In this document: positions 1-64,000 of the stretch, piece after piece
How positions within the stretch are numbered: the stretch's first letter is position 1
Layout of the letters: every line of letters begins with the position of its first letter
From: Bacteroidales bacterium
GTDB lineage: Bacteria > Bacteroidota > Bacteroidia > Bacteroidales > F082
DNA: 64,000 nt
Reading direction: 5' to 3'
Assembly: GCA_017466405.1 (NCBI GenBank)
Contig: JAFTUF010000009.1
Location: 62,001-126,000 of the forward strand
Position numbers and translations under genes: made by a program
Notes under the pieces: model-generated
Told to the model about the DNA's origin: nothing
Databases searched by the model: none
The model's input: only the letters and a program-made list of their open reading frames with translations

Positions 1-484
1 CTTTTTGTCCGCTGCCGCTCACCGACTGATAAGTTGAGATTACCAATCTCTTTGCGTTATATCTTTTATGCAAAGGAGCCAAAGCCATCAGCATGCAAAT
101 CGTTGTGCAATTGGGATTTGCGATAATATGATTATCGATGCTAATATCAGCAGCGTTAATCTCCGGAACCACCAGAGGAATATCTTTATCTTTACGCCAA
201 GCCGAGCTGTTATCAATAACGTATGTACCTTTCTCTGCAAACTTCTTGGCATACATAAGCGACACTTCTGCGCCAGCCGAAAATATTGCGATGTCAGGTC
301 TCTCTTCAATGGCATCTTCTACAGAAATAAGTGTGTATTCTTTTTCCTTAAAAAATATCTTCTTGCCAACAGACTTCTCCGATGCTGCTACAATCAACTC
401 GTCGATTGGCAGATTTTGCTCCGCCAATACCTGTAACATCTTCTGACCGACCAATCCGGTAGCTCCAATAACAGCAATTTTCAT
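1..484 (-). CDS. asd: aspartate-semialdehyde dehydrogenase, N-terminal part (cut by window edge)
   Basis: Only the first 161 residues lie in the window; the gene runs off the left edge. The protein begins MKIAVIGATGLVGQ, a Rossmann NADP-binding loop at residues 7-14. It carries the signature NPNCTT with the catalytic Cys at about residue 126, and a SGSGQ segment at the edge. The family reduces beta-aspartyl phosphate to aspartate semialdehyde in the lysine/threonine/methionine pathway, in the cytosol. The ATG at 482-484 opens directly with the conserved strand, so the start is secure. It is divergent from the gene at 715. No clean TAnnTTTG was found upstream; the closest is TAACTTTTG on the minus strand, with one base too many. 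Confidence 0.95.
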   Translation of the reverse strand, partial: MKIAVIGATGLVGQKMLQVLAEQNLPIDELIVAASEKSVGKKIFFKEKEYTLISVEDAIEERPDIAIFSAGAEVSLMYAKKFAEKGTYVIDNSSAWRKDKDIPLVVPEINAADISIDNHIIANPNCTTICMLMALAPLHKRYNAKRLVISTYQSVSGSGQK

Positions 485-594
485 CTTAAAAAAAATTAAC
501 TAAAATTTTTATTTAATAATTATTAACAAAAACAGCCTTTTTACTACTACATTTCTCTCTTTTTCGACTAAAAATATCAGATAATTAATACAAA

Positions 595-624
595 AGTTAA
601 AAATAGTTAAAAATAATTAAAAAT
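595..624 (+). repeat. three 10-bp phased A-tract repeats upstream of promoter
   Basis: Two copies of AGTTAAAAAT and one of AATTAAAAAT stand end to end, one helical turn apart, about 24 bp upstream of a -7 element. Phased A-tracts bend DNA and can act like an UP element; that role is inferred. Confidence 0.5.
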
Positions 625-647
625 CAAGAACTTAAAGAAAAAAGCTG

Positions 648-655
648 TACTTTTG
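648..655 (+). promoter_or_regulatory. -7 promoter element (TAnnTTTG)
   Basis: TACTTTTG matches the Bacteroidota -7 consensus. It ends at a GTG that could be read as a start codon, which argues that the gene downstream starts at the ATG at 715 instead. No clear -33 TTG at 19-bp spacing. Confidence 0.55.
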
Positions 656-714
656 TGCAAAAATACGAATTTATTAGCAATCTTAAAAGCGTAAATTGTA
701 AAAACCACAAAACT

Positions 715-3315
715 ATGAAACCTATTTTATTAATACTCGTTTTGTCGAGCATAATCAACCTATGCCATTCGCAAGTCATCGATGATTTTTCCGATGATAA
801 TTTCAACGAATTTCCTTCTTGGTTTGGAAACGACAGTCTTTTCATTATCAACGAAGATCAACAACTGCAACTAAATGCCAACGAAGGTGGCAATGCTTAT
901 CTTTCTGTTTGTTATAATAAGAAAGATGAGATGGAATGGCGTTTCTGGATTAAAGAAAAATTCTCACCTTCGGCAAATAATTATTGTGATGTGTATTTAT
1001 ATAGCGACAGTCAAGATTTAAAAACAGCCAACCTTGGATATATACTACGTTTTGGAGAATCGGGGAGCAACGACGTTATTGAATTGCTACGACTTGATAA
1101 CGGTCAGCTTACAAGTATTTGCCGTGGCTCAGATACGTTTATTGCTTCTTCCTTCTCCACTTTTATCAAAGTAACCTACGACAATTCTAAGGTATGGAAA
1201 ATTTTCGTCGATAAAAAAGGTGAAGATGTCTTTAAATTAGAAGCCAATGGATTTGACAATGAATTTCAACAACTTAATAGTGAGACTTATTTTGGTTTTA
1301 ATTGTACTTATACAAACAGCAACATAAAACAGTTCTACTTTGACGATATTTACATAGGTGAAAAAATCATCGACAGCATCGCACCTAATTTGATTAGTTG
1401 TGAAGTTGAAGACGATTATCATCTGAAATTGATATTCAGCGAAGCAGTAAGTGAAGAATCTGCTCTTAACACAAATAATTACATCATTGAAAACCAAGAT
1501 ATTCATCCTACTAACATCTATTATGGAGATAATTTTTCTACAATAGTTTTAGAATTTGAAGAAGCGATTTCTGAAGAAATATACCTCACTTTGAAAATAG
1601 AAAACATTGAAGATTTTGAAGGTAACATTTGCGAAGAGATTAAACACACATTTTTATATTACAAAGCAAAACAATACGATATAGTAATCAACGAGATAAT
1701 GTCGGATCCGTCGCCTCCCATCGAACTTCCGGAATATGAATATGTTGAATTGTATAATAATTCAGGATTCCCGATAAACTTAAAAAATTGGACATTTGTC
1801 ATTGGAAGCACTGAATATATTATAGAAGATAACATTGAAATTCAATCTGGTGAATATCTTCTCTTGTGTCATAAAGACGCTACAGAACTATTCTCTTATT
1901 CAGGAAGATTCATAGGTTTCATTTCATTTCAAGTTACAAATTCTGGTACAAGTTTATCGCTACTTGACAAAAAAGGCGATCTCATTTCATCAGTAAAATT
2001 TGATGTTTCTTGGCATGACGACAGTTACAAAAAAGACGGAGGTTGGTCGTTAGAACAAATTGATTATGACAATCCTTGTGCTGGAAAAGCCAATTGGAGA
2101 AGTTCATGCGACGAAATGGGAGGCACACCCGGCAGAGAAAATTCTATCAAAGCGACAAATGTTATTGTTCCAGAAATCGAGTACGTTAATCCTGTCTTCA
2201 ATAATATGATAGAAGTGTATTTCAATCAGAATATGAATTTGGAAAGTTTGCAAGATATTGAAAACTATTTTATTAAAGAATTGCAGGTTCATCCTTCGGA
2301 ATTATATTTTCTGCCAAACAGATTTGATTATGTTGAACTTATTTTTGAGCATGAATTTTCTGAACACGAATTATACACTTTGAATGTTAATAATGTGCGT
2401 AATTGTAAAGATGTAGGTTTAGATGATGAGAGCAATATTGTTTTTGGTATTCCGCAGCGTCCCGAGCAAAACGACATTATTATCAATGAGATATTATTTA
2501 ATCCTATCAGTCCAGGTGTCGATTATGTTGAACTTTACAATCGTTCAGGAAAAGTAATAGATTTAAGCAAACTTTTGATTGGCAACATAAGAGAAAGTTT
2601 TCCCAATCCGCCCGACACAATAGTAAAAACGATTTGTGATAATAGCAGAATCTTTCTTCCCGATTCATATATCTTACTTTCTACTAATGGAGAAATAGTT
2701 AAATATCAATATGCTTGTGAATCTGATAATTTCATCGACTTAGAATCATTTCCTTCGCTTCCTAATGAAGAAGGACGAGTGATTATCTGCAATAAAACAA
2801 AAGAAATAATCGATGAGGTTTATTATTCCGACAAGATGCATTACGACTTATTAATTGAAACGCAGGGAGTTTCCTTAGAACGTATCTCTTCCGATAATTC
2901 TTCTTTAGACGAAAACAACTGGCACTCGGCATCTTTCGATGTCAACTATGGGACGCCAGGATATAAAAACTCCATGTCGGTTGATTATGTTAAAACAGAA
3001 GAAGAGAAGTTCAGTATCATTCCAGAAATATTCTCTCCAGATGGAGATGGTTTTGATGATAACTGCGCTATTTTTTATGAGTTAGAAGAAAACGCTTATA
3101 CTATAAATATCACAATTTTCAATTCAAAAGGAATTTTGGTAAAGAGTCTATTAAACAATAGTTTGACCGACAGAGAGGGATTCTTGACATGGAACGGCTG
3201 CGATGACAATAATCATCGCGTCGATCCAGGAATTTATATCATTCAAATTGAACTCTTCGATTTGGATGGAAATGTCGAAAGGAAAAGGAAAGTTGTTGTC
3301 GTAGCCACAAAATAA
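715..3315 (+). CDS. secreted lamin-tail-domain protein with gliding-type C-terminal domain
   Basis: 866 residues from the ATG at 715, which opens with a signal peptide (MKPILLILVLSSIINLCHSQ). A GTG start at 655 would put 20 extra residues in front and would overlap the promoter. Two lamin tail domains are visible, each opening with the pattern I-x-INEI followed by a short gap and then YVELYN. Ig-like (SbsA-type) spacers lie between them. The C-terminus has SPDGDGFDDN and a FlgD/CHU_C-like Ig fold ending in a beta strand. Proteins of this kind in Bacteroidota are exported to the cell surface; type IX export is likely but the C-terminal signal is not a textbook one. Function unknown, probably adhesive or structural. 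Confidence 0.8.
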   Translation: MKPILLILVLSSIINLCHSQVIDDFSDDNFNEFPSWFGNDSLFIINEDQQLQLNANEGGNAYLSVCYNKKDEMEWRFWIKEKFSPSANNYCDVYLYSDSQDLKTANLGYILRFGESGSNDVIELLRLDNGQLTSICRGSDTFIASSFSTFIKVTYDNSKVWKIFVDKKGEDVFKLEANGFDNEFQQLNSETYFGFNCTYTNSNIKQFYFDDIYIGEKIIDSIAPNLISCEVEDDYHLKLIFSEAVSEESALNTNNYIIENQDIHPTNIYYGDNFSTIVLEFEEAISEEIYLTLKIENIEDFEGNICEEIKHTFLYYKAKQYDIVINEIMSDPSPPIELPEYEYVELYNNSGFPINLKNWTFVIGSTEYIIEDNIEIQSGEYLLLCHKDATELFSYSGRFIGFISFQVTNSGTSLSLLDKKGDLISSVKFDVSWHDDSYKKDGGWSLEQIDYDNPCAGKANWRSSCDEMGGTPGRENSIKATNVIVPEIEYVNPVFNNMIEVYFNQNMNLESLQDIENYFIKELQVHPSELYFLPNRFDYVELIFEHEFSEHELYTLNVNNVRNCKDVGLDDESNIVFGIPQRPEQNDIIINEILFNPISPGVDYVELYNRSGKVIDLSKLLIGNIRESFPNPPDTIVKTICDNSRIFLPDSYILLSTNGEIVKYQYACESDNFIDLESFPSLPNEEGRVIICNKTKEIIDEVYYSDKMHYDLLIETQGVSLERISSDNSSLDENNWHSASFDVNYGTPGYKNSMSVDYVKTEEEKFSIIPEIFSPDGDGFDDNCAIFYELEENAYTINITIFNSKGILVKSLLNNSLTDREGFLTWNGCDDNNHRVDPGIYIIQIELFDLDGNVERKRKVVVVATK

Positions 3316-3342
3316 AAAAGTCGGCGCTGAGACCGACTTTTT
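3315..3342. terminator. bidirectional intrinsic terminator
   Basis: A perfect 10-bp stem (AAAAAGTCGG / CCGACTTTTT) with an 8-nt loop. The A and T runs on both sides let it serve both convergent genes. Confidence 0.9.
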
Positions 3343-3361
3343 CATATCATTTTATGATTTC

Positions 3362-3829
3362 TTAGAATTTATAAGAAACACCGATTGCACCGTTGTTTGA
3401 AGAACCTAAACCAAATTCTAAGTTAACACCAATGTTACCAAAATAGTAACGAGCGCCGAGTTGTCCACCCATTGCAAAGTTTCTACCTAACAAACCTAAG
3501 TTCAAGCCAATGTAAGTATCTAAGTTATTTACAAATTCATAGTGGAAATTACCTCTTGCTCCCAATGAGAGATCCACACGGAGACCATTATCACCAATTT
3601 GATTATACATGTAAACGCCAACTTCACCACCAACAGAAACTGCAGCATTACCATTGATGAAACCGCTTACTACACCATAATCTAAAGCGAGATCGATAGG
3701 CACACCATGATTACTGAAACCTACTCTTGCACTACCAACCAATTGACCTTTGCTCATAGTTGATTGTGCTTGAACGCCTAAACCTAAGAAGCAGAATACT
3801 GCTACTAAGAATAATAATTTTTTCTTCAT
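3362..3829 (-). CDS. small outer-membrane beta-barrel protein
   Basis: 155 residues. A signal peptide (MKKKLLFLVAVFCFLGLGVQAQ) is followed by alternating hydrophobic/polar strands rich in Gly and aromatic residues. The sequence ends in YKF, the C-terminal aromatic typical of barrels inserted by BamA. Strands such as GLRVDLSLGARGNFHYEF suggest an eight-stranded OmpA/OmpX-like barrel. It has its own promoter (3866-3873) and shares a terminator with the convergent gene at 715. The specific function cannot be read from sequence. Confidence 0.75.
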   Translation of the reverse strand: MKKKLLFLVAVFCFLGLGVQAQSTMSKGQLVGSARVGFSNHGVPIDLALDYGVVSGFINGNAAVSVGGEVGVYMYNQIGDNGLRVDLSLGARGNFHYEFVNNLDTYIGLNLGLLGRNFAMGGQLGARYYFGNIGVNLEFGLGSSNNGAIGVSYKF

Positions 3830-3865
3830 GACTTTTAAATTTAAGTTAACTTTTATTTATCGCTA

Positions 3866-3873
3866 CAAAAATA
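3866..3873 (-). promoter_or_regulatory. -7 promoter element for the outer-membrane protein gene
   Basis: Minus-strand TATTTTTG matches TAnnTTTG, about 37 bp upstream of the start codon. Confidence 0.6.
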
Positions 3874-3906
3874 ACATTTTTTTCACAACTAAAACATTTT
3901 TATTGC

Positions 3907-3914
3907 TAAATTTG
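3907..3914 (+). promoter_or_regulatory. -7 promoter element for the GH3-lysE pair
   Basis: TAAATTTG matches TAnnTTTG, 22 bp upstream of the ATG at 3936. Confidence 0.6.
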
Positions 3915-3935
3915 TAACCTTAAAATTTACATAAA

Positions 3936-5483
3936 ATGTCGAAGATTTTTGGTTCATTGATGAAGACTGTTTATTCTGTAGGCAACATTCCTATTGATAT
4001 AAAACAGAAGAGATTAGATCCCATTAAAGCTCAAACAAAAGAATTAAAGAAGTTACTTAAGAGAGCTTCTAATACTGCTTTTGGAGAGCATTATCATTTC
4101 GACGAGATTCTAAAGTCTGATGATATTTTTGACACTTACAGAAAAACTGTCCCTGTTTTCGATTACAATTCAATGTATAAGAACTGGTGGTTCCGTGCTT
4201 TGAACGGAGAGACATACGTTTCATGGCCTGGAAAGATAAATTATTTCGCACTGAGTTCTGGAACATCAGAAGCATCAAGCAAGTTCATCCCTATCACCAA
4301 CAATATGTTGAGTTCCATCAAGAAAGCAAGTCTTCGACAAATCTTAGCTGCTACCAAATATGACTTCCCTTTAGATTTCTACGACAAAGGATTCCTTATG
4401 ATTGGCGGCAGCACTCACCTTCAATATAATGGAACTTATTATTCCGGTGACTTATCAGGTATTTCAGCAGCAAAACTTCCATTCTGGTTCGAATATTTCT
4501 ATAAACCAGGAAGAAAGATTTCAAGAACAACAGACTGGAATACAAAGTTAGACGAGATGGTGAAAAAAGCTCCATCATGGGACATCGGCGTTCTCGTTGG
4601 CGTTCCATCATGGGTACAAATCTTATTAGAGAGAATCATCAAAGAATATAACTTAAACACAATCCATGATTTATGGCCTTCTCTCTCGGCTTACGTTCAT
4701 AGTGGCGTAGCCTTCGCACCTTACGAAAAGAGCTTCGAGAAATTATTCGGAAAACCTGTAGTTTATAGCGAAAGCTATTTGGCATCAGAAGGTTATATTG
4801 CCTATCAAGTTGATCTCAACAAACGCATAATGCAACTCATCATCGACAACGGCATCTATTACGAATTTGTTCCTTTCAACGAAAATAACTTTGACGAGGA
4901 TGGCAACATAAAATCTGACTGTCAGTCACTTACATTGGAAGAAGTAGAAGAAAACGTCGATTACGCTATCTTGCTTTCCACTAATGCCGGAACATGGAGA
5001 TACCTCATCGGCGATATGATAAAATTCGTCAATAAGGAAAAATGCGAAATCATTATCACTGGAAGAACAAAACAATTCTTAAGTCTTGTTGGCGAACATC
5101 TTTCACAAGATAATATGAATCAAGCTATTGAGAATGTCGCCAATGAATTTAAGATTGACATCAACGAGTTCACAGTATCTGGGTTCCGCAATGGAAGCTC
5201 CTTCGCTCATCACTGGTATATCGGTTGTAACGATGATGTAGATAAAGAGAAACTCATAAATAGAATCGACGAACATCTTAAAGTGTTAAACGACGACTAT
5301 CGTGTTGAAAGAGAAGAAGCTTTGAAAGATTTATATATCGACATCATTCCTACGCAGGCATTTTACGATTTCATGGAAAAGACTGGAAAAATTGGAGGTG
5401 CTACAAAATTCCCACGCGTGTTGAAAGGAAAAAGATACGACGACTGGAAACAATTCATTTCATCATTAAATATTGGCAAATGA
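3936..5483 (+). CDS. GH3-family acyl-acid amido synthetase-like protein
   Basis: 515 residues, full length for the bacterial GH3 family. GH3 enzymes belong to the ANL adenylating superfamily: they activate a carboxylic acid with ATP and, in plants, join it to an amino acid. The ATP-binding loop SSGTSE is at about residues 107-112. A second adenylating motif region (YIAYQ, about 290) and the ITGRTKQFLSLVGEHLS hinge are present. The bacterial substrate is unknown. The stop codon overlaps the start of the LysE exporter gene (ATGA), so the two are probably translated together. This hints that the product or amino donor is exported. That link is inference. Confidence 0.85.
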   Translation: MSKIFGSLMKTVYSVGNIPIDIKQKRLDPIKAQTKELKKLLKRASNTAFGEHYHFDEILKSDDIFDTYRKTVPVFDYNSMYKNWWFRALNGETYVSWPGKINYFALSSGTSEASSKFIPITNNMLSSIKKASLRQILAATKYDFPLDFYDKGFLMIGGSTHLQYNGTYYSGDLSGISAAKLPFWFEYFYKPGRKISRTTDWNTKLDEMVKKAPSWDIGVLVGVPSWVQILLERIIKEYNLNTIHDLWPSLSAYVHSGVAFAPYEKSFEKLFGKPVVYSESYLASEGYIAYQVDLNKRIMQLIIDNGIYYEFVPFNENNFDEDGNIKSDCQSLTLEEVEENVDYAILLSTNAGTWRYLIGDMIKFVNKEKCEIIITGRTKQFLSLVGEHLSQDNMNQAIENVANEFKIDINEFTVSGFRNGSSFAHHWYIGCNDDVDKEKLINRIDEHLKVLNDDYRVEREEALKDLYIDIIPTQAFYDFMEKTGKIGGATKFPRVLKGKRYDDWKQFISSLNIGK

Positions 5484-6145
5484 TTTTTCTAGAAGGCGTA
5501 ATAGTCGGTCTTTCACTCGCCCTCATTATGGGTTTCGGACCAGCTTTTTTCACACTGATTCAGACAAGTATCAGCAGGGGGTTTAAGTCAGCTATGCTGT
5601 TAGATGTCGGTGTGATACTTAACGACATCCTTATTGTAGCGTTAACTACAATGACCAATTTGCAATTCAACTTATCAGGTGACAGGAATCTGTTATATGC
5701 TGGCATAAGCGCAGGTATAATATTGATTATCTTTGGTATTTATAATTTCACGCTGTCGCCTCAAAAAATTATACACATCAGTGAGAACAACAATCATAAA
5801 ATTGAAATGATGACGGAGAAGTTCAATGATGAACCCAAGTGGTACGTATATATCAGCAAAGGTTTTATTATAAATATCTTCAATCCTTTTGTATGGATTT
5901 TCTGGATAACATGCGTTGCTACAACTTCGAGCAATTTCAGCGGTGACAAATATTCCATGCTCTTATTCTTCATGGGAGTTTTTGCAACAGCCTTATTCTT
6001 TGACACATTGAAGGCCTTGGGCGCATACTCACTCAAGAGATTCTTTACTGAAAAGATGTTGAAACTTTTAAACCAGATAACGGGAGGAGCTCTTGTTATT
6101 TTTGGTTTATACCTGATTGTCAGAGTTGTATTCTTCCCTCTTTAA
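5480..6145 (+). CDS. LysE-family amino-acid exporter
   Basis: 221 residues with about six hydrophobic helices. The N-terminal helix contains GFGPAFFTLIQTSISRGFKSA, the conserved LysE/RhtB region with its P-x-x-x-x-x-Q pattern. The family exports amino acids or derivatives across the inner membrane by proton or cation exchange. Substrate specificity cannot be assigned. The gene starts inside the stop codon of the GH3 gene (4-nt overlap). Its 3' end overlaps the convergent recJ gene by 4 bp, with no terminator between them. Confidence 0.85.
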   Translation: MIFLEGVIVGLSLALIMGFGPAFFTLIQTSISRGFKSAMLLDVGVILNDILIVALTTMTNLQFNLSGDRNLLYAGISAGIILIIFGIYNFTLSPQKIIHISENNNHKIEMMTEKFNDEPKWYVYISKGFIINIFNPFVWIFWITCVATTSSNFSGDKYSMLLFFMGVFATALFFDTLKALGAYSLKRFFTEKMLKLLNQITGGALVIFGLYLIVRVVFFPL

Positions 6146-7932
6146 TCATCAATATCGTCTTCATCAAACTTAATGTCTTTTACATTAAGCTGAAGACTTG
6201 TTTTGCCTTGCCAGAAGTTTTTCTCTATGCAATAACATATTGAAAAAGGCTCTTTTGAACGCACCTTCTGATAGTCGCCACCTTTTTGAAATGCTATTCC
6301 TGCAAATACCAACTCAGCGTCTTGACCTTGGATCACACTAAGCTTCAAATGTTTCTGATTTCCTACCGGACGCGATAATCCTGTGTCAATAACATTTCTC
6401 GACAAGAATACAGGAGCCATATTGCCCGGACCAAATGGAGCGAATTGTTTCAACACTCTGACAAATTTAGGATTTATATCAGAGAAATCTATCTCCAAAT
6501 CAACGTTAAGTTCTGGTGTAAGATCTTCGTTATCTAAGTTATTTGCTACATATTCCTCAAAACGTCTTGAAAATTCCTCAAGATTTTCAGGCTTTAAGGA
6601 AAGACCTGCTGCGTATTTATGTCCTCCAAAATGTTCCAACAAATCAGAACAATTGTCTATTGCATCGTAAATATCGAAATTCTTTATAGAACGAGCCGAA
6701 CCCGTTATGAGGTTGTTTGACCTTGTAAGAACGATCGTCGGTCTATAATAACTATCTGTAAGTCTGGAAGCTACGATACCGATAACGCCTTTATGCCAAT
6801 TTTCATTGAAGATGACGGTACTCTTTGCATTGCGTAGTTTTTCATCTTCCTCTATCATAGAGAGAGCCTCTTCAGTGATTTTGTTGTCAAACTCGCGGCG
6901 ACGTACGTTCAAGTCGTTGATTGAATTTGCCAATTTGTCGGCATGTTCTTTTCGCTCTGCTATGAGCAGTCTCACCGAATCGCTGGCTTTTTCGAGACGA
7001 CCTGCTGCATTGATTCTTGGTCCAATCATGAAAACCAAATCGCTGATAGTCACTTCTTTATTCAGAACGTTTTGAGGATGCTCTGAATCTGTTGGGGTTT
7101 CTTCTTCAAGACGATAAACATTGGCATGACTCAAAACCGACTCTATTCCTGGACGAGGATTCTTATTGATAAGTTGCAAACCATAATATGCCAGAACTCT
7201 GTTTTCGCCTGTTATAGGAACTATATCGGCTGCAATACTAACAGCGACTAAATCAAGGAGTTCATAGACTTCTTCTATCGGACGATTCAGGCTCATCGAC
7301 AATGCTGTAATAAGTTTGAAACCTACTCCGCAACCCGACAACTCCTTATATGGATATTGACAATCGGAACGTTTAGAATCTAAAACAGCGACAGCATTAG
7401 GAATTTCGTCGCCAGGACGGTGATGGTCGCATATTATAAAGTCGAGATTACGGCTATTGGCGTATTCTATTTTTTCTACAGCCTTGATTCCGCAATCTAA
7501 AACAATCACTAAATTAAATCCGTTATCAGCTGCGTAATCAATTCCTTTGTAGGAAATTCCGTAACCTTCTTCGTATCTGTCAGGAATGTAAAAAGCGATT
7601 TTTTTCTTGTTGATGAAATTCTTGAGATATGTGTAGATCAAAGCCACAGCCGTCGTTCCGTCAACGTCATAATCACCATAGATTAAAATTTTCTCACCGT
7701 TTTCACAAGCTTTCTTGATTCTTTCTACGGCTTTATCCATATCTTTCATCAAGAATGGATCGTGAAGATGCGTTAATGAAGGACGGAAAAAATCTTTAGC
7801 ATCATCATAATTCTCAATACCACGTTGGACAAGCAATGTCGAGAGATTTTCATCAATGCCTAAGACATTTGATAAATTCTCAACAATTTGTTTGTCAACA
7901 CTTTTATTTATTATCCAACGCGTATTCACCAT
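6142..7932 (-). CDS. recJ: single-stranded-DNA-specific 5'-3' exonuclease RecJ
   Basis: 596 residues, normal length. The DHH-phosphoesterase core is complete: DYDVDG at about residues 87-92, VLDCG at about 145 and DHH at 169-171. The later DHHA1 half contains the GHKYAAGLS motif, and an OB-fold lies at the C-terminus. RecJ degrades single-stranded DNA 5' to 3' in recombination and mismatch/base-excision repair. It is alone on its strand, with a 285-bp AT-rich gap upstream before purH. That gap holds no recognisable gene. Confidence 0.96.
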   Translation of the reverse strand: MVNTRWIINKSVDKQIVENLSNVLGIDENLSTLLVQRGIENYDDAKDFFRPSLTHLHDPFLMKDMDKAVERIKKACENGEKILIYGDYDVDGTTAVALIYTYLKNFINKKKIAFYIPDRYEEGYGISYKGIDYAADNGFNLVIVLDCGIKAVEKIEYANSRNLDFIICDHHRPGDEIPNAVAVLDSKRSDCQYPYKELSGCGVGFKLITALSMSLNRPIEEVYELLDLVAVSIAADIVPITGENRVLAYYGLQLINKNPRPGIESVLSHANVYRLEEETPTDSEHPQNVLNKEVTISDLVFMIGPRINAAGRLEKASDSVRLLIAERKEHADKLANSINDLNVRRREFDNKITEEALSMIEEDEKLRNAKSTVIFNENWHKGVIGIVASRLTDSYYRPTIVLTRSNNLITGSARSIKNFDIYDAIDNCSDLLEHFGGHKYAAGLSLKPENLEEFSRRFEEYVANNLDNEDLTPELNVDLEIDFSDINPKFVRVLKQFAPFGPGNMAPVFLSRNVIDTGLSRPVGNQKHLKLSVIQGQDAELVFAGIAFQKGGDYQKVRSKEPFSICYCIEKNFWQGKTSLQLNVKDIKFDEDDIDD

Positions 7933-8217
7933 ATAAAATTTGAACTTGTAAAATTACAACAAAATATTCCTTTTAACAAGTTTTTTTCGGGAAAATTGTG
8001 TAAAAAAATATCTATTTAATATTCAAAGATTTATAATGAAATGTAAAAAACATTTAAGATTTCTTGTAAAATATCGTCTAAAAAAACGAGAAAACAATCC
8101 TAAAAAAAAGCACATTTAATGTTGAAAAAACTTTTTAAAAAAGTTCCCAAAATACTTTTACAAATGAGATATATTTCTTATTATTGCAAATATGTTTAAT
8201 TTTAAAATAGTAGTCCC

Positions 8218-9735
8218 TTGAAAAAGATTAAAACTTGTTTAATATCAGTCTTTTATAAGACTAATTTAGATAAAATTGTTGCCTTGTTAAAGGAACAAAA
8301 TGTTCAAATTTACGCTACAGGCGGAACATACGATTTCATTAAAGAACTTGACGATTCTGTTAAGACAATCGAGTCATTGACAACATATCCTTCAATTTTA
8401 GGAGGTCGCGTGAAGACTTTACACCCAAAAGTATTCGGTGGTATCTTAGGTCGTTTGCAAAATGAAAAGGATGTCGAGGAAATGAAACAATACGAAATTC
8501 CAGCTTTCGACCTCGTCATCGTTGACCTTTATCCATTTGAAGAAACAGTAAAGAAAACCGACGATCCAGCACAAATCATCGAGAAAATTGACATCGGCGG
8601 TATCTCATTGATTCGTGCCGGAGCTAAAAACTTCAATGAAGTAGTTATCGTCCCTGATTCAAAATATTACCTTGAATTTATGGAACTCTACAAGAATCAA
8701 GACGGTTGCACAAGTATTGAAGATCGTAAACGTTTCGCTAAATACGCTTTCGCAACAAGTTCTCATTACGACGGAATGATTTACGATTGGTTTGCAAAAG
8801 ACTCAGAATCGCAAGATTTAAACATTCATATCGATAATCACAGCGAATTACGCTACGGCGAAAATCCTCATCAAAAAGCTACATTCTACGGAAACTTAGA
8901 CGAAGTGTTTGAAAAACTTCATGGTAAGGATTTGTCATATAACAATTTATTAGACCTTGAAGCTGGTCTCAACCTGATTCGTGAATTCGACGAACCAACA
9001 TTCGCTATCTTAAAACATAACAACCCTTGTGGCATAGCTTCACGCAACACTATAGCAGAAGCTTATCAAGCAGCATTGGCTGGCGACCCAGTTTCGGCTT
9101 TCGGCGGAGTTTTCGTAAGCAATAAAAACATTGATATTGAAACAGCTAACGAAATAAACAAAATGTTCTTTGAAGTAATAGTCGCTCCTGACTACGAAGA
9201 AGGCGTTTTGGACATTCTCTTCTCAAAGAAAAACAGAATCGTTTTGAAACTCAAATCAAACGATTTCCCAACAAAGGTTTATAAGTCAGCTCTTAACGGA
9301 ATCTTGATGCAAGACCGCGACCTTCATACGGAAACAGCTGATGATTTCAAAGCCGTTACAAACAAAAACATTGAACCTCAAGAAATAGAAGATTTAATCT
9401 TCGCTAACAAAATAGTTAAACATAGCCGTTCAAATGCTATCGTTCTCGCTAAGAATAAGCAATTGTACGCTTCCGGTATAGGTCAGACATCACGCGTTGA
9501 TGCTTTGAGACAAGCTATAGAAAAAGCCAACTCTTTCAACTTCGACCTCAAAGGTGCTGTAATGGCTTCAGACGCATTCTTCCCATTCGCAGATTGCGTT
9601 GAAATAGCTCATAATGCAGGTGTTACAACAGTCGTTCAACCTGGCGGTTCAATAAAAGACCAAGACTCTATCGACTATTGCAACGCCAACGATATGGCAA
9701 TGGTATTCACTGGCTATCGCCACTTTAAACATTAA
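8218..9735 (+). CDS. purH: bifunctional AICAR transformylase / IMP cyclohydrolase
   Basis: 505 residues. It catalyses the last two steps of purine synthesis: formylation of AICAR and ring closure to IMP. The N-terminal MGS-like cyclohydrolase domain shows ALISV-like sequence (CLISVFYKT), a TGGT-type loop and GGRVKTLHP. The C-terminal domain has KHNNPCG and SDAFFPF. The only possible start is TTG at 8218: an in-frame stop lies 15 bp upstream and the conserved N-terminus begins immediately. A near-consensus -7 element (TATTATTG) lies upstream. It is the first gene of a unit with mreBCD, an arrangement common in Bacteroidota. Confidence 0.95.
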   Translation: MKKIKTCLISVFYKTNLDKIVALLKEQNVQIYATGGTYDFIKELDDSVKTIESLTTYPSILGGRVKTLHPKVFGGILGRLQNEKDVEEMKQYEIPAFDLVIVDLYPFEETVKKTDDPAQIIEKIDIGGISLIRAGAKNFNEVVIVPDSKYYLEFMELYKNQDGCTSIEDRKRFAKYAFATSSHYDGMIYDWFAKDSESQDLNIHIDNHSELRYGENPHQKATFYGNLDEVFEKLHGKDLSYNNLLDLEAGLNLIREFDEPTFAILKHNNPCGIASRNTIAEAYQAALAGDPVSAFGGVFVSNKNIDIETANEINKMFFEVIVAPDYEEGVLDILFSKKNRIVLKLKSNDFPTKVYKSALNGILMQDRDLHTETADDFKAVTNKNIEPQEIEDLIFANKIVKHSRSNAIVLAKNKQLYASGIGQTSRVDALRQAIEKANSFNFDLKGAVMASDAFFPFADCVEIAHNAGVTTVVQPGGSIKDQDSIDYCNANDMAMVFTGYRHFKH

Positions 9736-9750
9736 TTAAATTAAAACAAA

Positions 9751-10773
9751 ATGGGACTATTTTCATTTTTTAATAAGGAATTAGCAATAGACTTAGGTAC
9801 AGCCAACACCGTCATTATCTACAACGATAAGGTGGTCGTTGACGAACCTTCTATTGTAGCAATACAGAGAGACACTCAAAAAATCATGGCCGTAGGTAAA
9901 CGTGCTATGATGATGCATGGAAAAACCCATGAAAACATTAAGACCATAAGACCATTACGCGACGGTGTTATCGCCGACTTCCAAGCTGCAGAATATATGC
10001 TGAGAGAGTTAATTAGAATGATTAACTTCCACAATAGTATCTTTCCTCCTGCGCTTAAAATGGTTATTTGTATTCCTTCAGGTATCACAGAAGTTGAAGA
10101 AAGAGCTGTAAAAGATTCGGCAGAACAAGCTGGCGCCAAAGAAGTTCGTCTCATCCACGAACCTATGGCAGCTGCTATCGGTATCGGTATCGATGTTCTT
10201 GAACCTATGGGAAATATGATTGTCGATATAGGTGGCGGTACAAGTGAAATCGCCGTTATTGCCCTAGGTGGTATCGTAAATAACAAGTCCATCCGCACTG
10301 CTGGTGACGACTTCACTGATGAGATTGTCGAATATATGCGTAAGCAACACAATATGTACGTCGGTGAACGATCAGCTGAAATGATTAAGATTGAAGTCGG
10401 TTCAGCTTTGACAGAACTCGATAATCCACCAGACGAGTATGCCGTTCATGGTAGAGACTTGCTTACCGGTATTCCGAAGGAGATAAAGGTAAACTACTCA
10501 GAAATAGCATATTGCTTAGACAAGAGTATATCAAAGATTGAAACTGCTGTGCTTAACGCATTGGAACAAACTCCACCAGAATTGGCAGCCGACATCTACC
10601 GCACAGGTATTTATCTGACTGGCGGTGGCGCATTGTTACGCGGACTTGACAAGCGTCTTCACGCAAAGACAAAATTACCAATTCATGTGGCAGAAGATCC
10701 ATTGAGAGCTGTCGCTCGCGGTACTGGTATCGCTCTTAAGAACTTCGACAAATTCCCATTCCTGATTAAATAA
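9751..10773 (+). CDS. mreB: rod shape-determining protein MreB
   Basis: 340 residues, full length. This is the bacterial actin homologue that assembles under the inner membrane and guides elongation of the cell wall. Phosphate-1 motif DLGTANT is at about residues 14-20 and phosphate-2 motif DIGGGTSEIAVI at about 157. HEPMAAAIG and the adenosine motif TGGGALLRGLD are also present. It starts 15 bp after purH and is followed by mreC and mreD. This locus implies a rod-shaped or elongating cell. Confidence 0.97.
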   Translation: MGLFSFFNKELAIDLGTANTVIIYNDKVVVDEPSIVAIQRDTQKIMAVGKRAMMMHGKTHENIKTIRPLRDGVIADFQAAEYMLRELIRMINFHNSIFPPALKMVICIPSGITEVEERAVKDSAEQAGAKEVRLIHEPMAAAIGIGIDVLEPMGNMIVDIGGGTSEIAVIALGGIVNNKSIRTAGDDFTDEIVEYMRKQHNMYVGERSAEMIKIEVGSALTELDNPPDEYAVHGRDLLTGIPKEIKVNYSEIAYCLDKSISKIETAVLNALEQTPPELAADIYRTGIYLTGGGALLRGLDKRLHAKTKLPIHVAEDPLRAVARGTGIALKNFDKFPFLIK

Positions 10774-10789
10774 TCCGGATTGAATTATC

Positions 10790-11593
10790 ATGTATAACTT
10801 ATTAAGATTCTTAAAAAGATACAGTTACATATTGATGTTTTTGATATTGGAAGCTTTGTGTATCATATTGTTGGTAAACAATCTTCCATATCAAAAACGT
10901 AAGCTTGCAAGCGCAGGCAACGCCATAGCAGGAAAATTCTTCAAAACAAAATTTAACTTCACGAACTATTTCTCACTTAAAGAAGAAAATCAATTGTTGA
11001 TCGAACATAATGCTCTTCTTATGGGTATGTTAAATAATAATATCGACACAATAATTGACTCTGACTCATGTTATTCTAACTATAGGTATGTTCCGGCAAA
11101 TGTTATTAACAACAGCATTTATAATGTTAATAACTATTTGCTTATCGATAAAGGCAGCAAGGACGGAATAAAAAAAGATATGGGAGTTATTTGTGAAAAT
11201 GGAATAGTGGGAAAAGTAGCCAATGTAAGTAAGAATTATTCTTCCGTGATAAGTTTGTTACATCCTTATTCTGTCATCAGCGCTAGATTTGCTGACAACC
11301 AACATCTTGCAAATGTCTGCTGGGAAAACAAAGACTACCGCTATGGAACAGTGAAAGATATTCCTCTTCATCTTAATCCTCAAAAAGGAGATACTCTCGT
11401 AACAAGCGGTTTCTCAAATGTATATCCTGCAGATATTATGATTGGCACTATAGAAGAAATGCTCGATAATCAATCAAAAGATTTTAATACTGCCAAGATT
11501 AAATTCTCGACAAACTTCAGTACCTTACGTCACGTTTACGTGATAGATAATTTATATCAAACAGAAATTGACTCTCTAATATCAAATAAGTAA
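10790..11593 (+). CDS. mreC: rod shape-determining protein MreC
   Basis: 267 residues. One N-terminal transmembrane helix (about 10-30) is followed by a short coiled coil (KEENQLLIEHNALLMGML) and the two beta-barrel periplasmic domain of MreC. Recognisable motifs are LLIDKGSKDGIKKDMGVI, the characteristic GIVGKV step and GDTLVTSGFSNVYPADIMIG. MreC links cytoplasmic MreB with the periplasmic wall synthases. It lies 16 bp after mreB. Confidence 0.95.
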   Translation: MYNLLRFLKRYSYILMFLILEALCIILLVNNLPYQKRKLASAGNAIAGKFFKTKFNFTNYFSLKEENQLLIEHNALLMGMLNNNIDTIIDSDSCYSNYRYVPANVINNSIYNVNNYLLIDKGSKDGIKKDMGVICENGIVGKVANVSKNYSSVISLLHPYSVISARFADNQHLANVCWENKDYRYGTVKDIPLHLNPQKGDTLVTSGFSNVYPADIMIGTIEEMLDNQSKDFNTAKIKFSTNFSTLRHVYVIDNLYQTEIDSLISNK

Positions 11594-11594
11594 A

Positions 11595-12116
11595 ATGAAT
11601 AACAGACTAATTATAAATATCTTACGATTCTTTGGCTTGTTATTGTTTCAAGTTTTGATAATAGATAACATCCGTCTTGGATACTATATACATCCTTATA
11701 TTTACGTCTTGTTTATTTTCCTTTTACCTTTTAACATTCAGAAATGGCAGCTGCTATTACTCGGATTCCTAACTGGATTGGCAGTCGATTTATTCAATGG
11801 AACACCAGGACTTAATGCAGCAGCAACAGTGTTTATGGCTTTTATACGCCCATACGTAATTAACGGAATGACAAGAAGAAAAGATATAAATCCTATCGAT
11901 GAACCATCAATGAACAATATGGGATTGAGTTGGTTCCTTATGTATGCATTACTACTTCTTACAACCCATAATTTTACATTATTCCTACTTGAAGCTTTCA
12001 GTTTCAAGCTTATAGGTATAGTGTTACTACAAACATTAATGAGTGTTTTCAGTTCACTATTGTTAATATTTATTATAACCTTATTATTTAAGAAATCAAA
12101 TAAAAAATTAATATAA
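11595..12116 (+). CDS. mreD: rod shape-determining protein MreD
   Basis: 173 residues, very hydrophobic, with about five membrane helices. It has the family pattern of an N-terminal helix ending QVLIIDNIRLG and a central HPYIYVLFIFLLPF. The loop WQLLLLGFLTGLAVDLFNGTPGLNAAATVF is typical of Bacteroidota MreD. It starts one base after the mreC stop. In related genomes mrdA (PBP2) and rodA usually follow; here two TlpA-type lipoprotein genes do. Confidence 0.9.
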   Translation: MNNRLIINILRFFGLLLFQVLIIDNIRLGYYIHPYIYVLFIFLLPFNIQKWQLLLLGFLTGLAVDLFNGTPGLNAAATVFMAFIRPYVINGMTRRKDINPIDEPSMNNMGLSWFLMYALLLLTTHNFTLFLLEAFSFKLIGIVLLQTLMSVFSSLLLIFIITLLFKKSNKKLI

Positions 12117-12127
12117 AAATTATCACT

Positions 12128-13225
12128 ATGAAAATCAGATTATTGACATTGGCAATTGCTATTTTTGCTTTGTTTTCATGTAACAAATCAACGTTTAATG
12201 TAAATGTTGAATTACAAAATGCCGAAGGCAAAATGATTTATCTCAAAAAAATGGTAAATAAAGAGTTTATCATTATAGACTCGGCTATTATGAAAAACAA
12301 CATTGTTAATTTCATTGTTGAAAGCGCTGATCCAACAACCTATTATTCGTTGAATGTGAAAGGTGTGAGATATCCTATAAATTTCTTCAGCGAGAATAAA
12401 TATGTTAAAATCATTGGTGATGCACAAAACAGAAACGACATTAACGTTATCGGTTATAAGGCACAACAACTTATAAATGAATATAATAAAGAAATACAGA
12501 ATTTCTATTCACAGATGAGAGAATTGGGTGAAGAATACCAAATCGCAGCTCAAAACAACAATGAATCTGAGATGGAAAGAATAAGTAACGAGTATGACCA
12601 AGTAGAAAAAAATCAGACAAACTACATTTCTCTTTTCTTAAATAAAAATTCAAGTAGTTTTGTTGCTCCTTACATTTTGTTCAATAATCGCCTTAATTTT
12701 GAATTGAATGAATTGGAAGATTTTGTTAATAATTTTAACATAAGTCAAGAAGACAATTTCTCAAAACTTCTCAACGACTATATCGCTATTCTTCAACGTG
12801 TTGATATTGGTCAACCATATTTAGATTTCACACAAGAAACACCAGAAGGCGATATGTTGTCACTTTCGGAACTCGTTGGTAAATCTAAACTCTTATTAAT
12901 AGATTTCTGGGCTTCATGGTGCGGTCCATGTCGTGGCGAAAATCCAAATGTGGTTGCTGTCTATAAAGATTATCACGAAAAAGGTTTCGACGTACTCGGA
13001 GTTTCTTTGGATATGGAAAAAGAAAAATGGGTTGATGCTATTGAAAAAGACGGACTTATCTGGCATAATATCTCAGATCTTAAATATTGGCAAAACGAAG
13101 CTGCTCAAGCTTACGGAATTTCCTCAATACCAAGTAATCTCTTGTTAGATGAAAATGGAATAATCATAGCTAAAAATTTAAGAGGCGAAGATTTAAGAAA
13201 TAAGGTTCAAGAAATATTAAATTAA
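12128..13225 (+). CDS. TlpA-type thioredoxin-fold lipoprotein (DUF4369 + redoxin), first paralogue
   Basis: 365 residues. The signal peptide ends in a lipobox (ALFSC, lipid-anchored Cys18). It is followed by a DUF4369-like beta domain (NVELQNAEGKMIYLKK), a helical linker (about 110-210) and a thioredoxin domain with FWASWCGPC (redox pair C265/C268) and a cis-Pro at SSIPSN. Such proteins reduce disulfides or carry out cytochrome-maturation-like redox work in the periplasm. It lies directly after mreD and is followed 9 bp later by a shorter paralogue, so the pair probably arose by tandem duplication. Confidence 0.88.
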   Translation: MKIRLLTLAIAIFALFSCNKSTFNVNVELQNAEGKMIYLKKMVNKEFIIIDSAIMKNNIVNFIVESADPTTYYSLNVKGVRYPINFFSENKYVKIIGDAQNRNDINVIGYKAQQLINEYNKEIQNFYSQMRELGEEYQIAAQNNNESEMERISNEYDQVEKNQTNYISLFLNKNSSSFVAPYILFNNRLNFELNELEDFVNNFNISQEDNFSKLLNDYIAILQRVDIGQPYLDFTQETPEGDMLSLSELVGKSKLLLIDFWASWCGPCRGENPNVVAVYKDYHEKGFDVLGVSLDMEKEKWVDAIEKDGLIWHNISDLKYWQNEAAQAYGISSIPSNLLLDENGIIIAKNLRGEDLRNKVQEILN

Positions 13226-13234
13226 TTTAACATT

Positions 13235-14242
13235 ATGAGAAACAAAATAATAATAAGCACACTTTTGATTCTTACATTATTTTCTTGCAGTAAAAATTCT
13301 TTCAAGATTAATGTAGAAATCGAAAATGCTAATGGAAGAACAGCATATCTTCAAAAAATTATTGATAGAGAAACTGTTAATATCGATTCTGTTGTTATAA
13401 ACAGTAATAAATTTACATTTGATGTTAAAAACAATAAAAACAACGACATTCTTCATCTTTACGTAAAAGGCTGGAGACGTAGTGTTCCATTTGTAGCTGA
13501 TAATAAAGATGTTAACATCAAAGGCGATTTCAATGCTTATAACAAACTCGAAATAACAGCATCTGAAACGCAGAAAATTTTAGATGAGTTCAATAGGAAA
13601 TTTAATAGTACAAACAATGACGACCATAAAAAAGTACTGGTAACAGACTTTGTTAAAAATTGTCCAGAGAGCGTGCTATCTCCTTATTTATTGTATCGTT
13701 ACAAATGGGCTTTCAATTTAAATGAATTAAAATCGGTATCAAAATATTTTTCTGAAAATCTTAACACTGGCTATTTAAGTAAAATTGAAGAATATATAGA
13801 ATTATTGGAACGCAGCGAAAGAGGCAAACCATACATTGACTTTACTTTAAATAACACTGAAGGTCAAGCTGTTTCTCTTTCGTCTCTCGTAGGAAAACAT
13901 AAACTTATCATGATTGATTTTTGGGCTTCATGGTGTCCTGATTGCCGTGTCGAAAATCCAAATGTGGTAGCTGTTTATAATGACTATAAAGATAAAGGCT
14001 TGGAAATCATAAGCGTTTCCTTAGATACAGATAAAAATGCTTGGTTGAAAGGTATTGAAGAAGACAATCTGATTTGGGAAAATCACGTCTCAGCCTTGAA
14101 AGGCTGGAACTGTCCTGCCGCTACAGAATATGGAGTAGCTTTTATTCCTCAAAACGTCCTCATTAACGAAGAAGGAATTATAGTAGCTAAAAATTTAGAC
14201 GGAGAAAAATTAAGAAATTTTGTATCACGTTATCTTAAATAA
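13235..14242 (+). CDS. TlpA-type thioredoxin-fold lipoprotein, second paralogue with CPDC active site
   Basis: 335 residues. It has the same architecture as its neighbour: lipobox LFSC (Cys18), DUF4369-like domain, linker and redoxin fold with cis-Pro at FIPQN. The active site here is WCPDC (C234/C237) instead of WCGPC. The residues between the two cysteines set redox potential in thioredoxin folds, so the two paralogues probably differ in partner or direction. The linker is about 30 residues shorter. Its TAA stop overlaps the probable start of the next gene by one base. Confidence 0.87.
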   Translation: MRNKIIISTLLILTLFSCSKNSFKINVEIENANGRTAYLQKIIDRETVNIDSVVINSNKFTFDVKNNKNNDILHLYVKGWRRSVPFVADNKDVNIKGDFNAYNKLEITASETQKILDEFNRKFNSTNNDDHKKVLVTDFVKNCPESVLSPYLLYRYKWAFNLNELKSVSKYFSENLNTGYLSKIEEYIELLERSERGKPYIDFTLNNTEGQAVSLSSLVGKHKLIMIDFWASWCPDCRVENPNVVAVYNDYKDKGLEIISVSLDTDKNAWLKGIEEDNLIWENHVSALKGWNCPAATEYGVAFIPQNVLINEEGIIVAKNLDGEKLRNFVSRYLK

Positions 14243-14754
14243 TTATAGAAAAAGAAATTAAAATTTATAACTACGGATTAAATGAGTTAAAGACTTATCT
14301 GTTTGTAACTCTTTTCGTTGCAGGTAATATTTTGTTACCACAATTATGTCACTTGATTCCAAATGGAGGAAAAATATTCTTACCAATATATTTCTTCACT
14401 TTGATAGCATCGTATAAATACGGAATAAAAGTCGGTTTGCTGACAGCTGTTTTATCTCCTGTCATAAATTCTCTTTTATTTGGAATGCCAACTCTTGCAA
14501 TTCTTCCTGCAATATTAACAAAATCAGTAGTTTTGGCAATAGCAGCAGCTTTAGTTTCTAACAAAACACAAAAGGTTTCTCTTCTTACTCTATTAATTGT
14601 AGTTTTGAGTTATCAAGTAGTAGGAACTTTGGCAGAATGGGCAATGACATCTTCTTTTTATCTTGCTATTCAAGATTTTAGATTAGGAATTCCAGGAATA
14701 ATGTTACAATTATTCGGAACTTATTTCATTTTGATTTTGTCAAAAGAAAAATAA
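14242..14754 (+). CDS. ECF transporter S component (membrane substrate-binding subunit)
   Basis: About 170 residues with five to six hydrophobic helices, matching the small S-component family: PQLCHLIPNGGKIFLPIYFF, YKYGIKVGLLTAVLSPVINSLLFGMP and a late EW motif. S components bind a vitamin or metal and pair with an energising ECF module, which is not in this window. Start choice: coding-quality sequence (IEKEIKIYNYGLNELKTYLF) runs back to the stop of the previous gene, with no ATG/GTG before residue 32. The best candidate is ATT at 14242 in the overlap TAATT, where TAATG would be usual. A TTG at 14332 would cut off the first helix. Confidence 0.75.
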   Translation: MIEKEIKIYNYGLNELKTYLFVTLFVAGNILLPQLCHLIPNGGKIFLPIYFFTLIASYKYGIKVGLLTAVLSPVINSLLFGMPTLAILPAILTKSVVLAIAAALVSNKTQKVSLLTLLIVVLSYQVVGTLAEWAMTSSFYLAIQDFRLGIPGIMLQLFGTYFILILSKEK

Positions 14755-14755
14755 T

Positions 14756-15178
14756 ATGACTGACAAAAACTTAAATTATATTAAGGAAATTTTGTTAAAG
14801 GAAAATCACACTATTGTGATAATGAAAAAAAACGCCTCTGTTATCACCTCCGATGATAGAGGCGTTTCTCCTTTAATTAAATTATTGAAAGAAGATAAAT
14901 TACAACTTCAAGATTCAATTATTGCAGATAAAGTTATTGGAAAAGCAGCTGCTATGTTAATGATTTACGGAGGTGTAAAAGAAGTATATACTCCAATTAT
15001 TAGTTTACCAGCAATAAAAATTTTTAACATTAACAATGTTAAAATAAATTATGACAAAGAAGTTGATAGAATAATTAACAGAAAAGGCGACGGATTGTGT
15101 CCAATGGAAACTTTATGTCTTGATATAGATAATCCTGAAGAAGCTTTTGAGGTAATTTTAAATAAAATAGGTATATGA
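14756..15178 (+). CDS. DUF1893 domain protein
   Basis: 140 residues, cytosolic, no signal peptide. It matches the DUF1893 family: an opening KENHTIVIMKKNASVITSD, then RGVSPLIKLL, then ADKVIGKAAAMLMIYGGVKEVYTP and a Cys-containing end (GDGLCPMETLCLD). The family resembles cytidine-deaminase folds and is often next to, or fused with, ECF transporter components, as here (1-bp gap). The biochemical role is not established. A strong hairpin (14830-14867) lies inside the coding sequence. It is the last gene of the purH-mre unit and is followed by a terminator. Confidence 0.8.
   Translation: MTDKNLNYIKEILLKENHTIVIMKKNASVITSDDRGVSPLIKLLKEDKLQLQDSIIADKVIGKAAAMLMIYGGVKEVYTPIISLPAIKIFNINNVKINYDKEVDRIINRKGDGLCPMETLCLDIDNPEEAFEVILNKIGI
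14830..14867 (+). other. intragenic hairpin near the start of the DUF1893 gene
   Basis: A 10-bp perfect stem (AAACGCCTCT / AGAGGCGTTT) is extended by 4 bp (ATCA/TGAT) across a 3-nt bulge, with a 7-nt loop. It has an A-run in front and a short T-run at its end, like a terminator, but lies within codons about 25-38. Confidence 0.6.
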
Positions 15179-15179
15179 A

Positions 15180-15205
15180 AAAAGGTTGCCAATCGACAAC
15201 CTTTT
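15180..15205. terminator. bidirectional intrinsic terminator
   Basis: Nine-bp stem AAAAGGTTG / CAACCTTTT with an 8-nt loop. It sits between the convergent DUF1893 gene and the small gene at 15209, flanked by A and T runs. Confidence 0.85.
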
Positions 15206-15208
15206 CAA

Positions 15209-15439
15209 TTATTTTTTGTATTCGAGTTCATACATATCATGTAAATCATGATCACTCATTCTCATAATGGTTTTATAATCCATTTTTTTGGTTACCAACA
15301 ACCATTCAAAAAATTCATCTAAAAAAGAATTTATTCCTGCTCCATTAGCTTTGTGATAAAATAAGCTTAATTTCTTTTCGGCTTTGATGTCATCGTAGCC
15401 TTCTTGTTGCTGCTTCAGTAATTCTATTAAGTTTTCCAT
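15209..15439 (-). CDS. small hypothetical protein, 76 residues
   Basis: Charged, mostly helical and without a signal peptide. It begins MENLIELLKQQQEGYDDIKAEKKLSLFYHKANGAG and ends DLHDMYELEYKK. I do not recognise the family. Good codon structure, an ATG start, a terminator just beyond the stop and an otherwise empty interval support a real gene. The gap upstream to rlmH (15440-15567) is AT-rich and unremarkable. It could be a small regulatory or stress protein, but nothing in the sequence decides that. Confidence 0.6.
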   Translation of the reverse strand: MENLIELLKQQQEGYDDIKAEKKLSLFYHKANGAGINSFLDEFFEWLLVTKKMDYKTIMRMSDHDLHDMYELEYKK

Positions 15440-15567
15440 GTAGTTAAATTTTAAAGTTAATATTGTGTTTATTAATTGTAAAAGAGTTTACAAATATACA
15501 AATTTTCAGTTATTTTGTCAATAGTTTTTCTATTTTTTACTGAAAAATGTTTACTTAATACATAACA

Positions 15568-16041
15568 CTAAACATGATGATAAGGTTCACCTTTTATAAT
15601 AGTAAAAGCACGATAAAGTTGCTCCACAAAAATAAGACGAATCATCTGATGTGAAAATGTCATTTCTGAAAGACTTATCTTAAATTTTGCCTTGGCATAA
15701 ACTTCTTTTGAAAAACCGTATGGACCTCCTACTACAAAAATAATTCGTTTAGAACCAACATTCATCTGTTTTTCAATCCATTGAGAAAAAGATACTGAAG
15801 AAAAAGTTTTTCCATTTTCATCTAATAAAATCAAATCGTCGCCAGGAGTAATCTGCGATAAAATCAAATCGCCTTCTGCTTTTTTCTGCTGCTCCTCACT
15901 AAGAGTTTTCCTATTTTTAATGTCTGGAATAACCTTCATTTCAAAAGGAATGTAATGCTCTAACCTTTTGACAAATTTGTTAATGCCTGTGTCTAAATAA
16001 GTTTCGTCGGTCTTACCGATAACGAGAAATAAAATTTTCAT
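15568..16041 (-). CDS. rlmH: 23S rRNA (pseudouridine1915-N3)-methyltransferase RlmH
   Basis: 157 residues from the ATG at 16039-16041 (MKILFLVIGKTDE). A TTG two codons earlier lies inside the promoter element and is not used. It is a SPOUT-fold enzyme that methylates pseudouridine 1915 in helix 69 of 23S rRNA at the ribosomal A site. Conserved segments are LLDENGKTFSSVSFSQWI, the knot motif FVVGGPYGFSKEV and the C-terminus LSEMTFSHQMIRLIFVEQLYRAFTIIKGEPYHH. The -7 element ends only three bases before the ATG, which predicts a leaderless or nearly leaderless mRNA. Confidence 0.95.
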   Translation of the reverse strand: MKILFLVIGKTDETYLDTGINKFVKRLEHYIPFEMKVIPDIKNRKTLSEEQQKKAEGDLILSQITPGDDLILLDENGKTFSSVSFSQWIEKQMNVGSKRIIFVVGGPYGFSKEVYAKAKFKISLSEMTFSHQMIRLIFVEQLYRAFTIIKGEPYHHV

Positions 16042-16044
16042 AAG

Positions 16045-16052
16045 CAAATTTA
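16045..16052 (-). promoter_or_regulatory. -7 promoter element abutting the rlmH start codon
   Basis: Minus-strand TAAATTTG matches TAnnTTTG; its last base is three bases before the ATG. Confidence 0.5.
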
Positions 16053-16092
16053 AACATTTTTCTTAAAAGTAAAAAAGTCATCGAATATTTTA

Positions 16093-16100
16093 TAACTTTG
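16093..16100 (+). promoter_or_regulatory. -7 promoter element for the arginase-like gene
   Basis: TAACTTTG matches TAnnTTTG and covers the TTG at 16098. This supports the ATG at 16128 as the real start. Confidence 0.65.
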
Positions 16101-16127
16101 AAAAGTAAAAATGTAATTTATAATATA

Positions 16128-17303
16128 ATGGAAATCAATGTTTTTCTTAATCATATAAAGCAAGATTTTTTAGATAGCTGCAATTTATATAGCCCAAATC
16201 AAATTGGAAATAGCATTACAATCTATAAAGAAGGAGAAGACTTTCCAGATTTGGATGATTTTCAACTTGCTATTGTAGGCGTTGAAGAAGAGAGGAATTC
16301 ATACGATAATGAAGGTTGTAAAGAAGCTCCTAATGCAATAAGAAAATCTTTATATCAACTTTATAATCATTGGAACAATTTAAAAATCATTGATTTAGGT
16401 AATGTAAAAACAGGATACGAAATAGAAGACACTTATTTCGCACTTAATAAAGTTTTCATGACACTGATGAAGTATCGTATAGTACCTATTATAATAGGTG
16501 GAAGTCAGGATCTAACTTATCCTATTTATCAGGTTTATGAAAATACAGGTAAATTAGTGAATATAACTTCTATAGATTCGCGTTTTGATATTGGTCAGGA
16601 TAATGAAAAACTTAATTCTAATTCATACTTGAGTTATATAATTTTACATCAGCCAAACTTCCTTTTTAATTATACAAACATTGGTTATCAGAGTTATTAT
16701 GTTGATAAACAAAATGTTGATTTGATGAAAAATCTTCTTTTCGACACACATAGAATCGGAAATATCAAGAACAATATTGAAACTACAGAACCTCTTTTAA
16801 GAAATGCCGACATTGTCACTATCGACACTTCAGCTTTCAGAGCCTGCGACGCTCCTGGAATAAAACACAACTCTCCAAACGGTTTTTCTTCTGAAGACGG
16901 ATGCAAAATGACTCGCTACGCTGGTATAAATCCGAAACTTACTTCTATAGGTTTCTTTGAATATAATCCTAAATATGATCTTAACAATATAACAGCCAAT
17001 ACTTTATCACAAATGATTTGGTATTTTATTGAAGGTTTCAGTTTGCGTATCAACGATTTTCCTACAGCAGACAGCAAAGATTTCAAACGTTATAATGTTA
17101 AATTAGAAGACGTTAATGATGACATTGTATTTTTATGTCATAAAGTTAGTGGCAAATGGTGGATGGATTTGTCATTTAAAAGTAAAGACAGAGAAAAATA
17201 CGAAAGACACCATTATATTCCTTGTTCTCGAGAAGATTATGAAACTACGATGGAAAACGAATTACCTGACAAATGGTGGCAATTTTATCAAAAATTGATG
17301 TAA
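16128..17303 (+). CDS. arginase/formimidoylglutamase-family protein with degenerate metal site
   Basis: 391 residues from the ATG at 16128. The fold of the ureohydrolase family is recognisable, but residues that hold the two manganese ions in active members are replaced. The usual GGDH/GGSH reads GGSQD (124-128). The usual DAHxD reads DSRFD (150-154). The usual D-x-D reads D-T-S (233-235). The rest is well kept, including NSPNGFSSEDGC and the C-terminus KWWQFYQKLM. Annotated homologues in Bacteroidota are often called formimidoylglutamase, but enzymatic activity is doubtful here. It has its own promoter and faces ruvC tail to tail, with 7 bp between. Confidence 0.82.
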   Translation: MEINVFLNHIKQDFLDSCNLYSPNQIGNSITIYKEGEDFPDLDDFQLAIVGVEEERNSYDNEGCKEAPNAIRKSLYQLYNHWNNLKIIDLGNVKTGYEIEDTYFALNKVFMTLMKYRIVPIIIGGSQDLTYPIYQVYENTGKLVNITSIDSRFDIGQDNEKLNSNSYLSYIILHQPNFLFNYTNIGYQSYYVDKQNVDLMKNLLFDTHRIGNIKNNIETTEPLLRNADIVTIDTSAFRACDAPGIKHNSPNGFSSEDGCKMTRYAGINPKLTSIGFFEYNPKYDLNNITANTLSQMIWYFIEGFSLRINDFPTADSKDFKRYNVKLEDVNDDIVFLCHKVSGKWWMDLSFKSKDREKYERHHYIPCSREDYETTMENELPDKWWQFYQKLM

Positions 17304-17310
17304 TTTAAGA

Positions 17311-17913
17311 TTAACATTTTTTAACAATTTTATCAGGATTTTTTTCTAGGAAAGAACTCCAGCTACTAGAAGTTTTCTTTCCTTTAGGAATTTTAACTTT
17401 AGAATCTTTTTCGTCGTCACCTAATATATTTAGCGAACGTTGAAAATAATGACATACAGCAGCCGCTGTTGCATCGGTAGCGTCTAAAAATTCAGGAAGC
17501 TGCTCAAATTGAATTATTTTCTGTAACATAAGAGCTACTTGCTCTTTAGAAGCAGCGCCGTTTCCTGTAATAGATTGTTTGATTTTACGCGGAGAATATT
17601 CAAAAATCGGAATGTCTCTATATAAAGCAGCTGCCATAGCAACACCTTGAGCTCTTCCTAATTTCAACATCGACTGGACGTTTTTTCCAAAAAAAGGAGC
17701 TTCTATAGCTAATTCGTCAGGATGATATTCCTCAATGATTTCAAGAACTCTTTCAAAAATCTTTTTAAGTTTTAAAGCTTGATTATCATATTGTTTCAAT
17801 TTTAAAACTCCCATACGCAAAAGAGATAACTGTTTGTCTTTCTGCAAAATCAAACTGTATCCCATCACCATAGTGCCTGGATCTATACCTAATATTATTC
17901 TTTCTTTAACCAA
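17311..17913 (-). CDS. ruvC: Holliday junction resolvase RuvC
   Basis: 200 residues. Acidic active-site positions are visible: D in LGIDPGT, E in AIEAPFFGKN, and the C-terminal DATDATAAAVCH. It resolves four-way junctions at the end of recombination, together with RuvAB. The start is TTG at 17911-17913: an in-frame stop lies two codons upstream, and the family N-terminus (VKERIILGIDPG) follows at once. The last 40 residues are lysine/serine-rich, a common tail in this phylum. It is divergent from the gene at 17946. Confidence 0.95.
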   Translation of the reverse strand: MVKERIILGIDPGTMVMGYSLILQKDKQLSLLRMGVLKLKQYDNQALKLKKIFERVLEIIEEYHPDELAIEAPFFGKNVQSMLKLGRAQGVAMAAALYRDIPIFEYSPRKIKQSITGNGAASKEQVALMLQKIIQFEQLPEFLDATDATAAAVCHYFQRSLNILGDDEKDSKVKIPKGKKTSSSWSSFLEKNPDKIVKKC

Positions 17914-17920
17914 TTTTTAT

Positions 17921-17928
17921 TATTTTTG
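17921..17928 (+). promoter_or_regulatory. -7 promoter element for the flippase-like/GT2 pair
   Basis: TATTTTTG matches TAnnTTTG, 17 bp upstream of the ATG at 17946. Confidence 0.55.
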
Positions 17929-17945
17929 TACCACTGCAACTGACA

Positions 17946-18938
17946 ATGATTCATAGAGCAAAAATAATAAAATCGACAGAAATAACAGTAAAAATTATAA
18001 TTGTACTGTTAGGCATTTTTATTTTGTATCAGAAGATATTTATGAATCAAAATGTTACTGATGTCTGGAATGAAATAAAGACTTCCTTTACAGAAAAAAA
18101 TCAGTTTTTATTGATGACATTTGCTTTTCTGTTAGTTCCTATTAACATATATATGGAAGGTATAAAATGGAAATTACAAATAAAACCTATTGAAGATATA
18201 AGTAATTGGAAATCTTTTCTTTCAATTTTCACTGGTATGACCGCAGGAATGTTTTTTCCAAATAGAGCCGGTAATTTTCTTGGAAGGATATTTATGTTGG
18301 AAAAAGCAGATAGAATAAAGGCTGCCATGGTGACAATAGTAGGCGGAATGGCTCAAATGATTGCTACAGTTGGTATAGGATTCATAGCAGCTACTTTTTT
18401 TGTCGACAATAACAAGATAATATTCTTAATATTATCTGTATTAATTTTAACATTGTTAATTTTAATATATTTTAACATTCATTTGCTAAAATACATTCAG
18501 TTCATATTTCCTAAGAAATACAAAGAAAAAGTAAACTATTATCTGGAAATATTTTCCTTATATTCTAATATTGAACTTTTAAAAATTCTAGCTATTTCTT
18601 TCGCTAGATATTTTCTTTATACTTTCCAATTCGTTCTGTTAATATGGGCTTTTAACATCCCATTAAATTATTTTCAAGCAATGATACCTATTTCATTAAC
18701 ATATTTATCCATGATGATAATTCCATTTATAACAATCACTGAAATAGCAGTTAGAGGCTCTGTTAGTATTGTTATTTTTGAAAAATGGTTGGAAATGAAT
18801 GAAATAAGTACTTCTTTTGGAGTTATGGTATTTTCAGCAAGTTCGTTGCTATGGATTTTCAACATCGCAATTCCTGCTGTTATAGGATTATTTTTAACAC
18901 ATCGTTTAAAATTTTTTAGAAATAAAAATGAGTCTTGA
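17946..18938 (+). CDS. flippase-like (UPF0104 / LPG synthase transmembrane-type) protein
   Basis: 330 residues, polytopic, with about eight hydrophobic helices. It carries the conserved loop MTAGMFFPNRAGNFLGRIFMLEKADRIKAA, typical of the AglD/UPF0104 group related to the membrane domain of lysylphosphatidylglycerol synthase. Members move or modify lipid-linked substrates. There is no catalytic MprF domain. It overlaps the following glycosyltransferase gene by 11 bp, so a role in making or flipping a glycolipid is likely. The substrate is not known. Confidence 0.8.
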   Translation: MIHRAKIIKSTEITVKIIIVLLGIFILYQKIFMNQNVTDVWNEIKTSFTEKNQFLLMTFAFLLVPINIYMEGIKWKLQIKPIEDISNWKSFLSIFTGMTAGMFFPNRAGNFLGRIFMLEKADRIKAAMVTIVGGMAQMIATVGIGFIAATFFVDNNKIIFLILSVLILTLLILIYFNIHLLKYIQFIFPKKYKEKVNYYLEIFSLYSNIELLKILAISFARYFLYTFQFVLLIWAFNIPLNYFQAMIPISLTYLSMMIIPFITITEIAVRGSVSIVIFEKWLEMNEISTSFGVMVFSASSLLWIFNIAIPAVIGLFLTHRLKFFRNKNES

Positions 18939-20064
18939 AATACTTCAAATATTGTTGGATATAATTTTAGTATTTACAGCAGCATACATTATCATTATTG
19001 CAGCTTTCACAATAGGATTGTTTAATTTAAAAGAAAGAAATTTCTTCTATAACAAAAGAAATCCTGTTAAAGTTTCTGTACTGATAGCTGCGAGAAATGA
19101 AGAAGATTGCATTGATAAATTATTAGAATCACTTTACAATCAAACATTTGCAAAAGAATTATTTGAAGTAATTATTGTTGATGATCATTCTGAAGACAAT
19201 ACAAAAAATCTTATCAAAGATTTTATTAACAAAAATAAAGATTTTAACATAAGACTTTTAGAATCTACAGGTAACGGAAAAAAAGCTGCCATTTCACAAG
19301 CGCTACATTCAGCTGTAAATGAACTTATTATAGTAACAGATGCTGACTGTATTCTAAACGAATTGTGGATTGAAAGTATCGTTGGTTTTTATCAGGAAAA
19401 AAAATGCAAGATGATTTTAGCTCCTGTTTTATTATCGCCAGCTAATACATTTTTTGAAAAGATGCAAGTTTTAGAACATCTTAGTCTGATAGGAAGTACA
19501 GCAGGCTCAGCCTCAATTGGTTTTCCAGTCATGTGTAACGGTGCTAATATGGCATACGAAAGAGAAGCAGCTTTAGAAGTGGAAAAATATCGTCATGATT
19601 TTAACATTCCTTCCGGTGACGACATGTTTTTACTGGAGCAATTTGTTAAAAATTTCGGATATAAAAGTGTTAAATTCTTATTAAGTAAACAAGCCATCGT
19701 AAAAACTAAAACCTGCAAAACAATTTCAGATTTCTTTCGTCAGAGGAGACGCTGGGTTTCAAAAACCAAATCATATACAAATTGGAAAATCATATTGACT
19801 GCATTAGTCGTTTTCTTTTTCAATTTAAGCATAATTTCGCTGTTTTTAGGCGCATTTTTCATTCCAGCCTTATGGAGTCTTTACATTTTATTAACATTGC
19901 TTAAATTCTTCGTAGATTTCCCTATTCTTAAAAACATCACAAATTTCATGAATCAAGGAAATTTAATGAGATGGGCGTTGCCTTTAGAATTTGTATATCC
20001 TTTTTATGTTGTCTTTACAGCAGTAAGCGGACTTATTTTAAACGTAAGTTGGAAAAGAAAATAA
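18928..20064 (+). CDS. family 2 glycosyltransferase, membrane-bound
   Basis: 378 residues. An N-terminal membrane helix (about 10-32) is followed by a GT-A catalytic domain: VSVLIAARNEED, VDDHSEDNT, the DxD motif TDADC, and the processive-type RQRRRW near residue 270. Two or three C-terminal helices follow. It probably transfers a sugar from a nucleotide donor to a lipid or polymer at the inner face of the membrane. It is coupled to the upstream flippase-like gene. A long AT-rich gap follows. Confidence 0.87.
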   Translation: MSLEILQILLDIILVFTAAYIIIIAAFTIGLFNLKERNFFYNKRNPVKVSVLIAARNEEDCIDKLLESLYNQTFAKELFEVIIVDDHSEDNTKNLIKDFINKNKDFNIRLLESTGNGKKAAISQALHSAVNELIIVTDADCILNELWIESIVGFYQEKKCKMILAPVLLSPANTFFEKMQVLEHLSLIGSTAGSASIGFPVMCNGANMAYEREAALEVEKYRHDFNIPSGDDMFLLEQFVKNFGYKSVKFLLSKQAIVKTKTCKTISDFFRQRRRWVSKTKSYTNWKIILTALVVFFFNLSIISLFLGAFFIPALWSLYILLTLLKFFVDFPILKNITNFMNQGNLMRWALPLEFVYPFYVVFTAVSGLILNVSWKRK

Positions 20065-20472
20065 CCAACAACACTTGTTATTTTATCTTTTTATATAATT
20101 TTTAAAATTTAAATTAATATAAAAAAATGAATGAATAACTTAATGTTGATAACTTAACAAGCCGTTAAAAATCAAGAAATAAGCTTAAAATAATCTGTTG
20201 ATAACCTTGTAAAATAGTGTTAACAATCTTTCATAAAAAATGTTCAATCTTGACAAAAGTTGAATTTTAAAAAGTTTTCAATAAAATTTAAACACAAAAT
20301 AAAGTTATTAACAATTAAATTGTTGATAAAATTTTGGTTGTTGAATAACAATGAGATATTGTTTTATAATAAAAAGTTAAGATTTTCTAAAATATTCATA
20401 ATTAGTAAGAAAAAAGATTTAAGGATATGAAATTATTTTTAACTTTGTAGAAATTTATCAACAATTTGTATT
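20065..20472. other. AT-rich intergenic region with four DnaA-box-like 9-mers (candidate oriC element)
   Basis: This 408-bp gap has no plausible gene. It contains the 9-mer TGTTGATAA at 20144-20152, 20196-20204 and 20321-20329, and its complement TTATCAACA at 20455-20463. That is one base from the DnaA box TTATCCACA. Looser relatives (TGTTAACAA at 20218-20226, TTGTTGAATAAC near 20338) lie between them. The rest is nearly pure A/T, suitable for unwinding. The promoter of rpiB lies at its right end. Origin function is inferred from box clustering alone. Confidence 0.45.
20440..20447 (+). promoter_or_regulatory. -7 promoter element for rpiB
   Basis: TAACTTTG matches TAnnTTTG, 25 bp upstream of the rpiB ATG. 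A DnaA-box-like 9-mer lies between this element and the start codon. Confidence 0.6.
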
Positions 20473-20910
20473 ATGAAAAACATTATTCCTATAGCTTGCG
20501 ATCATGGAGGATTTGCCATGAAGCAATATCTTGTTGAAAGACTGAAAGAAAGAGGTTACGAAGTAAAAGATTATGGCACATATTCTGAGGAAAGTGTCGA
20601 TTATCCGGATTACATTCACCCAATAGCACAAGATATTCAAGACGGTGTTTATCCACTTGGTATCATTCTTTGCGGCAGTGGTAACGGCGCTCAGATGACA
20701 GCTAATAAACATCCTAACGTAAGAGCTGCTCTTTGCTGGAATGTAGAACTTGGAAAATTAGCGCGTCAACATAATAATGCTAACATTTTAACACTTCCAG
20801 GTCGTTTTATCGAAAACGAATTAGCTTGGGAAATAGTGCAAGCTTATCTTACAACAGATTTCGAAGGTGGAAGACACTCAAAGAGAGTTGAAAAAATAAA
20901 TCTTAAGTAA
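20473..20910 (+). CDS. rpiB: ribose-5-phosphate isomerase B
   Basis: 145 residues, full length for the RpiB/LacAB family. It interconverts ribose 5-phosphate and ribulose 5-phosphate. The opening IPIACDHGGFAMKQYL carries the D-H pair. The catalytic Cys lies in ILCGSGNGAQMTANK, and RAALCW and HNNANILTLPGRF follow as in the family. It is followed 6 bp later by a LutB-like gene, so they may share the promoter at 20440. Confidence 0.95.
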   Translation: MKNIIPIACDHGGFAMKQYLVERLKERGYEVKDYGTYSEESVDYPDYIHPIAQDIQDGVYPLGIILCGSGNGAQMTANKHPNVRAALCWNVELGKLARQHNNANILTLPGRFIENELAWEIVQAYLTTDFEGGRHSKRVEKINLK

Positions 20911-20916
20911 TTTAGA

Positions 20917-22293
20917 ATGAATGATAATGGTATAATTTTCAACCAAAATGCAAAAAAAATTGCTTTTGATGACGAGCATTATGAAAAAATGATGACTCGT
21001 TATCAGCGTTTTATGTATAATGTTGAAAATTGTACCAATTATTATTCTGATTTAAATCTTGAAAAACAAAGAGCTCTCAATATCAGATGTAAGGCTTTTA
21101 AAAAATTAGACAAACTATTAGTTGATTTTGATACTAACTTTTCTAATAATGGTGGAAAAATTTTATGGGCTAATAATTCTGATGATGCTAAACAATTGAT
21201 TTATGATATTTTAAATCAGGAAAGAGTTAAAAGAATTATAAAGACAAAAAGTACTACCATAGATGAAATTAACTTGACATCTTTTCTTGAGATGAAAAAA
21301 ATTAAGATCGTTGATACTAATGTAGGTGATTTTATATGCAGCGTTTCAAATGAGAGATCCTACAATATCAATGATTCGGCAGCACATAAGACAACTTCAC
21401 AAGTAGCTGATTTATATACAGAAAAATTTGGTATAAAAGAAAATTGCAACGCCAAACAACTTACGGTTTGTACCAAACAAATTTTAAAAGAAGATTTTAA
21501 CAATTCTCAGGCACTTATTACCGGAGCTAATTTTCTTATTTCAAACACAGGAACGATTGTGTTGACAGAAAATCAAGGTAACATATTAAAATCAAGTACA
21601 TTTACTCCTATTCATATAGTAGTAGCAGGTATTGATAAATTGATAACATCTATTGATGAATTGTCGGTATTACTGCCACTTTCTTCTTTGTATGAGCCAA
21701 ATAAAAATATTTCATCTTTATATAATTTTATAAGTAAACCATCTACAGACGGAGACAATGTTCAGAAATTATATTTGATATTACTCAACAATAATAGAAC
21801 AAATGTTTTGGCTAAGGAAAAACAGAGGGCTATTTTATCATGTGTTCAATGTGGAGCTTGCTCTGATGTATGTCCTATTTACAATACTATAGGAGGTCAC
21901 ACTTACATGGAGTGTAATCCAGGACCTGTAGGTTCAATATTATATCCTATTACCAAAGGTATGGAGGAGGCAGCTCATTTTACATCCTTATGTACTTCTT
22001 GTGGTAGGTGCTCAGAAGTTTGTCCTGTAGATATTCCATTGAAAGACTTATTTTTAGAAAATAGAAAAGACCTTGTTAAAGAAAATAAGTCTTTTATATC
22101 AGAGAGAAATTTCATCTCTAATTTAATAAAAAAGATGAATAGTAGGAAAAACTTAGATAAAATGGGTTCTTCTTTTAAAGACTTAGAATTAAGTTATTTC
22201 ATTAAGAAAAAATGGGGTAATAAAAGGGAATTACCTAAGCATGCAAGAGAATCATTCTCAGATTATTGGAAAAATATTAACAAAATAAATTAA
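20917..22293 (+). CDS. LutB/LldF-type iron-sulfur protein (lactate-utilisation family), orphan
   Basis: 458 residues. It matches the LutB family: an N-terminal LUD domain (about 60-290, with SNTGTIVLTENQGN) followed by two 4Fe-4S clusters, CVQCGACSDVCP (309-320) and CTSCGRCSEVCP (359-370). In lactate oxidation LutB works with LutA (Cys-rich) and LutC, and the three are normally adjacent. Neither partner is here; neighbours are rpiB and a secreted peptidase. It may work with partners encoded elsewhere or in a different electron-transfer task. Calling it lutB outright would overstate the evidence. Confidence 0.82.
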   Translation: MNDNGIIFNQNAKKIAFDDEHYEKMMTRYQRFMYNVENCTNYYSDLNLEKQRALNIRCKAFKKLDKLLVDFDTNFSNNGGKILWANNSDDAKQLIYDILNQERVKRIIKTKSTTIDEINLTSFLEMKKIKIVDTNVGDFICSVSNERSYNINDSAAHKTTSQVADLYTEKFGIKENCNAKQLTVCTKQILKEDFNNSQALITGANFLISNTGTIVLTENQGNILKSSTFTPIHIVVAGIDKLITSIDELSVLLPLSSLYEPNKNISSLYNFISKPSTDGDNVQKLYLILLNNNRTNVLAKEKQRAILSCVQCGACSDVCPIYNTIGGHTYMECNPGPVGSILYPITKGMEEAAHFTSLCTSCGRCSEVCPVDIPLKDLFLENRKDLVKENKSFISERNFISNLIKKMNSRKNLDKMGSSFKDLELSYFIKKKWGNKRELPKHARESFSDYWKNINKIN

Positions 22294-22300
22294 TAAATCG

Positions 22301-23833
22301 ATGAAAAAAACTTTTTTACTTTTATTAGCATTATGCATTGCAACTGTAATGTATGCAGATAATTTTGTGATGATTAAAGTTAAGAATCAACAAAATTTAC
22401 AAGAATTGTTTAACAGACAAGACATTAACATTCATTATTATAATGACAGTTTTGTTCTTGCATCAGCAGAAGAAATGAGCGATGATATGATTTTATTGGA
22501 CGAAAATTCATTCGCTTCAAACGAAAATTATTTCATTGTTTATTGCAACGAAAACGAACAATCAAATTATGTAAGCAGAGAGAAAAACAACTCTATGGTT
22601 CTTTATAGTGATGCTAACATTTTGATTGTAAAACCTTTAAATTCAGAATTAAAACCTGCTAAGAATGATGGTATGGTAGCTATCTCTAACAAGACAGCTA
22701 AATTGCCTGTCGCAACACGCGATTTCCCGACAGTGACAGAAGAAGACGCAGTTATTAGAGAGTTTATGGATCAAGTTAGCATTGAAAATTTAACATCTAC
22801 AGTTGAATATTTACAAGCATACGAAAGCAGATATTATAATTCTGATAATGCTTACGATGCTGCAAATTGGATTCAAGAACAATTTGATAATATGCAAGTA
22901 CTTGAAACAGAACAATTCCCATTTACATATCAAGGTAATAATCCATGTGCTCCTAACGTCATTGCTACACAATGGGGTACAAAATATCCAGATGAATATG
23001 TAGTTTGCGGCAGCCACTTAGATTCTTATAGCTATTCAGGAATGTGTCCTGGTGCTGACGATAATGCTACAGGCGTTGCTGCTGTTTTAGAAACAGCAAG
23101 AATCTTATCACAACACAATTTTGAACGCACAATCATCTATTGTTCTTTCGGAGCTGAAGAAATCGGTTTAGTTGGAAGTAAAGCTTATGCTGAGTTCTGC
23201 GCTGACATGGGAATGAATATAGTTGCTTATTTCAACAACGATATGAACGGATATTTGAATCCAGGTGATGATATTCACATCGACTTAATCTATCCTAATG
23301 CTGTTGAAACACTTGGCAATTACTATATGAACGTCGCTAATGTTTATTTCCCAGAAATGCAAGTACGCCACGTTAATTTCACAGCAGGCGACAGCGATCA
23401 CACTTCATTCAACCAAAATGGTTTCATGGGAATTTATCCTTTCGAAGATTATCAAAACTATAGTCCATACATCCACGGTGCTAACGACCTTATCGGACCA
23501 AGTGTCAACTCATTTGAAATGTCACAACGTTATACTCAAATGAATTTGGCTTGTATAGCAACTTTGGCAGGATTAGATTCAGAATCAGTTGAAGAAAATG
23601 CAATGAGTTCTGTTGAATTATTCCCAAATCCAGCAAAAGAACAATTAACTTTAACAAATGCATACGAAGGTGTTAGCGAAGTTCAAATCATAAATTCTGT
23701 TGGACAAATTGTTAAAGAATTTTCATTTGAATCAACAACAACTATTAGTATCGTCGATTTGACATCAGGTGTTTATTTCGTTAAAGTTTTAGGCGACAAT
23801 AACATCACAAAGAAATTAGTTGTGAACAATTAA
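22301..23833 (+). CDS. secreted M28 family metallopeptidase with T9SS sorting domain
   Basis: 510 residues. A signal peptide (to about residue 19) and a propeptide-like region (20-140) precede an M28 aminopeptidase-type domain. Zinc ligands and catalytic residues are intact: H239 and D241 (GSHLDS), D253 (GADDNATG), E286/E287 (GAEEIGL), D314 (NNDMNGY) and H367 (DSDHTSF). The last ~75 residues are a type A T9SS sorting domain (ELFPNPAKEQLTL ... LTSGVYFVKVLG ... KKLVVNN). It is therefore exported across the outer membrane and cut or anchored there. The neighbour is a second T9SS cargo, suggesting joint breakdown of glycoproteins. Confidence 0.93.
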   Translation: MKKTFLLLLALCIATVMYADNFVMIKVKNQQNLQELFNRQDINIHYYNDSFVLASAEEMSDDMILLDENSFASNENYFIVYCNENEQSNYVSREKNNSMVLYSDANILIVKPLNSELKPAKNDGMVAISNKTAKLPVATRDFPTVTEEDAVIREFMDQVSIENLTSTVEYLQAYESRYYNSDNAYDAANWIQEQFDNMQVLETEQFPFTYQGNNPCAPNVIATQWGTKYPDEYVVCGSHLDSYSYSGMCPGADDNATGVAAVLETARILSQHNFERTIIYCSFGAEEIGLVGSKAYAEFCADMGMNIVAYFNNDMNGYLNPGDDIHIDLIYPNAVETLGNYYMNVANVYFPEMQVRHVNFTAGDSDHTSFNQNGFMGIYPFEDYQNYSPYIHGANDLIGPSVNSFEMSQRYTQMNLACIATLAGLDSESVEENAMSSVELFPNPAKEQLTLTNAYEGVSEVQIINSVGQIVKEFSFESTTTISIVDLTSGVYFVKVLGDNNITKKLVVNN

Positions 23834-23852
23834 TAATTAAAAATAGTAAACT

Positions 23853-26447
23853 ATGAAAAAATTTGCATTTTTATTCCTTTCTATCTTTATGATGGTGACA
23901 GCTGTTCAGGCACAGACTGTTATCACAAAAGATTTTAACAATTATAATGAAGGAGTCTTGAATGGACAAGACAATTGGGTAGCTCGTGCGCATAGTGCCG
24001 GCGGTGGTCAGATGATTGTGGATTATCTCGGAGACGGATTACCAACAACTCCTGACGAGACATTAGGTGTTTATTTCAGCAATGCAAACACTAATTACGG
24101 TGAAATAGCTACACACAAATCAACACCAGATTTTCAGTTCAATTTTTCTGAAGGTGGAACTGTTGAAGTAGAAATTGATATGTTCTATGACTGGTGGGGT
24201 TCAGTTTTTGGCATTGGTTACGACGCCGATGGTGATGGTGTTGTTTTACCTCCAATGAATTATGAACCTACTGTTCCTAATCCAAATTTACCAACACAAG
24301 ATGGTGGAGTTTACTTTGCTACTTCAGGTAAGGCAAGCACAGATCCTAAATTTAAGAACGGTATAGTATTGCCTGACAATACAATGCCTGTTGAATTTGA
24401 TTATGATGCTTCTATGGGTTGGATTCGTTGGAAAATTATGATAGACCTTGAAGCTAACGATGGAAGCGGTAGTATTACTTTATTTGCCGATTTTGGTTGT
24501 ACAGGTGAATTTCAACCTATTCCAGAGATTCAAGGTTTGAATGCTGGTCTTACACCAGGTTCAGGTGACCGTTTCGACCCTGCAATGTGGGACGGTGTCT
24601 TCTTCTTGAATAGTTCTAAGGCTGCATACGATAACTTGTTGATTCGTCATATCCCAGCGGGTTTAGCTTCACAATTTATCGACTTCCCTGCAATCGCTGA
24701 CCAACTTACCGACGCTGCTCCTATTCAATTACAAGCTACTGCAACATCAGGTCTCCCTGTCTCATACGAACTTTTAGAAGGTCCTGCTACTTTAAACGGC
24801 AGCACTTTAACATTGACAGGCGAAGCTGGTATAGTAAAAATCAAGGCTAATCAAGCAGGCGACGGTACAGAATGGCAAGCTGCTCCTCCTGTAACACGTA
24901 CTTTTGAAGTCGTTGACCCTAATGCTTACACACCAGAAATCACATTACGTCGTCCATACGATGGAACAATGGTTTATGCCTCTGACTTGAACTCTCCTAT
25001 CATCATAGCTCTCAGCGCTTATATCGAACACGGCGACGCTATCAAATTTGAATCTGTAACCTGCGACATCAACGGCGAGACAGTTAAATTGATGACAGCT
25101 TATCCAGATGATCCTACCAACGGTTATTGGTACGCTTCATGGCAACCAACAGAATACGGAACATATAACATGACTGCTTCTATCCAACAATCAGGTGGTA
25201 AAGTCACAAGCGTTTCAAATTCTTTTGAAGTGACAAATACATTCGATAACATCAGTGTTACTGCTATGAACGGAGAACTTCAAATAACTCCTTCAGTACA
25301 GACTGTTACATCAGAATATGTTTTCCCTTCACATGTTGGTGCTTTCAACGAAATAGTAATGCATTATGACCACAACTGTATTGCAACTTGCGACCCTTAC
25401 GACAGAGTCGGTTATTGCCGTGTGAAAAACTATCGTGGCGAATGGGTTGAATTGTATCGTTACGTGACTCCTTTCGGCGGTGAATGTGAAGATAATTTAA
25501 CAGTTACAGATTACTCAACAGTGCTTCAAGGTTTGGTTGAATTTGAACTTTATTTCCAAACATGGGATGGTAACGGTTATAATCCTATAGCTATCTTCGA
25601 TTATACCAAAGGCGCTCCTGAATACAAATACATCGATATGAATGAGATTTGGTTCGGAATCTACGACTTCGGCGATTACGCTAACCAACAGCCAGTTCCT
25701 GAAATAAATTATCATTTTGCACCTGAGACAGAAAAGGCTAATTTGAAAGTCATAACAACAGGTCATAACTGGAGCAGCGGTAACAATGGTGCTTATAACA
25801 CAGGCAACGCTGCTGAGTTCTATGAAGCTACTCACGGAATTTATATCAACGATTCAAAAGTCTATGACCAACATTTGTGGAGAACATGTAACCCTAATCC
25901 AGCAGGATGTCAGCCACAAGCTGGTACATGGACATACGAACGTTCAGGATGGTGTCCAGGTTCTTTGGCAATGGTATGGGATTTCAACTTAGATAGTTAT
26001 GTTCCTTCAGGAAATGCTAAACTTTTCTATGAATTCGATCCAACATATATCGATGAGTGTCACCCTAACTATCCAGATTGCGTCAATGGACAAAATTATT
26101 GCCCTAACTGTTTGGCAGCCGACAACCCACTCTTGAGAGTATCTGGTAAGGTTGTTTCTTACAGCAATAACGTTAATTCAATCACCAGCGTTTCAACTTT
26201 GATTGATCACAAAGATCCATTTGAAGTAGGTTTGTTCCCAAATCCAGCAAACGACGTTTTGAGATTGACAACAGATTACGACAAAGGCAAAGTATGTGTT
26301 CATATCGTCAATATGCAAGGACAAGAAGTACGTAACTTCGTATTCAGTGAGACAACAACGATAGACATTTCCGACTTAGCACCAGGAATGTATTTCGTGA
26401 GCGTTATCGGTGGACAAGTTGTAACAAAGAAACTTGTTATAGAATAA
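23853..26447 (+). CDS. T9SS-exported PNGase F-like glycoamidase, multidomain
   Basis: 864 residues. A signal peptide (1-20) leads into a concanavalin/LamG-like region (about 20-270), an MBG-type Ig repeat (about 275-354) and another Ig domain (about 360-462). Then comes a region resembling peptide-N-glycosidase F (about 465-770), and a T9SS type A domain (LFPNPANDVLRL to the end). PNGase F hallmarks are CDPYDRV with the catalytic Asp (D517), a GEW-x-ELYRYVTPF strand, AAEF (E655) and ERSGWCPG. The position of a third acidic residue of PNGase F (E118 in YTETW) is Gln here (Q569 in YFQTW). It would release N-glycans at Asn. Reduced or altered activity is possible. Confidence 0.78.
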   Translation: MKKFAFLFLSIFMMVTAVQAQTVITKDFNNYNEGVLNGQDNWVARAHSAGGGQMIVDYLGDGLPTTPDETLGVYFSNANTNYGEIATHKSTPDFQFNFSEGGTVEVEIDMFYDWWGSVFGIGYDADGDGVVLPPMNYEPTVPNPNLPTQDGGVYFATSGKASTDPKFKNGIVLPDNTMPVEFDYDASMGWIRWKIMIDLEANDGSGSITLFADFGCTGEFQPIPEIQGLNAGLTPGSGDRFDPAMWDGVFFLNSSKAAYDNLLIRHIPAGLASQFIDFPAIADQLTDAAPIQLQATATSGLPVSYELLEGPATLNGSTLTLTGEAGIVKIKANQAGDGTEWQAAPPVTRTFEVVDPNAYTPEITLRRPYDGTMVYASDLNSPIIIALSAYIEHGDAIKFESVTCDINGETVKLMTAYPDDPTNGYWYASWQPTEYGTYNMTASIQQSGGKVTSVSNSFEVTNTFDNISVTAMNGELQITPSVQTVTSEYVFPSHVGAFNEIVMHYDHNCIATCDPYDRVGYCRVKNYRGEWVELYRYVTPFGGECEDNLTVTDYSTVLQGLVEFELYFQTWDGNGYNPIAIFDYTKGAPEYKYIDMNEIWFGIYDFGDYANQQPVPEINYHFAPETEKANLKVITTGHNWSSGNNGAYNTGNAAEFYEATHGIYINDSKVYDQHLWRTCNPNPAGCQPQAGTWTYERSGWCPGSLAMVWDFNLDSYVPSGNAKLFYEFDPTYIDECHPNYPDCVNGQNYCPNCLAADNPLLRVSGKVVSYSNNVNSITSVSTLIDHKDPFEVGLFPNPANDVLRLTTDYDKGKVCVHIVNMQGQEVRNFVFSETTTIDISDLAPGMYFVSVIGGQVVTKKLVIE

Positions 26448-26475
26448 TATAGAGAAATTAAAAATATCAAAACTT

Positions 26476-26516
26476 AAAAACCTCCGAAAATCTGTTTAGA
26501 ATTCCGGAGGTTTTTT
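26476..26516 (+). terminator. intrinsic terminator after the PNGase F-like gene
   Basis: Eleven-bp stem AAAAACCTCCG / CGGAGGTTTTT followed by a T run. Confidence 0.88.
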
Positions 26517-26556
26517 CTTAGCAACTTAGTAACTTAGCAACTCAGTAACTTAGTAA
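26517..26556. repeat. 8-bp tandem repeat, five units
   Basis: Five units in register: CTTAGCAA, CTTAGTAA, CTTAGCAA, CTCAGTAA, CTTAGTAA. It fills the gap between the terminator and the tsaB stop codon. Confidence 0.9.
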
Positions 26557-26559
26557 TTC

Positions 26560-27273
26560 CTAAAGCCCTTTCACCTTTGGTATTCCCGGAACAAAGTCTT
26601 TGAGATAGAAAGGCTCGAAGTATGCGGTATCGACGAAGTCTTTTTCCTTCAATGACTTGTCGGCTAGTGTCGCCATATATGCTGCTGAGCAGTGGAACTT
26701 TTCTATAACAGTGATGTTCTCATCGTTCTCAAAAAGAGAAAGAAGTTTGTCGGCACCATCGCCAAAGAGATAAAGATGATGTTTTTGCTTTAGCTCCATA
26801 AATGAGTTTTCATCAATGATGAGAGCTTCTGTCTCTGTCGTTCTTTCCAAATTCTCATTAAAAAAAGCAGAATAAACCTCCATCCTCCTCGCATCAATCA
26901 TAGGACATAAGATATTTGACTCAGACACTGACTTTTGACTTTCGACTTTCGACTTTTGACTTTCAACGAAACCACATGCCATAGCTGCTAATGTATCAAT
27001 CGCGATGAGTGGTTTCTCCATAGCGTAGCAAAGACCTTTAGCGGTGCTGACACCGATACGCAGTCCTGTATAAGAACCCGGACCTTTGCTCACAGCGACA
27101 GCGTCTAAGTCACGGTACGAAACGTTGGCTTCTTTCATCACCTCGTCGATGAAAATAGTTATCTTCTCAGCATGATTCTGTCCATCAAGACTTTCTTTTA
27201 AAGCAACAACATTGCCTTCTTTAACAAGTGCTACCGAACATACAGCGGTAGAGGTTTCCAAACAAAGTATCAT
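26560..27273 (-). CDS. tsaB: tRNA N6-threonylcarbamoyladenosine biosynthesis protein TsaB
   Basis: 237 residues from the ATG at 27271-27273 (MILCLETSTAVCSVAL). A longer reading would extend through the promoter element. TsaB is the non-catalytic partner of TsaD in making t6A37 on ANN-decoding tRNAs. The ASKHA signature is clear: LETST, GPGSYTGLRIGVSTAKGL and IDARRMEVY. Residues ~103-120 (VESQKSKVESQKSVSESN) are an odd low-complexity insertion encoded by a 7-bp tandem repeat (26930-26964), in a loop between conserved segments. Divergent from nagB. Confidence 0.93.
   Translation of the reverse strand: MILCLETSTAVCSVALVKEGNVVALKESLDGQNHAEKITIFIDEVMKEANVSYRDLDAVAVSKGPGSYTGLRIGVSTAKGLCYAMEKPLIAIDTLAAMACGFVESQKSKVESQKSVSESNILCPMIDARRMEVYSAFFNENLERTTETEALIIDENSFMELKQKHHLYLFGDGADKLLSLFENDENITVIEKFHCSAAYMATLADKSLKEKDFVDTAYFEPFYLKDFVPGIPKVKGL
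26930..26964. repeat. 7-bp tandem repeat inside tsaB, five units
   Basis: Units GACTTTT/GACTTTC in perfect register on the + strand. The reading frame stays open through it. Confidence 0.9.
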
Positions 27274-27287
27274 CAGTATTTTTTTTG

Positions 27288-27295
27288 CAAAAATA
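27288..27295 (-). promoter_or_regulatory. -7 promoter element for tsaB
   Basis: Minus-strand TATTTTTG matches TAnnTTTG, 14 bp before the tsaB ATG. Confidence 0.6.
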
Positions 27296-27347
27296 GAAAA
27301 TTGTCTTAAAAAAAGCGACAACAATTATATCATAGCAGAAAATAAAT

Positions 27348-27355
27348 TATATTTG
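27348..27355 (+). promoter_or_regulatory. -7 promoter element for nagB
   Basis: TATATTTG matches TAnnTTTG and is followed by C as in strong promoters; 26 bp before the nagB ATG. Confidence 0.6.
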
Positions 27356-27381
27356 CATTTGTGTTAAAAATATAGGCAGAA

Positions 27382-28173
27382 ATGAGAGTAATTATCGAAC
27401 CTAATTATGAAAAGATGTCGCAATGGGCGGCTAATCATATAGTAAAAAGAATCAACGAATTTAACCCTACCGAAGAAAAACCTTTCGTTCTTGGATTACC
27501 AACAGGCTCCACTCCTATCGGAACTTATAAGGCTTTGATAAAATTATATCAAGAAGGAAAAGTTTCTTTCAAAAATGTAGTTACTTTCAACATGGATGAA
27601 TATGTAGGCATCCCGGAAAATCATCCTGAGAGTTATCATACTTTTATGTGGAACAACTTCTTCAGTCATGTCGATGTTAAGAAAGAGAATGTCAATATTC
27701 TCAATGGCAATGCTGAAGACCTCGAAGCAGAATGTCAACGTTATGAAGACAAGATAAAATCGTATGGCGGCATTAATCTGTTTATGGGCGGCATCGGTCC
27801 TGACGGTCATATCGCTTTCAATGAACCAGGTTCTTCTTTGACATCAAGAACAAGAGTGAAAAGCTTGACAACAGATACTATTATCGCTAACTCGAGATTC
27901 TTCAACAACGACATCAACCAAGTTCCAAAGACAGCCTTGACAGTAGGCGTAGGCACTGTGATGGATTCAAAAGAAGTGATGATTTTAGCTAATGGTCACG
28001 GCAAGGCAAGAGCGCTCGCTCAGGTGATAGAAGGCAGTGTCAACCACATGTGGACGGTGAGCGCGTTGCAGATGCATCCTAAAGGCATCATAGTCTGCGA
28101 CGACTTGGCAACATACGAATTGAAAGTCGGAACTGTCAATTATTTCAAGGATATAGAAAAAGATAATTTATAA
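27382..28173 (+). CDS. nagB: glucosamine-6-phosphate deaminase
   Basis: 263 residues. It converts glucosamine 6-phosphate to fructose 6-phosphate and ammonia, linking amino-sugar use to glycolysis. Family motifs are [24 protein letters not shown] with the catalytic Asp, NPES-type [23 protein letters not shown] with the catalytic His, and the allosteric-site region. It has its own promoter and sits 4 bp ahead of the UDP-sugar acetyltransferase gene. This places GlcN6P supply next to amino-sugar nucleotide synthesis. Confidence 0.96.
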
Positions 28174-28177
28174 TATA

Positions 28178-28708
28178 ATGTCAACAGACAACACACATAG
28201 GGGCGTATCGCATACGCCCAATGTTTTTATTCACGAATCATCATACATCGATGACAATGTGACCATTGGCGAAGGCACAAAGATTTGGCATTTCTGTCAC
28301 ATACAGTCGGGTGCTGTAATCGGTAGGAATTGTTCTTTTGGTCAGAACGTCAATGTTGGTAACAACGTCAAGATTGGCGACGGCGTCAAGGTTCAGAATA
28401 ATGTGTCGATATATGAAGGCGTGGAGTTGGAAAACGATGTGTTCTGCGGACCGAGTTGTGTGTTTACCAATGTCACCATTCCGCGAGCAAAATATCCCGT
28501 GCATGGCGTTTATAAGAAGACATTAGTGAAAGAAGGAGCGTCTCTTGGCGCTAACTGTACCATTGTCTGTGGTGTCACCATAGGAAGATTTGCCATGATA
28601 GCAGCAGGAGCTGTCGTGACTAAAGACGTCCCCGACAACGCTCTTATGGCAGGAGTCCCGGCGCGACAGATTGGCTGGGTTGATGAAAAAGGAAATAAAT
28701 TGAAATAA
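28178..28708 (+). CDS. WbpD/WlbB-like UDP-amino-sugar N-acetyltransferase
   Basis: 176 residues, left-handed beta-helix of hexapeptide repeats ([42 protein letters not shown]) with the [21 protein letters not shown] region of the WbpD group. That group acetylates the 3-amino group of UDP-GlcNAc3NA on the way to di-N-acetylated mannuronic acid in O-antigens. WbpB-like and ugd genes lie nearby. The first ~15 residues ([15 protein letters not shown]) are unusual: they are encoded by a heptad repeat word followed by a REP-like palindrome (28201-28219). The normal family N-terminus starts at about [10 protein letters not shown]. Confidence 0.85.
28201..28219. repeat. REP-like palindrome with CGC loop inside a coding N-terminus
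   Basis: Perfect 8-bp stem GGGCGTAT / ATACGCCC around the loop CGC. It encodes RGVSHTP in the acetyltransferase. Confidence 0.8.
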
Positions 28709-28713
28709 ATATA

Positions 28714-28764
28714 TTTCCTGAAATAAGAGAAAATATTTCTAAATCTTTCCCGAAATAAAGGAAA
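28714..28764 (+). promoter_or_regulatory. two direct copies of a 19-bp dyad upstream of the ATPase gene
   Basis: TTTCCTGAAATAAGAGAAA (28714-28732) and TTTCCCGAAATAAAGGAAA (28746-28764) agree at 16 of 19 positions. Each is an inverted repeat around GAAATAA. The second extends to a 10-bp stem (AAATCTTTCC / GGAAAGATTT, 28741-28769) ending two bases before the -7 element. This is the layout of a tandem operator; it could also act as a terminator hairpin. Confidence 0.6.
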
Positions 28765-28770
28765 GATTTA

Positions 28771-28778
28771 TATCTTTG
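28771..28778 (+). promoter_or_regulatory. -7 promoter element for the DUF4143-type ATPase gene
   Basis: TATCTTTG matches TAnnTTTG, 12 bp before the ATG at 28791. A TTG inside it is not the start. Confidence 0.6.
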
Positions 28779-28790
28779 CAAAAAACATAT

Positions 28791-30101
28791 ATGATAAGAA
28801 AAGATGTCATAAAAACATTAATTGCAATCAAACAGAATGAGATACCGTTCGATGTATTTGATAGGGAAGAGAAGTTGCCTATTGATAGTCGAAAAATTGT
28901 TACTATTTCTGGTGTGCGACGTTGTGGAAAATCTACGATGATGGAGATAATCATTAATGATTTGGTTAAAAATGGAGTTAGTGCAGAGAGAATATTGTGG
29001 TTAGGTTTTGATGATGAGCGTCTTGTCGATATGCATTCTGATGAGTTGAATCAGGTAGTGGAGTCGTATATGGAGATGTATCCTGATATTCCGCTAAAGG
29101 ATGTTTATATGTTTTTTGATGAGATTCAACTTATAAAGGATTGGGAGTTTTTCGTTTTAAGACTATATAAGAATTATTGTAAGAATATCTACATCTGTGG
29201 AAGTAACGCAACAATGTTATCAACAGAGTTGAATTCTTCTCTGAGAGGCTATCCTATTGAATATAGAGCCTATACTTTATCATTTCGTGAGTATTGCCGG
29301 TTTAATGACATAAAGGTGCAATCATATCTTGAACAGGATATAGCACGTTTAAAAAATACTTTCCTTAAATATAACAGTGAAAGTTCATTCCCTGAGATAG
29401 TTCTTACAAGGTCAAAATCAGAACAGCTTAAATTGCTTCATGGTTATTTTGACACAATGCTGTTAAAAGATATAGCCGAACATTATAGAATTTCTAATGT
29501 AAGTATATTGAGGTATTTCGTTAAGAGAATAATGGAAAACCTTAGCAAACCGACTTCAATAAATAGTCTGTATAACGATATAAAGTCCCAAGGTATAAAG
29601 ATCTCAAAAGATGATTTATATCAATGGGCAAACTATGTTTGCAATATATTTCTTTTTATAAGAATTCCAAAGTATGACCGTTCTTTGTCGAAGGAGCAGA
29701 AATCATTGAATAAGTATTACTGTATCGATAATGGACTGCGTTCTGCTGTTTTGTTGCCTCAAAGTAATGATGAAGGAAAATATTTAGAAAATAATGTTTT
29801 TCTTCATCTTAACAGAAATATGCAGGTCGGAGATAAAATTACATATTTCCAGGGCAATAATGAATGTGATTTCGTGATTCAAAGAATGGATGTGGTTATA
29901 CAATTGATACAGGTGTGTTGGGATATATCAGAACATGACACCCTAAAAAGGGAGGTAAAAGGATTGTTAGAAGCTTCTAAAGTAACTAATTGTGATAATC
30001 TCTGGATTATAAATAAAGAAGAAGAAAAAACTATCATCATAGAAGAAAAGACAATTAATGTTGTTCCTGCTTGGAAATGGATGATACTAGTTGAAAACTG
30101 A
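28791..30101 (+). CDS. AAA-family ATPase with DUF4143 C-terminal domain
   Basis: 436 residues. Walker A GVRRCGKST is at 41-49 and Walker B YMFFDE at about 106-111. The C-terminal half has the DUF4143 pattern: YCIDNGLR, a nuclease-like strand NNECDFVIQR, then VIQLIQVCWDI. These proteins are common, highly variable and often strain-specific in Bacteroidota and archaea; the function is not established. The gene interrupts the amino-sugar nucleotide genes, has its own promoter with a tandem dyad, and is followed by heptad repeat sequence. All of this suggests a late insertion. Confidence 0.85.
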   Translation: MIRKDVIKTLIAIKQNEIPFDVFDREEKLPIDSRKIVTISGVRRCGKSTMMEIIINDLVKNGVSAERILWLGFDDERLVDMHSDELNQVVESYMEMYPDIPLKDVYMFFDEIQLIKDWEFFVLRLYKNYCKNIYICGSNATMLSTELNSSLRGYPIEYRAYTLSFREYCRFNDIKVQSYLEQDIARLKNTFLKYNSESSFPEIVLTRSKSEQLKLLHGYFDTMLLKDIAEHYRISNVSILRYFVKRIMENLSKPTSINSLYNDIKSQGIKISKDDLYQWANYVCNIFLFIRIPKYDRSLSKEQKSLNKYYCIDNGLRSAVLLPQSNDEGKYLENNVFLHLNRNMQVGDKITYFQGNNECDFVIQRMDVVIQLIQVCWDISEHDTLKREVKGLLEASKVTNCDNLWIINKEEEKTIIIEEKTINVVPAWKWMILVEN

Positions 30102-30150
30102 AAGTTGAAAATTAATTAGCTGTGAATTATGAGCCGTGAGCATATATTTG

Positions 30151-30178
30151 TTCAAAGTTCAAAGTTCAGAGTTCAAAG
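30151..30178. repeat. 7-bp tandem repeat, four units, before the WbpB-like gene
   Basis: TTCAAAG, TTCAAAG, TTCAGAG, TTCAAAG in register. Preceding sequence (30090-30145) is also word-like (CTGAAAACTGAAAGTTGAAA; ATGAGCCGTGAGC). Confidence 0.85.
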
Positions 30179-30187
30179 TATAAAAAA

Positions 30188-31153
30188 ATGAATTTCTCAA
30201 TAATAGGAGTTGGCGGCTATATCGCGCCACGACATCTTAAAGCAATAAAAGACACTGGCAATATCTTGGTCTCGGCTTACGATAAAAACGACAGTGTCGG
30301 GATAATGGACAGCTATTTCCCTCATGCTTCGTTTTTCACCGAACAGGAACTCTTCGACCGTCATAACACTCGTCTCATCGAGAAAGGTCAGAAGATTGAT
30401 TTCGTGTCGGTTTGTACGCCTAACTATCTCCACGACGCTCACACTAGATACGGATTGAGATTAGGCTGCGATGTTATCTGCGAGAAACCTGTTGTCTTGA
30501 ATCCATGGAATATCGACGCTTTAGAAGCTGTAGAGAAATCGACGGGAAGAAAAGCTTATACTATTTTACAGCTGCGTCTTCACGAGTCGATAGTTGCGTT
30601 GAAGAAGAAGATAGATGAAGGTCCTAAAGATAAGATTTACGATGTCGATTTGACTTATATTACTGCAAGAGGTAATTGGTATTATACTTCGTGGAAAGGC
30701 GACATCAATAAGAGCGGTGGCGTCGCAACTAACATAGGAATTCATTTCTATGATATGCTGCAATGGATTTTCGGCGATGTGAAGAAAAGCGTCGTTCATG
30801 TCTCGAGCCATGACAGAGTTGCTGGTTATTTAGAGTTGGAGAAGGCGAGAGTGAGATATTTCTTAAGTATCAACGCCGACACTCTTCCTGAGAATGCTGT
30901 CCAAGGTGAGAAGAGAACATACAGAACCATCATGATTGACGGCAGCGAATTTGAATTCAGTCAAGGATTTACAGAACTTCATACCGAGAGTTACAAAAAG
31001 ATATTATCTGGCGAAGGATTCAGAATCTCAGAAGCGAGAAACTGCATCGAGATGGTCTATGAGATAAGAAACGCCGCCCCAATAGGACTCAAAGGCGACT
31101 ACCATCCATTGGCGAGATTAGAGTTAAGCAAGCATCCGTTTGGATGGAAGTAG
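30188..31153 (+). CDS. WbpB-like Gfo/Idh/MocA oxidoreductase (UDP-GlcNAcA 3-dehydrogenase type)
   Basis: 321 residues. An N-terminal Rossmann fold (GVGGYIAPRHLKAI), CTPNYLHDAHTRYGLRLGCDVICEKP with the catalytic Lys, and GGVATNIGIHFYDMLQWIFG with the His/Asp pair are all typical of WbpB/WlbA. Those enzymes oxidise C3 of UDP-GlcNAc uronic acid before amination by WbpE and acetylation by WbpD. The WbpD-like gene is upstream (separated by the ATPase) and ugd is downstream. No WbpE-type aminotransferase is in the window. The stop codon lies within a palindrome (31147-31173). Confidence 0.88.
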   Translation: MNFSIIGVGGYIAPRHLKAIKDTGNILVSAYDKNDSVGIMDSYFPHASFFTEQELFDRHNTRLIEKGQKIDFVSVCTPNYLHDAHTRYGLRLGCDVICEKPVVLNPWNIDALEAVEKSTGRKAYTILQLRLHESIVALKKKIDEGPKDKIYDVDLTYITARGNWYYTSWKGDINKSGGVATNIGIHFYDMLQWIFGDVKKSVVHVSSHDRVAGYLELEKARVRYFLSINADTLPENAVQGEKRTYRTIMIDGSEFEFSQGFTELHTESYKKILSGEGFRISEARNCIEMVYEIRNAAPIGLKGDYHPLARLELSKHPFGWK

Positions 31154-31173
31154 CAGTCCGCGACTGCTACTTC
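31147..31173. repeat. REP-like palindrome with CGC loop at the WbpB-like stop codon
   Basis: Perfect 12-bp stem GAAGTAGCAGTC / GACTGCTACTTC with loop CGC, ending one base before the left inverted repeat of the four-helix-bundle locus. No T run follows, so it is a weak terminator candidate. Confidence 0.85.
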
Positions 31174-31174
31174 T

Positions 31175-31205
31175 GTCAACAGACAACAGACAACGGACAA
31201 CAGTC
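31175..31205. repeat. left 31-bp inverted repeat framing the four-helix-bundle gene
   Basis: Built of 7-bp units (AGACAAC, AGACAAC, GGACAAC) between GTCAAC and AGTC. Its complement recurs at 31642-31672, 29 of 31 positions identical. Confidence 0.9.
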
Positions 31206-31256
31206 TTTGTCCATGAGTTTTAATAAATAATTTATGAACTTTTAACCAAATTAATT

Positions 31257-31619
31257 ATGAAAGTAAGAAACCTTGAAAATTTAAGAGTGTGGCAGGAGAC
31301 AAGGTCTTTTGTCAATGAAATTTATGAATTGATGTCTAACTGTAAAGATTATAGTTTTCGTGATCAGTTGCAGAGAGCGTCTATATCAATAATGAATAAC
31401 ATAGCGGAAGGCTCAGAAAGTGGATCTGACAAAGCGTATATTCGTTATTTGAATGTGTCGAGAGGAAGTTGTTCTGAAGTTAAAAGTATGTTGTATCTTT
31501 GTGAAGATATGAAATTCTGCACTCCAGAGAAACGTAAGGAATTACAATCAAAGTTGTTGATAATATCAGGTCAAATATATAAATTAATAGAGTTTTTAAA
31601 TAACAATCAGAAGAACTGA
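31257..31619 (+). CDS. four-helix-bundle protein (S23 / IVP / Avd-related family)
   Basis: 120 residues, all helical. It has the family opening VRNLENLRVWQETRSFVNEIYEL and core FRDQLQRASISIMNNIAEGSESGSDKAYIRYLNVSRGSCSEVKSMLYL. Relatives are encoded in intervening sequences of 23S rRNA genes in some bacteria, and the fold is shared with Avd of diversity-generating retroelements. No enzyme activity is known. The gene sits exactly between two 31-bp inverted repeats, within UDP-sugar genes to which it has no evident link. No TAnnTTTG promoter was found for it. Confidence 0.88.
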   Translation: MKVRNLENLRVWQETRSFVNEIYELMSNCKDYSFRDQLQRASISIMNNIAEGSESGSDKAYIRYLNVSRGSCSEVKSMLYLCEDMKFCTPEKRKELQSKLLIISGQIYKLIEFLNNNQKN

Positions 31620-31641
31620 CGATAGAGAAAGCATACCTAAG

Positions 31642-31672
31642 GACTGTTGTCTGTTGTCCGTTGTCTGTTGAC
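31642..31672. repeat. right 31-bp inverted repeat framing the four-helix-bundle gene
   Basis: Reverse complement of 31175-31205 with two mismatches. Units TGTTGTC, TGTTGTC, CGTTGTC, TGTTGAC. The same unit word recurs at 35156-35183. Confidence 0.9.
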
Positions 31673-31682
31673 TTAATAAATT

Positions 31683-32921
31683 ATGAAAATCTCAATAGCA
31701 GGAACCGGTTACGTCGGATTATCAATCGCGACATTATTAGCGCAGCACAATGAAGTGACGGCTGTTGACATTGTGCCGGAGCGCGTGGAGATGATTAACA
31801 ATAAGAAGTCTCCTATACAAGATGATTACATTGAAGATTATCTTGTCAATAAGGATTTGAATCTCCGCGCCACTATAGACGCTGAGTCGGGATATAAAGA
31901 CGCAGAATTTGTGGTAATCGCGGCGCCTACCAACTACGATAGCGTGAGAAATTTCTTCGATACTTCGGCTGTGGAAGATGTCATCTCTAAGGTGATGAAA
32001 TATAATCCAGATGCTATCATGGTGATAAAAAGTACTATTCCTGTCGGTTATACTGAAGCGATAAGAAAGAAAACCGGCAGCGATAATATAATATTCTCTC
32101 CTGAGTTTCTGAGAGAGAGTAAGGCATTATACGATAATCTATATCCGAGCAGAATAATAGTCGGTTATAAGCAAAATGACGAGCGTTTGGAGAAGGCTGC
32201 TCATCAGTTTGCTGAGCTTATAAAGCAAGGCGCTATCAAGCAGGATGTGCCAGTTCTCTTTATGGGAAGCACTGAGGCTGAGGCGGTGAAACTCTTTGCC
32301 AACACTTATCTCGCTCTTCGTGTCAGTTATTTCAACGAACTCGATACCTATTCAGAACTGAAAGGATTGAACACTCAGCAAATAATAGAAGGCGTTTGCC
32401 TCGATCCTCGCATCGGAACTCATTACAACAACCCAAGTTTCGGCTATGGTGGTTATTGTCTCCCGAAAGACACCAAACAGCTTCTCGCAAATTATGAAGA
32501 CGTGCCTCAGAACATGATGTCGGCTATTGTGGAAAGCAACAGAACTCGTAAGGATTTCATCGCTGACCAGGTGTTGAAAAAAGCTGGCTATTACGATTAC
32601 TACAACTATAGTCATTATAATGCTCAAGCTGAGAAACAATGTGTTATCGGAGTCTATCGTCTCACTATGAAATCCAACTCGGATAACTTCCGTCAGAGTT
32701 CGATACAAGGTGTGATGAAGCGAGTGAAGGCAAAAGGCGCTACCGTCATTATCTACGAACCTTCTTTAGAAGATGGCAGCACTTTCTTTGGCAGCATTGT
32801 CGTCAACGACTTGGAACGATTCAAGAAAGAAAGTCATGCTATCATTGCCAATCGTTACGATAGCAGTTTAGATGACGTTAAGGAAAAGGTTTATACGCGA
32901 GATATTTTCAGACGCGACTGA
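31683..32921 (+). CDS. ugd: UDP-glucose 6-dehydrogenase
   Basis: 412 residues, of the single-domain-swapped type seen in E. coli Ugd. It oxidises UDP-glucose to UDP-glucuronate in two NAD-dependent steps. Visible motifs are [60 protein letters not shown], and [10 protein letters not shown] with the catalytic Cys. An extra tyrosine-rich stretch of about 16 residues ([14 protein letters not shown]) sits before [21 protein letters not shown]-GlcNAc dehydrogenase role would fit the WbpB/D neighbours better, but the sequence matches Ugd. Confidence 0.92.
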
Positions 32922-32945
32922 AAAAAGAAATTTTAGAGATATATT

Positions 32946-32995
32946 AGGCAGTTGTTTTTCACCATCTCGAGCATGTTGAGCATCTGCCTTTTTTC
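32946..32995 (+). terminator. probable terminator of ugd, overlapping a minus-strand small gene
   Basis: Six-bp stem AGGCAG / CTGCCT with a long internal loop, followed by a T-rich run. The stem is modest, hence moderate confidence. Confidence 0.5.
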
Positions 32996-33093
32996 TTTTG
33001 CACGTTGATAGGCTCGTAGGCGCGTGAACACGACGACATTATAATTCCTATCGTCAAAACGAAAATCATTATTATATAACTTCTTCTTTTCAT
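32959..33093 (-). CDS. small lipoprotein, 44 residues
   Basis: An open frame too short for usual gene calling: MKRRSYIIMIFVLTIGIIMS followed by SCSRAYEPINVQKKKGRC and STCSRW. It has a positively charged n-region, a hydrophobic helix and a lipobox (MSSC, Cys22). A short tail follows, rich in Lys, with CSTC and a terminal RW. It starts 5 bp after the stop of the EnvC-like gene on the same strand, so it is probably the last gene of that envelope unit. I do not recognise a named family. Alternative: chance frame, made less likely by the signal peptide and spacing. Confidence 0.65.
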   Translation of the reverse strand: MKRRSYIIMIFVLTIGIIMSSCSRAYEPINVQKKKGRCSTCSRW

Positions 33094-33097
33094 AATA

Positions 33098-34324
33098 CTA
33101 TTTCTTAATCCATAATGCCGGATTCACGGTTGTTCTGTTTTCCTGCCATATCTCAAAATGCAAGATTGTCTTGCCGTCGCTGACGTTAGTGTGAATTTTG
33201 CCGATTTCCTGCCCTGTAACGACTTTATCTTTCATCTTGACATAAACCTTCTCAAGGTTTGAATAAAGCGTGAAATAAAGCCCGTGACGCACCAAAATGA
33301 CGCTGTTTCCTCCTTGATTCATGACACCGCAGACTTCGCCGTCGAAAACACATCTCGCCTTAGAACCTTTTGTGGTGCTGATGTCGATGCCGTTATTATT
33401 AACAGTGACTTTCTTCTGTGTCGGATGTTGACTCAATCCGTATTTACCTGTTATGATACCTTGCTCTACAGGATACGGCAGCTTGCCTTTGTTTTGGGCG
33501 AAATTGGCTGAGAGATTGTAATCGATAGATTCGGTATTGTTTTTCTTGGCAGCTTCTTCCCTTTCCTTCGCCTTCCTAATTTCTTCTGCGATGATTTTCT
33601 CTATCTGTTTCTTTAACTCCTTGGCTTGTTTTTCTTTAGAGGTGATGTCTTTTTGAATCTGTTTCTCTTTCTTCTTCAGAGAAGCGATGTCGTTGTTGAG
33701 TTTGTCGCGTTCTTTCATCAGAACGGCTTTCTCTTGCTTTTCTTTCGCTAAAATCTTCTCCTTTTCTTTTTTATTATTCTCGTTCTTCTCAAGCTGAAGC
33801 TGAATCTTGATCTGTGTGGAGTCAATCTCTTCAATCTTTTCCTTAACCAAACCGTTGAGTTCTTGAATATAACGCATCCTTCTCATTGCCTGATTGAAAT
33901 CTTCCGAAGAGAAAATGAACAGCAGATTATTCACCTTGCCTTTGTTTCTATAATTGATAACCAAAAGATTGGAATATTCCTTACGATACAATTTGAGATT
34001 TTTCTCCAAAGTGGCAATCTGATTTTTGTTGTTCTGTATGTCTTTGTTGATAGCATTTATCTGACTTTGATAAGTCTTGATAAGACTCTCACGTTGCTTG
34101 ATTTGTGTCTGTAAAAGACTGACCTGATTTATGGAAGTCTCCTTGTCTTTCGATGTCTCCTTCAATAATTTCTCGGCTAACTTAATATCTTTCTGTATGC
34201 TCTGAATCTTCTTCTCCAACGACTCGACAGTCTGACAATAGGCTGTTGTTGTCATGAAGAACAATAGAAACAATAACAACAAGTTTCTGACTTTCTGAGT
34301 TTCTGACTTTCTGAGTTTTACCAT
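33098..34324 (-). CDS. EnvC-like murein hydrolase activator (coiled coil + M23 domain)
   Basis: 408 residues. A signal peptide is followed by a long coiled coil (about 33-265, repeated KEK/QIK heptads) and a C-terminal M23/LytM domain (about 275-408: GKLPYPVEQGIITGKYG, HFEIWQ). The usual zinc ligands are partly replaced: HxxxD of active LytM is VTVNNNGIDIS here. This fits EnvC, which activates amidases at the division site instead of cutting wall itself. The first 14 residues (MVKLRKSETQKVRN) are encoded by an 8-bp tandem repeat. The gene overlaps DUF4292 by 7 bp. Confidence 0.87.
   Translation of the reverse strand: MVKLRKSETQKVRNLLLLFLLFFMTTTAYCQTVESLEKKIQSIQKDIKLAEKLLKETSKDKETSINQVSLLQTQIKQRESLIKTYQSQINAINKDIQNNKNQIATLEKNLKLYRKEYSNLLVINYRNKGKVNNLLFIFSSEDFNQAMRRMRYIQELNGLVKEKIEEIDSTQIKIQLQLEKNENNKKEKEKILAKEKQEKAVLMKERDKLNNDIASLKKKEKQIQKDITSKEKQAKELKKQIEKIIAEEIRKAKEREEAAKKNNTESIDYNLSANFAQNKGKLPYPVEQGIITGKYGLSQHPTQKKVTVNNNGIDISTTKGSKARCVFDGEVCGVMNQGGNSVILVRHGLYFTLYSNLEKVYVKMKDKVVTGQEIGKIHTNVSDGKTILHFEIWQENRTTVNPALWIKK
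34284..34315. repeat. 8-bp tandem repeat, four units, encoding the EnvC-like N-terminus
   Basis: TTTCTGAC, TTTCTGAG, TTTCTGAC, TTTCTGAG in register on the + strand, just inside the start codon. Confidence 0.9.
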
Positions 34325-35196
34325 GAACTTATCTTATTATATTTTTTTGAGACATTGAAAGGAAATTTTAGCTTCTCCCCTACTTTAATTTCTGTATAAT
34401 TAATCTCTATAATACCATCTAACGAAGAGTCTTCAAAGATTATTTTCGATGGAATTAATTTGTCGTTAATTTGCTGAAAATCGTCATAGCGGAGACTCGA
34501 TTTTATACAACGGATAATATTTTTATCTTTACCTTCTCTAATGAAGCGAGTTGTTATCTCATATTTGTTTATCCTAAAGCTTTCAGGTGTGATGTAAATA
34601 TTTTTGGTGATAAATTCTTCTTCTCCTATTTTTGATATATGTTTAGGTTTAGTTTCAAGCTTGTAACTGTCGTTTTCTATCTCAACTTGATATTTATTGT
34701 CTCTGATATGAACGTCGTTTCCTACCAACAAGCCTTGTACAAACAACAATGGATTTTTAATTATTGAGTCGAGGCTTTCGATATTTGTCACGAAATATGT
34801 TTTCTTTGTCCTATTGATGAATTTTAAGGAATCTTTTGTTATCATAACTCTTGCCATTTCAACGCCGAGTTTCAACGATAAAGAAACCCATATCACGCTG
34901 TCGTTCTGCATCCTCAGCTGTCCTTTCAATCCCATCGGATTAATACCTTTGGTATCCTTAATCTTAACATCAAACTTAGCTTCAAAATTGTCAAACTCGA
35001 ACTTATTATCTTCAACTTCATTTACAATGTGATTGGCAGATAACATCCTGACATTCGATGTTTCTTTTTTTACTGAACAAGAACTGACGATTAGAATAAG
35101 AGCCAAGAACCATGAACTAAGAGCTAAGAACCTCCGACAGCTCGTGGATAATGACCGTTGTCTGTTGACTGTTGTCTGTTGACTTTTCTTATTCAT
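34318..35196 (-). CDS. DUF4292 lipoprotein
   Basis: 292 residues from the ATG at 35194-35196, which overlaps the TAA of the TPR gene. Lipobox IVSSC is at about residue 40, then a beta-rich LolA/LolB-like domain: FEAKFDVKIKD, GLKGQLRMQNDSVIWVSLSLKLGVEMARVMITKDSLKFINR. This is the DUF4292 family of Bacteroidota, probably an envelope lipoprotein in lipid or lipoprotein handling; that role is inference from fold. The signal region is abnormally long because two repeat tracts (35098-35131 and 35156-35183) are read as SQQTTVNRQR and RRFLALSSWFLAL. Confidence 0.85.
   Translation of the reverse strand: MNKKSQQTTVNRQRSLSTSCRRFLALSSWFLALILIVSSCSVKKETSNVRMLSANHIVNEVEDNKFEFDNFEAKFDVKIKDTKGINPMGLKGQLRMQNDSVIWVSLSLKLGVEMARVMITKDSLKFINRTKKTYFVTNIESLDSIIKNPLLFVQGLLVGNDVHIRDNKYQVEIENDSYKLETKPKHISKIGEEEFITKNIYITPESFRINKYEITTRFIREGKDKNIIRCIKSSLRYDDFQQINDKLIPSKIIFEDSSLDGIIEINYTEIKVGEKLKFPFNVSKKYNKISSW
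35098..35131. repeat. degenerate word repeat in the DUF4292 signal region
   Basis: AGAGCCAAGAACCATGAACT then AAGAGCTAAGAACC: the words GAGC(C/T)AAGAAC recur with a spacer. Encodes hydrophobic residues of the signal peptide. Confidence 0.7.
35156..35183. repeat. 7-bp tandem repeat, four units, same word as the 31-bp inverted repeats
   Basis: CGTTGTC, TGTTGAC, TGTTGTC, TGTTGAC in register on the + strand, inside the DUF4292 coding sequence. Confidence 0.9.
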
Positions 35197-36889
35197 AAAT
35201 CTTCTCGTCCTTAATCTTTTGGTCGATAAATTCGGAAGTTTCACCTAACTTTTTGGCTTTTTTCCAGTTTTGAACAGCTTTCTTTGTGTCGCCTAATCTG
35301 TATAAAATATCTCCGTAATGTTCATAATTGATACCTTGTGGATTTTTGTCGTACGAAAAGACTTTTTCCATCCATTTCTTTGCTTCTTTGTAACGTCCTA
35401 ATTTATATAAAACCCAAGCGTATGTATCGATATATGTCACGTTCTTAGGTTCTTTCTCTATGGTTAGCGCCGACATTTTCAGAGCGTCTTCAAGGCGTTC
35501 GTTATCCAAAGAAAGGAAATATGCGTAATTGTTTAAGACATAAACATTCTCTGGATCATTCTTTAAGACTCTGTCGTATTGCTCATACATCTTTTCTTTA
35601 TTTCCTAACTCGTGATATACGTCTGCGATATATGTGTCAAATGAACTTGTAAGCTTTTTATCAGCCGACATAAACCTTCCTTTTTCGAGCACTTTCACGG
35701 CTTCCTCGTAGCGTTTCATATCAATAAGCGACAATCCGTTGAACATATAGAAAATCGGCTGTTCAGGATAGAAACGCATTGCTGTCGAAGTGTGCTTGTA
35801 TAATGAATCTACATTATTTAGTTCAGCATCGGTAAACACCAATTGATACCATGAGATGAAGTTGGTGCTGTCGCGAGCGATGGCGTCTAAGTAGTATTTC
35901 TGGGATTGGTCGTAAATCTCGTCGTTGAAATATACTGTTCCTATCACGTAATAACCTATTTCTTTATCTGGATGCGTCTCGACGAAAGCCTCACCTGCTG
36001 CCTTTGCTTGTTTAGCAGTGTTTTCGTCGTTGCTTTTTTCTGAGAACCAGAACTCATAAATCTGAGCTTTTGTGTTATAATCTAAGTTTTTGTTTTTTAT
36101 TGAGAGAATAAATTCTTCAAAAGCCTTGTCCAGTTCTCCTTGATTCTTGTAATATTCCAATAATGCGATGTTGATGTATGGGTCTTCTGGATTTAACTTT
36201 TTGATTTTAAGATAAATCTGATATGCGTCTTTATCGCGTCCGCTTTGCATATAAGCCTCGGCGAGCATGGATAGGTATCTTGTCTCGTAAGGATATGCAT
36301 TCGCGAGTTTCTCCATCTCATGAAGGATCTCGTTTTTCTTTCCTATGTAATTATAAATCTCAATCTTTTGAAGTGAGATGTATTCGTTAACACCTACGTT
36401 TTCTTCATAGACGTTGAGTTTTTCTATCACCTGCTCATATCTTTCTAGATGTAACAAAGCGTCTATATAAACCTCGAGATATTCTAAGTTGTTAGGGTCG
36501 CTCTCAAGGAGTTCATCATATATCGTGATGAAAGAATCGTAGTCGTATTGTTGTTTATAAAAATCGGCGAGACGGATCTTATACCATTTGTTACTGCCAT
36601 CGAGTTCGACGGCTTTTTTTATCATCTCGAAGCCTTTTTCCGACAATCCTAATGTAGCATAAAGCGCGCTGAGTTCATACATGCTTGCGTGGTCTTCCGG
36701 AAATAATTCCAAGGCTTTCTCGAAATGCTCTATCGCTACAGAATAATTCTCGTTGAATTTATTCTCGAGACCTAAGGAAAATGCTTCAGCATTCTTAGCC
36801 AGATTTTGACTCTTCGCAGTCTCCTGGCAAAAAACACAATCTGCCAAGAATAATGATAAAAATAATAATATAAAACCGCCTCTATTCAT
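35189..36889 (-). CDS. tetratricopeptide-repeat protein, exported
   Basis: 566 residues. A signal peptide (MNRGGFILLFLSLFLADCVFCQ) is followed by about a dozen TPR units running to the C-terminus (for example NYSVAIEHFEKALELFPEDHASMYELSALYATLG). TPR arrays are binding scaffolds. In Bacteroidota this gene is regularly found between dut and DUF4292, suggesting a role in outer-membrane or envelope assembly. A direct activity is not predicted. Its stop codon is overlapped by the DUF4292 start (8 bp). Confidence 0.88.
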   Translation of the reverse strand: MNRGGFILLFLSLFLADCVFCQETAKSQNLAKNAEAFSLGLENKFNENYSVAIEHFEKALELFPEDHASMYELSALYATLGLSEKGFEMIKKAVELDGSNKWYKIRLADFYKQQYDYDSFITIYDELLESDPNNLEYLEVYIDALLHLERYEQVIEKLNVYEENVGVNEYISLQKIEIYNYIGKKNEILHEMEKLANAYPYETRYLSMLAEAYMQSGRDKDAYQIYLKIKKLNPEDPYINIALLEYYKNQGELDKAFEEFILSIKNKNLDYNTKAQIYEFWFSEKSNDENTAKQAKAAGEAFVETHPDKEIGYYVIGTVYFNDEIYDQSQKYYLDAIARDSTNFISWYQLVFTDAELNNVDSLYKHTSTAMRFYPEQPIFYMFNGLSLIDMKRYEEAVKVLEKGRFMSADKKLTSSFDTYIADVYHELGNKEKMYEQYDRVLKNDPENVYVLNNYAYFLSLDNERLEDALKMSALTIEKEPKNVTYIDTYAWVLYKLGRYKEAKKWMEKVFSYDKNPQGINYEHYGDILYRLGDTKKAVQNWKKAKKLGETSEFIDQKIKDEKIYE

Positions 36890-36954
36890 TGTTTCTAATT
36901 CCTAATTCTTGATTATTATGTGTCAACAATATTTGCGTATCGATAGGACACAAA

Positions 36955-37004
36955 TTGTCAATTGTCACTTGTCAAAGTCAATGTCAAAGTCAATTGTCAC
37001 TGTC
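36955..37004. repeat. degenerate 7-bp repeat tract at the dut stop codon
   Basis: TTGTCAA, TTGTCAC, TTGTCAA, then AGTCAA/TGTCAA/AGTCAA and TTGTCAC. It covers the end of dut (stop 36997-36999) and the dut-TPR gap. Confidence 0.8.
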
Positions 37005-37434
37005 TTCCCGTATGTCCAAATCCACCAGCGCCTCTTTCTGTCTCGCTGAGTGTTTCTACGTTTACGACTTCCATTTGTTCACATTTAGCGAAAATAATCT
37101 GTGCTATTCTGTCGCCGCTGTTGATGGTGAAGTCGGTGTCGGAGAGGTTGATGAGTATGATTTTCACTTCGCCTCTGTAGTCGGCGTCGATGGTGCCTGG
37201 AGTGTTCAGCACTGTGATACCGTTCTTTATTGCTAAACCGCTGCGTGGTCTAACCTGTCCTTCATAACCTTCAGGAATCTCCATGAAAAGACCTGTAGGA
37301 ACGAGAACTCTTTGCATAGGTTTCATAACGATAGGACCTTCTGGTAAATATGCTCTTAAATCCATGCCAGCTGAGTTGACGGTCTCGTATGCTGGCAATT
37401 GGTTATCTGATTTGTTAATGATTTTAACTTCCAT
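36997..37434 (-). CDS. dut: deoxyuridine 5'-triphosphate nucleotidohydrolase
   Basis: 145 residues, the trimeric dUTPase. All five motifs are visible: [42 protein letters not shown] and the C-terminal P-loop-like [11 protein letters not shown]. It removes dUTP and supplies dUMP for thymidylate. It lies 24 bp after the flippase gene in the envelope unit, a conserved neighbourhood in Bacteroidota. Its last codons and stop lie in a repeat tract. Confidence 0.96.
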
Positions 37435-37458
37435 TGTTTTTATTTTTTTAATTAAACA

Positions 37459-38964
37459 TTATTCTATTTTAAGCGGATTTCTTCTTTCCATAATGAAGAC
37501 AAATCCTAAGAAAACTATCAATAATATTGTATTTATTGTGAGTTTGATGACTATGTTAAATTCTGCTGTCAAAGTGCTTGTGAAGAATAAGGCTGCTGCT
37601 AACAGACAATAAATCAATATTCTTCCAATTTGATAAGGTATTGGCATGACGCGCTGTCCCCAGAAATATGAGACCAACATCATCACTGTGTAACAGGCTA
37701 AGTGTGCGATGGCGGCTCCCATATATCCAATCTTCGGTATTAAGATGAAGAAACATAGCAATGTCACTATTGAGCCTATTATCGCGATAATGGTTCCGCA
37801 GAATGTCTTGTCGGATAACTTAAACCATATTGAAAGGTTGAAGACGATACCGTAGAACATATTTGCGATGAGGATTATCGGGACGATTCTCAGACCTTCT
37901 CTGTAGTCGCTGCCGTTTCTTCCGACGAAATGTTGAAGTATGTCCATATAAAACATGACGCCGAGGAAGATGAGCAGACAGAATATCACGAAGTAAGTCA
38001 TGACTTTAGCGTAGAGAGAAGGCGCGTTGCGGTCTTTGGCGTGACTGAAGAAGAATGGCTCGGAGGCAAAACGAAACATCTGGATGAAGATGGTCATAAG
38101 AACACCGAGTTTGAAGTTGGCAGAATAAATGCCGAGTTGTTGCATAGCATATTCTTCTCCGCTGATATTCATTGCCGTCAAAGTGGCTGCATCAGGAATT
38201 GTGACGAGATATTTTATTAAAATTTTATCTGCTACTTCGTTTATCATTCCAACCAAACCTATCAACAAAATCGGTACAGAATATTTGAGCATCTGTTTGA
38301 TAAGTTCTTTGTCGAAACCAATCTTAAGCTTTGAAATCTGAGGATAGAGTAAGATGAGATTTAGCAGACTTGCTAAGATATTGGAGATGAAAACCCATAT
38401 CAGAAGTGAGGTGTTTTCTCCGAAAATCATTTCTGCTATCATCAAGGATTTCTCCGGAATAACGACTAAGAACAGTATGTTAAATGCGATGTTCGTTAAT
38501 ACGTTGAGTGTTTTTATCAGACTGAAACGACCAGCCTTGTTTTCTTTTCTCAACATCGCAAAAGGAATGGCTGCTATAGCATCGAGAGCGACGATAATTC
38601 CTAGAAGAAGTACGTAATGTGTGTTGTATTCGTAATGAATTAATGCTGCGAACGACTTATAAAATAATCCGTAGCAGACAAGGAAAATCGTTGTAATGAG
38701 TAAGACGAAAGTTTCGGCATTGTTAAATACTTTGCTGCTGTCTTCTTTCTGCGAAAAACGGAAGAAAGTGGTTTCCATTCCGAAAGTAAGCACCGCAAGA
38801 AGAAGCGCGATCCAGGCATATAACTCCGAGATTTGACCGTATTCGCCCGACATGAAGACGCGTACATAGAAAGGCGTAAGAAGATAGTTAAGTAATCTCG
38901 GAACTATTGTGCCGAGACCATAAATTACTGTCTGTCCTGCCAATGCTTTAATCGGATTCTTCAT
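37459..38964 (-). CDS. MOP-superfamily polysaccharide flippase (Wzx/MATE-like)
   Basis: 501 residues with about 12-14 membrane helices. The N-terminal block is LAGQTVIYGLGTIVPRLLNYLLTPFYVRVF, followed by EYGQISELYAW and a pattern typical of oligosaccharide or lipid-linked sugar translocases. It probably moves a lipid-linked glycan across the inner membrane. The substrate is unknown; nearby UDP-sugar genes suggest a surface glycan. It is the first gene of the unit that continues through dut, TPR, DUF4292, the EnvC-like gene and the small lipoprotein. Confidence 0.88.
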   Translation of the reverse strand: MKNPIKALAGQTVIYGLGTIVPRLLNYLLTPFYVRVFMSGEYGQISELYAWIALLLAVLTFGMETTFFRFSQKEDSSKVFNNAETFVLLITTIFLVCYGLFYKSFAALIHYEYNTHYVLLLGIIVALDAIAAIPFAMLRKENKAGRFSLIKTLNVLTNIAFNILFLVVIPEKSLMIAEMIFGENTSLLIWVFISNILASLLNLILLYPQISKLKIGFDKELIKQMLKYSVPILLIGLVGMINEVADKILIKYLVTIPDAATLTAMNISGEEYAMQQLGIYSANFKLGVLMTIFIQMFRFASEPFFFSHAKDRNAPSLYAKVMTYFVIFCLLIFLGVMFYMDILQHFVGRNGSDYREGLRIVPIILIANMFYGIVFNLSIWFKLSDKTFCGTIIAIIGSIVTLLCFFILIPKIGYMGAAIAHLACYTVMMLVSYFWGQRVMPIPYQIGRILIYCLLAAALFFTSTLTAEFNIVIKLTINTILLIVFLGFVFIMERRNPLKIE

Positions 38965-39005
38965 GTTTATCTCAACGATTTATTCTGATGTTTATTTTAA
39001 ATTTA

Positions 39006-41954
39006 TTAATATTTGACAATCTTACGGACGAGGCTTCCGCTTTGTGTCTTGATGTTAACGAAATAAATTCCCGATTTAAGATTGTCGAGTGTGTAAGTGT
39101 TGCCGTTTGTTTTAGCATTAAATATCATCTCACCTAAAACATTGACAACCATAATCTCTGTCATGTTCTCGCATCTGACGATGAATCTGTCGTTGGAAGG
39201 ATTTGGATAGATGTCAGCTTTTATTTCTGTGATTTCTTTTACATCGACATTGAAAGTAATTTCGCCGCCCGAGATTTCGCCGAAGCAATCTTCATAGACA
39301 GCTCTTACGTTATAGACGTATGTTCCGCTGCTTAAGTCTTCATCGAGATATGATAATTCTGTTGTTGTCGCGATGAGTTCAGTGCCACGATATATTTCAT
39401 AATTAATGACACCTTCTGTCTCAGGAGCGTTCCATTTTAATTCGATAGAATAATTGTTTACATTGATTCTGAAATTCTTAACTGCATCACAATTTTCTAT
39501 TGGCATAGTTTGACATGAACAGTCGTATGTCCAGCTGAAGAATGTTCCCTGCTGACGACCTTTGCCGCTGAATATCTCAGTTCCATTATCGTAACTTATT
39601 ATATAGCTGCATTCTGCATCGACGCCGCCGTTTTTCCATTCCAAGGAGACTTCTACGCCAGATGCTATGGTTTTGGTAAATGTAGCGTCGTAACCTGCTG
39701 TGATAGTGTATGTGTCATCTTCTGAACCATCGCTGTAATGAGCAATAATCTTCGCTCCGTTCCAACCGTCGCCATATTCATCTTTCAAGACATAAACAAT
39801 CTCACAATTCAATTTGTAATTTATGTCAAAAGTCTTGGTCCTATTGAACTTGTCTTTAACTTCTAAACTTAAAGGAATGTGGGTCGCGTCGCCAACTTCT
39901 CCCATTGTCACATTGAACAATGCTGATGCTGAACCTCCAGGAGCGATATTGCCAAATTCTGCTTCTGCATTGTTTATGGTTACGGTGTTGTTGTTACACG
40001 ATAAAACTCCAGTCAAACCCAAAGCTATTTCGTTGCCTTCATTATTGATAAAAACTCTTAAATCTGCAGTTTCTTCCGGCGTAAGAATTCCGTTTCCGTT
40101 ATTGTCGTTTTCTATCGCTATTGATGAATATCTGATAGTGTTGTCGTAGATTGTCGATATAAATCTTGACTTTGAAATCATCTCGTTACCATTGTAAAAT
40201 TCTACATCGAAATAGAGTCTTGTCTTACCCAATGCGTTGTCATCAACAGCGATTGTGAAGGCATTATCGATGTTAATTATTTGATTTGCTGCGATATTTG
40301 AGATAGTTGTGTTTTCTTGTGTAATCTCAATGAATTCGTTGTCGCAAGTCAAAACAGCTGTGATATTGCTAAATGATTCTGAAGCTGTGTTTTCGAAGCT
40401 GATGTTGATGTCGATTTCTTCGCCGGGGTTTATCTTATTGTTGGCGTTTTCGTCGTTGAAGGAGAATTCTACGCAATGCAAAGGTCCCATATCAATTGCG
40501 TTGATTGCTGCGAGTGCATCGACTCTTCCTGTACCGGTTTCGTTGCTTTTGGTCTCTGTTAGTTTCACGCTGCTGGTTTCAAGAATCATGCTTATTTCTT
40601 CAGGTGTCAGGCTTGGGTCTTTGGAGAGCATGAGGCACATAACTCCGGCGACGCATGGTGTTGACATTGAAGTGCCACTCATGTTTATGTAGCCGTTGTT
40701 GCTGTAATCGAGTGAGATGATATTTGTTCCAGGAGCGCTGACGTCAGGGCGAATCAAGCCTATGCCTGGATTGTATGGATAGTCGCCGTATGATGTTTCT
40801 TGCCAAGTTACAGGACCGCGTGATGAGAAACCAGCTACATTGTCGTTATTATTTATAGCACCGACTGCTACAACACACGATGTCTCTCCTGCGTTAACTT
40901 GTTGATCTTCGTGAATCCAAGGTGCAGGACAACCGCCAGGATATCTTACGTTGTTAGGTATTGGGTTGGCATTCATCGACTCGCCATCGTTACCGACAGC
41001 CACAGATGCAATCACGCCTGCTTCTAAAGTGTTGACACATGTCTGACGTATCATTGTTTTTTCTGAAACAGATGGCGCTAGAACTCCTAACGACATACTC
41101 AATACTTCAGCCCCGTGTTCAACTGCAAATTCCATTGCTGCACAAATTGCATTGGCATTGGTGTTACCTTCGTCGTTTAATGTCTTGACACACATCAAGG
41201 TCACATCTGGAGCTACACCTGTCTGCTTGCCTGCTGTTCCATCACCGCATAATGTTCCTGCACAATGTGTTCCGTGACCTCTCATATCCATAGTGTTAGT
41301 GTTTCCGTCATAAACATTGTAACCGTGATTTGGATATTGCGCTCCTCCATCCCATAAATGGTCGGCGAGGTCGGGATGTTCATAATTGATACCAGTGTCT
41401 AAAATGGCAACTAAAACGCCTTCGCCTGTATAACCTTGCTCCCAGACTTCAGGGGCGTTGACTTTCACAACGTTGTCGGTAATCTCAACTTCTGCTTTCA
41501 CTTCTGAGACTTGTTCGTCGCTCATAATGGCAGCTCTGTCTTGATTGTAACCAATAACAAATATTTCGTCGTATTGTGCTAATTTATAAATGACATCTGA
41601 AGTTGCTTTGCAATTTATAGAATTTGATAACCAATGACTTTTGATTTCTGTAACATTGCCGTTTCTTTCTTCTGATAATAAGAAAGTCATAACCTCGCTT
41701 TGTTTTGCCTCAGAAAATGCCTTGAGTTCTTCGACGACAAGTTTACGTTTGATTTCTTTATTTTTGGTAGATTCGCTTTTTTCTCGTAGCTCATCAACAT
41801 TCATTTGTGAGTCAAAAATAATGTTGACACTGACCTTTTCATCAATTTTTTTACTAAGAACTTCTTGTAGTTCTTTTTCGATAATATTGTTTTGTGCAAT
41901 GCAATAATTACCTAGAAATAATGTAATTATCAAACTGTAAATCAATCTTCTCAT
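39006..41954 (-). CDS. secreted subtilisin-family (S8) serine protease with T9SS sorting domain
   Basis: 982 residues. A signal peptide (1-20) and an inhibitor-like propeptide (about 25-150) precede a peptidase S8 domain with an intact triad: D186 (AILDTGIN), H227 (GHGTHCAGT), S429 (GTSMSTP) and oxyanion N322 (VGNDGE). Beta-sandwich regions (about 490-740), a C-rich domain (LKDEYGDGWNGAKI) and an Fn3-like module follow. The T9SS type A tail has ADIYPNPSNDRF, LKSGIYFVNI and VRKIVKY. It is exported to the surface or medium to digest protein. A full promoter lies upstream, inside the end of the kinase gene. Confidence 0.95.
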   Translation of the reverse strand: MRRLIYSLIITLFLGNYCIAQNNIIEKELQEVLSKKIDEKVSVNIIFDSQMNVDELREKSESTKNKEIKRKLVVEELKAFSEAKQSEVMTFLLSEERNGNVTEIKSHWLSNSINCKATSDVIYKLAQYDEIFVIGYNQDRAAIMSDEQVSEVKAEVEITDNVVKVNAPEVWEQGYTGEGVLVAILDTGINYEHPDLADHLWDGGAQYPNHGYNVYDGNTNTMDMRGHGTHCAGTLCGDGTAGKQTGVAPDVTLMCVKTLNDEGNTNANAICAAMEFAVEHGAEVLSMSLGVLAPSVSEKTMIRQTCVNTLEAGVIASVAVGNDGESMNANPIPNNVRYPGGCPAPWIHEDQQVNAGETSCVVAVGAINNNDNVAGFSSRGPVTWQETSYGDYPYNPGIGLIRPDVSAPGTNIISLDYSNNGYINMSGTSMSTPCVAGVMCLMLSKDPSLTPEEISMILETSSVKLTETKSNETGTGRVDALAAINAIDMGPLHCVEFSFNDENANNKINPGEEIDINISFENTASESFSNITAVLTCDNEFIEITQENTTISNIAANQIINIDNAFTIAVDDNALGKTRLYFDVEFYNGNEMISKSRFISTIYDNTIRYSSIAIENDNNGNGILTPEETADLRVFINNEGNEIALGLTGVLSCNNNTVTINNAEAEFGNIAPGGSASALFNVTMGEVGDATHIPLSLEVKDKFNRTKTFDINYKLNCEIVYVLKDEYGDGWNGAKIIAHYSDGSEDDTYTITAGYDATFTKTIASGVEVSLEWKNGGVDAECSYIISYDNGTEIFSGKGRQQGTFFSWTYDCSCQTMPIENCDAVKNFRINVNNYSIELKWNAPETEGVINYEIYRGTELIATTTELSYLDEDLSSGTYVYNVRAVYEDCFGEISGGEITFNVDVKEITEIKADIYPNPSNDRFIVRCENMTEIMVVNVLGEMIFNAKTNGNTYTLDNLKSGIYFVNIKTQSGSLVRKIVKY

Positions 41955-41976
41955 ATCTATAAAAATTTATAACCTG

Positions 41977-42006
41977 CAAATATAATAAATTACTTCTTTA
42001 TTTCAA
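41977..42006 (-). promoter_or_regulatory. complete -33/-7 promoter for the S8 protease gene
   Basis: Minus-strand TTG (42004-42006), 19-bp spacer, TATATTTG (41977-41984): exact consensus layout. It overlaps the last codons of the kinase gene. Confidence 0.75.
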
Positions 42007-45000
42007 TTATGAATGTCGTTCCTTTTCCGACTTCGCTTTCAAAGTTAATGCTTCCTCCTAATGTTTCTAAAATATCATAAACGATGGAAAGTCCGACTCC
42101 CATCCCACTCGATTTTGTTGTGAAATTTGGCATGAAGATTTTCTTCTTCTCCTCCTCGCCTATTCCACAACCGTTATCCTTAATTTTTATTATGAATTTG
42201 TCTGTTGAGTTGTTAATGTTTATTAAGATTTCTCCGTTGTCTTTTTTACCAATTGCTTGTATTGCGTTTTTAAGGATATTACCAAATACAATTCCTAAAT
42301 TGTTCTTATCTGAATTTATATTGTAGTCGTTTTCTCCTTCTTCTAAAAGTTCAATCTTAATATTGTCATTATTGTCGTAAAGATTTATTGTGTTGATTAT
42401 TAAATCTTTCAGATTAAATTCTTCGATGTTCTTCTTCGGAAGTTTAGCGTAATCGGAGAATGCTGTCGCAATATTTGAAAGTATTTCAATTTGTTCTAAG
42501 ACAGATTTTGTCGTTTCTTTCATCTTTCTGTCGATGTCTGGGTTTTTCTCGTCCCACGCCATTTGTAAGAACTGAATGTTGAGTTTCATTGGTGTCAGAG
42601 GATTTTTTATTTCGTGAGCCACCTGACGAGCCATTTCTCTCCATGCGGTTTCTCTCTCAGAGCGCATCAGTTTGTTCGCGCTGATTTCCAACTCTTTAAT
42701 AAGCTGATTATAAATTTTGATAAGGTCACCAATCTCGTCATTGCTAATCCATTCTATTTCTTCGTTCTTACCTCCGAGACTGATTTTCTGCATTTTATCT
42801 TGTATTATTTCTAATGGCTTGATTGTTTTACGCGTTACAAAAATTACTATAATAGCTGATATTCCCATTAAGGCGATGATTATATTAAGGTATGTAACGA
42901 TGAAGTTTGTGATGCTGCTTCTGCTTTCTTTCTGATTGTCAAAAAATGGAATATTTATTATTGCGCAAGTCTTGCCGTCTTTGTCTTTTAATGGAAAATA
43001 CGATGATTTATATTTGATTCCATTTATATCTTCCTCGCATGAATAGTAGAATCTGTTTCTTAGTTTGATACTTTCGAAAGCATCTCTATTGATAATCTTA
43101 GATTTGAATCCGTTGAATAATTTAGGTTGAGTTGTGTTTATAAGTCGTCCGTCTAAATCGTAAATGTTAATATCTGTAAAGTGATTTTCTTTATATTTTT
43201 TAAGATAATCTGGTTTCTTAATATCTTTTTGGTTAAAATCGTATTCGATGTTTTTAACAATTGTCTTGTTCTTTTCGTATTGAAACTCTGATGTTTTGTT
43301 TTCTAATGAATTCTTAATAAAAATAAAGGATGTTATTCCAGCGACTAAGAATGAGAATCCTGATGTCAGGATAATAGTTAGTTGCATTTTCCCATGGAAA
43401 CTCTGTCTTCTTGGAATTATCTCTTTTCTTCTGTTTGCTAATATATTGATGCAATAGATGATTGATATTATGATGAATATGTATGAGAATGGAGCTATAA
43501 TATCTATGAATCTCGACTTTTCTAAAGTTACGATAATTGCTTTATGATTGTCGTGATGATAAATCAAATGCTTGAAAATCTTCGTCTTTACGTATTCTTC
43601 ATTCTTATGTCTGAAATTACTTAGCTCGTTTGGATAATTATAAAATCCATGTTTATATTGTAAAATGCTGTCTTCGTAACAACTGAAAGAATAATTAATT
43701 AGGTCTGGTTTTAATATGTTTTCTTGAGATGTAACAATTTCAGGAATTCCGATATGATTTAAAATATATTCTTTATAAAATTCTATGTAACAATGATTTA
43801 AATAATTTGTATCAGTAGGGGAGATGTTTAATTTTAAAATATAGTAACTGTCGGTTGTGGGATCATCAACCATGAATAATTCCTCACTGATTTTTTTCGT
43901 AGGGTTGCTTTCTAATATTTCAGTGAATAAGTTATTGCATTTAATCTCGTAATTTATCTCATCAATATCTACAACCAAGATAGTGTTGGTATCGCATAAT
44001 GTTAATGATTTATTATAATCTTTTAACTCGTAATTGTTAAAATATTTTTTGTTAAGATAATTTAAGATACTGTCGTCGGATGGAAATGTATTTTCTTTTT
44101 GCCAATTTACCAGATTATTATCTTCTTTTAATTCTTCTGTAATTTCAATTATTTTATCCTCGAAGTCTTTGTCTGATTCATCTGCTATGACATTGGCGAA
44201 CCACTCCATTTCATTACGTTCGTATGTTTCATTAATGAGGTAGAGAATATATGTTAATTGTATGGAAATCAAAATTATAAAGCTAATATCTTTGATGATT
44301 TTTTTTATTCTTAATTTTGATTTCTTATCCCAGATTGCAATTAAATATATTAGTATTCCGATGATATTTGTTAGAATAGAAAATTTTATGTTTATAATTT
44401 GATTTAAGGTTATCTCGATTATTGCGCCAATAAGTAGAAAACTGATGATAGAAGTAATGTATAATTGTTTTTCTGTGACGATGATTTCCATCAATCTTTG
44501 AATTAAGATTATTGTTCCGCAACTGAGAATACCAATAATTATTAAGAATATATAACTGTCGATTGATGTGTCGTAAACTTGTAGAAATGAAAATGGAACA
44601 TTTATGTTGGAGATGAGTTTGTACATGAAGTACGTGTATGCCAATAATATAGAAATTAAGATAAAGCTGCTGCTTAGAGTACTCGTTGTTCTATTTCTAT
44701 CAATCTTGACATCTAGAGACGATGTGATAGCTACTATGTTACAGAATATCAATAAAGTTAATTCTGTCAAAACTCCTAAACTTAGAAATATTTTGTCAGT
44801 GATTTCTAAACAAGGTTCTGTAAAAATACTCGAACTTGATACAAATAGCAAATTTTGTAGGATGTTTATTAGGATGTAAATTGAAATGCTGAGTATGAAG
44901 AATAATAAATATCTCTTTTTCTTGTCTCTTATATGATTAAGTGAATTGTTAATAAGTTTTAAGCTTTTTAACATAATTATTATTAACAATAGACACACAA

Positions 45001-45568
45001 GATAGGATGTTGTTTTGTTCATTTGTGGTGTGTAGTCTATCTGAAATGCGACCTCACCGTTTTCGATGAAGAAATCTATATTGTATAAACCGTTTAAGTT
45101 TGTTGGAAGGAATTTGTTTTCGTTTGGTTTGTTTCGGTCGGCATAGTAGAGTGGGGTAGAGGTGAAAAGTGAAATAGAGTCTCGTGTAATTTTACTTACA
45201 AAAAACGTTGTGTTGCCTTCTGTGTAAATATTAATTTTTGAGACTGCATTTTTTTGCAGATTGTCTGGATTGTTTAAATCGGAACTCCAGTAAACGAGGC
45301 TGTCGTTGCTAAATAAATATTTTGCCGAGTATTTTTCGTTGTCTTTTAAGAAACTCTTGTTTGGATTATTAATAATATCTGAGATTATTCTTTCCTGATT
45401 TGATGTTATGCTGTCGTGTAAATTTTGAATTTGATTTAACGATCCATAAATTTTTTTAGAAATTCTTTCTTGGCTATTGTTTGATTTGATAATACTATCA
45501 CTGATTATTAATAGTAGAATGAGAAAAACTACCTTAAAGGCCTCATTATATATTCTTTTTTTCTCCAT
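41990..45568 (-). CDS. giant NtrY-like sensor histidine kinase
   Basis: 1192 residues. One N-terminal helix, an extracytoplasmic stretch, then a block of about seven helices (about 185-430), a second long sensor region (about 440-670) and further helices. HAMP lies near 870-925 and HisKA has H985 in VAHEIKNPLTPMK. HATPase_c has N box (NILKNAIQAIG), G1 (DNGCGIG) and G2 (GMGVGLS). The HEIKNPLTP box groups it with NtrY-type kinases. No response regulator is adjacent, so its target is elsewhere. The signal sensed is unknown. Confidence 0.9.
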   Translation of the reverse strand: MEKKRIYNEAFKVVFLILLLIISDSIIKSNNSQERISKKIYGSLNQIQNLHDSITSNQERIISDIINNPNKSFLKDNEKYSAKYLFSNDSLVYWSSDLNNPDNLQKNAVSKINIYTEGNTTFFVSKITRDSISLFTSTPLYYADRNKPNENKFLPTNLNGLYNIDFFIENGEVAFQIDYTPQMNKTTSYLVCLLLIIIMLKSLKLINNSLNHIRDKKKRYLLFFILSISIYILINILQNLLFVSSSSIFTEPCLEITDKIFLSLGVLTELTLLIFCNIVAITSSLDVKIDRNRTTSTLSSSFILISILLAYTYFMYKLISNINVPFSFLQVYDTSIDSYIFLIIIGILSCGTIILIQRLMEIIVTEKQLYITSIISFLLIGAIIEITLNQIINIKFSILTNIIGILIYLIAIWDKKSKLRIKKIIKDISFIILISIQLTYILYLINETYERNEMEWFANVIADESDKDFEDKIIEITEELKEDNNLVNWQKENTFPSDDSILNYLNKKYFNNYELKDYNKSLTLCDTNTILVVDIDEINYEIKCNNLFTEILESNPTKKISEELFMVDDPTTDSYYILKLNISPTDTNYLNHCYIEFYKEYILNHIGIPEIVTSQENILKPDLINYSFSCYEDSILQYKHGFYNYPNELSNFRHKNEEYVKTKIFKHLIYHHDNHKAIIVTLEKSRFIDIIAPFSYIFIIISIIYCINILANRRKEIIPRRQSFHGKMQLTIILTSGFSFLVAGITSFIFIKNSLENKTSEFQYEKNKTIVKNIEYDFNQKDIKKPDYLKKYKENHFTDINIYDLDGRLINTTQPKLFNGFKSKIINRDAFESIKLRNRFYYSCEEDINGIKYKSSYFPLKDKDGKTCAIINIPFFDNQKESRSSITNFIVTYLNIIIALMGISAIIVIFVTRKTIKPLEIIQDKMQKISLGGKNEEIEWISNDEIGDLIKIYNQLIKELEISANKLMRSERETAWREMARQVAHEIKNPLTPMKLNIQFLQMAWDEKNPDIDRKMKETTKSVLEQIEILSNIATAFSDYAKLPKKNIEEFNLKDLIINTINLYDNNDNIKIELLEEGENDYNINSDKNNLGIVFGNILKNAIQAIGKKDNGEILININNSTDKFIIKIKDNGCGIGEEEKKKIFMPNFTTKSSGMGVGLSIVYDILETLGGSINFESEVGKGTTFIIEIKK

Positions 45569-45752
45569 TTTTTAACGATGATAATATTTTATATTTAAAA
45601 TCAATTACTTAGCGTTAGATTTTTCTTTTGAAAATTTCTTTTGATTTAAACGACGATTTTAATTTTTTTGAGATATTCATCACCAAAACTTAAAAATCTC
45701 TTAAAACGTCTAAAAATCGTTGATTTCGTGATTTCAGGATTTTCTACAAAAA

Positions 45753-46646
45753 TTATGCATTAATGTCATTGGATTTTTCAAATATGTAAACCAAACTCGA
45801 ATATTGACCGGTTTTATTTGCTTTAATATTTGATTTCCAACCTCTTACAACTCCTTTTACAAAACTGAGATTATGTTTGCAATATTTCTCACTTAACATT
45901 GAAATATAGTAGCTATCCCATTTAAGTGGTTTAATATCAATAAGTTGTACATTTGTTTCTTTAAATATATTTCTTATTGACTCTTCTGAAAAGTGGTTTA
46001 TATGGCGAGGAACGTCGTATGCTGCCCATTTGTCCTTATAATATTCTGCATCGTATGATTTGTAATTCGGCAATGCTAATATTAGTCTTCCATTTTTTTT
46101 CAGCAATCTTTGAAGATGGTAAATTTCTTCTTTCAGATTTGCGACATGTTCCAAAACATGCCACATTGTTATTATGTCAAAAGATTCGTCAGGAATATTC
46201 TGAAGTTCTTCTGGTGATAGAATTTGTGTATCTAATTTTTTTTCTGCTATTTCTCTTGCATCTTCGCTTGGTTCGATACCTGTAATTTTACACGAATTAT
46301 TTTTTGCGTGCAATAAAAAATCTCCAACACCACAACCGATGTCTAATAGAGAAATATCACTACTGATACCATCTGTAGCAATCTTAAACTTGTTTTTGAT
46401 ATTTATTTTTTTTACAAAATTGTAGATTGTAGGAACTAATCCTTTTTTCTCTTCATTGTGGCTTAAATATTCTTCCGATTTATAATATTTGCCAATCTCA
46501 GAAGGAGTAGGGCAGGGGACGGTAAATAGAAGTTTACAATCTTTACATTCGTATATTTCAAAATCTTCTTGAGATAAGAAATAATCCTTCAGTTTAAGGA
46601 AAGAGAAATTGTTTTCAGATTCGCACCAAGGACATTTATGATTCAT
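45753..46646 (-). CDS. class I SAM-dependent methyltransferase with N-terminal zinc ribbon
   Basis: 297 residues from the ATG at 46644-46646 (MNHKCPWCES). A TTG five codons earlier is less likely. N-terminal CPWC and CKDC form a zinc ribbon. Methyltransferase motifs follow: LLDIGCGVGDFLLHA, GIEPSEDAREIA, FDIITMWHVLEHV and the RLILALPN strand. This arrangement is common among methyltransferases in polysaccharide and small-molecule pathways; the substrate is not known. It lies downstream of mnmG with a parS-like palindrome in the gap. The space to the kinase (45569-45752) is AT-rich with nothing recognisable. Confidence 0.82.
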   Translation of the reverse strand: MNHKCPWCESENNFSFLKLKDYFLSQEDFEIYECKDCKLLFTVPCPTPSEIGKYYKSEEYLSHNEEKKGLVPTIYNFVKKINIKNKFKIATDGISSDISLLDIGCGVGDFLLHAKNNSCKITGIEPSEDAREIAEKKLDTQILSPEELQNIPDESFDIITMWHVLEHVANLKEEIYHLQRLLKKNGRLILALPNYKSYDAEYYKDKWAAYDVPRHINHFSEESIRNIFKETNVQLIDIKPLKWDSYYISMLSEKYCKHNLSFVKGVVRGWKSNIKANKTGQYSSLVYIFEKSNDINA

Positions 46647-46674
46647 AACATTTGTTTTCAATTAATTATATCTT

Positions 46675-46690
46675 AATTTCACGTGAAACT
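46675..46690. promoter_or_regulatory. parS-like site, left of mnmG
   Basis: AATTTCACGTGAAACT: perfect 12-bp palindrome TTTCACGTGAAA at 46677-46688, 13 of 16 positions matching the parS consensus TGTTTCACGTGAAACA. Confidence 0.6.
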
Positions 46691-48563
46691 ATCTTCCTAA
46701 GAAAACTGCAATGACTGAAATATCAGCAGGGGAAATTCCGCTAATTCTGCTGGCTTGACCTAATGTTTGAGGTTTATGTTTTGTCAGTTTCTCTCTTGCT
46801 TCCATTGTGAGTGAGTTTAGCGCGTAATAATCAAAGTTAGGGCTTAATTTCACATCTTCAAGGCGATTTAATTTATCAGCGACTTCGCGTTCTTTTTCGA
46901 TGTAGCCTTCATATTTAACGATTATTTCAGCCTCTTCTATTATATTTCTGTCAGATTCTTTTGTTGAGTCGTATTTGTTCTTTAGATCTGGTAGTAATTC
47001 TATGATATCAATAAGGTTGATTTGTGGTCTTGTGATAATTTGTGATATGCGCATTTTATTAGAAATACCAGGAGTTCCTTTAGATTCTAATAACGCATTT
47101 ACTTTATCAGGACTGATATTGTTGCTCTTTAAGAAAGCGACAAGATCATTGATTTTTTCGTATTTATTTCTATAGTGATTTATTCTTTCTTCTGATGCTA
47201 ATCCTACCTCAAATGCTTTTTCTGTTAGACGTGCGTCTGCATTATCTTGACGTAATAAAATACGATATTCAGCTCGACTTGTGAACATTCTATACGGCTC
47301 ATCAACGCTCTTTGTGATAAGATCGTCTATTAAAACACCGATATAAGCTTCGTCTCTACGTAAAACGACTGGTTCTAAATCATGAATTAATCGGTGAGCA
47401 TTTATACCAGCCATCAGTCCTTGGGCAGCAGCTTCTTCGTATCCAGTTGTTCCGTTTATTTGTCCTGCGAAGAATAAACCGTGGATTTGCTGTGTTTCTA
47501 AGCTGTGATAGAGCTGATTTGGAGGGAAGAAATCGTATTCTATTGCATATCCTGGACGGAAAATTTTAGCATTTTCAAAACCTTCGATGTGGTGTAAAGC
47601 CTCGACTTGTATGTCTTCTGGTAGGGAAGAACTGAAGCCGTTTAGATAATATTCAATTGTAGTTCTTCCTTCCGGTTCTACAAACAATTGATGAAAATCT
47701 TTATCTGAGAAACGCTCGATTTTATCTTCAATACTTGGGCAATATCTTGGTCCGATTCCTTTAATTCTGCCTGTAAATAGAGGTGATTTTTCGAAGCCTT
47801 TTCTTAAAATATTGTGGACTTCTAATGAGGTGTATGCTATATGACAGCTACGTTGTGTCTTCGGTTTTTCTACTTCCATATATGAGAAACCTGTCACGTC
47901 CTCGTCGCCTTTTTGTTCCGATAATTTGCTAAAATCGATGCTTCTTCCGTCGATGCGCATTGGGGTTCCTGTCTTCATTCTGTCGGCTTCAAAGCCTAAT
48001 GAAACGAGTTGCTCTGTGATTCCGTAGCTTGCGCTTTCTGATATTCTGCCGCCAGAAAATGATTTTTCTCCGATAAATATTTTGCCATTAAGGAATGTTC
48101 CGTTGGTTAAAATAACAGTCTTTGAATATACGTCTCCGCCCATTTGACAATGTACGCCTTTGATAATATCGCCTTCTACTATGAGTGAATCGACGTGGTC
48201 TTGCCAAAATTCAAGATTGTTTGTTTTTTCTAAAACATTACGCCATTCTGTTGAGAATTCAAATTTGTCGCTTTGTACGCGTGGACTCCATACAGCTGGT
48301 CCTTTTGATTTATTCAACATTCTAAATTGAATCATTGTTTTATCTGCAATGATTCCCATTTGTCCGCCCATCGCATCTATTTCTCTTACGATTTGTCCTT
48401 TTGCGATACCTCCCACGGCTGGGTTGCATGACATCGCTGCCATGCCATTCATGTTCATCGTAATGAGAAGTGTTTTGTTGCCTAAATTTGCTGCGGCAGC
48501 TGCAGCTTCGCAGCCGGCGTGTCCGCCTCCTACAACAATAATGTCAAATTTATCAAATATCAT
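46689..48563 (-). CDS. mnmG: tRNA uridine-34 5-carboxymethylaminomethyl modification enzyme MnmG
   Basis: 624 residues, full length. With MnmE it makes cmnm5U34 in wobble-position tRNAs. The FAD site GGGHAGCEAAAAAANLG is at the start, followed by MSCNPAVGGIAKGQIVREIDAMGG, the NGTFLNG and GPRYCPSIEDK motifs, and the C-terminal helical domain (LTKHKPQTLGQASRISGISPADISVIAVFL). In many bacteria this gene (gidA) sits close to the replication origin. Here it is flanked on both sides by parS-like palindromes, which strengthens that association. Confidence 0.97.
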   Translation of the reverse strand: MIFDKFDIIVVGGGHAGCEAAAAAANLGNKTLLITMNMNGMAAMSCNPAVGGIAKGQIVREIDAMGGQMGIIADKTMIQFRMLNKSKGPAVWSPRVQSDKFEFSTEWRNVLEKTNNLEFWQDHVDSLIVEGDIIKGVHCQMGGDVYSKTVILTNGTFLNGKIFIGEKSFSGGRISESASYGITEQLVSLGFEADRMKTGTPMRIDGRSIDFSKLSEQKGDEDVTGFSYMEVEKPKTQRSCHIAYTSLEVHNILRKGFEKSPLFTGRIKGIGPRYCPSIEDKIERFSDKDFHQLFVEPEGRTTIEYYLNGFSSSLPEDIQVEALHHIEGFENAKIFRPGYAIEYDFFPPNQLYHSLETQQIHGLFFAGQINGTTGYEEAAAQGLMAGINAHRLIHDLEPVVLRRDEAYIGVLIDDLITKSVDEPYRMFTSRAEYRILLRQDNADARLTEKAFEVGLASEERINHYRNKYEKINDLVAFLKSNNISPDKVNALLESKGTPGISNKMRISQIITRPQINLIDIIELLPDLKNKYDSTKESDRNIIEEAEIIVKYEGYIEKEREVADKLNRLEDVKLSPNFDYYALNSLTMEAREKLTKHKPQTLGQASRISGISPADISVIAVFLGR

Positions 48564-48575
48564 CGTTCTTAATTT

Positions 48576-48591
48576 TATTTCACGTGAAACA
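48576..48591. promoter_or_regulatory. parS-like site, right of mnmG
   Basis: TATTTCACGTGAAACA matches the parS consensus TGTTTCACGTGAAACA at 15 of 16 positions. It lies just upstream of the mnmG start. Confidence 0.7.
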
Positions 48592-48616
48592 CTCGTCGTA
48601 ACTTACTAATAATCTA

Positions 48617-49033
48617 TTAATTTCTCATCAAAAGACATTTGTCTTCTTGTCGCCTCATTTCGGCTTCGTCTTCCTCACATAAGTCGTCAAAACCGATTAA
48701 ATGTAGAACGCCGTGTGCCATAACTCTGTGTAGTTCGTCTTTGAAACTACGGTTAAAAGTTACGGCGTTTTCTCTGATTCTATCTATACTTATATGGAAC
48801 TCTGCCGATAAAATTTCCTCACATTCGTTAAGTGGAAATGTTATGATATCTGTGTAAAAATCGTGGCCTAATAATTCCACGTTCATCTTATACAGATATT
48901 CGTCGCTGCAGAAAAAATAATATAATTCCCCGACAGATTTTCCGTATTCTTCAACAAATCTATTTATCCATTCTCTTGTGCCGGAAATCTCATCCGTGAG
49001 AATTTCTGTGTCGATAAATTGTAAGCTAATCAT
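48617..49033 (-). CDS. ybeY: rRNA maturation endoribonuclease YbeY
   Basis: 138 residues, family length. YbeY takes part in 16S rRNA 3' maturation and ribosome quality control. The zinc motif HxxxHxxxxxH reads HGVLHLIGFDD: H107 and H111 are present, but the third ligand is Asp (D117). This substitution is usual in Bacteroidota members, so the gene is probably functional. Other family marks are YLYKMNVELLGHDFYTDIITFPL and AEFHISIDRIRENA. It starts one base after the DUF4175 stop. Confidence 0.93.
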   Translation of the reverse strand: MISLQFIDTEILTDEISGTREWINRFVEEYGKSVGELYYFFCSDEYLYKMNVELLGHDFYTDIITFPLNECEEILSAEFHISIDRIRENAVTFNRSFKDELHRVMAHGVLHLIGFDDLCEEDEAEMRRQEDKCLLMRN

Positions 49034-49034
49034 A

Positions 49035-52000
49035 TTATTTTTCCTCCTTATTTACGTTCTTTTTGAAGAAGTATTCGTTGATTTTTTCTTTGTAAAATGG
49101 CTGGAATTCTATACTGTTCATCTTTAAAAATTCCTGCTGTTTCTTTAAATTCTCTTCGTATTTTATCTCGTCAATCTTACGTTTTTCGTAGGTTCCTTTG
49201 AATTCTTCCGATTTACGTTTCTCTTCTTTCTCGCGTTCTTCTTGTGCGTTTTGTGCCTTTAACATTCTAGATAAAATCTCTTTATTGCGATTTATTGTCT
49301 GATTTGTTATTCTTTTATTGACGAGATCTTCTTCTAATTTTTCCATATCTTGCATGATCTCCTTCAATCCGTCGTCGCCAAGCATACCGTTTTTCTTCAT
49401 CTCATCTAACATCTGTTTCATGCTTTCACGAAGCATTTCTTGTTCTGCTGCCATACGTGCAAATTCTTCGCTCATCGACTGTGGCAGAGGCTTGCCTTCT
49501 TTTTGTTGTTGCTGCATTTCCTTACGCATCTGTTCCAACTGTTTGCCGAGTTGTTCTTGCAAATCCTTCATGTTTTTCATGCTTTGTTTGCCTTTGCTTG
49601 GTTTCTTGCTGTTCTTTGGCTTTGAACATGAACCGCTCGACTCCATCATGCTTTCGTTCATGTTGTTAAGAGATTCTGATAACATCAAGGCTAAGTTGTT
49701 CATCGACATCATGGCTCTTTGTTGACGTGAAACGGATGAGCTTAATGACGACTCGTTCATTTCTTTCATCGCCAATGTTAATTGCTGGTCAATCTGTTGC
49801 AATTCATTGAATACGAAGTTTTTAATCTCAGACTGACGCATTGCCATCTTTCGTAATGAATCTTCAACCATAGCAAAGTTGTCAACTATTTCTTTTTGAC
49901 GACTAATTTTATCCGACAGTGAAGGGTCGTCTTTTTTCATCTTGGAAATGCTTGCCATGAGAGCCTCTTCTTCGTGGGAAGATCGTACAACATTCTCTAA
50001 TAAGATCCTGACTAAATGAACGTCTTCGCCAAGTTGTTCCATACCCGACATCGACATATCCATTGAGAGTTGGTTAGCCATTTCTTTCATCTTCTTTCCA
50101 GCATCGTTCTTTTTCTGACTTGCTCCAGAATCATCACCAGAGTTTTCCTTTTCTCCAGCTTCATCTAAATCGTTTGTTATTTCTTCCTGCATCTGCTCAT
50201 TCTTGGAAATATTGAATGGCTCTTGTAGTCCTTTGTTTCTTTCCATAATAGAATCCAACTCTTTTGATAACTTATCGAATTGATTTTTAGCATCTTCTGC
50301 ACTTAAAGAGTCGTTGTTGCTTTCATTTGAGTTTTCAAGTTTCTCGGATAAGTCGTTCATCTTGTCAATCAATTCGTTAAGGTCTTTCTCTACCTTTAAT
50401 TGCTCCAGTAATGAAAGATTTCTATCCATCATTTCTTGAAGTTCTTTGTTGTTTTTCTTGAGATCCTGCATCATCTGCTGCATCTTTTCACGAGGCATTT
50501 CGTTGAGCATCTTCTCCAATTCCTCCATAAGTTTCTTCATTTCTTCGGGAATAACTTCCTCGAAAAGCTGATTTATCTTTTCCTGTTTCTTTAACAGTTC
50601 TTCAGAAGTTAGCTCATTCTTTTCCATAAATTCCTGAAGTTCTTTCTGTTCCTCCTGTACTTTTTCCCATTCCTCTTGAACTTCTTTTTGTTTCTCGAGA
50701 AGTTCTTTCATTTTCTCTTTATCAGTCCAATCTAATTCTTTCTTCGACATTAGATCCTTCAGAATTTCTTCTATATCTTTTCTTAACTCGTCTAAGTCGT
50801 CAGCTTTATTCTCCAATTTTGATATTATATTTTCCTCTGAAGCATCTGCAAGAGAATCAAGTGTTTCACGTGTTGGGAGACTTATTTGGAAGAATTCGGA
50901 ACGTCTTGATTTAGGTCCGTTTATACCATCGTTATCCCATATTTCGAAATACGACTTGACGACATCGCCGGGATACATTGTAATTGTATCTAAATCAATG
51001 CTATAATAGAATGATGTGCGAGGTTCGTTTTTGTTAATATTGATTTTTGTTACAAAACTCTGCTGCGGTTTATTCTCCACTTCAAAATGATACATGAGTT
51101 TTGTAAAACCGTAATCGTCAGCTATCAGACCAGAATAATACATCTGCTTAGAGAAATCTTCATTGAAAGCTTGAACTTGAATCTCAGGATATGCATCTGG
51201 AATTACTTCTACGGTAAAAGGAATAGGGTTTTCATCAATTTTCCATTGATTGGATAAGTTAGCATAAAATTTCGTTGTATTTAATGCTTTAAAGTGATAG
51301 ATGTAATCACTATTATCGGATTGAAGCTCGCAGCAAACACTATCTCTCGTAATATTCAGTGTGTTTACGTCTTTGGTATGAAATATAAATTTCACCTCTG
51401 TTCCTTGAGGAACAAGAAGTCGCGTTTTGCCACTCAGTGTTTCTTTTTTTCTTTTTATGTAATTCGGGAAAGTGAGCTCAGCCTCATAAAAAAGTAATGT
51501 TGGAGAAGGGTTTACGATTATTTTAATTTGTGGACTCACGTAATCGCCGCCGATGATTTGAAAATCGTCGGAATGATGAATATTACTGAAAACATATTTG
51601 AACTCGTTGTTGGATATTTTTGTCATTTTTCTCGTTCCCATAGAGTTACTTATGTAAAATGATTCTGGAATTTTCTCACCAGTCACCTTGATTTTGTATT
51701 CAAGATCTTCACCTTGGGTAACTTCTACTTCTTTAGATTGCAAATCAACGCGGTAGGGGAGAGGTTTCTCGTAGTGTACATCATAATTGATAATTCTTTT
51801 TACCGGCTGACGTGAAAAATCTGGGACAAAAATAATCAGTAGTGTTAGAGACAAAAATGCTAATATGAATATTTTCAGATATTTATAATTTTCTCTCAGA
51901 TTTACAGCCTCGCTAAAATTGATTGGTTTAAGGCTTTGAGTTCTTTGCTCTATTGTAGCAATAAGAAGTTCGTTCTCAATGTTATTTAAAACTTTCTCTG

Positions 52001-52361
52001 TGAGTTGTAATGTGTTAAGAAGTTTGTCTTTTATTTCAGGAAAGAATTTGCCTATTAGTTCAGCGGCTTGTTTATCAGACATTTTCTTTTTAAACCTGAG
52101 CAGGTTTATTATGGGTATTATAAAATAAATTAGAAAAACGAGGGAGAATGTTCCTGTCAAAGTGATGAATAGTGCCAATCTTATTTCTTTAGAAAACCAT
52201 GAAAAGTATTCTAAGCAATTGAATAACAGTAATGTTGCAATAAGAATAACCGTGCCAATCAAAGCGCCTTTGATGAGTTTATTAAGATAAAACTTCTTGA
52301 TAAAAGCGTTTATTTTATCTAATAAAATTTGTTGATATAAATTCCTATTGTCTGAATACAT
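49035..52361 (-). CDS. DUF4175 membrane protein with very long coiled coil
   Basis: 1108 residues from the ATG at 52359-52361. The upstream TTG at 52385 lies inside the -7 element. Three membrane helices lie in the first 200 residues, followed by a beta-rich periplasmic region (about 200-500). A Glu/Lys/Gln/Met-rich coiled coil (about 520-1030) then fills the rest. The region LNTLQLTEKV and the overall layout match the DUF4175 family of Bacteroidota. Function is unknown; the length suggests a scaffold reaching across the envelope. It heads a unit with ybeY, mnmG and the methyltransferase. Confidence 0.85.
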   Translation of the reverse strand: MYSDNRNLYQQILLDKINAFIKKFYLNKLIKGALIGTVILIATLLLFNCLEYFSWFSKEIRLALFITLTGTFSLVFLIYFIIPIINLLRFKKKMSDKQAAELIGKFFPEIKDKLLNTLQLTEKVLNNIENELLIATIEQRTQSLKPINFSEAVNLRENYKYLKIFILAFLSLTLLIIFVPDFSRQPVKRIINYDVHYEKPLPYRVDLQSKEVEVTQGEDLEYKIKVTGEKIPESFYISNSMGTRKMTKISNNEFKYVFSNIHHSDDFQIIGGDYVSPQIKIIVNPSPTLLFYEAELTFPNYIKRKKETLSGKTRLLVPQGTEVKFIFHTKDVNTLNITRDSVCCELQSDNSDYIYHFKALNTTKFYANLSNQWKIDENPIPFTVEVIPDAYPEIQVQAFNEDFSKQMYYSGLIADDYGFTKLMYHFEVENKPQQSFVTKININKNEPRTSFYYSIDLDTITMYPGDVVKSYFEIWDNDGINGPKSRRSEFFQISLPTRETLDSLADASEENIISKLENKADDLDELRKDIEEILKDLMSKKELDWTDKEKMKELLEKQKEVQEEWEKVQEEQKELQEFMEKNELTSEELLKKQEKINQLFEEVIPEEMKKLMEELEKMLNEMPREKMQQMMQDLKKNNKELQEMMDRNLSLLEQLKVEKDLNELIDKMNDLSEKLENSNESNNDSLSAEDAKNQFDKLSKELDSIMERNKGLQEPFNISKNEQMQEEITNDLDEAGEKENSGDDSGASQKKNDAGKKMKEMANQLSMDMSMSGMEQLGEDVHLVRILLENVVRSSHEEEALMASISKMKKDDPSLSDKISRQKEIVDNFAMVEDSLRKMAMRQSEIKNFVFNELQQIDQQLTLAMKEMNESSLSSSVSRQQRAMMSMNNLALMLSESLNNMNESMMESSGSCSKPKNSKKPSKGKQSMKNMKDLQEQLGKQLEQMRKEMQQQQKEGKPLPQSMSEEFARMAAEQEMLRESMKQMLDEMKKNGMLGDDGLKEIMQDMEKLEEDLVNKRITNQTINRNKEILSRMLKAQNAQEEREKEEKRKSEEFKGTYEKRKIDEIKYEENLKKQQEFLKMNSIEFQPFYKEKINEYFFKKNVNKEEK

Positions 52362-52382
52362 CTTACCCAAAATAATATCTTG

Positions 52383-52390
52383 CAAAGATA
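52383..52390 (-). promoter_or_regulatory. -7 promoter element for the DUF4175-ybeY-mnmG unit
   Basis: Minus-strand TATCTTTG followed by C; matches TAnnTTTG. Confidence 0.65.
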
Positions 52391-52463
52391 ATGATTTTTA
52401 AAGGTACACATAGTTAATAAAAGGGAATTTTTTTTGATTTTGATGATGTCGAGAAGGATAAAT

Positions 52464-52544
52464 AAAAAAGGGCGCGGGGAGCGCCCAATTGCATTAATAA
52501 ACCAAACTACTTACAAAGCTATAGAGAATGTTTAGTACTTGTGT
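52464..52544 (-). ncRNA. predicted small RNA, about 80 nt
   Basis: Minus strand. A consensus promoter (TTG, 19 bp, TAATTTTG) is followed about 60 nt later by a GC-rich hairpin GGGCGC-tcccc-GCGCCC and a run of six T. No open reading frame fits. It occupies the 397-bp gap between the DUF4175 gene and the TPR-LuxR gene. Both flanking parts of the gap (52391-52463 and 52578-52782) are very AT-rich and hold nothing recognisable. The family is not recognised; the hairpin might instead only end readthrough from the gene at 52783. Confidence 0.55.
52470..52486 (-). terminator. intrinsic terminator on the minus strand
   Basis: Six-bp GC stem GGGCGC / GCGCCC with a 5-nt loop; on the minus strand six T follow (52464-52469). 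Confidence 0.8.
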
Positions 52545-52547
52545 TTG

Positions 52548-52577
52548 CAAAATTACGTAATTTTGTAATTCTGTCAA
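52548..52577 (-). promoter_or_regulatory. consensus promoter overlapping an 18-bp perfect palindrome
   Basis: Minus-strand TTG (52575-52577), 19-bp spacer, TAATTTTG (52548-52555). The -7 box is half of the palindrome CAAAATTACGTAATTTTG (52548-52565), a possible operator. Confidence 0.7.
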
Positions 52578-52782
52578 TAGTGTTGAGGTCAAAAATACCT
52601 TTTTTTGAAATTTATAACTAAATTTATTTTTTATTTATTTTATAAAATTACTCAACAAAAATATTAACGATATATTGATTTTTAATATTTTATATTATAT
52701 TTTATCTCGATAAATTTTCTAAAGATTTTTAAAAATATTTTTTAATCTTGTAGTGTTTATTCAATTCTTTTATAGCCATAAT

Positions 52783-54573
52783 TTAGATGTTTCTAAGGAA
52801 ATTAACCATGTCTTCATCTCTTACTAAGTTGAATTTTTTTCTCAATCTGTATCTTGATGTCTCAACACTTCTCAGAGTGGTATTTGTGATGATGGCGATT
52901 TCCTTGCTCGACATATTAAGATATAACATTACACATAGTCTTTTCTCAGATTTCGTTATTCCTGGAAACTTTTGTTCTAATTTGTCGAAAAAGTCTTTAT
53001 AAATATCATTGATCTGTTTGTTCAAACTTTCTACATTGTTAAACAAACTGATATTATTTTGCATGTTAGCATATACTGTTCTCACTTTTCCCTTTATTTC
53101 TTCTTCTGGCGAATCGATGATTTCCTTGAGTTCTTTCTTCAATGGATCGATGTATTCAATATATGATTTAAGGTGTAGTGCCAAATTAATCAGTGATTCT
53201 TTGCTATTTTTTAGTTGTATCTCCATCAGATTGCTTTCCATTTCGTCAATCTTCAGTTGTTGTTCGTATGTTTTTTCTTTGTTCTTATGGTATAGTAGTT
53301 TGTTTCTTGAGAATAAAACTATAAAAATAACCAGCACTACTGATAAGATAATTATTGTGATTATTGAAATTATCCAATTGGTTCTTAATGATTTGCTATT
53401 GGATTCTTCTTGTTCTTCTTTTTTGAGTTCTTCTATGTTTAAGGTTAAATTGTTTCCAATATATAATTGTTCGATTCTTTTTCTATTTTCAATTTTTGTA
53501 GCAGAATCATAATAGATATCGTATTTGTTAAAATACTTATATGCTTTTTCAAAGTCACTCAAATTTGCGTAACAATCAGAAAGTTGAAAATAAGATTGAT
53601 AACATATATCGTATATCTTGAAAGCATCGGTGCTGTCGCTTAACATTTGAAATACTTCTATTGCAGATTCGTCGCATTCCAATCTTCTCTTTAACATGCC
53701 TAAATTGTACATGTATTTTCCACATTTCTCATAATCATGTTCTGAATATGCGAGCTCTATTGCCTTTCTATAGTAGTTTCTTGATTCTTCATAATTGTCT
53801 AATGAATCATAAACTCTGGCTTTAAACGCTAAGTTTTTCATTTTCATCTCGATGTTATTGTATGTATCGCAAAGCATTAATGTTGTGTCTATCAATGACA
53901 TTGCTTTTTCGTAACTTTTGATATTGATTAGCATTTCTGCTTTGTTAGTCTTAGCCTTTATGATAGAGTTGATGTTGTCATTGTTTATTTTAAATTTCAG
54001 AATATTGTCGTAGCATGCGATTGCGTTTTCAAATTCTTTTTGTTTGGAGTAAATGTCTCCAAAAGCCATGTACGTTTCCAGCAGACTTTTGGGATTATTG
54101 CTTTTGTTTGCAAATATTATCGCTTGCTTCATTGATTCTATGCTTAAGCCCTTGTCATAGTTATTTATATGATTTTCATCGTTATAAATGTGGGCGATTT
54201 TTATGTACATTCTATATATGGAATCGTATTCTTTGAGCATGATAAGTTCTTCTATGGCTTTTTCGTAGTATGAAATGGCGTAGTCGTAAGAACCGTTCTT
54301 TTGAAGAATTTCTCCTAAAACAATATTGCTGGTTGCTGTTTGATTTAAATCGTTTGTTTTGTAGGCGATTTTCTGAGCCTTGTACGCGCAGTTAAAAGCA
54401 AATTCAGAATTCTTTTCAGAGTATGTGTTCGCTAAATATATTAGTTTGTCGAATCTGTTCTCATGAGTAATGATTTTATTAATATCATTTTTATTGTTTT
54501 CATTGTTGGAAAATAAATTGTTAGAAAACATGAAACACAGGCAGCTTAATAATATTGTAATAATCCTTCTCAT
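52783..54573 (-). CDS. TPR-containing LuxR-type transcriptional regulator, membrane-anchored
   Basis: 596 residues. A signal peptide or N-terminal helix (1-22) precedes TPR repeats (about 30-370) and a membrane helix (about 395-418, WIISIITIIILSVVLVIFIVLF). A coiled coil follows, then a C-terminal LuxR-type helix-turn-helix (about 540-596: LTKSEKRLC-like start, SSKEIAIITNTTLRSVETSRYRLRKKF). The layout places TPRs outside and the DNA-binding domain inside the cell, as in a one-component membrane sensor. Common in Bacteroidota; target genes unknown. Confidence 0.87.
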   Translation of the reverse strand: MRRIITILLSCLCFMFSNNLFSNNENNKNDINKIITHENRFDKLIYLANTYSEKNSEFAFNCAYKAQKIAYKTNDLNQTATSNIVLGEILQKNGSYDYAISYYEKAIEELIMLKEYDSIYRMYIKIAHIYNDENHINNYDKGLSIESMKQAIIFANKSNNPKSLLETYMAFGDIYSKQKEFENAIACYDNILKFKINNDNINSIIKAKTNKAEMLINIKSYEKAMSLIDTTLMLCDTYNNIEMKMKNLAFKARVYDSLDNYEESRNYYRKAIELAYSEHDYEKCGKYMYNLGMLKRRLECDESAIEVFQMLSDSTDAFKIYDICYQSYFQLSDCYANLSDFEKAYKYFNKYDIYYDSATKIENRKRIEQLYIGNNLTLNIEELKKEEQEESNSKSLRTNWIISIITIIILSVVLVIFIVLFSRNKLLYHKNKEKTYEQQLKIDEMESNLMEIQLKNSKESLINLALHLKSYIEYIDPLKKELKEIIDSPEEEIKGKVRTVYANMQNNISLFNNVESLNKQINDIYKDFFDKLEQKFPGITKSEKRLCVMLYLNMSSKEIAIITNTTLRSVETSRYRLRKKFNLVRDEDMVNFLRNI

Positions 54574-54593
54574 GACATTTTGATTTTAATTTG

Positions 54594-54601
54594 CAAATAT
54601 A
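54594..54601 (-). promoter_or_regulatory. -7 promoter element for the TPR-LuxR gene
   Basis: Minus-strand TATATTTG matches TAnnTTTG, 20 bp before the ATG. Confidence 0.55.
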
Positions 54602-54828
54602 ATTATTTTGTAGTATCAAAATTAAATATAATTTGCAAATAATCATTAAGATAATTTTTAAATGTAGTATGTATTGTTGTAATTAATTTCCTATAATTAC
54701 GCTTCATCTGATGGACGTGAATTGTGTAATTTTGTTTCGATTTGTTACTTTTTGTTACGTTCTATGCTGTCTTCAAAAAAAATATTTTATTGTTGCTGTA
54801 TATTGTCTGTAACAAAAATTATTATTGT

Positions 54829-54836
54829 TATTTTTG
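54829..54836 (+). promoter_or_regulatory. -7 promoter element for glnS
   Basis: TATTTTTG matches TAnnTTTG, 18 bp before the ATG at 54855. A TTG upstream at 54825 is therefore not the start. Confidence 0.6.
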
Positions 54837-54854
54837 CAACAAAATTTTAAGACC

Positions 54855-56594
54855 ATGAGTGATTTCAATGAAATTGAAAAAGAAGAAAAAAAGTCGCTTA
54901 ATTTTATAGAAGCCAGGGTTGTTGAAGATTTACAAAACGGTAAGAACGATGGAAGAGTACAGACTCGTTTTCCTCCAGAGCCTAACGGTTATCTTCACAT
55001 CGGCCATGCGAAAGCAATATGTTTAGATTTCGGAATAGCAGAAAAATATAATGGTATCTGCAATCTTCGTTTCGACGATACTAATCCTACTAAAGAAGAT
55101 ACTGAATATGTAGATGCAATTAGGGAAGATATCAAATGGCTCGGTTTTAATTGGGCTAACGAATATTATGCTTCTGATTATTTCCAACAACTTTGGGATT
55201 TTGCGGTACGTCTTATAAAAGAAGGTAAGGCATATATTGATGAGCAAAGCTCAGACCTTATCGCTGCTCAGAAAGGAACGCCGACTACATCAGGAGTTGA
55301 AAGTCCGTATCGCAATCGTCCAATTGAGGAGTCGTTAGAATTATTCAACAAAATGAATAGTGGCGAAGTTGAGGAAGGTAGGATGGTTCTTCGTGCTAAG
55401 ATCGATATGGCGAATCCGAATATGCACTTCCGCGACCCTATTATATATAGAGTGGTAAAGACGCCGCATCATAGAACAGGCAACAAATGGAATGTCTATC
55501 CTATGTATGATTTCGCTCATGGCGAGAGTGACTATTTTGAGGGCGTGACACATTCTTTATGTACTTTGGAATTTGTCGTTCACCGTCCATTGTACGACTT
55601 TTTCATTGATGAGTTGAAAGAACAAAAAGACTTGGATGATCACCGTCCACGTCAATATGAGTTCAACAAATTGAATTTCAATTACACTTTGTTAAGCAAG
55701 CGTAATTTGTTGATTCTTGTCAAAGAAGGTCTTGTCAATGGCTGGGACGATCCTCGAATGCCTACTATCTGCGGATTCCGTCGTCGCGGTTATACTCCTG
55801 AGTCAATACGTAAGCTTATCGATAAGATTGGATATACAACATACGAAGCCGTAAATGATTTCGCGCTTCTTGAAAGTACTATTCGTGAAGATCTTAACGC
55901 CAAGGCAACGCGTGTGTCGGCGGTTATAAATCCTGTTAAGCTTATCATTACTAATTATCCAGAGAATCAGTCGGAGGAAATGGAAGCTATCAATAATCCG
56001 GAGGATGAAAACTCAGGCACACACAACATCACTTTCAGCAGAGAGTTGTGGATTGAGAGAGAAGACTTCATGGAAGACGCTCCTAAGAAATATTTCCGCA
56101 TGACACCAGGCAACGAGGTACGTTTGAAGAACGCCTATATAGTAAAATGTACAGGCTGCAAGAAAGACGAAAATGGCAATGTCGTTGAAGTCTATGCTGA
56201 ATACGATCCTGAGACAAAGAGCGGTATGGCGGGTGCAAACCGTAAGGTGAAAGGAACTCTGCATTGGGTCAGCTGCAATCATTGTTTGAAGGCAGAAGTG
56301 AGATTATACGACAGACTTTGGATGGAGGCAAATCCTCGCGAAGCAATCGCTGCTATACAAGAAACGCAACAATGCTCGGCACTCGAGGCGATGCGTCAAG
56401 TCATCAACCCTAACTCTCTCGAGATAAGAAATGAGTGCTACGTGGAACAATTCCTCGCCGATGCTAAACCTCTCGACCACTTCCAGTTCCAAAGAATTGG
56501 TTACTTCACAGCCGACAAGGACAGCACGGCAGAACATCTGGTCTTCAACAGAACAGTGACACTGAAAGATACTTTTCAACTTCCTCAGAAATAA
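54855..56594 (+). CDS. glnS: glutaminyl-tRNA synthetase
   Basis: 579 residues from the ATG at 54855 (MSDFNEIEKEEKKS). A class Ic synthetase that charges tRNA-Gln directly. The HIGH motif is PPEPNGYLHIGHAKA at about residues 42-56; the KMSKS-type motif is LLSKRNL near 280. RFDDTNPTKE and the C-terminal beta barrels (VRLKNAYIVKCTGCKKD) follow. The domain order and the LSK form distinguish it from glutamyl-tRNA synthetase. It is a single gene with its own promoter, followed by the tRNA-Thr promoter. Confidence 0.96.
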   Translation: MSDFNEIEKEEKKSLNFIEARVVEDLQNGKNDGRVQTRFPPEPNGYLHIGHAKAICLDFGIAEKYNGICNLRFDDTNPTKEDTEYVDAIREDIKWLGFNWANEYYASDYFQQLWDFAVRLIKEGKAYIDEQSSDLIAAQKGTPTTSGVESPYRNRPIEESLELFNKMNSGEVEEGRMVLRAKIDMANPNMHFRDPIIYRVVKTPHHRTGNKWNVYPMYDFAHGESDYFEGVTHSLCTLEFVVHRPLYDFFIDELKEQKDLDDHRPRQYEFNKLNFNYTLLSKRNLLILVKEGLVNGWDDPRMPTICGFRRRGYTPESIRKLIDKIGYTTYEAVNDFALLESTIREDLNAKATRVSAVINPVKLIITNYPENQSEEMEAINNPEDENSGTHNITFSRELWIEREDFMEDAPKKYFRMTPGNEVRLKNAYIVKCTGCKKDENGNVVEVYAEYDPETKSGMAGANRKVKGTLHWVSCNHCLKAEVRLYDRLWMEANPREAIAAIQETQQCSALEAMRQVINPNSLEIRNECYVEQFLADAKPLDHFQFQRIGYFTADKDSTAEHLVFNRTVTLKDTFQLPQK

Positions 56595-56617
56595 TTACTG
56601 AGAAAAAGAAAAAAACG

Positions 56618-56625
56618 TATCTTTG
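56618..56625 (+). promoter_or_regulatory. -7 promoter element for tRNA-Thr
   Basis: TATCTTTG followed by C; matches TAnnTTTG, 40 bp before the mature tRNA. Confidence 0.65.
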
Positions 56626-56637
56626 CACGGATAAAAT

Positions 56638-56658
56638 GAGACGTTGTCAAGACGTCTC
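56638..56658. repeat. palindrome in the tRNA-Thr leader
   Basis: Perfect 7-bp stem GAGACGT / ACGTCTC with a 7-nt loop, between the promoter and the tRNA 5' end. Could guide leader processing or be a REP-like relic. Confidence 0.6.
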
Positions 56659-56665
56659 TACAATA

Positions 56666-56738
<73 letters not shown>

Positions 56739-56772
56739 CTCTCTTCTCTTCATATTTTAATCACAAAATATT

Positions 56773-57480
56773 ATGAACGATACTAAAACCCAAATCTCCG
56801 AAAATACTAAAATGGCGGAGCTGATTCTGTCGAATCCTAACCTTATGCTCACTCTCTCTCGCTTCGGAATAGAACTCGGTTTCGGCGACTCTCTCGTGAA
56901 GGACGTTTGCAAAAAAGCTGACGTAAACACAGCGTTCTTCCTTCTGATATGCAACCTCTATACCGACCAAAACTTCATTCCTTCTACCGACGACATCAAT
57001 TCGGTGAACATAAACACTCTGCTTTCTTATCTGTCGCAGTCGCATAAATACTACGTGGAAGAGAGAATACCTCATATCGAAAACCATCTCAACAGAATAG
57101 TCGAAGCCTGTCCTAAGAAATTCGGAGTCACGATTGAACGTTTTTTCAAAGAATATAAACAAGAAGTCATCAACCATTTCTCTTACGAGGAAGATACTGT
57201 GTTTCCATATATCAACGCACTCGGCGATAAATCGTTAAAGAAATCTTTTTCGATAGATGAGTTTAAATGCAATCACAGCAATATCGAAGATAAACTCAAC
57301 GACTTGATGAATATCCTTATAAAATATCTTCCTGCTGAAATCTTCCCGAAGGAAAGAATAGAAATCTCTCTCGATATTGTGGATTTATCTTCAGACCTCA
57401 AATGCCATACTCTCGTAGAGGAACGCGTTCTCGTGCCTTTTGTCGAATTGCTAGAAAAACAATGCCATGAAAACATGTAA
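56773..57480 (+). CDS. hemerythrin-domain protein, ScdA/YtfE (RIC)-like
   Basis: 235 residues. The N-terminal part (MAELILSNPNLMLTLSRFGIELGFGDSLVKDVC) resembles the short domain of ScdA/YtfE proteins. The C-terminal four-helix hemerythrin domain supplies the iron ligands: HKYYVEERIPHIENH, INHFSYEEDTVFPYI, CNHSNIEDKL and CHTLVEERVLVPF. RIC proteins repair iron-sulfur clusters damaged by nitric oxide or peroxide. It overlaps the following regulator gene by 14 bp, so the two are one unit, likely sensing or answering nitrosative or oxidative stress (inference). Confidence 0.85.
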   Translation: MNDTKTQISENTKMAELILSNPNLMLTLSRFGIELGFGDSLVKDVCKKADVNTAFFLLICNLYTDQNFIPSTDDINSVNINTLLSYLSQSHKYYVEERIPHIENHLNRIVEACPKKFGVTIERFFKEYKQEVINHFSYEEDTVFPYINALGDKSLKKSFSIDEFKCNHSNIEDKLNDLMNILIKYLPAEIFPKERIEISLDIVDLSSDLKCHTLVEERVLVPFVELLEKQCHENM

Positions 57481-58063
57481 GATTATCATAGCGGAACCTT
57501 CTCCTATCATAGCTGCCGGAATCGAAGCTTTCTTGGAAAGTACCAACAGATTGCAGGTGGTTTCTATGGTGGATAATTTCGACAGCTTGCACGAGAGAAT
57601 GATAGTTCATAAACCCGACATCATCATTATCAATCCTTTGATGATTGGCTTCGCTTCCAACAGCATTAAACAATTCATGCAGAACTATCAATCGACAATG
57701 GCAATCGCTTTGGTTACTACTTATTTCGACAGAGGAATCTTAAAACATTTTAAGGAAGTGATAGAACTCGGCGAGAATAAGCAGAAAATCATTAACAAAA
57801 TATTTGGTCTGTTAGACAATAACGACGAGTCCTCGAGCCAGAGTGAGAACTTCGACTTGTCAAATCGTGAGACTGACGTTTTGGTTTGCGTCGCTAAAGG
57901 AATGACAAACAAAGATATTTCAGATATGCTGAACATCTCGGTTCATACAGTCATCACGCATCGTAAGAATATCGTTAAGAAAACCGGAATCAAGTCGGTG
58001 TCGGGTCTTACGGTTTACGCCTTGCTTAACAATCTGGTTGAAGAATCTGAGATTTACGAATAG
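57467..58063 (+). CDS. NarL/LuxR-type regulator with degenerate receiver
   Basis: 198 residues. The receiver-like N-terminal domain has lost the phosphorylation site: the acidic pair is E10-P11 (IIAEPSP) and the phospho-acceptor Asp is N56 (IIINPLM). The C-terminal GerE/LuxR helix-turn-helix is intact (LSNRETDVLVCVAKGMTNKDISDMLNISVHTVITHRKNIVKKTGIKS). It is translationally coupled to the hemerythrin gene, so control by that protein instead of by a kinase is plausible. It ends directly against the menA stop with no gap. Confidence 0.87.
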   Translation: MKTCKIIIAEPSPIIAAGIEAFLESTNRLQVVSMVDNFDSLHERMIVHKPDIIIINPLMIGFASNSIKQFMQNYQSTMAIALVTTYFDRGILKHFKEVIELGENKQKIINKIFGLLDNNDESSSQSENFDLSNRETDVLVCVAKGMTNKDISDMLNISVHTVITHRKNIVKKTGIKSVSGLTVYALLNNLVEESEIYE

Positions 58064-58945
58064 TTATATAAAACAAACGACAGTTATAGTCAAGGCGAAT
58101 ATAACTGCTTCTAAGGAAGACTTTACCAACAATACGTTCAGCTGTTTTCCTTCATATTTATTCAACTTTGAATAAACGCTTATTGAGTATGCGACGAGGG
58201 GAATTATCGCTATAGCCCACAATTTATAGTCGCAGATATTTTTCAGAAAATAGAATCCTAATGCACAAGCTATCAAAGGATTTAAGAGAAAAACCTTTTT
58301 CATGAAACTCTTTCCGAAAATACCGACGGTGGTGATTTTGTTATGACGTTTGTCGTCTTCTTCATCACGCACGTTGTTCACAATGAGAAGCTCATCGACG
58401 ACGAGACCCATAGCAAAACCTGCAGTTACTATCTCCCAGTTTATTTCTTTTGTCAAGATGAAATATGTGAATGTGACAGGAATTATTCCGTAGAAAAGTA
58501 TGACTGCTACATCGCCGAGTCCGTTATATGACAATGGAAATGGTCCTGTAGAATAGCAGAATGCCACCGCTATTATCAATAATCCGAAAGGAAGAAGTAT
58601 CAATCCGCCCCAGTACATCAGACTTGATCCAACAATGAAACATATTGATGCGACTAATATTATCGCTTTTAGCATCGCTTTAGGAGTTATCTCTCCGCTG
58701 ACTAATTTCCTGTCGGGACCGAGACTATCTTTGTTGTCGGCACCCGTTTTGAAATCGGCATAATCGTTGACCAGATTTGATGTTGTCTGAGCTAAGATGG
58801 CGAACAACAGACATAATATTGCGGGAAGCCAGTTGACATAACCTTCGTTGAAAGCTAATGCCGATGCCATCACTACTGAAGACATGGAAACTAACAAGGT
58901 CTTTGGTCTTATGGTGTTGAACCATTTACGAATATTTTTCAGCAT
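58064..58945 (-). CDS. menA: 1,4-dihydroxy-2-naphthoate polyprenyltransferase
   Basis: 293 residues, UbiA superfamily, with about eight to nine membrane helices. The first aspartate motif is NDYADFKTGADNKDSLGPDRKLVSG and the second is NNVRDEEDDKRHNK. It attaches the prenyl tail to DHNA in menaquinone synthesis, the main respiratory quinone of Bacteroidota. The phylum and the GPDRKLVSGEI form favour MenA over other UbiA members. It is divergent from ileS and has its own promoter. Confidence 0.92.
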   Translation of the reverse strand: MLKNIRKWFNTIRPKTLLVSMSSVVMASALAFNEGYVNWLPAILCLLFAILAQTTSNLVNDYADFKTGADNKDSLGPDRKLVSGEITPKAMLKAIILVASICFIVGSSLMYWGGLILLPFGLLIIAVAFCYSTGPFPLSYNGLGDVAVILFYGIIPVTFTYFILTKEINWEIVTAGFAMGLVVDELLIVNNVRDEEDDKRHNKITTVGIFGKSFMKKVFLLNPLIACALGFYFLKNICDYKLWAIAIIPLVAYSISVYSKLNKYEGKQLNVLLVKSSLEAVIFALTITVVCFI

Positions 58946-58958
58946 AATTTTTTTATTG

Positions 58959-58966
58959 CAAAGTTA
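58959..58966 (-). promoter_or_regulatory. -7 promoter element for menA
   Basis: Minus-strand TAACTTTG followed by C; 13 bp before the menA ATG. Confidence 0.65.
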
Positions 58967-58988
58967 CAATATTATCGAGAAAAAATCA

Positions 58989-58996
58989 TATCTTTG
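58989..58996 (+). promoter_or_regulatory. -7 promoter element for ileS
   Basis: TATCTTTG matches TAnnTTTG, 35 bp before the ileS ATG. Confidence 0.65.
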
Positions 58997-59031
58997 TCGC
59001 TTATTAAAAAAATTAAATAATTGGTGATTTT

Positions 59032-62000
59032 ATGAAAGGCTCGTATAGAGAATATAAGAATTTGAACCTTACAAATATTGCAAAAGAGGTTCGTAAGTAT
59101 TGGGAAGAGAACGACGTTTTCCAAAAGAGTTTAGATAATCGTAAAGATGGTCCGGCATACGTGTTTTTTGAAGGACCACCGTCAGCAAACGGAACACCAG
59201 GTATCCACCACGTCATGGCACGTACAATTAAAGATATCTTCTGCCGTTATCAGACTTTGAAAGGAAAGAGAGTCTCTCGTAAGGCAGGTTGGGATACTCA
59301 CGGTCTTCCTGTGGAACTCGGCGTTGAGAAGAAACTCGGCATCACCAAAGAAGACATTGGCGTGAAGATAAGCGTTGACGAATATAACAAGGCTTGCCGT
59401 GAAGAAGTAATGAAATATAAAGACTTATGGGACGAACTTACACGTACCATGGGTTATTGGGTTAACTTGGACGACCCTTATATCACTTTCAAAAACGAAT
59501 ATATCGAAACCTTATGGTACCTCTTGTCGGTGATTTACAATAAAGGCCTCCTTTACAAAGGCTACACCATCCAACCTTATTCACCTGCAGCAGGTACTGG
59601 CTTGAGTTCTCACGAACTTAATATCCCTGGTTGCTACCGCGACGTTAAAGACCTCACATGTACAGCATTGTTCCGCGTCAAAGCTGAACAAAGCACCGTC
59701 AAGGCTAATCCTTTCGGAGTAGATGTTCCTTTCAACAGCATGCAAATCGCTGCATGGACAACAACACCATGGACCTTGCCTTCAAACACAGCATTGTGCG
59801 TCGGCAACAGCATCGACTATAATCTCGTAAAATCCGTAAATCCTGTCAGCGGCGAAATCGCTTACTTCGTGTTAGCAACTCCATTGATGGGTTCATTCTT
59901 CCCTAAAGAAGAAGAAAAACCATCATTCGAAGATTATAAAGTCGGCGACAAAAAACTTCCTTACGAAGTCCTCGGAACATGTAAAGGTAAAGACCTCGTC
60001 GGTTTGGAATATGAACAACTCATCCCTTGGGTTAATCCAGGTGAAGGCGCATTCCGCGTAATCCACGGCGACTATGTCAGCACAGAAGATGGTACAGGTA
60101 TCGTTCATATCGCTCCTACTTTCGGTGCTGATGACGACCGCGTAGCAAAACAAAGCGGCATACCTCCACTCCAAATGATTGACAAAGACGGTAAGGCTCA
60201 GCCAATGGTTGACAGAACAGGTAAGTTCTTCAAGATAGAAGACTTAGACGAAGAGTTCGTGAAGAACTTCATGAATGTCGAGGCTTATCGTCCTTACGCA
60301 GGTCAATATGTTAAGAATGCTTTCGATGCAACAAAGACTGAAAAAGATAAGTCGTTAGACGTTGACATCGTCGTTTTATTGAAAGAAGAAGGCAAACTCT
60401 TCAAGAGCGAAAAACATACTCACAACTATCCACACTGCTGGCGTACCGACAAACCTGTTCTCTATTATCCATTAGACAGCTGGTTTATCAGAAGCACTGC
60501 TTTAAAAGACAGAATGATAGAACTCAACAAGACTATCAACTGGAAACCAGAAGCAACAGGAACAGGACGTTTCGGCAACTGGTTGGAAAACTTAGTTGAC
60601 TGGAACCTCTCACGTTCACGTTATTGGGGAACTCCACTTCCAATCTGGCGCACTGAAGACGGCAGCGAAGAAGTATGTATCGGCAGCGTAGCAGAACTCC
60701 GTCAAAGAATAGACGAGTCTGTCAAGGCTGGTTTCATGACAGAAAATCCTTACGCTTCAGAAGATTATAACAGCTTCGACTTACACAGACCATATATCGA
60801 TAACGTAATCCTCGTTTCATCAGATGGCAAGAAGATGTTCCGTGAGCCAGACCTTATCGACGTTTGGTTCGACTCAGGAGCAATGCCTTATGCTCAAATC
60901 CACTATATGGGCGAAGAAGGAAAACTCAACGATGAGACATTCCCAGCCGACTTCATCGCAGAAGGCGTTGACCAGACACGTGGTTGGTTCTTCACTTTAC
61001 ACGCTATCGCTACGATGATTTCAGACTCTGTCTCATATAAGACAGTTATCTCTAACGGTTTGGTCTTGGATAAGAACGGCAACAAGATGTCGAAACGTCT
61101 CGGCAATGCAGTCGATCCATTTGAAGCAATAGAGAAATACGGCGCCGACGCAGTACGTTGGTATATGATAACAAACTCACAACCTTGGGATAACCTCAAG
61201 TTTGACGAAGAAGGCGTTGACGAAGTACGTCGTAAGTTCTTCGGAACATTATATAACACATACGCATTCTTCGCTTTGTATGCAAACATCGACAAGTTCG
61301 ATTTCTCAGAAGCAGAAATTCCTTACGAAGAGCGTCCTGAAATCGACAGATGGATTCTCTCAGAATTAAACTCTTTGATTGAAGAAGTAGATAACGATTA
61401 TAAGAACTACGAACCAACAAGAGCAGGTCGTGCTATAGCAGAATTCGTTGATGCACACTTGAGCAACTGGTACGTACGTCTCTCACGTCGTCGTTTCTGG
61501 AAGAGCGATGTCACAGCAGACAAGACATCAGCTTACCAAACATTATATACCTGCTTAGACGTTTTAGCAAAGATTTCCAGCCCTATAGCTCCATTCTTCG
61601 CTGAGCGTTTATACCAAGACCTTAACGCAGTGACAGGTCGTGACGCAGCAGAATCTGTTCACCTCACCGACTTCCCTAAGGCAAATCCAGAACTCATCCA
61701 TAAAGACTTGGAAGAAAGAATGGAGATGGCACAACTCGCATCGTCAATGGTATTGTCGTTGAGAAAGAAAGCTAACATCCGTGTTCGTCAGCCATTATCA
61801 AAAATCATGATTCCTGTCAATTCAGAAAATGAACTCGAACAATTCAAGAAAGTTGAGCAACTCATTCTTTCTGAAGTCAACGTTAAAGAAATAGAATATC
61901 TGACAGCTGACAAGAATATCTTGGTTAAGAAGGTTAAGCCAAACCTCAGAAACTTAGGTCGTCGTTATGGCAAGATGATAAAACAGATAACACAGTTCTT

Positions 62001-62445
62001 CGCTGAGATAGATCAAGAAACAATCAGAACTCTCGAAAACGTTGGTTATTTGGATGTGACATTAGACGGACAAGAACTTCACTTGGAACTCTCTGACGCT
62101 ATCATCACAACAGAAGACATCCCAGGCTGGGCAGTCGCTACACAAGACGATTCAACAGTTGCTTTAGACATCACCATCACTCCAGAATTGGCAGAAGAAG
62201 GTTTGGCAAGAGAAATCGTCAACAGAATCCAAAATATGAGAAAAGACGGCGGATTTGAAGTGACAGACCACATCATGTTGACAATAGAAAAGAACAACGA
62301 TATAAATGCTGTTGTTGAGAAGTACAAAGATTATATCTGTTCAGAGACATTGGCAACAATTGATATGGTTGAAAACATTGGCGATGTCGAGGCGATAGAA
62401 CTTATCGACGGCGTTTCTGTTAAGTTCAAAATAAGCAAGAATTAA
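59032..62445 (+). CDS. ileS: isoleucyl-tRNA synthetase
   Basis: 1137 residues, class Ia. The HIGH motif is GPPSANGTPGIHHVMAR (about 45-61) and KMSKR is in GNKMSKRLGNAVD (about 685). The large editing domain (WTTTPWTLPSNTALCVG, GTGIVHIAPTFGADD), a DQTRGWFF segment and a long C-terminal anticodon-binding region are present. There is no C-terminal zinc ribbon, as expected for the longer eukaryote-like type found in Bacteroidota. That type is often less sensitive to mupirocin; this is family knowledge, not tested here. Confidence 0.97.
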   Translation: MKGSYREYKNLNLTNIAKEVRKYWEENDVFQKSLDNRKDGPAYVFFEGPPSANGTPGIHHVMARTIKDIFCRYQTLKGKRVSRKAGWDTHGLPVELGVEKKLGITKEDIGVKISVDEYNKACREEVMKYKDLWDELTRTMGYWVNLDDPYITFKNEYIETLWYLLSVIYNKGLLYKGYTIQPYSPAAGTGLSSHELNIPGCYRDVKDLTCTALFRVKAEQSTVKANPFGVDVPFNSMQIAAWTTTPWTLPSNTALCVGNSIDYNLVKSVNPVSGEIAYFVLATPLMGSFFPKEEEKPSFEDYKVGDKKLPYEVLGTCKGKDLVGLEYEQLIPWVNPGEGAFRVIHGDYVSTEDGTGIVHIAPTFGADDDRVAKQSGIPPLQMIDKDGKAQPMVDRTGKFFKIEDLDEEFVKNFMNVEAYRPYAGQYVKNAFDATKTEKDKSLDVDIVVLLKEEGKLFKSEKHTHNYPHCWRTDKPVLYYPLDSWFIRSTALKDRMIELNKTINWKPEATGTGRFGNWLENLVDWNLSRSRYWGTPLPIWRTEDGSEEVCIGSVAELRQRIDESVKAGFMTENPYASEDYNSFDLHRPYIDNVILVSSDGKKMFREPDLIDVWFDSGAMPYAQIHYMGEEGKLNDETFPADFIAEGVDQTRGWFFTLHAIATMISDSVSYKTVISNGLVLDKNGNKMSKRLGNAVDPFEAIEKYGADAVRWYMITNSQPWDNLKFDEEGVDEVRRKFFGTLYNTYAFFALYANIDKFDFSEAEIPYEERPEIDRWILSELNSLIEEVDNDYKNYEPTRAGRAIAEFVDAHLSNWYVRLSRRRFWKSDVTADKTSAYQTLYTCLDVLAKISSPIAPFFAERLYQDLNAVTGRDAAESVHLTDFPKANPELIHKDLEERMEMAQLASSMVLSLRKKANIRVRQPLSKIMIPVNSENELEQFKKVEQLILSEVNVKEIEYLTADKNILVKKVKPNLRNLGRRYGKMIKQITQFFAEIDQETIRTLENVGYLDVTLDGQELHLELSDAIITTEDIPGWAVATQDDSTVALDITITPELAEEGLAREIVNRIQNMRKDGGFEVTDHIMLTIEKNNDINAVVEKYKDYICSETLATIDMVENIGDVEAIELIDGVSVKFKISKN

Positions 62446-62457
62446 TAATTTATTTTC

Positions 62458-62488
62458 TTGTGTTTTAAGATATTTGTTATTAACTTTG
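62458..62488 (+). promoter_or_regulatory. -33/-7 promoter for the DksA-like gene
   Basis: TTG at 62458-62460, 20-bp spacer, TAACTTTG at 62481-62488. Confidence 0.6.
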
Positions 62489-62525
62489 ACGGCAATTATC
62501 GCAGTCTAACTAAAATAGAATAGTT

Positions 62526-62924
62526 ATGGAAGAGAACGTAAATAACATGCAAGACAGAGTCAGATATTCTGACGAAGAACTTGAGGAATTTAAAGAACTC
62601 ATCTTAGATAAATTGGCTAGAGCTCGTAAAGATCTTGAGATGTTAAACGACAATATTTCTGGCGAAGATAATAGTGCTAATGATACTGCACCTACCTTCA
62701 AGATTTTGGAAGAAGGTTCCAACGTCTTGTCGAAGGAAGAGAACAGTCAGTTGGCAGCTCGTCAATACAAATATATTCAGAACTTAGAAAACGCTTTGGT
62801 AAGAATAGAAAACAAGACTTACGGAGTATGTCGTGTGACAGGCAAGTTGATTCCTAAGGAGAGACTTCGTGCTGTGCCACATGCAACCTTAAGTGTTGAG
62901 GCTAAATTAGGACAAAAGAAATAA
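62526..62924 (+). CDS. TraR/DksA-like protein lacking most zinc-finger cysteines
   Basis: 132 residues. An N-terminal coiled coil (DEELEEFKELILDKLARARKDLEML) and a C-terminal domain matching the DksA/TraR zinc finger. Only one of the four Cys remains (C102 in YGVCRVTGKLIPKERLRAVPHATLSVEAK). The usual second Cys position is Thr105, and the last pair is absent. Related Bacteroidota proteins show the same loss, so the fold probably holds without zinc. DksA-type proteins bind RNA polymerase through the secondary channel. It is directly followed by lspA with no gap. Confidence 0.85.
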   Translation: MEENVNNMQDRVRYSDEELEEFKELILDKLARARKDLEMLNDNISGEDNSANDTAPTFKILEEGSNVLSKEENSQLAARQYKYIQNLENALVRIENKTYGVCRVTGKLIPKERLRAVPHATLSVEAKLGQKK

Positions 62925-63560
62925 ATGAAAAAGTCACTCATCGTTATTTTTATAGTCTTGCTCCTTGACCAGATACTTAAGTTTTGGGTCAAGCTGAACA
63001 TGACGATAGGGGAGAGTTTTCCTGTATTGGGTGACTGGTTTCAGATATATTTCATAGAGAACAATGGCATGGCTTTTGGCTGGGAGTTCGGAGCGAATAT
63101 CGGTAAGATAGCGCTCAGTCTCTTCAGGATAATAGCCGTGGCATTGTTTTTTTATCTCATATACCGCCTATCTAAGAAGAACGTCAAATTCGGTCCTCTA
63201 TTCGGAATATCGCTCATAACAGCAGGCGCCTTAGGTAACATCATCGACGGATTGTTCTACGGAATGATATTCAGTGAAAGCACCTTTACGCAAGTAGCAA
63301 CACTATTCCCTGACGCTGGTGGCTACTCCGGATTTATGCAGGGAAAAGTCGTCGATATGTTTTATTTCCCATTATTTACCTTTCCAGAATGGATGCCTCT
63401 CGTAGGAGGACAGATATTCTTCAGTCCTATCTTTAATATAGCCGACAGCGCCATAACGATAGGATTCCTTTACCTTTTGATATTCCAATGGAACTTCCTG
63501 AAAAGTTTCGATAAGATAGAAGAAATTACTACAAATTCAGACAATAATCAACTTACATAG
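62925..63560 (+). CDS. lspA: lipoprotein signal peptidase (signal peptidase II)
   Basis: 211 residues, four membrane helices with a longer extracytoplasmic loop. It cuts the signal peptide of prolipoproteins before the lipid-modified Cys. Key sites are DQILKFWVK (helix 1), [31 protein letters not shown] with catalytic D144 and FNIADSAI with catalytic D174. The loop of about 25 residues before GKVVDM is larger than in enterobacteria but usual in Bacteroidota. The start codon abuts the stop of the DksA-like gene. Substrates in this window include the TlpA pair, DUF4292 and the 44-residue lipoprotein. Confidence 0.96.
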
Positions 63561-63568
63561 ATACAGCC

Positions 63569-64000
63569 ATGAACGAAGAAAAATATGGTCATATAGTACA
63601 GATAATAGGTCCCGTTATTGACGTGGCTTTTGAAAACGAATCGCTTTTGCCAAATCTTTTGGACGCTCTAGAGATTACAAAAGATAATGGAGAAAAGATT
63701 ATCACCGAGGTACAACAGGATATTGGTGAGAACACTATGCGTACTATCGCCATGGACTCCACCGATGGCTTGCGTCGTGGTATGAAGGTACGCTGTTTAG
63801 GCGCTCCTATCTCTATGCCTACAGGCGAGCAAGTTAAAGGCCGTCTCTTCAATGTCATAGGCGAATCTATCGACGGATTGAAGAGCGTGGAGTCAGCCAA
63901 ACGTAACAGCATCCACCGCGACCCTCCTAAGTTCGAGAACTTATCTACCAAGCAAGAAGTCTTGTTCACCGGTATCAAAGTCATCGACTTGATTGAGCCA
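63569..64000 (+). CDS. atpD: F1F0 ATP synthase beta subunit, N-terminal part (cut by window edge)
   Basis: The first 144 residues are in the window and the frame is open to the right edge. It begins [21 protein letters not shown], the beta-barrel crown of the F1 beta subunit. It continues through [40 protein letters not shown] and [13 protein letters not shown]. The P-loop lies beyond the window. The spacing of 8 bp after lspA suggests a shared transcript or a new operon start; no -7 element is visible in the gap. Confidence 0.95.

Follow-up and report, generated by a model that had tools for sequence, protein, structure and literature searches.

A candidate small mobile element of the S23/IVP intervening-sequence type between two protein genes of a Bacteroidales genome

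What kind of unit is a lone four-helix-bundle gene that stands between two protein genes, gfo and ugd, and is framed by inverted arrays of a short word? A preliminary description of this locus, which lies in a window of 64,000 nucleotides (the whole stretch of Bacteroidales DNA analysed here), had proposed a block that moves or is processed as one piece, possibly of retro type and possibly resembling a RAYT/REPIN system. Our analysis favours a small mobile element of the same type as S23/IVP intervening sequences, located between two protein genes rather than within an rRNA gene, a reading to which we assign a probability of roughly 0.6.

The unit comprises 529 bp of the + strand (31154–31682), from just after the gfo stop codon, which ends at 31153, to just before the ugd ATG at 31683. 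Its left arm (31175–31208, +) is built of 7-bp units CAACRGA and its right arm (31639–31672, +) of 7-bp units GTTGTCY. The two arms are 34-nt inverted copies with 31/34 positions paired (91% complementary), confirming and slightly extending the inverted repeats first given as 31 nt with 29/31 matches. The sole ORF between them (31257–31619, +; 120 aa) had been assigned to the S23/IVP four-helix-bundle family, and a profile search bore this out, with matches above both family cut-offs: PF05635 (E 2.4e-30; 105.3 bits, cut-off 33.8) and TIGR02436 (E 2e-28; 98.8 bits, cut-off 24). Solved relatives of the protein, 2gsc and 2rld, have five chains each. The perfect 12-bp palindrome with a 3-nt loop that had been noted at the left edge of the unit is present at 31147–31173 (no strand assigned), where it adjoins the left arm and overlaps the final gfo codons with its left half; the close relative G011 retains it, with one pair altered on both sides.

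With at most one mismatch, the word TCAACAGACAAC occurs eight times in the window, at 28181, 31176, 31183, 31646, 31660, 35157, 35171, and 42197, compared to an expectation of 0.37, and 0 of 100 shuffles reached eight. Two solo copies of the word had been reported outside the unit; that at 35157–35184 (− strand) is a true array, at whose place the relative G022 has an altered array, whereas at 28181–28192 the word stands alone where an ORF begins. Other features were seen nearby. A period-7 array at 26929–26963 runs in frame within a tsaB-like ORF (SQKSKVESQKS), and relatives have 8-bp-type repeats at that place. Just upstream of gfo lies a GTTCAAA array (30150–30179), where several relatives have other 7- or 8-bp words. 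An AAA_14/DUF4143 gene (28776–30101) is found in the window's own genome (G000) and in G011; in the G022 locus, no more than its final 28 codons have a match.

When gfo was used as a DNA query, 84 of 99 genus genomes gave a match, and we read 30 of these loci (L127–L156). Among them, an S23 gene lies between gfo and ugd only in the own genome and G011. The S23 gene is absent from five relatives with 82–87% DNA identity in gfo (G022, G009, G033, G008, and G028), which are all the other loci read in which ugd directly follows gfo, and their gfo stop and ugd ATG are separated by 8–24 bp. This empty junction agrees with the earlier proposal of a block, and insertion of the window unit as one block, or its loss several times over, is well supported. 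Extra S23 genes beside gfo in other genus genomes indicate that this neighbourhood was entered more than once: they lie 110–160 bp upstream of gfo in G053, G070, G071, and G077, with a broken copy in G021 and a second gene just downstream of gfo in G071, all on the gfo strand. The window unit thus combines two properties of a DNA transposon, inverted ends and presence or absence at one junction. No target-site duplication was seen at the window junction, which is too diverged to show one, and no transposase was recognised in the unit, whose single ORF encodes a four-helix-bundle protein that belongs to no known class of enzymes. An ordinary operon gene with a regulatory or terminator stem would share the co-directionality with neighbours that the unit has in common with ordinary genes, but the presence and absence of the gene between close relatives, the alternation of mini and full forms at two sites, and the recurrence of one layout with different words in several phyla (both described below) make this explanation nearly negligible.

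PF05635 matches were found in 96/99 genus genomes and 193/247 same-phylum genomes searched. To each locus we gave an arm score by comparing its left flank with its own right flank, inverted; a score of 30 or more was taken as matched, and swapped flank pairs served as control. The genus sample combined 6 own-genome matches with the 30 top-ranked matches and another 60 that scored high (1 of 96 dropped for short flanks), the same-phylum sample of the best 30 PF05635 matches, and the named-genome sample of the best 80 of 581 confirmed loci, chosen by protein similarity alone (3 of 80 dropped for short flanks). Arms were matched in 85/95 S23 genes of the genus compared to 6.9% of 1127 swapped pairs, in 14/30 of the same phylum compared to 2.0% of 351, and in 44/77 of the named loci (from the best 80 of 581) compared to 1.9% of 1521. 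This contrast between own and swapped flanks excludes chance for the S23 family as a whole. As many loci represent one site in sister species, we also counted once per site group, which gave matched arms in 30/35 groups of the genus, 8/17 of the same phylum, and 29/47 of the named genomes (best 80 of 581). Tandem arrays lay within 250 bp on either side of 68/95 genus S23 genes and 18/120 control ORFs, and on both sides of 25/95 and 4/120, respectively. The arm-to-arm length had a median of 492 bp, with the middle half at 468–540 bp (64 site groups).

In the own genome, four PF05635 genes are strong matches, one is slightly above the cut-off, and one is below it. Three (L001, L002, and L003) have matched arms made of three different words, with units of 7, 7, and 8 bp and scores of 53, 54, and 58, respectively; L004 has weak 6-bp-type repeats (score 28), and L005 and L006 have no matched arms (scores 14 and 15). 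The matched named loci, among the best 80 of 581, come from several phyla, and their record titles include Flavobacterium, Clostridiaceae, Oscillospiraceae, Acidobacteriales, Desulfosarcina, Nitrospirae, SAR324, and Thiohalocapsa. The layout around other four-helix-bundle genes that the preliminary description had envisaged thus recurs in the genus and beyond, and the same layout with differing words in several phyla points, as far as sequence comparison can indicate, to a widespread, little-noticed mobile element. S23 genes lacking inverted repeats, named in that description as potential counter-evidence, were found in part: the arm score was below 30 in 10/95 genus, 16/30 same-phylum, and 33/77 named S23 loci (best 80 of 581). 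Against the mobile-element reading we count the low scores of L004, L005, and L006, the own-arm advantage in only some site groups, the solo arrays without strand bias and mostly without an inverted partner, and the array copies that do not always track the element (G012 and G066), all described here or below.

The repeat word (6–9 bp) varies from element to element, and both arms of one element agree. Within groups of orthologous insertions the word can change in both arms (for example, TCAGC vs TAAGC, or TTAGCCA vs TAGTCTT), and own arms were better than arms swapped within the same group in 94 elements vs 38; counted by site group, own arms were better in only 17/29 groups, and in 8/9 of those with at least five members. 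When different site groups were compared, arm similarity averaged 23.0 at a protein identity of at least 70% (80 pairs; 10.6 in reversed orientation) and was about 9 at identities below 45%, and none of 500 permutations gave a correlation as strong. This comparison used at most three elements per site group and treated sites as unrelated when no flank homology was detected in the stretches examined; at such sites, the arm word tracks the protein subfamily. Left arms are C-poor and AG-rich, with AG exceeding CT in 45/64 groups, the reverse in 11, and ties in 8. If, as we propose, the S23 protein reads both arms, then arms and protein would co-evolve, and we infer that the repeats are recognised by the element's own S23 protein.

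Matched arrays might instead precede the genes that they flank, with slippage and gene conversion making them between genes and S23 genes merely landing or surviving there. The own genome is rich in such arrays (a 304-kb sample held 82, of which 43 had period 7 and 25 had period 8, compared to 0 in Markov controls), arrays at one place switch their word between species, and most solo arrays are single. Yet matched inverted pairs accompany the S23 gene, the arm word follows the protein subfamily, and the gfo–ugd junction is uninterrupted and array-free in L129–L132, although the gap in L133 holds a short 7-bp array. We consider this order of events quite unlikely.

Gene-less forms with element-like ends occur at two sites ~1.25 kb apart, where G096 holds a full element at site 1, G092 holds one at site 2, and G005 carries an identical ~95-bp unit at both, in which a short AT-rich loop joins a heptad arm to the inverted arm. 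Site 2 of G096 contains the G005 mini unit with 95/95 bases the same, in surrounding DNA that is 84–93% identical between the two genomes, and site 1 of G092 contains an 86% copy. Such mini copies would arise from the mobile element by internal deletion and would use the same ends as the full form. Matches to the mini unit or its arms numbered 33 in G005, 24 in G096, 30 in G092, 19 in G059, and 0–3 in six other genomes. The link between word and element is not strict: G066 has an element with this word and only 2 matches, and G005 has no strong S23 gene. The left arm at site 1 of G005 and G096 (L291 and L090) has a palindrome, CGCTCAATGAGCG, immediately on its outer side, as the left arm at the window locus also has a palindrome.

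The window element's own word had 152 matches in G000 (overlapping ones counted separately) and was found in 12/99 genus genomes, largely the closest relatives of G000, a pattern that common descent alone could explain. TTAGCYA arrays were present in 57/99 genus genomes, with most matches in G012 (51), whose one element read has another word. In the 304-kb sample, 75 arrays lie away from S23 genes. For three of the four own elements, the word recurs in sample arrays elsewhere (16, 2, 10, and 0 of 75), compared to 6/61 other groups, the arms of L003 and L004 having been picked by hand for this comparison. An inverted partner lay within 200 bp of 3/61 sample arrays (swapped, 4.9%), and solo arrays had no strand bias in the own genome (33/54) or in relatives (16/27); being mostly single and without strand preference, they are not simply hairpin copies. 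Array copies with the element's word are confined to a few related genomes, in line with the suggestion that heptads elsewhere are traces of past events; the 75 arrays away from S23 genes speak against it in part.

In RAYT/REPIN systems a single gene goes with short inverted sequences that match one another, and dispersed copies are lineage-limited; the unit shares these traits. It differs from them in containing no Y1 transposase gene, in having arms of 6–9-bp tandem units rather than REP hairpins, and in that most solo copies are single, and the RAYT/REPIN-like system suggested at first was not upheld. A Y1 transposase acting in trans could still move the arrays and the palindrome. Copies limited to a lineage and mini hairpins are reminiscent of REPIN dynamics, and the genome has two Y1_Tnp matches (contigs C21 and C58, neither in the unit), one of which (L289) has two arrays upstream. 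Arrays are so common in G000 that two near L289 are unremarkable, however, both Y1_Tnp genes are flanked by other palindromic repeats, and the mostly single state of solo arrays likewise speaks against movement of this type, which we judge very improbable.

RNA folding predicts that the arms of the window unit pair into a long closing stem (z −8.1; none of 100 shuffles did as well). The pairing of the repeats in RNA proposed earlier thus stands as a prediction, but arm mismatches show no excess of G-U pairs (123 G-U vs 165 A-C, compared to 281 vs 312 for swapped arms; p 0.20), and selection for RNA pairing is not supported. S23 elements share the direction of both neighbours in 70 groups and run against both in 2; another 14 groups are convergent and 6 divergent. 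Once ordinary genes had been measured (190 co-directional vs 17 opposed), co-orientation was dropped as decisive evidence, as the sense orientation of the elements is not clearly above that level. Rfam searches gave no rRNA match in window positions 30900–31900 (two sub-threshold eukaryotic matches) or in 20 of the 80 named loci (one unrelated sRNA).

The closest known parallel is an S23 intervening sequence (IVS) of 23S rRNA, 428 nt long and excised by RNase III, which in the part of its report available to us has a 28-bp stem and tandem heptamers of variable copy number before the S23 ORF (PMC4990558). The elements described here resemble it in their S23/IVP ORF, their length (428 nt vs a median of 492 bp), a stem of about 30 bp formed from terminal inverted repeats, and tandem heptamers before the ORF. 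They differ in having repeat-array arms on both sides with an element-specific word, in their mini copies and dispersed arrays, and in that their excision from RNA is only proposed. The window unit has the terminal inverted repeats around an S23 ORF that mark an IVS, in the form of its arms and their predicted RNA stem, but it sits between gfo and ugd rather than within an rRNA gene, and we therefore do not class it as an IVS despite its IVS architecture. The same source describes S23/IVP proteins as without known function and a solved S23 protein as a ring-shaped homopentamer, and its authors conclude that the S23 protein of the 23S IVS is probably not made in vivo (PMC4990558), which counts against a role of the protein in that IVS.

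One could therefore picture an element that acts at the RNA level only, with arms that are complementary because RNase III needs an RNA stem and with no part for recognition in DNA. The predicted closing stem, the excision of the S23 IVS by RNase III, and the sense orientation in 70/72 tandem groups are in its favour. It is nevertheless unlikely, given that arm mismatches lack a G-U excess, that dispersed arrays with the same word are left unexplained, and that ordinary genes are nearly as co-directional. The lack of a G-U excess and a co-orientation close to that of ordinary genes lead us to rank DNA-level ends first, with RNA processing as a likely companion.

In the small mobile element that we favour, the S23 protein, of which a solved relative forms a ring-shaped homopentamer, would bind the repeat units at both ends, and the ends so marked would be used by host enzymes to move or copy the element. 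The element would be transcribed from the promoter of the upstream gene, and by analogy with the 23S IVS, RNase III may cut its RNA stem, so that the insertion stays tolerable. If S23/IVP proteins do belong to mobile units with matched array ends, their role becomes testable as recognition of their own word.

Elsewhere, the S23 family is mentioned for rRNA insertions of CPR bacteria in the accessible text of PMC11270868, and four-helix-bundle genes appear just in a table in that of PMC5524665. TAACTGA heptamer repeats of Beggiatoaceae, Cyanobacteria, and Bacteroidetes (PMC4679880) are likewise genome-wide, intergenic 7-bp direct repeats; they differ, as far as that source is available, in consisting of one fixed word in direct repeats, and its main text lacks the terms 'four helix', 'intervening', 'S23', and '23S'. 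In the literature searched, which left out preprints and most subscription journals, we found no description of repeat-flanked S23 genes outside rRNA.

A second protein has a parallel layout. A TIGR04256 (GxxExxY) gene enclosed by inverted nonads (9-bp units) occupies site 2 in G098 and G094, and among PF13366 loci of the genus, matched arms (score 30) were found in 23/28 (2 of 30 dropped for short flanks) compared to 16.1% of 756 swapped pairs, a contrast weaker than that for S23 because words are alike between GxxExxY loci. Four arrays of a 10-bp word, CACGAATCCA, at 11065–11303 of L276 are similar to the nonads beside GxxExxY genes. We tentatively suggest, at somewhat less than even odds, a wider class of mobile elements whose ends are arrays of 6–9-bp words rewritten in concert, each element having a specific word read by its own small protein. 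Its proteins would be of two or more unrelated kinds (S23/IVP, whose words mostly have 7 or 8 bp, and GxxExxY, whose words have 9 bp). The class would produce gene-less mini copies and seed lineage-limited arrays, and the classical S23 IVSs of 23S rRNA would be the subset that landed in rRNA. If so, part of the unexplained 7- to 9-bp arrays in bacterial genomes would have a source, and rRNA intervening sequences would be one landing site of this class.

The S23/IVP four-helix bundle has a fold in common with Avd of diversity-generating retroelements. In the own genome, L006, an Avd-like gene, matches PF05635 weakly, below the cut-off, and adjoins the genome's only PF00078 match, on contig C59; L006 and this reverse transcriptase gene (L287) probably form a diversity-generating retroelement. 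The window unit differs from such elements in lacking a reverse transcriptase, and L006 differs from the window gene in lacking matched arms (score 15). As the sole PF00078 match lies beside the Avd-like gene and not in the unit, the retro-type interpretation offered earlier is not supported. The two Y1 transposase genes (L288 on C21 and L289 on C58) lie beside palindromic repeats that are gcgctgtaggcgcg-like, with which they probably constitute a separate RAYT/REP system; of the two arrays near L289, one has 7-bp and the other 8-bp units, and both lie no more than about 600 bp upstream of the gene.
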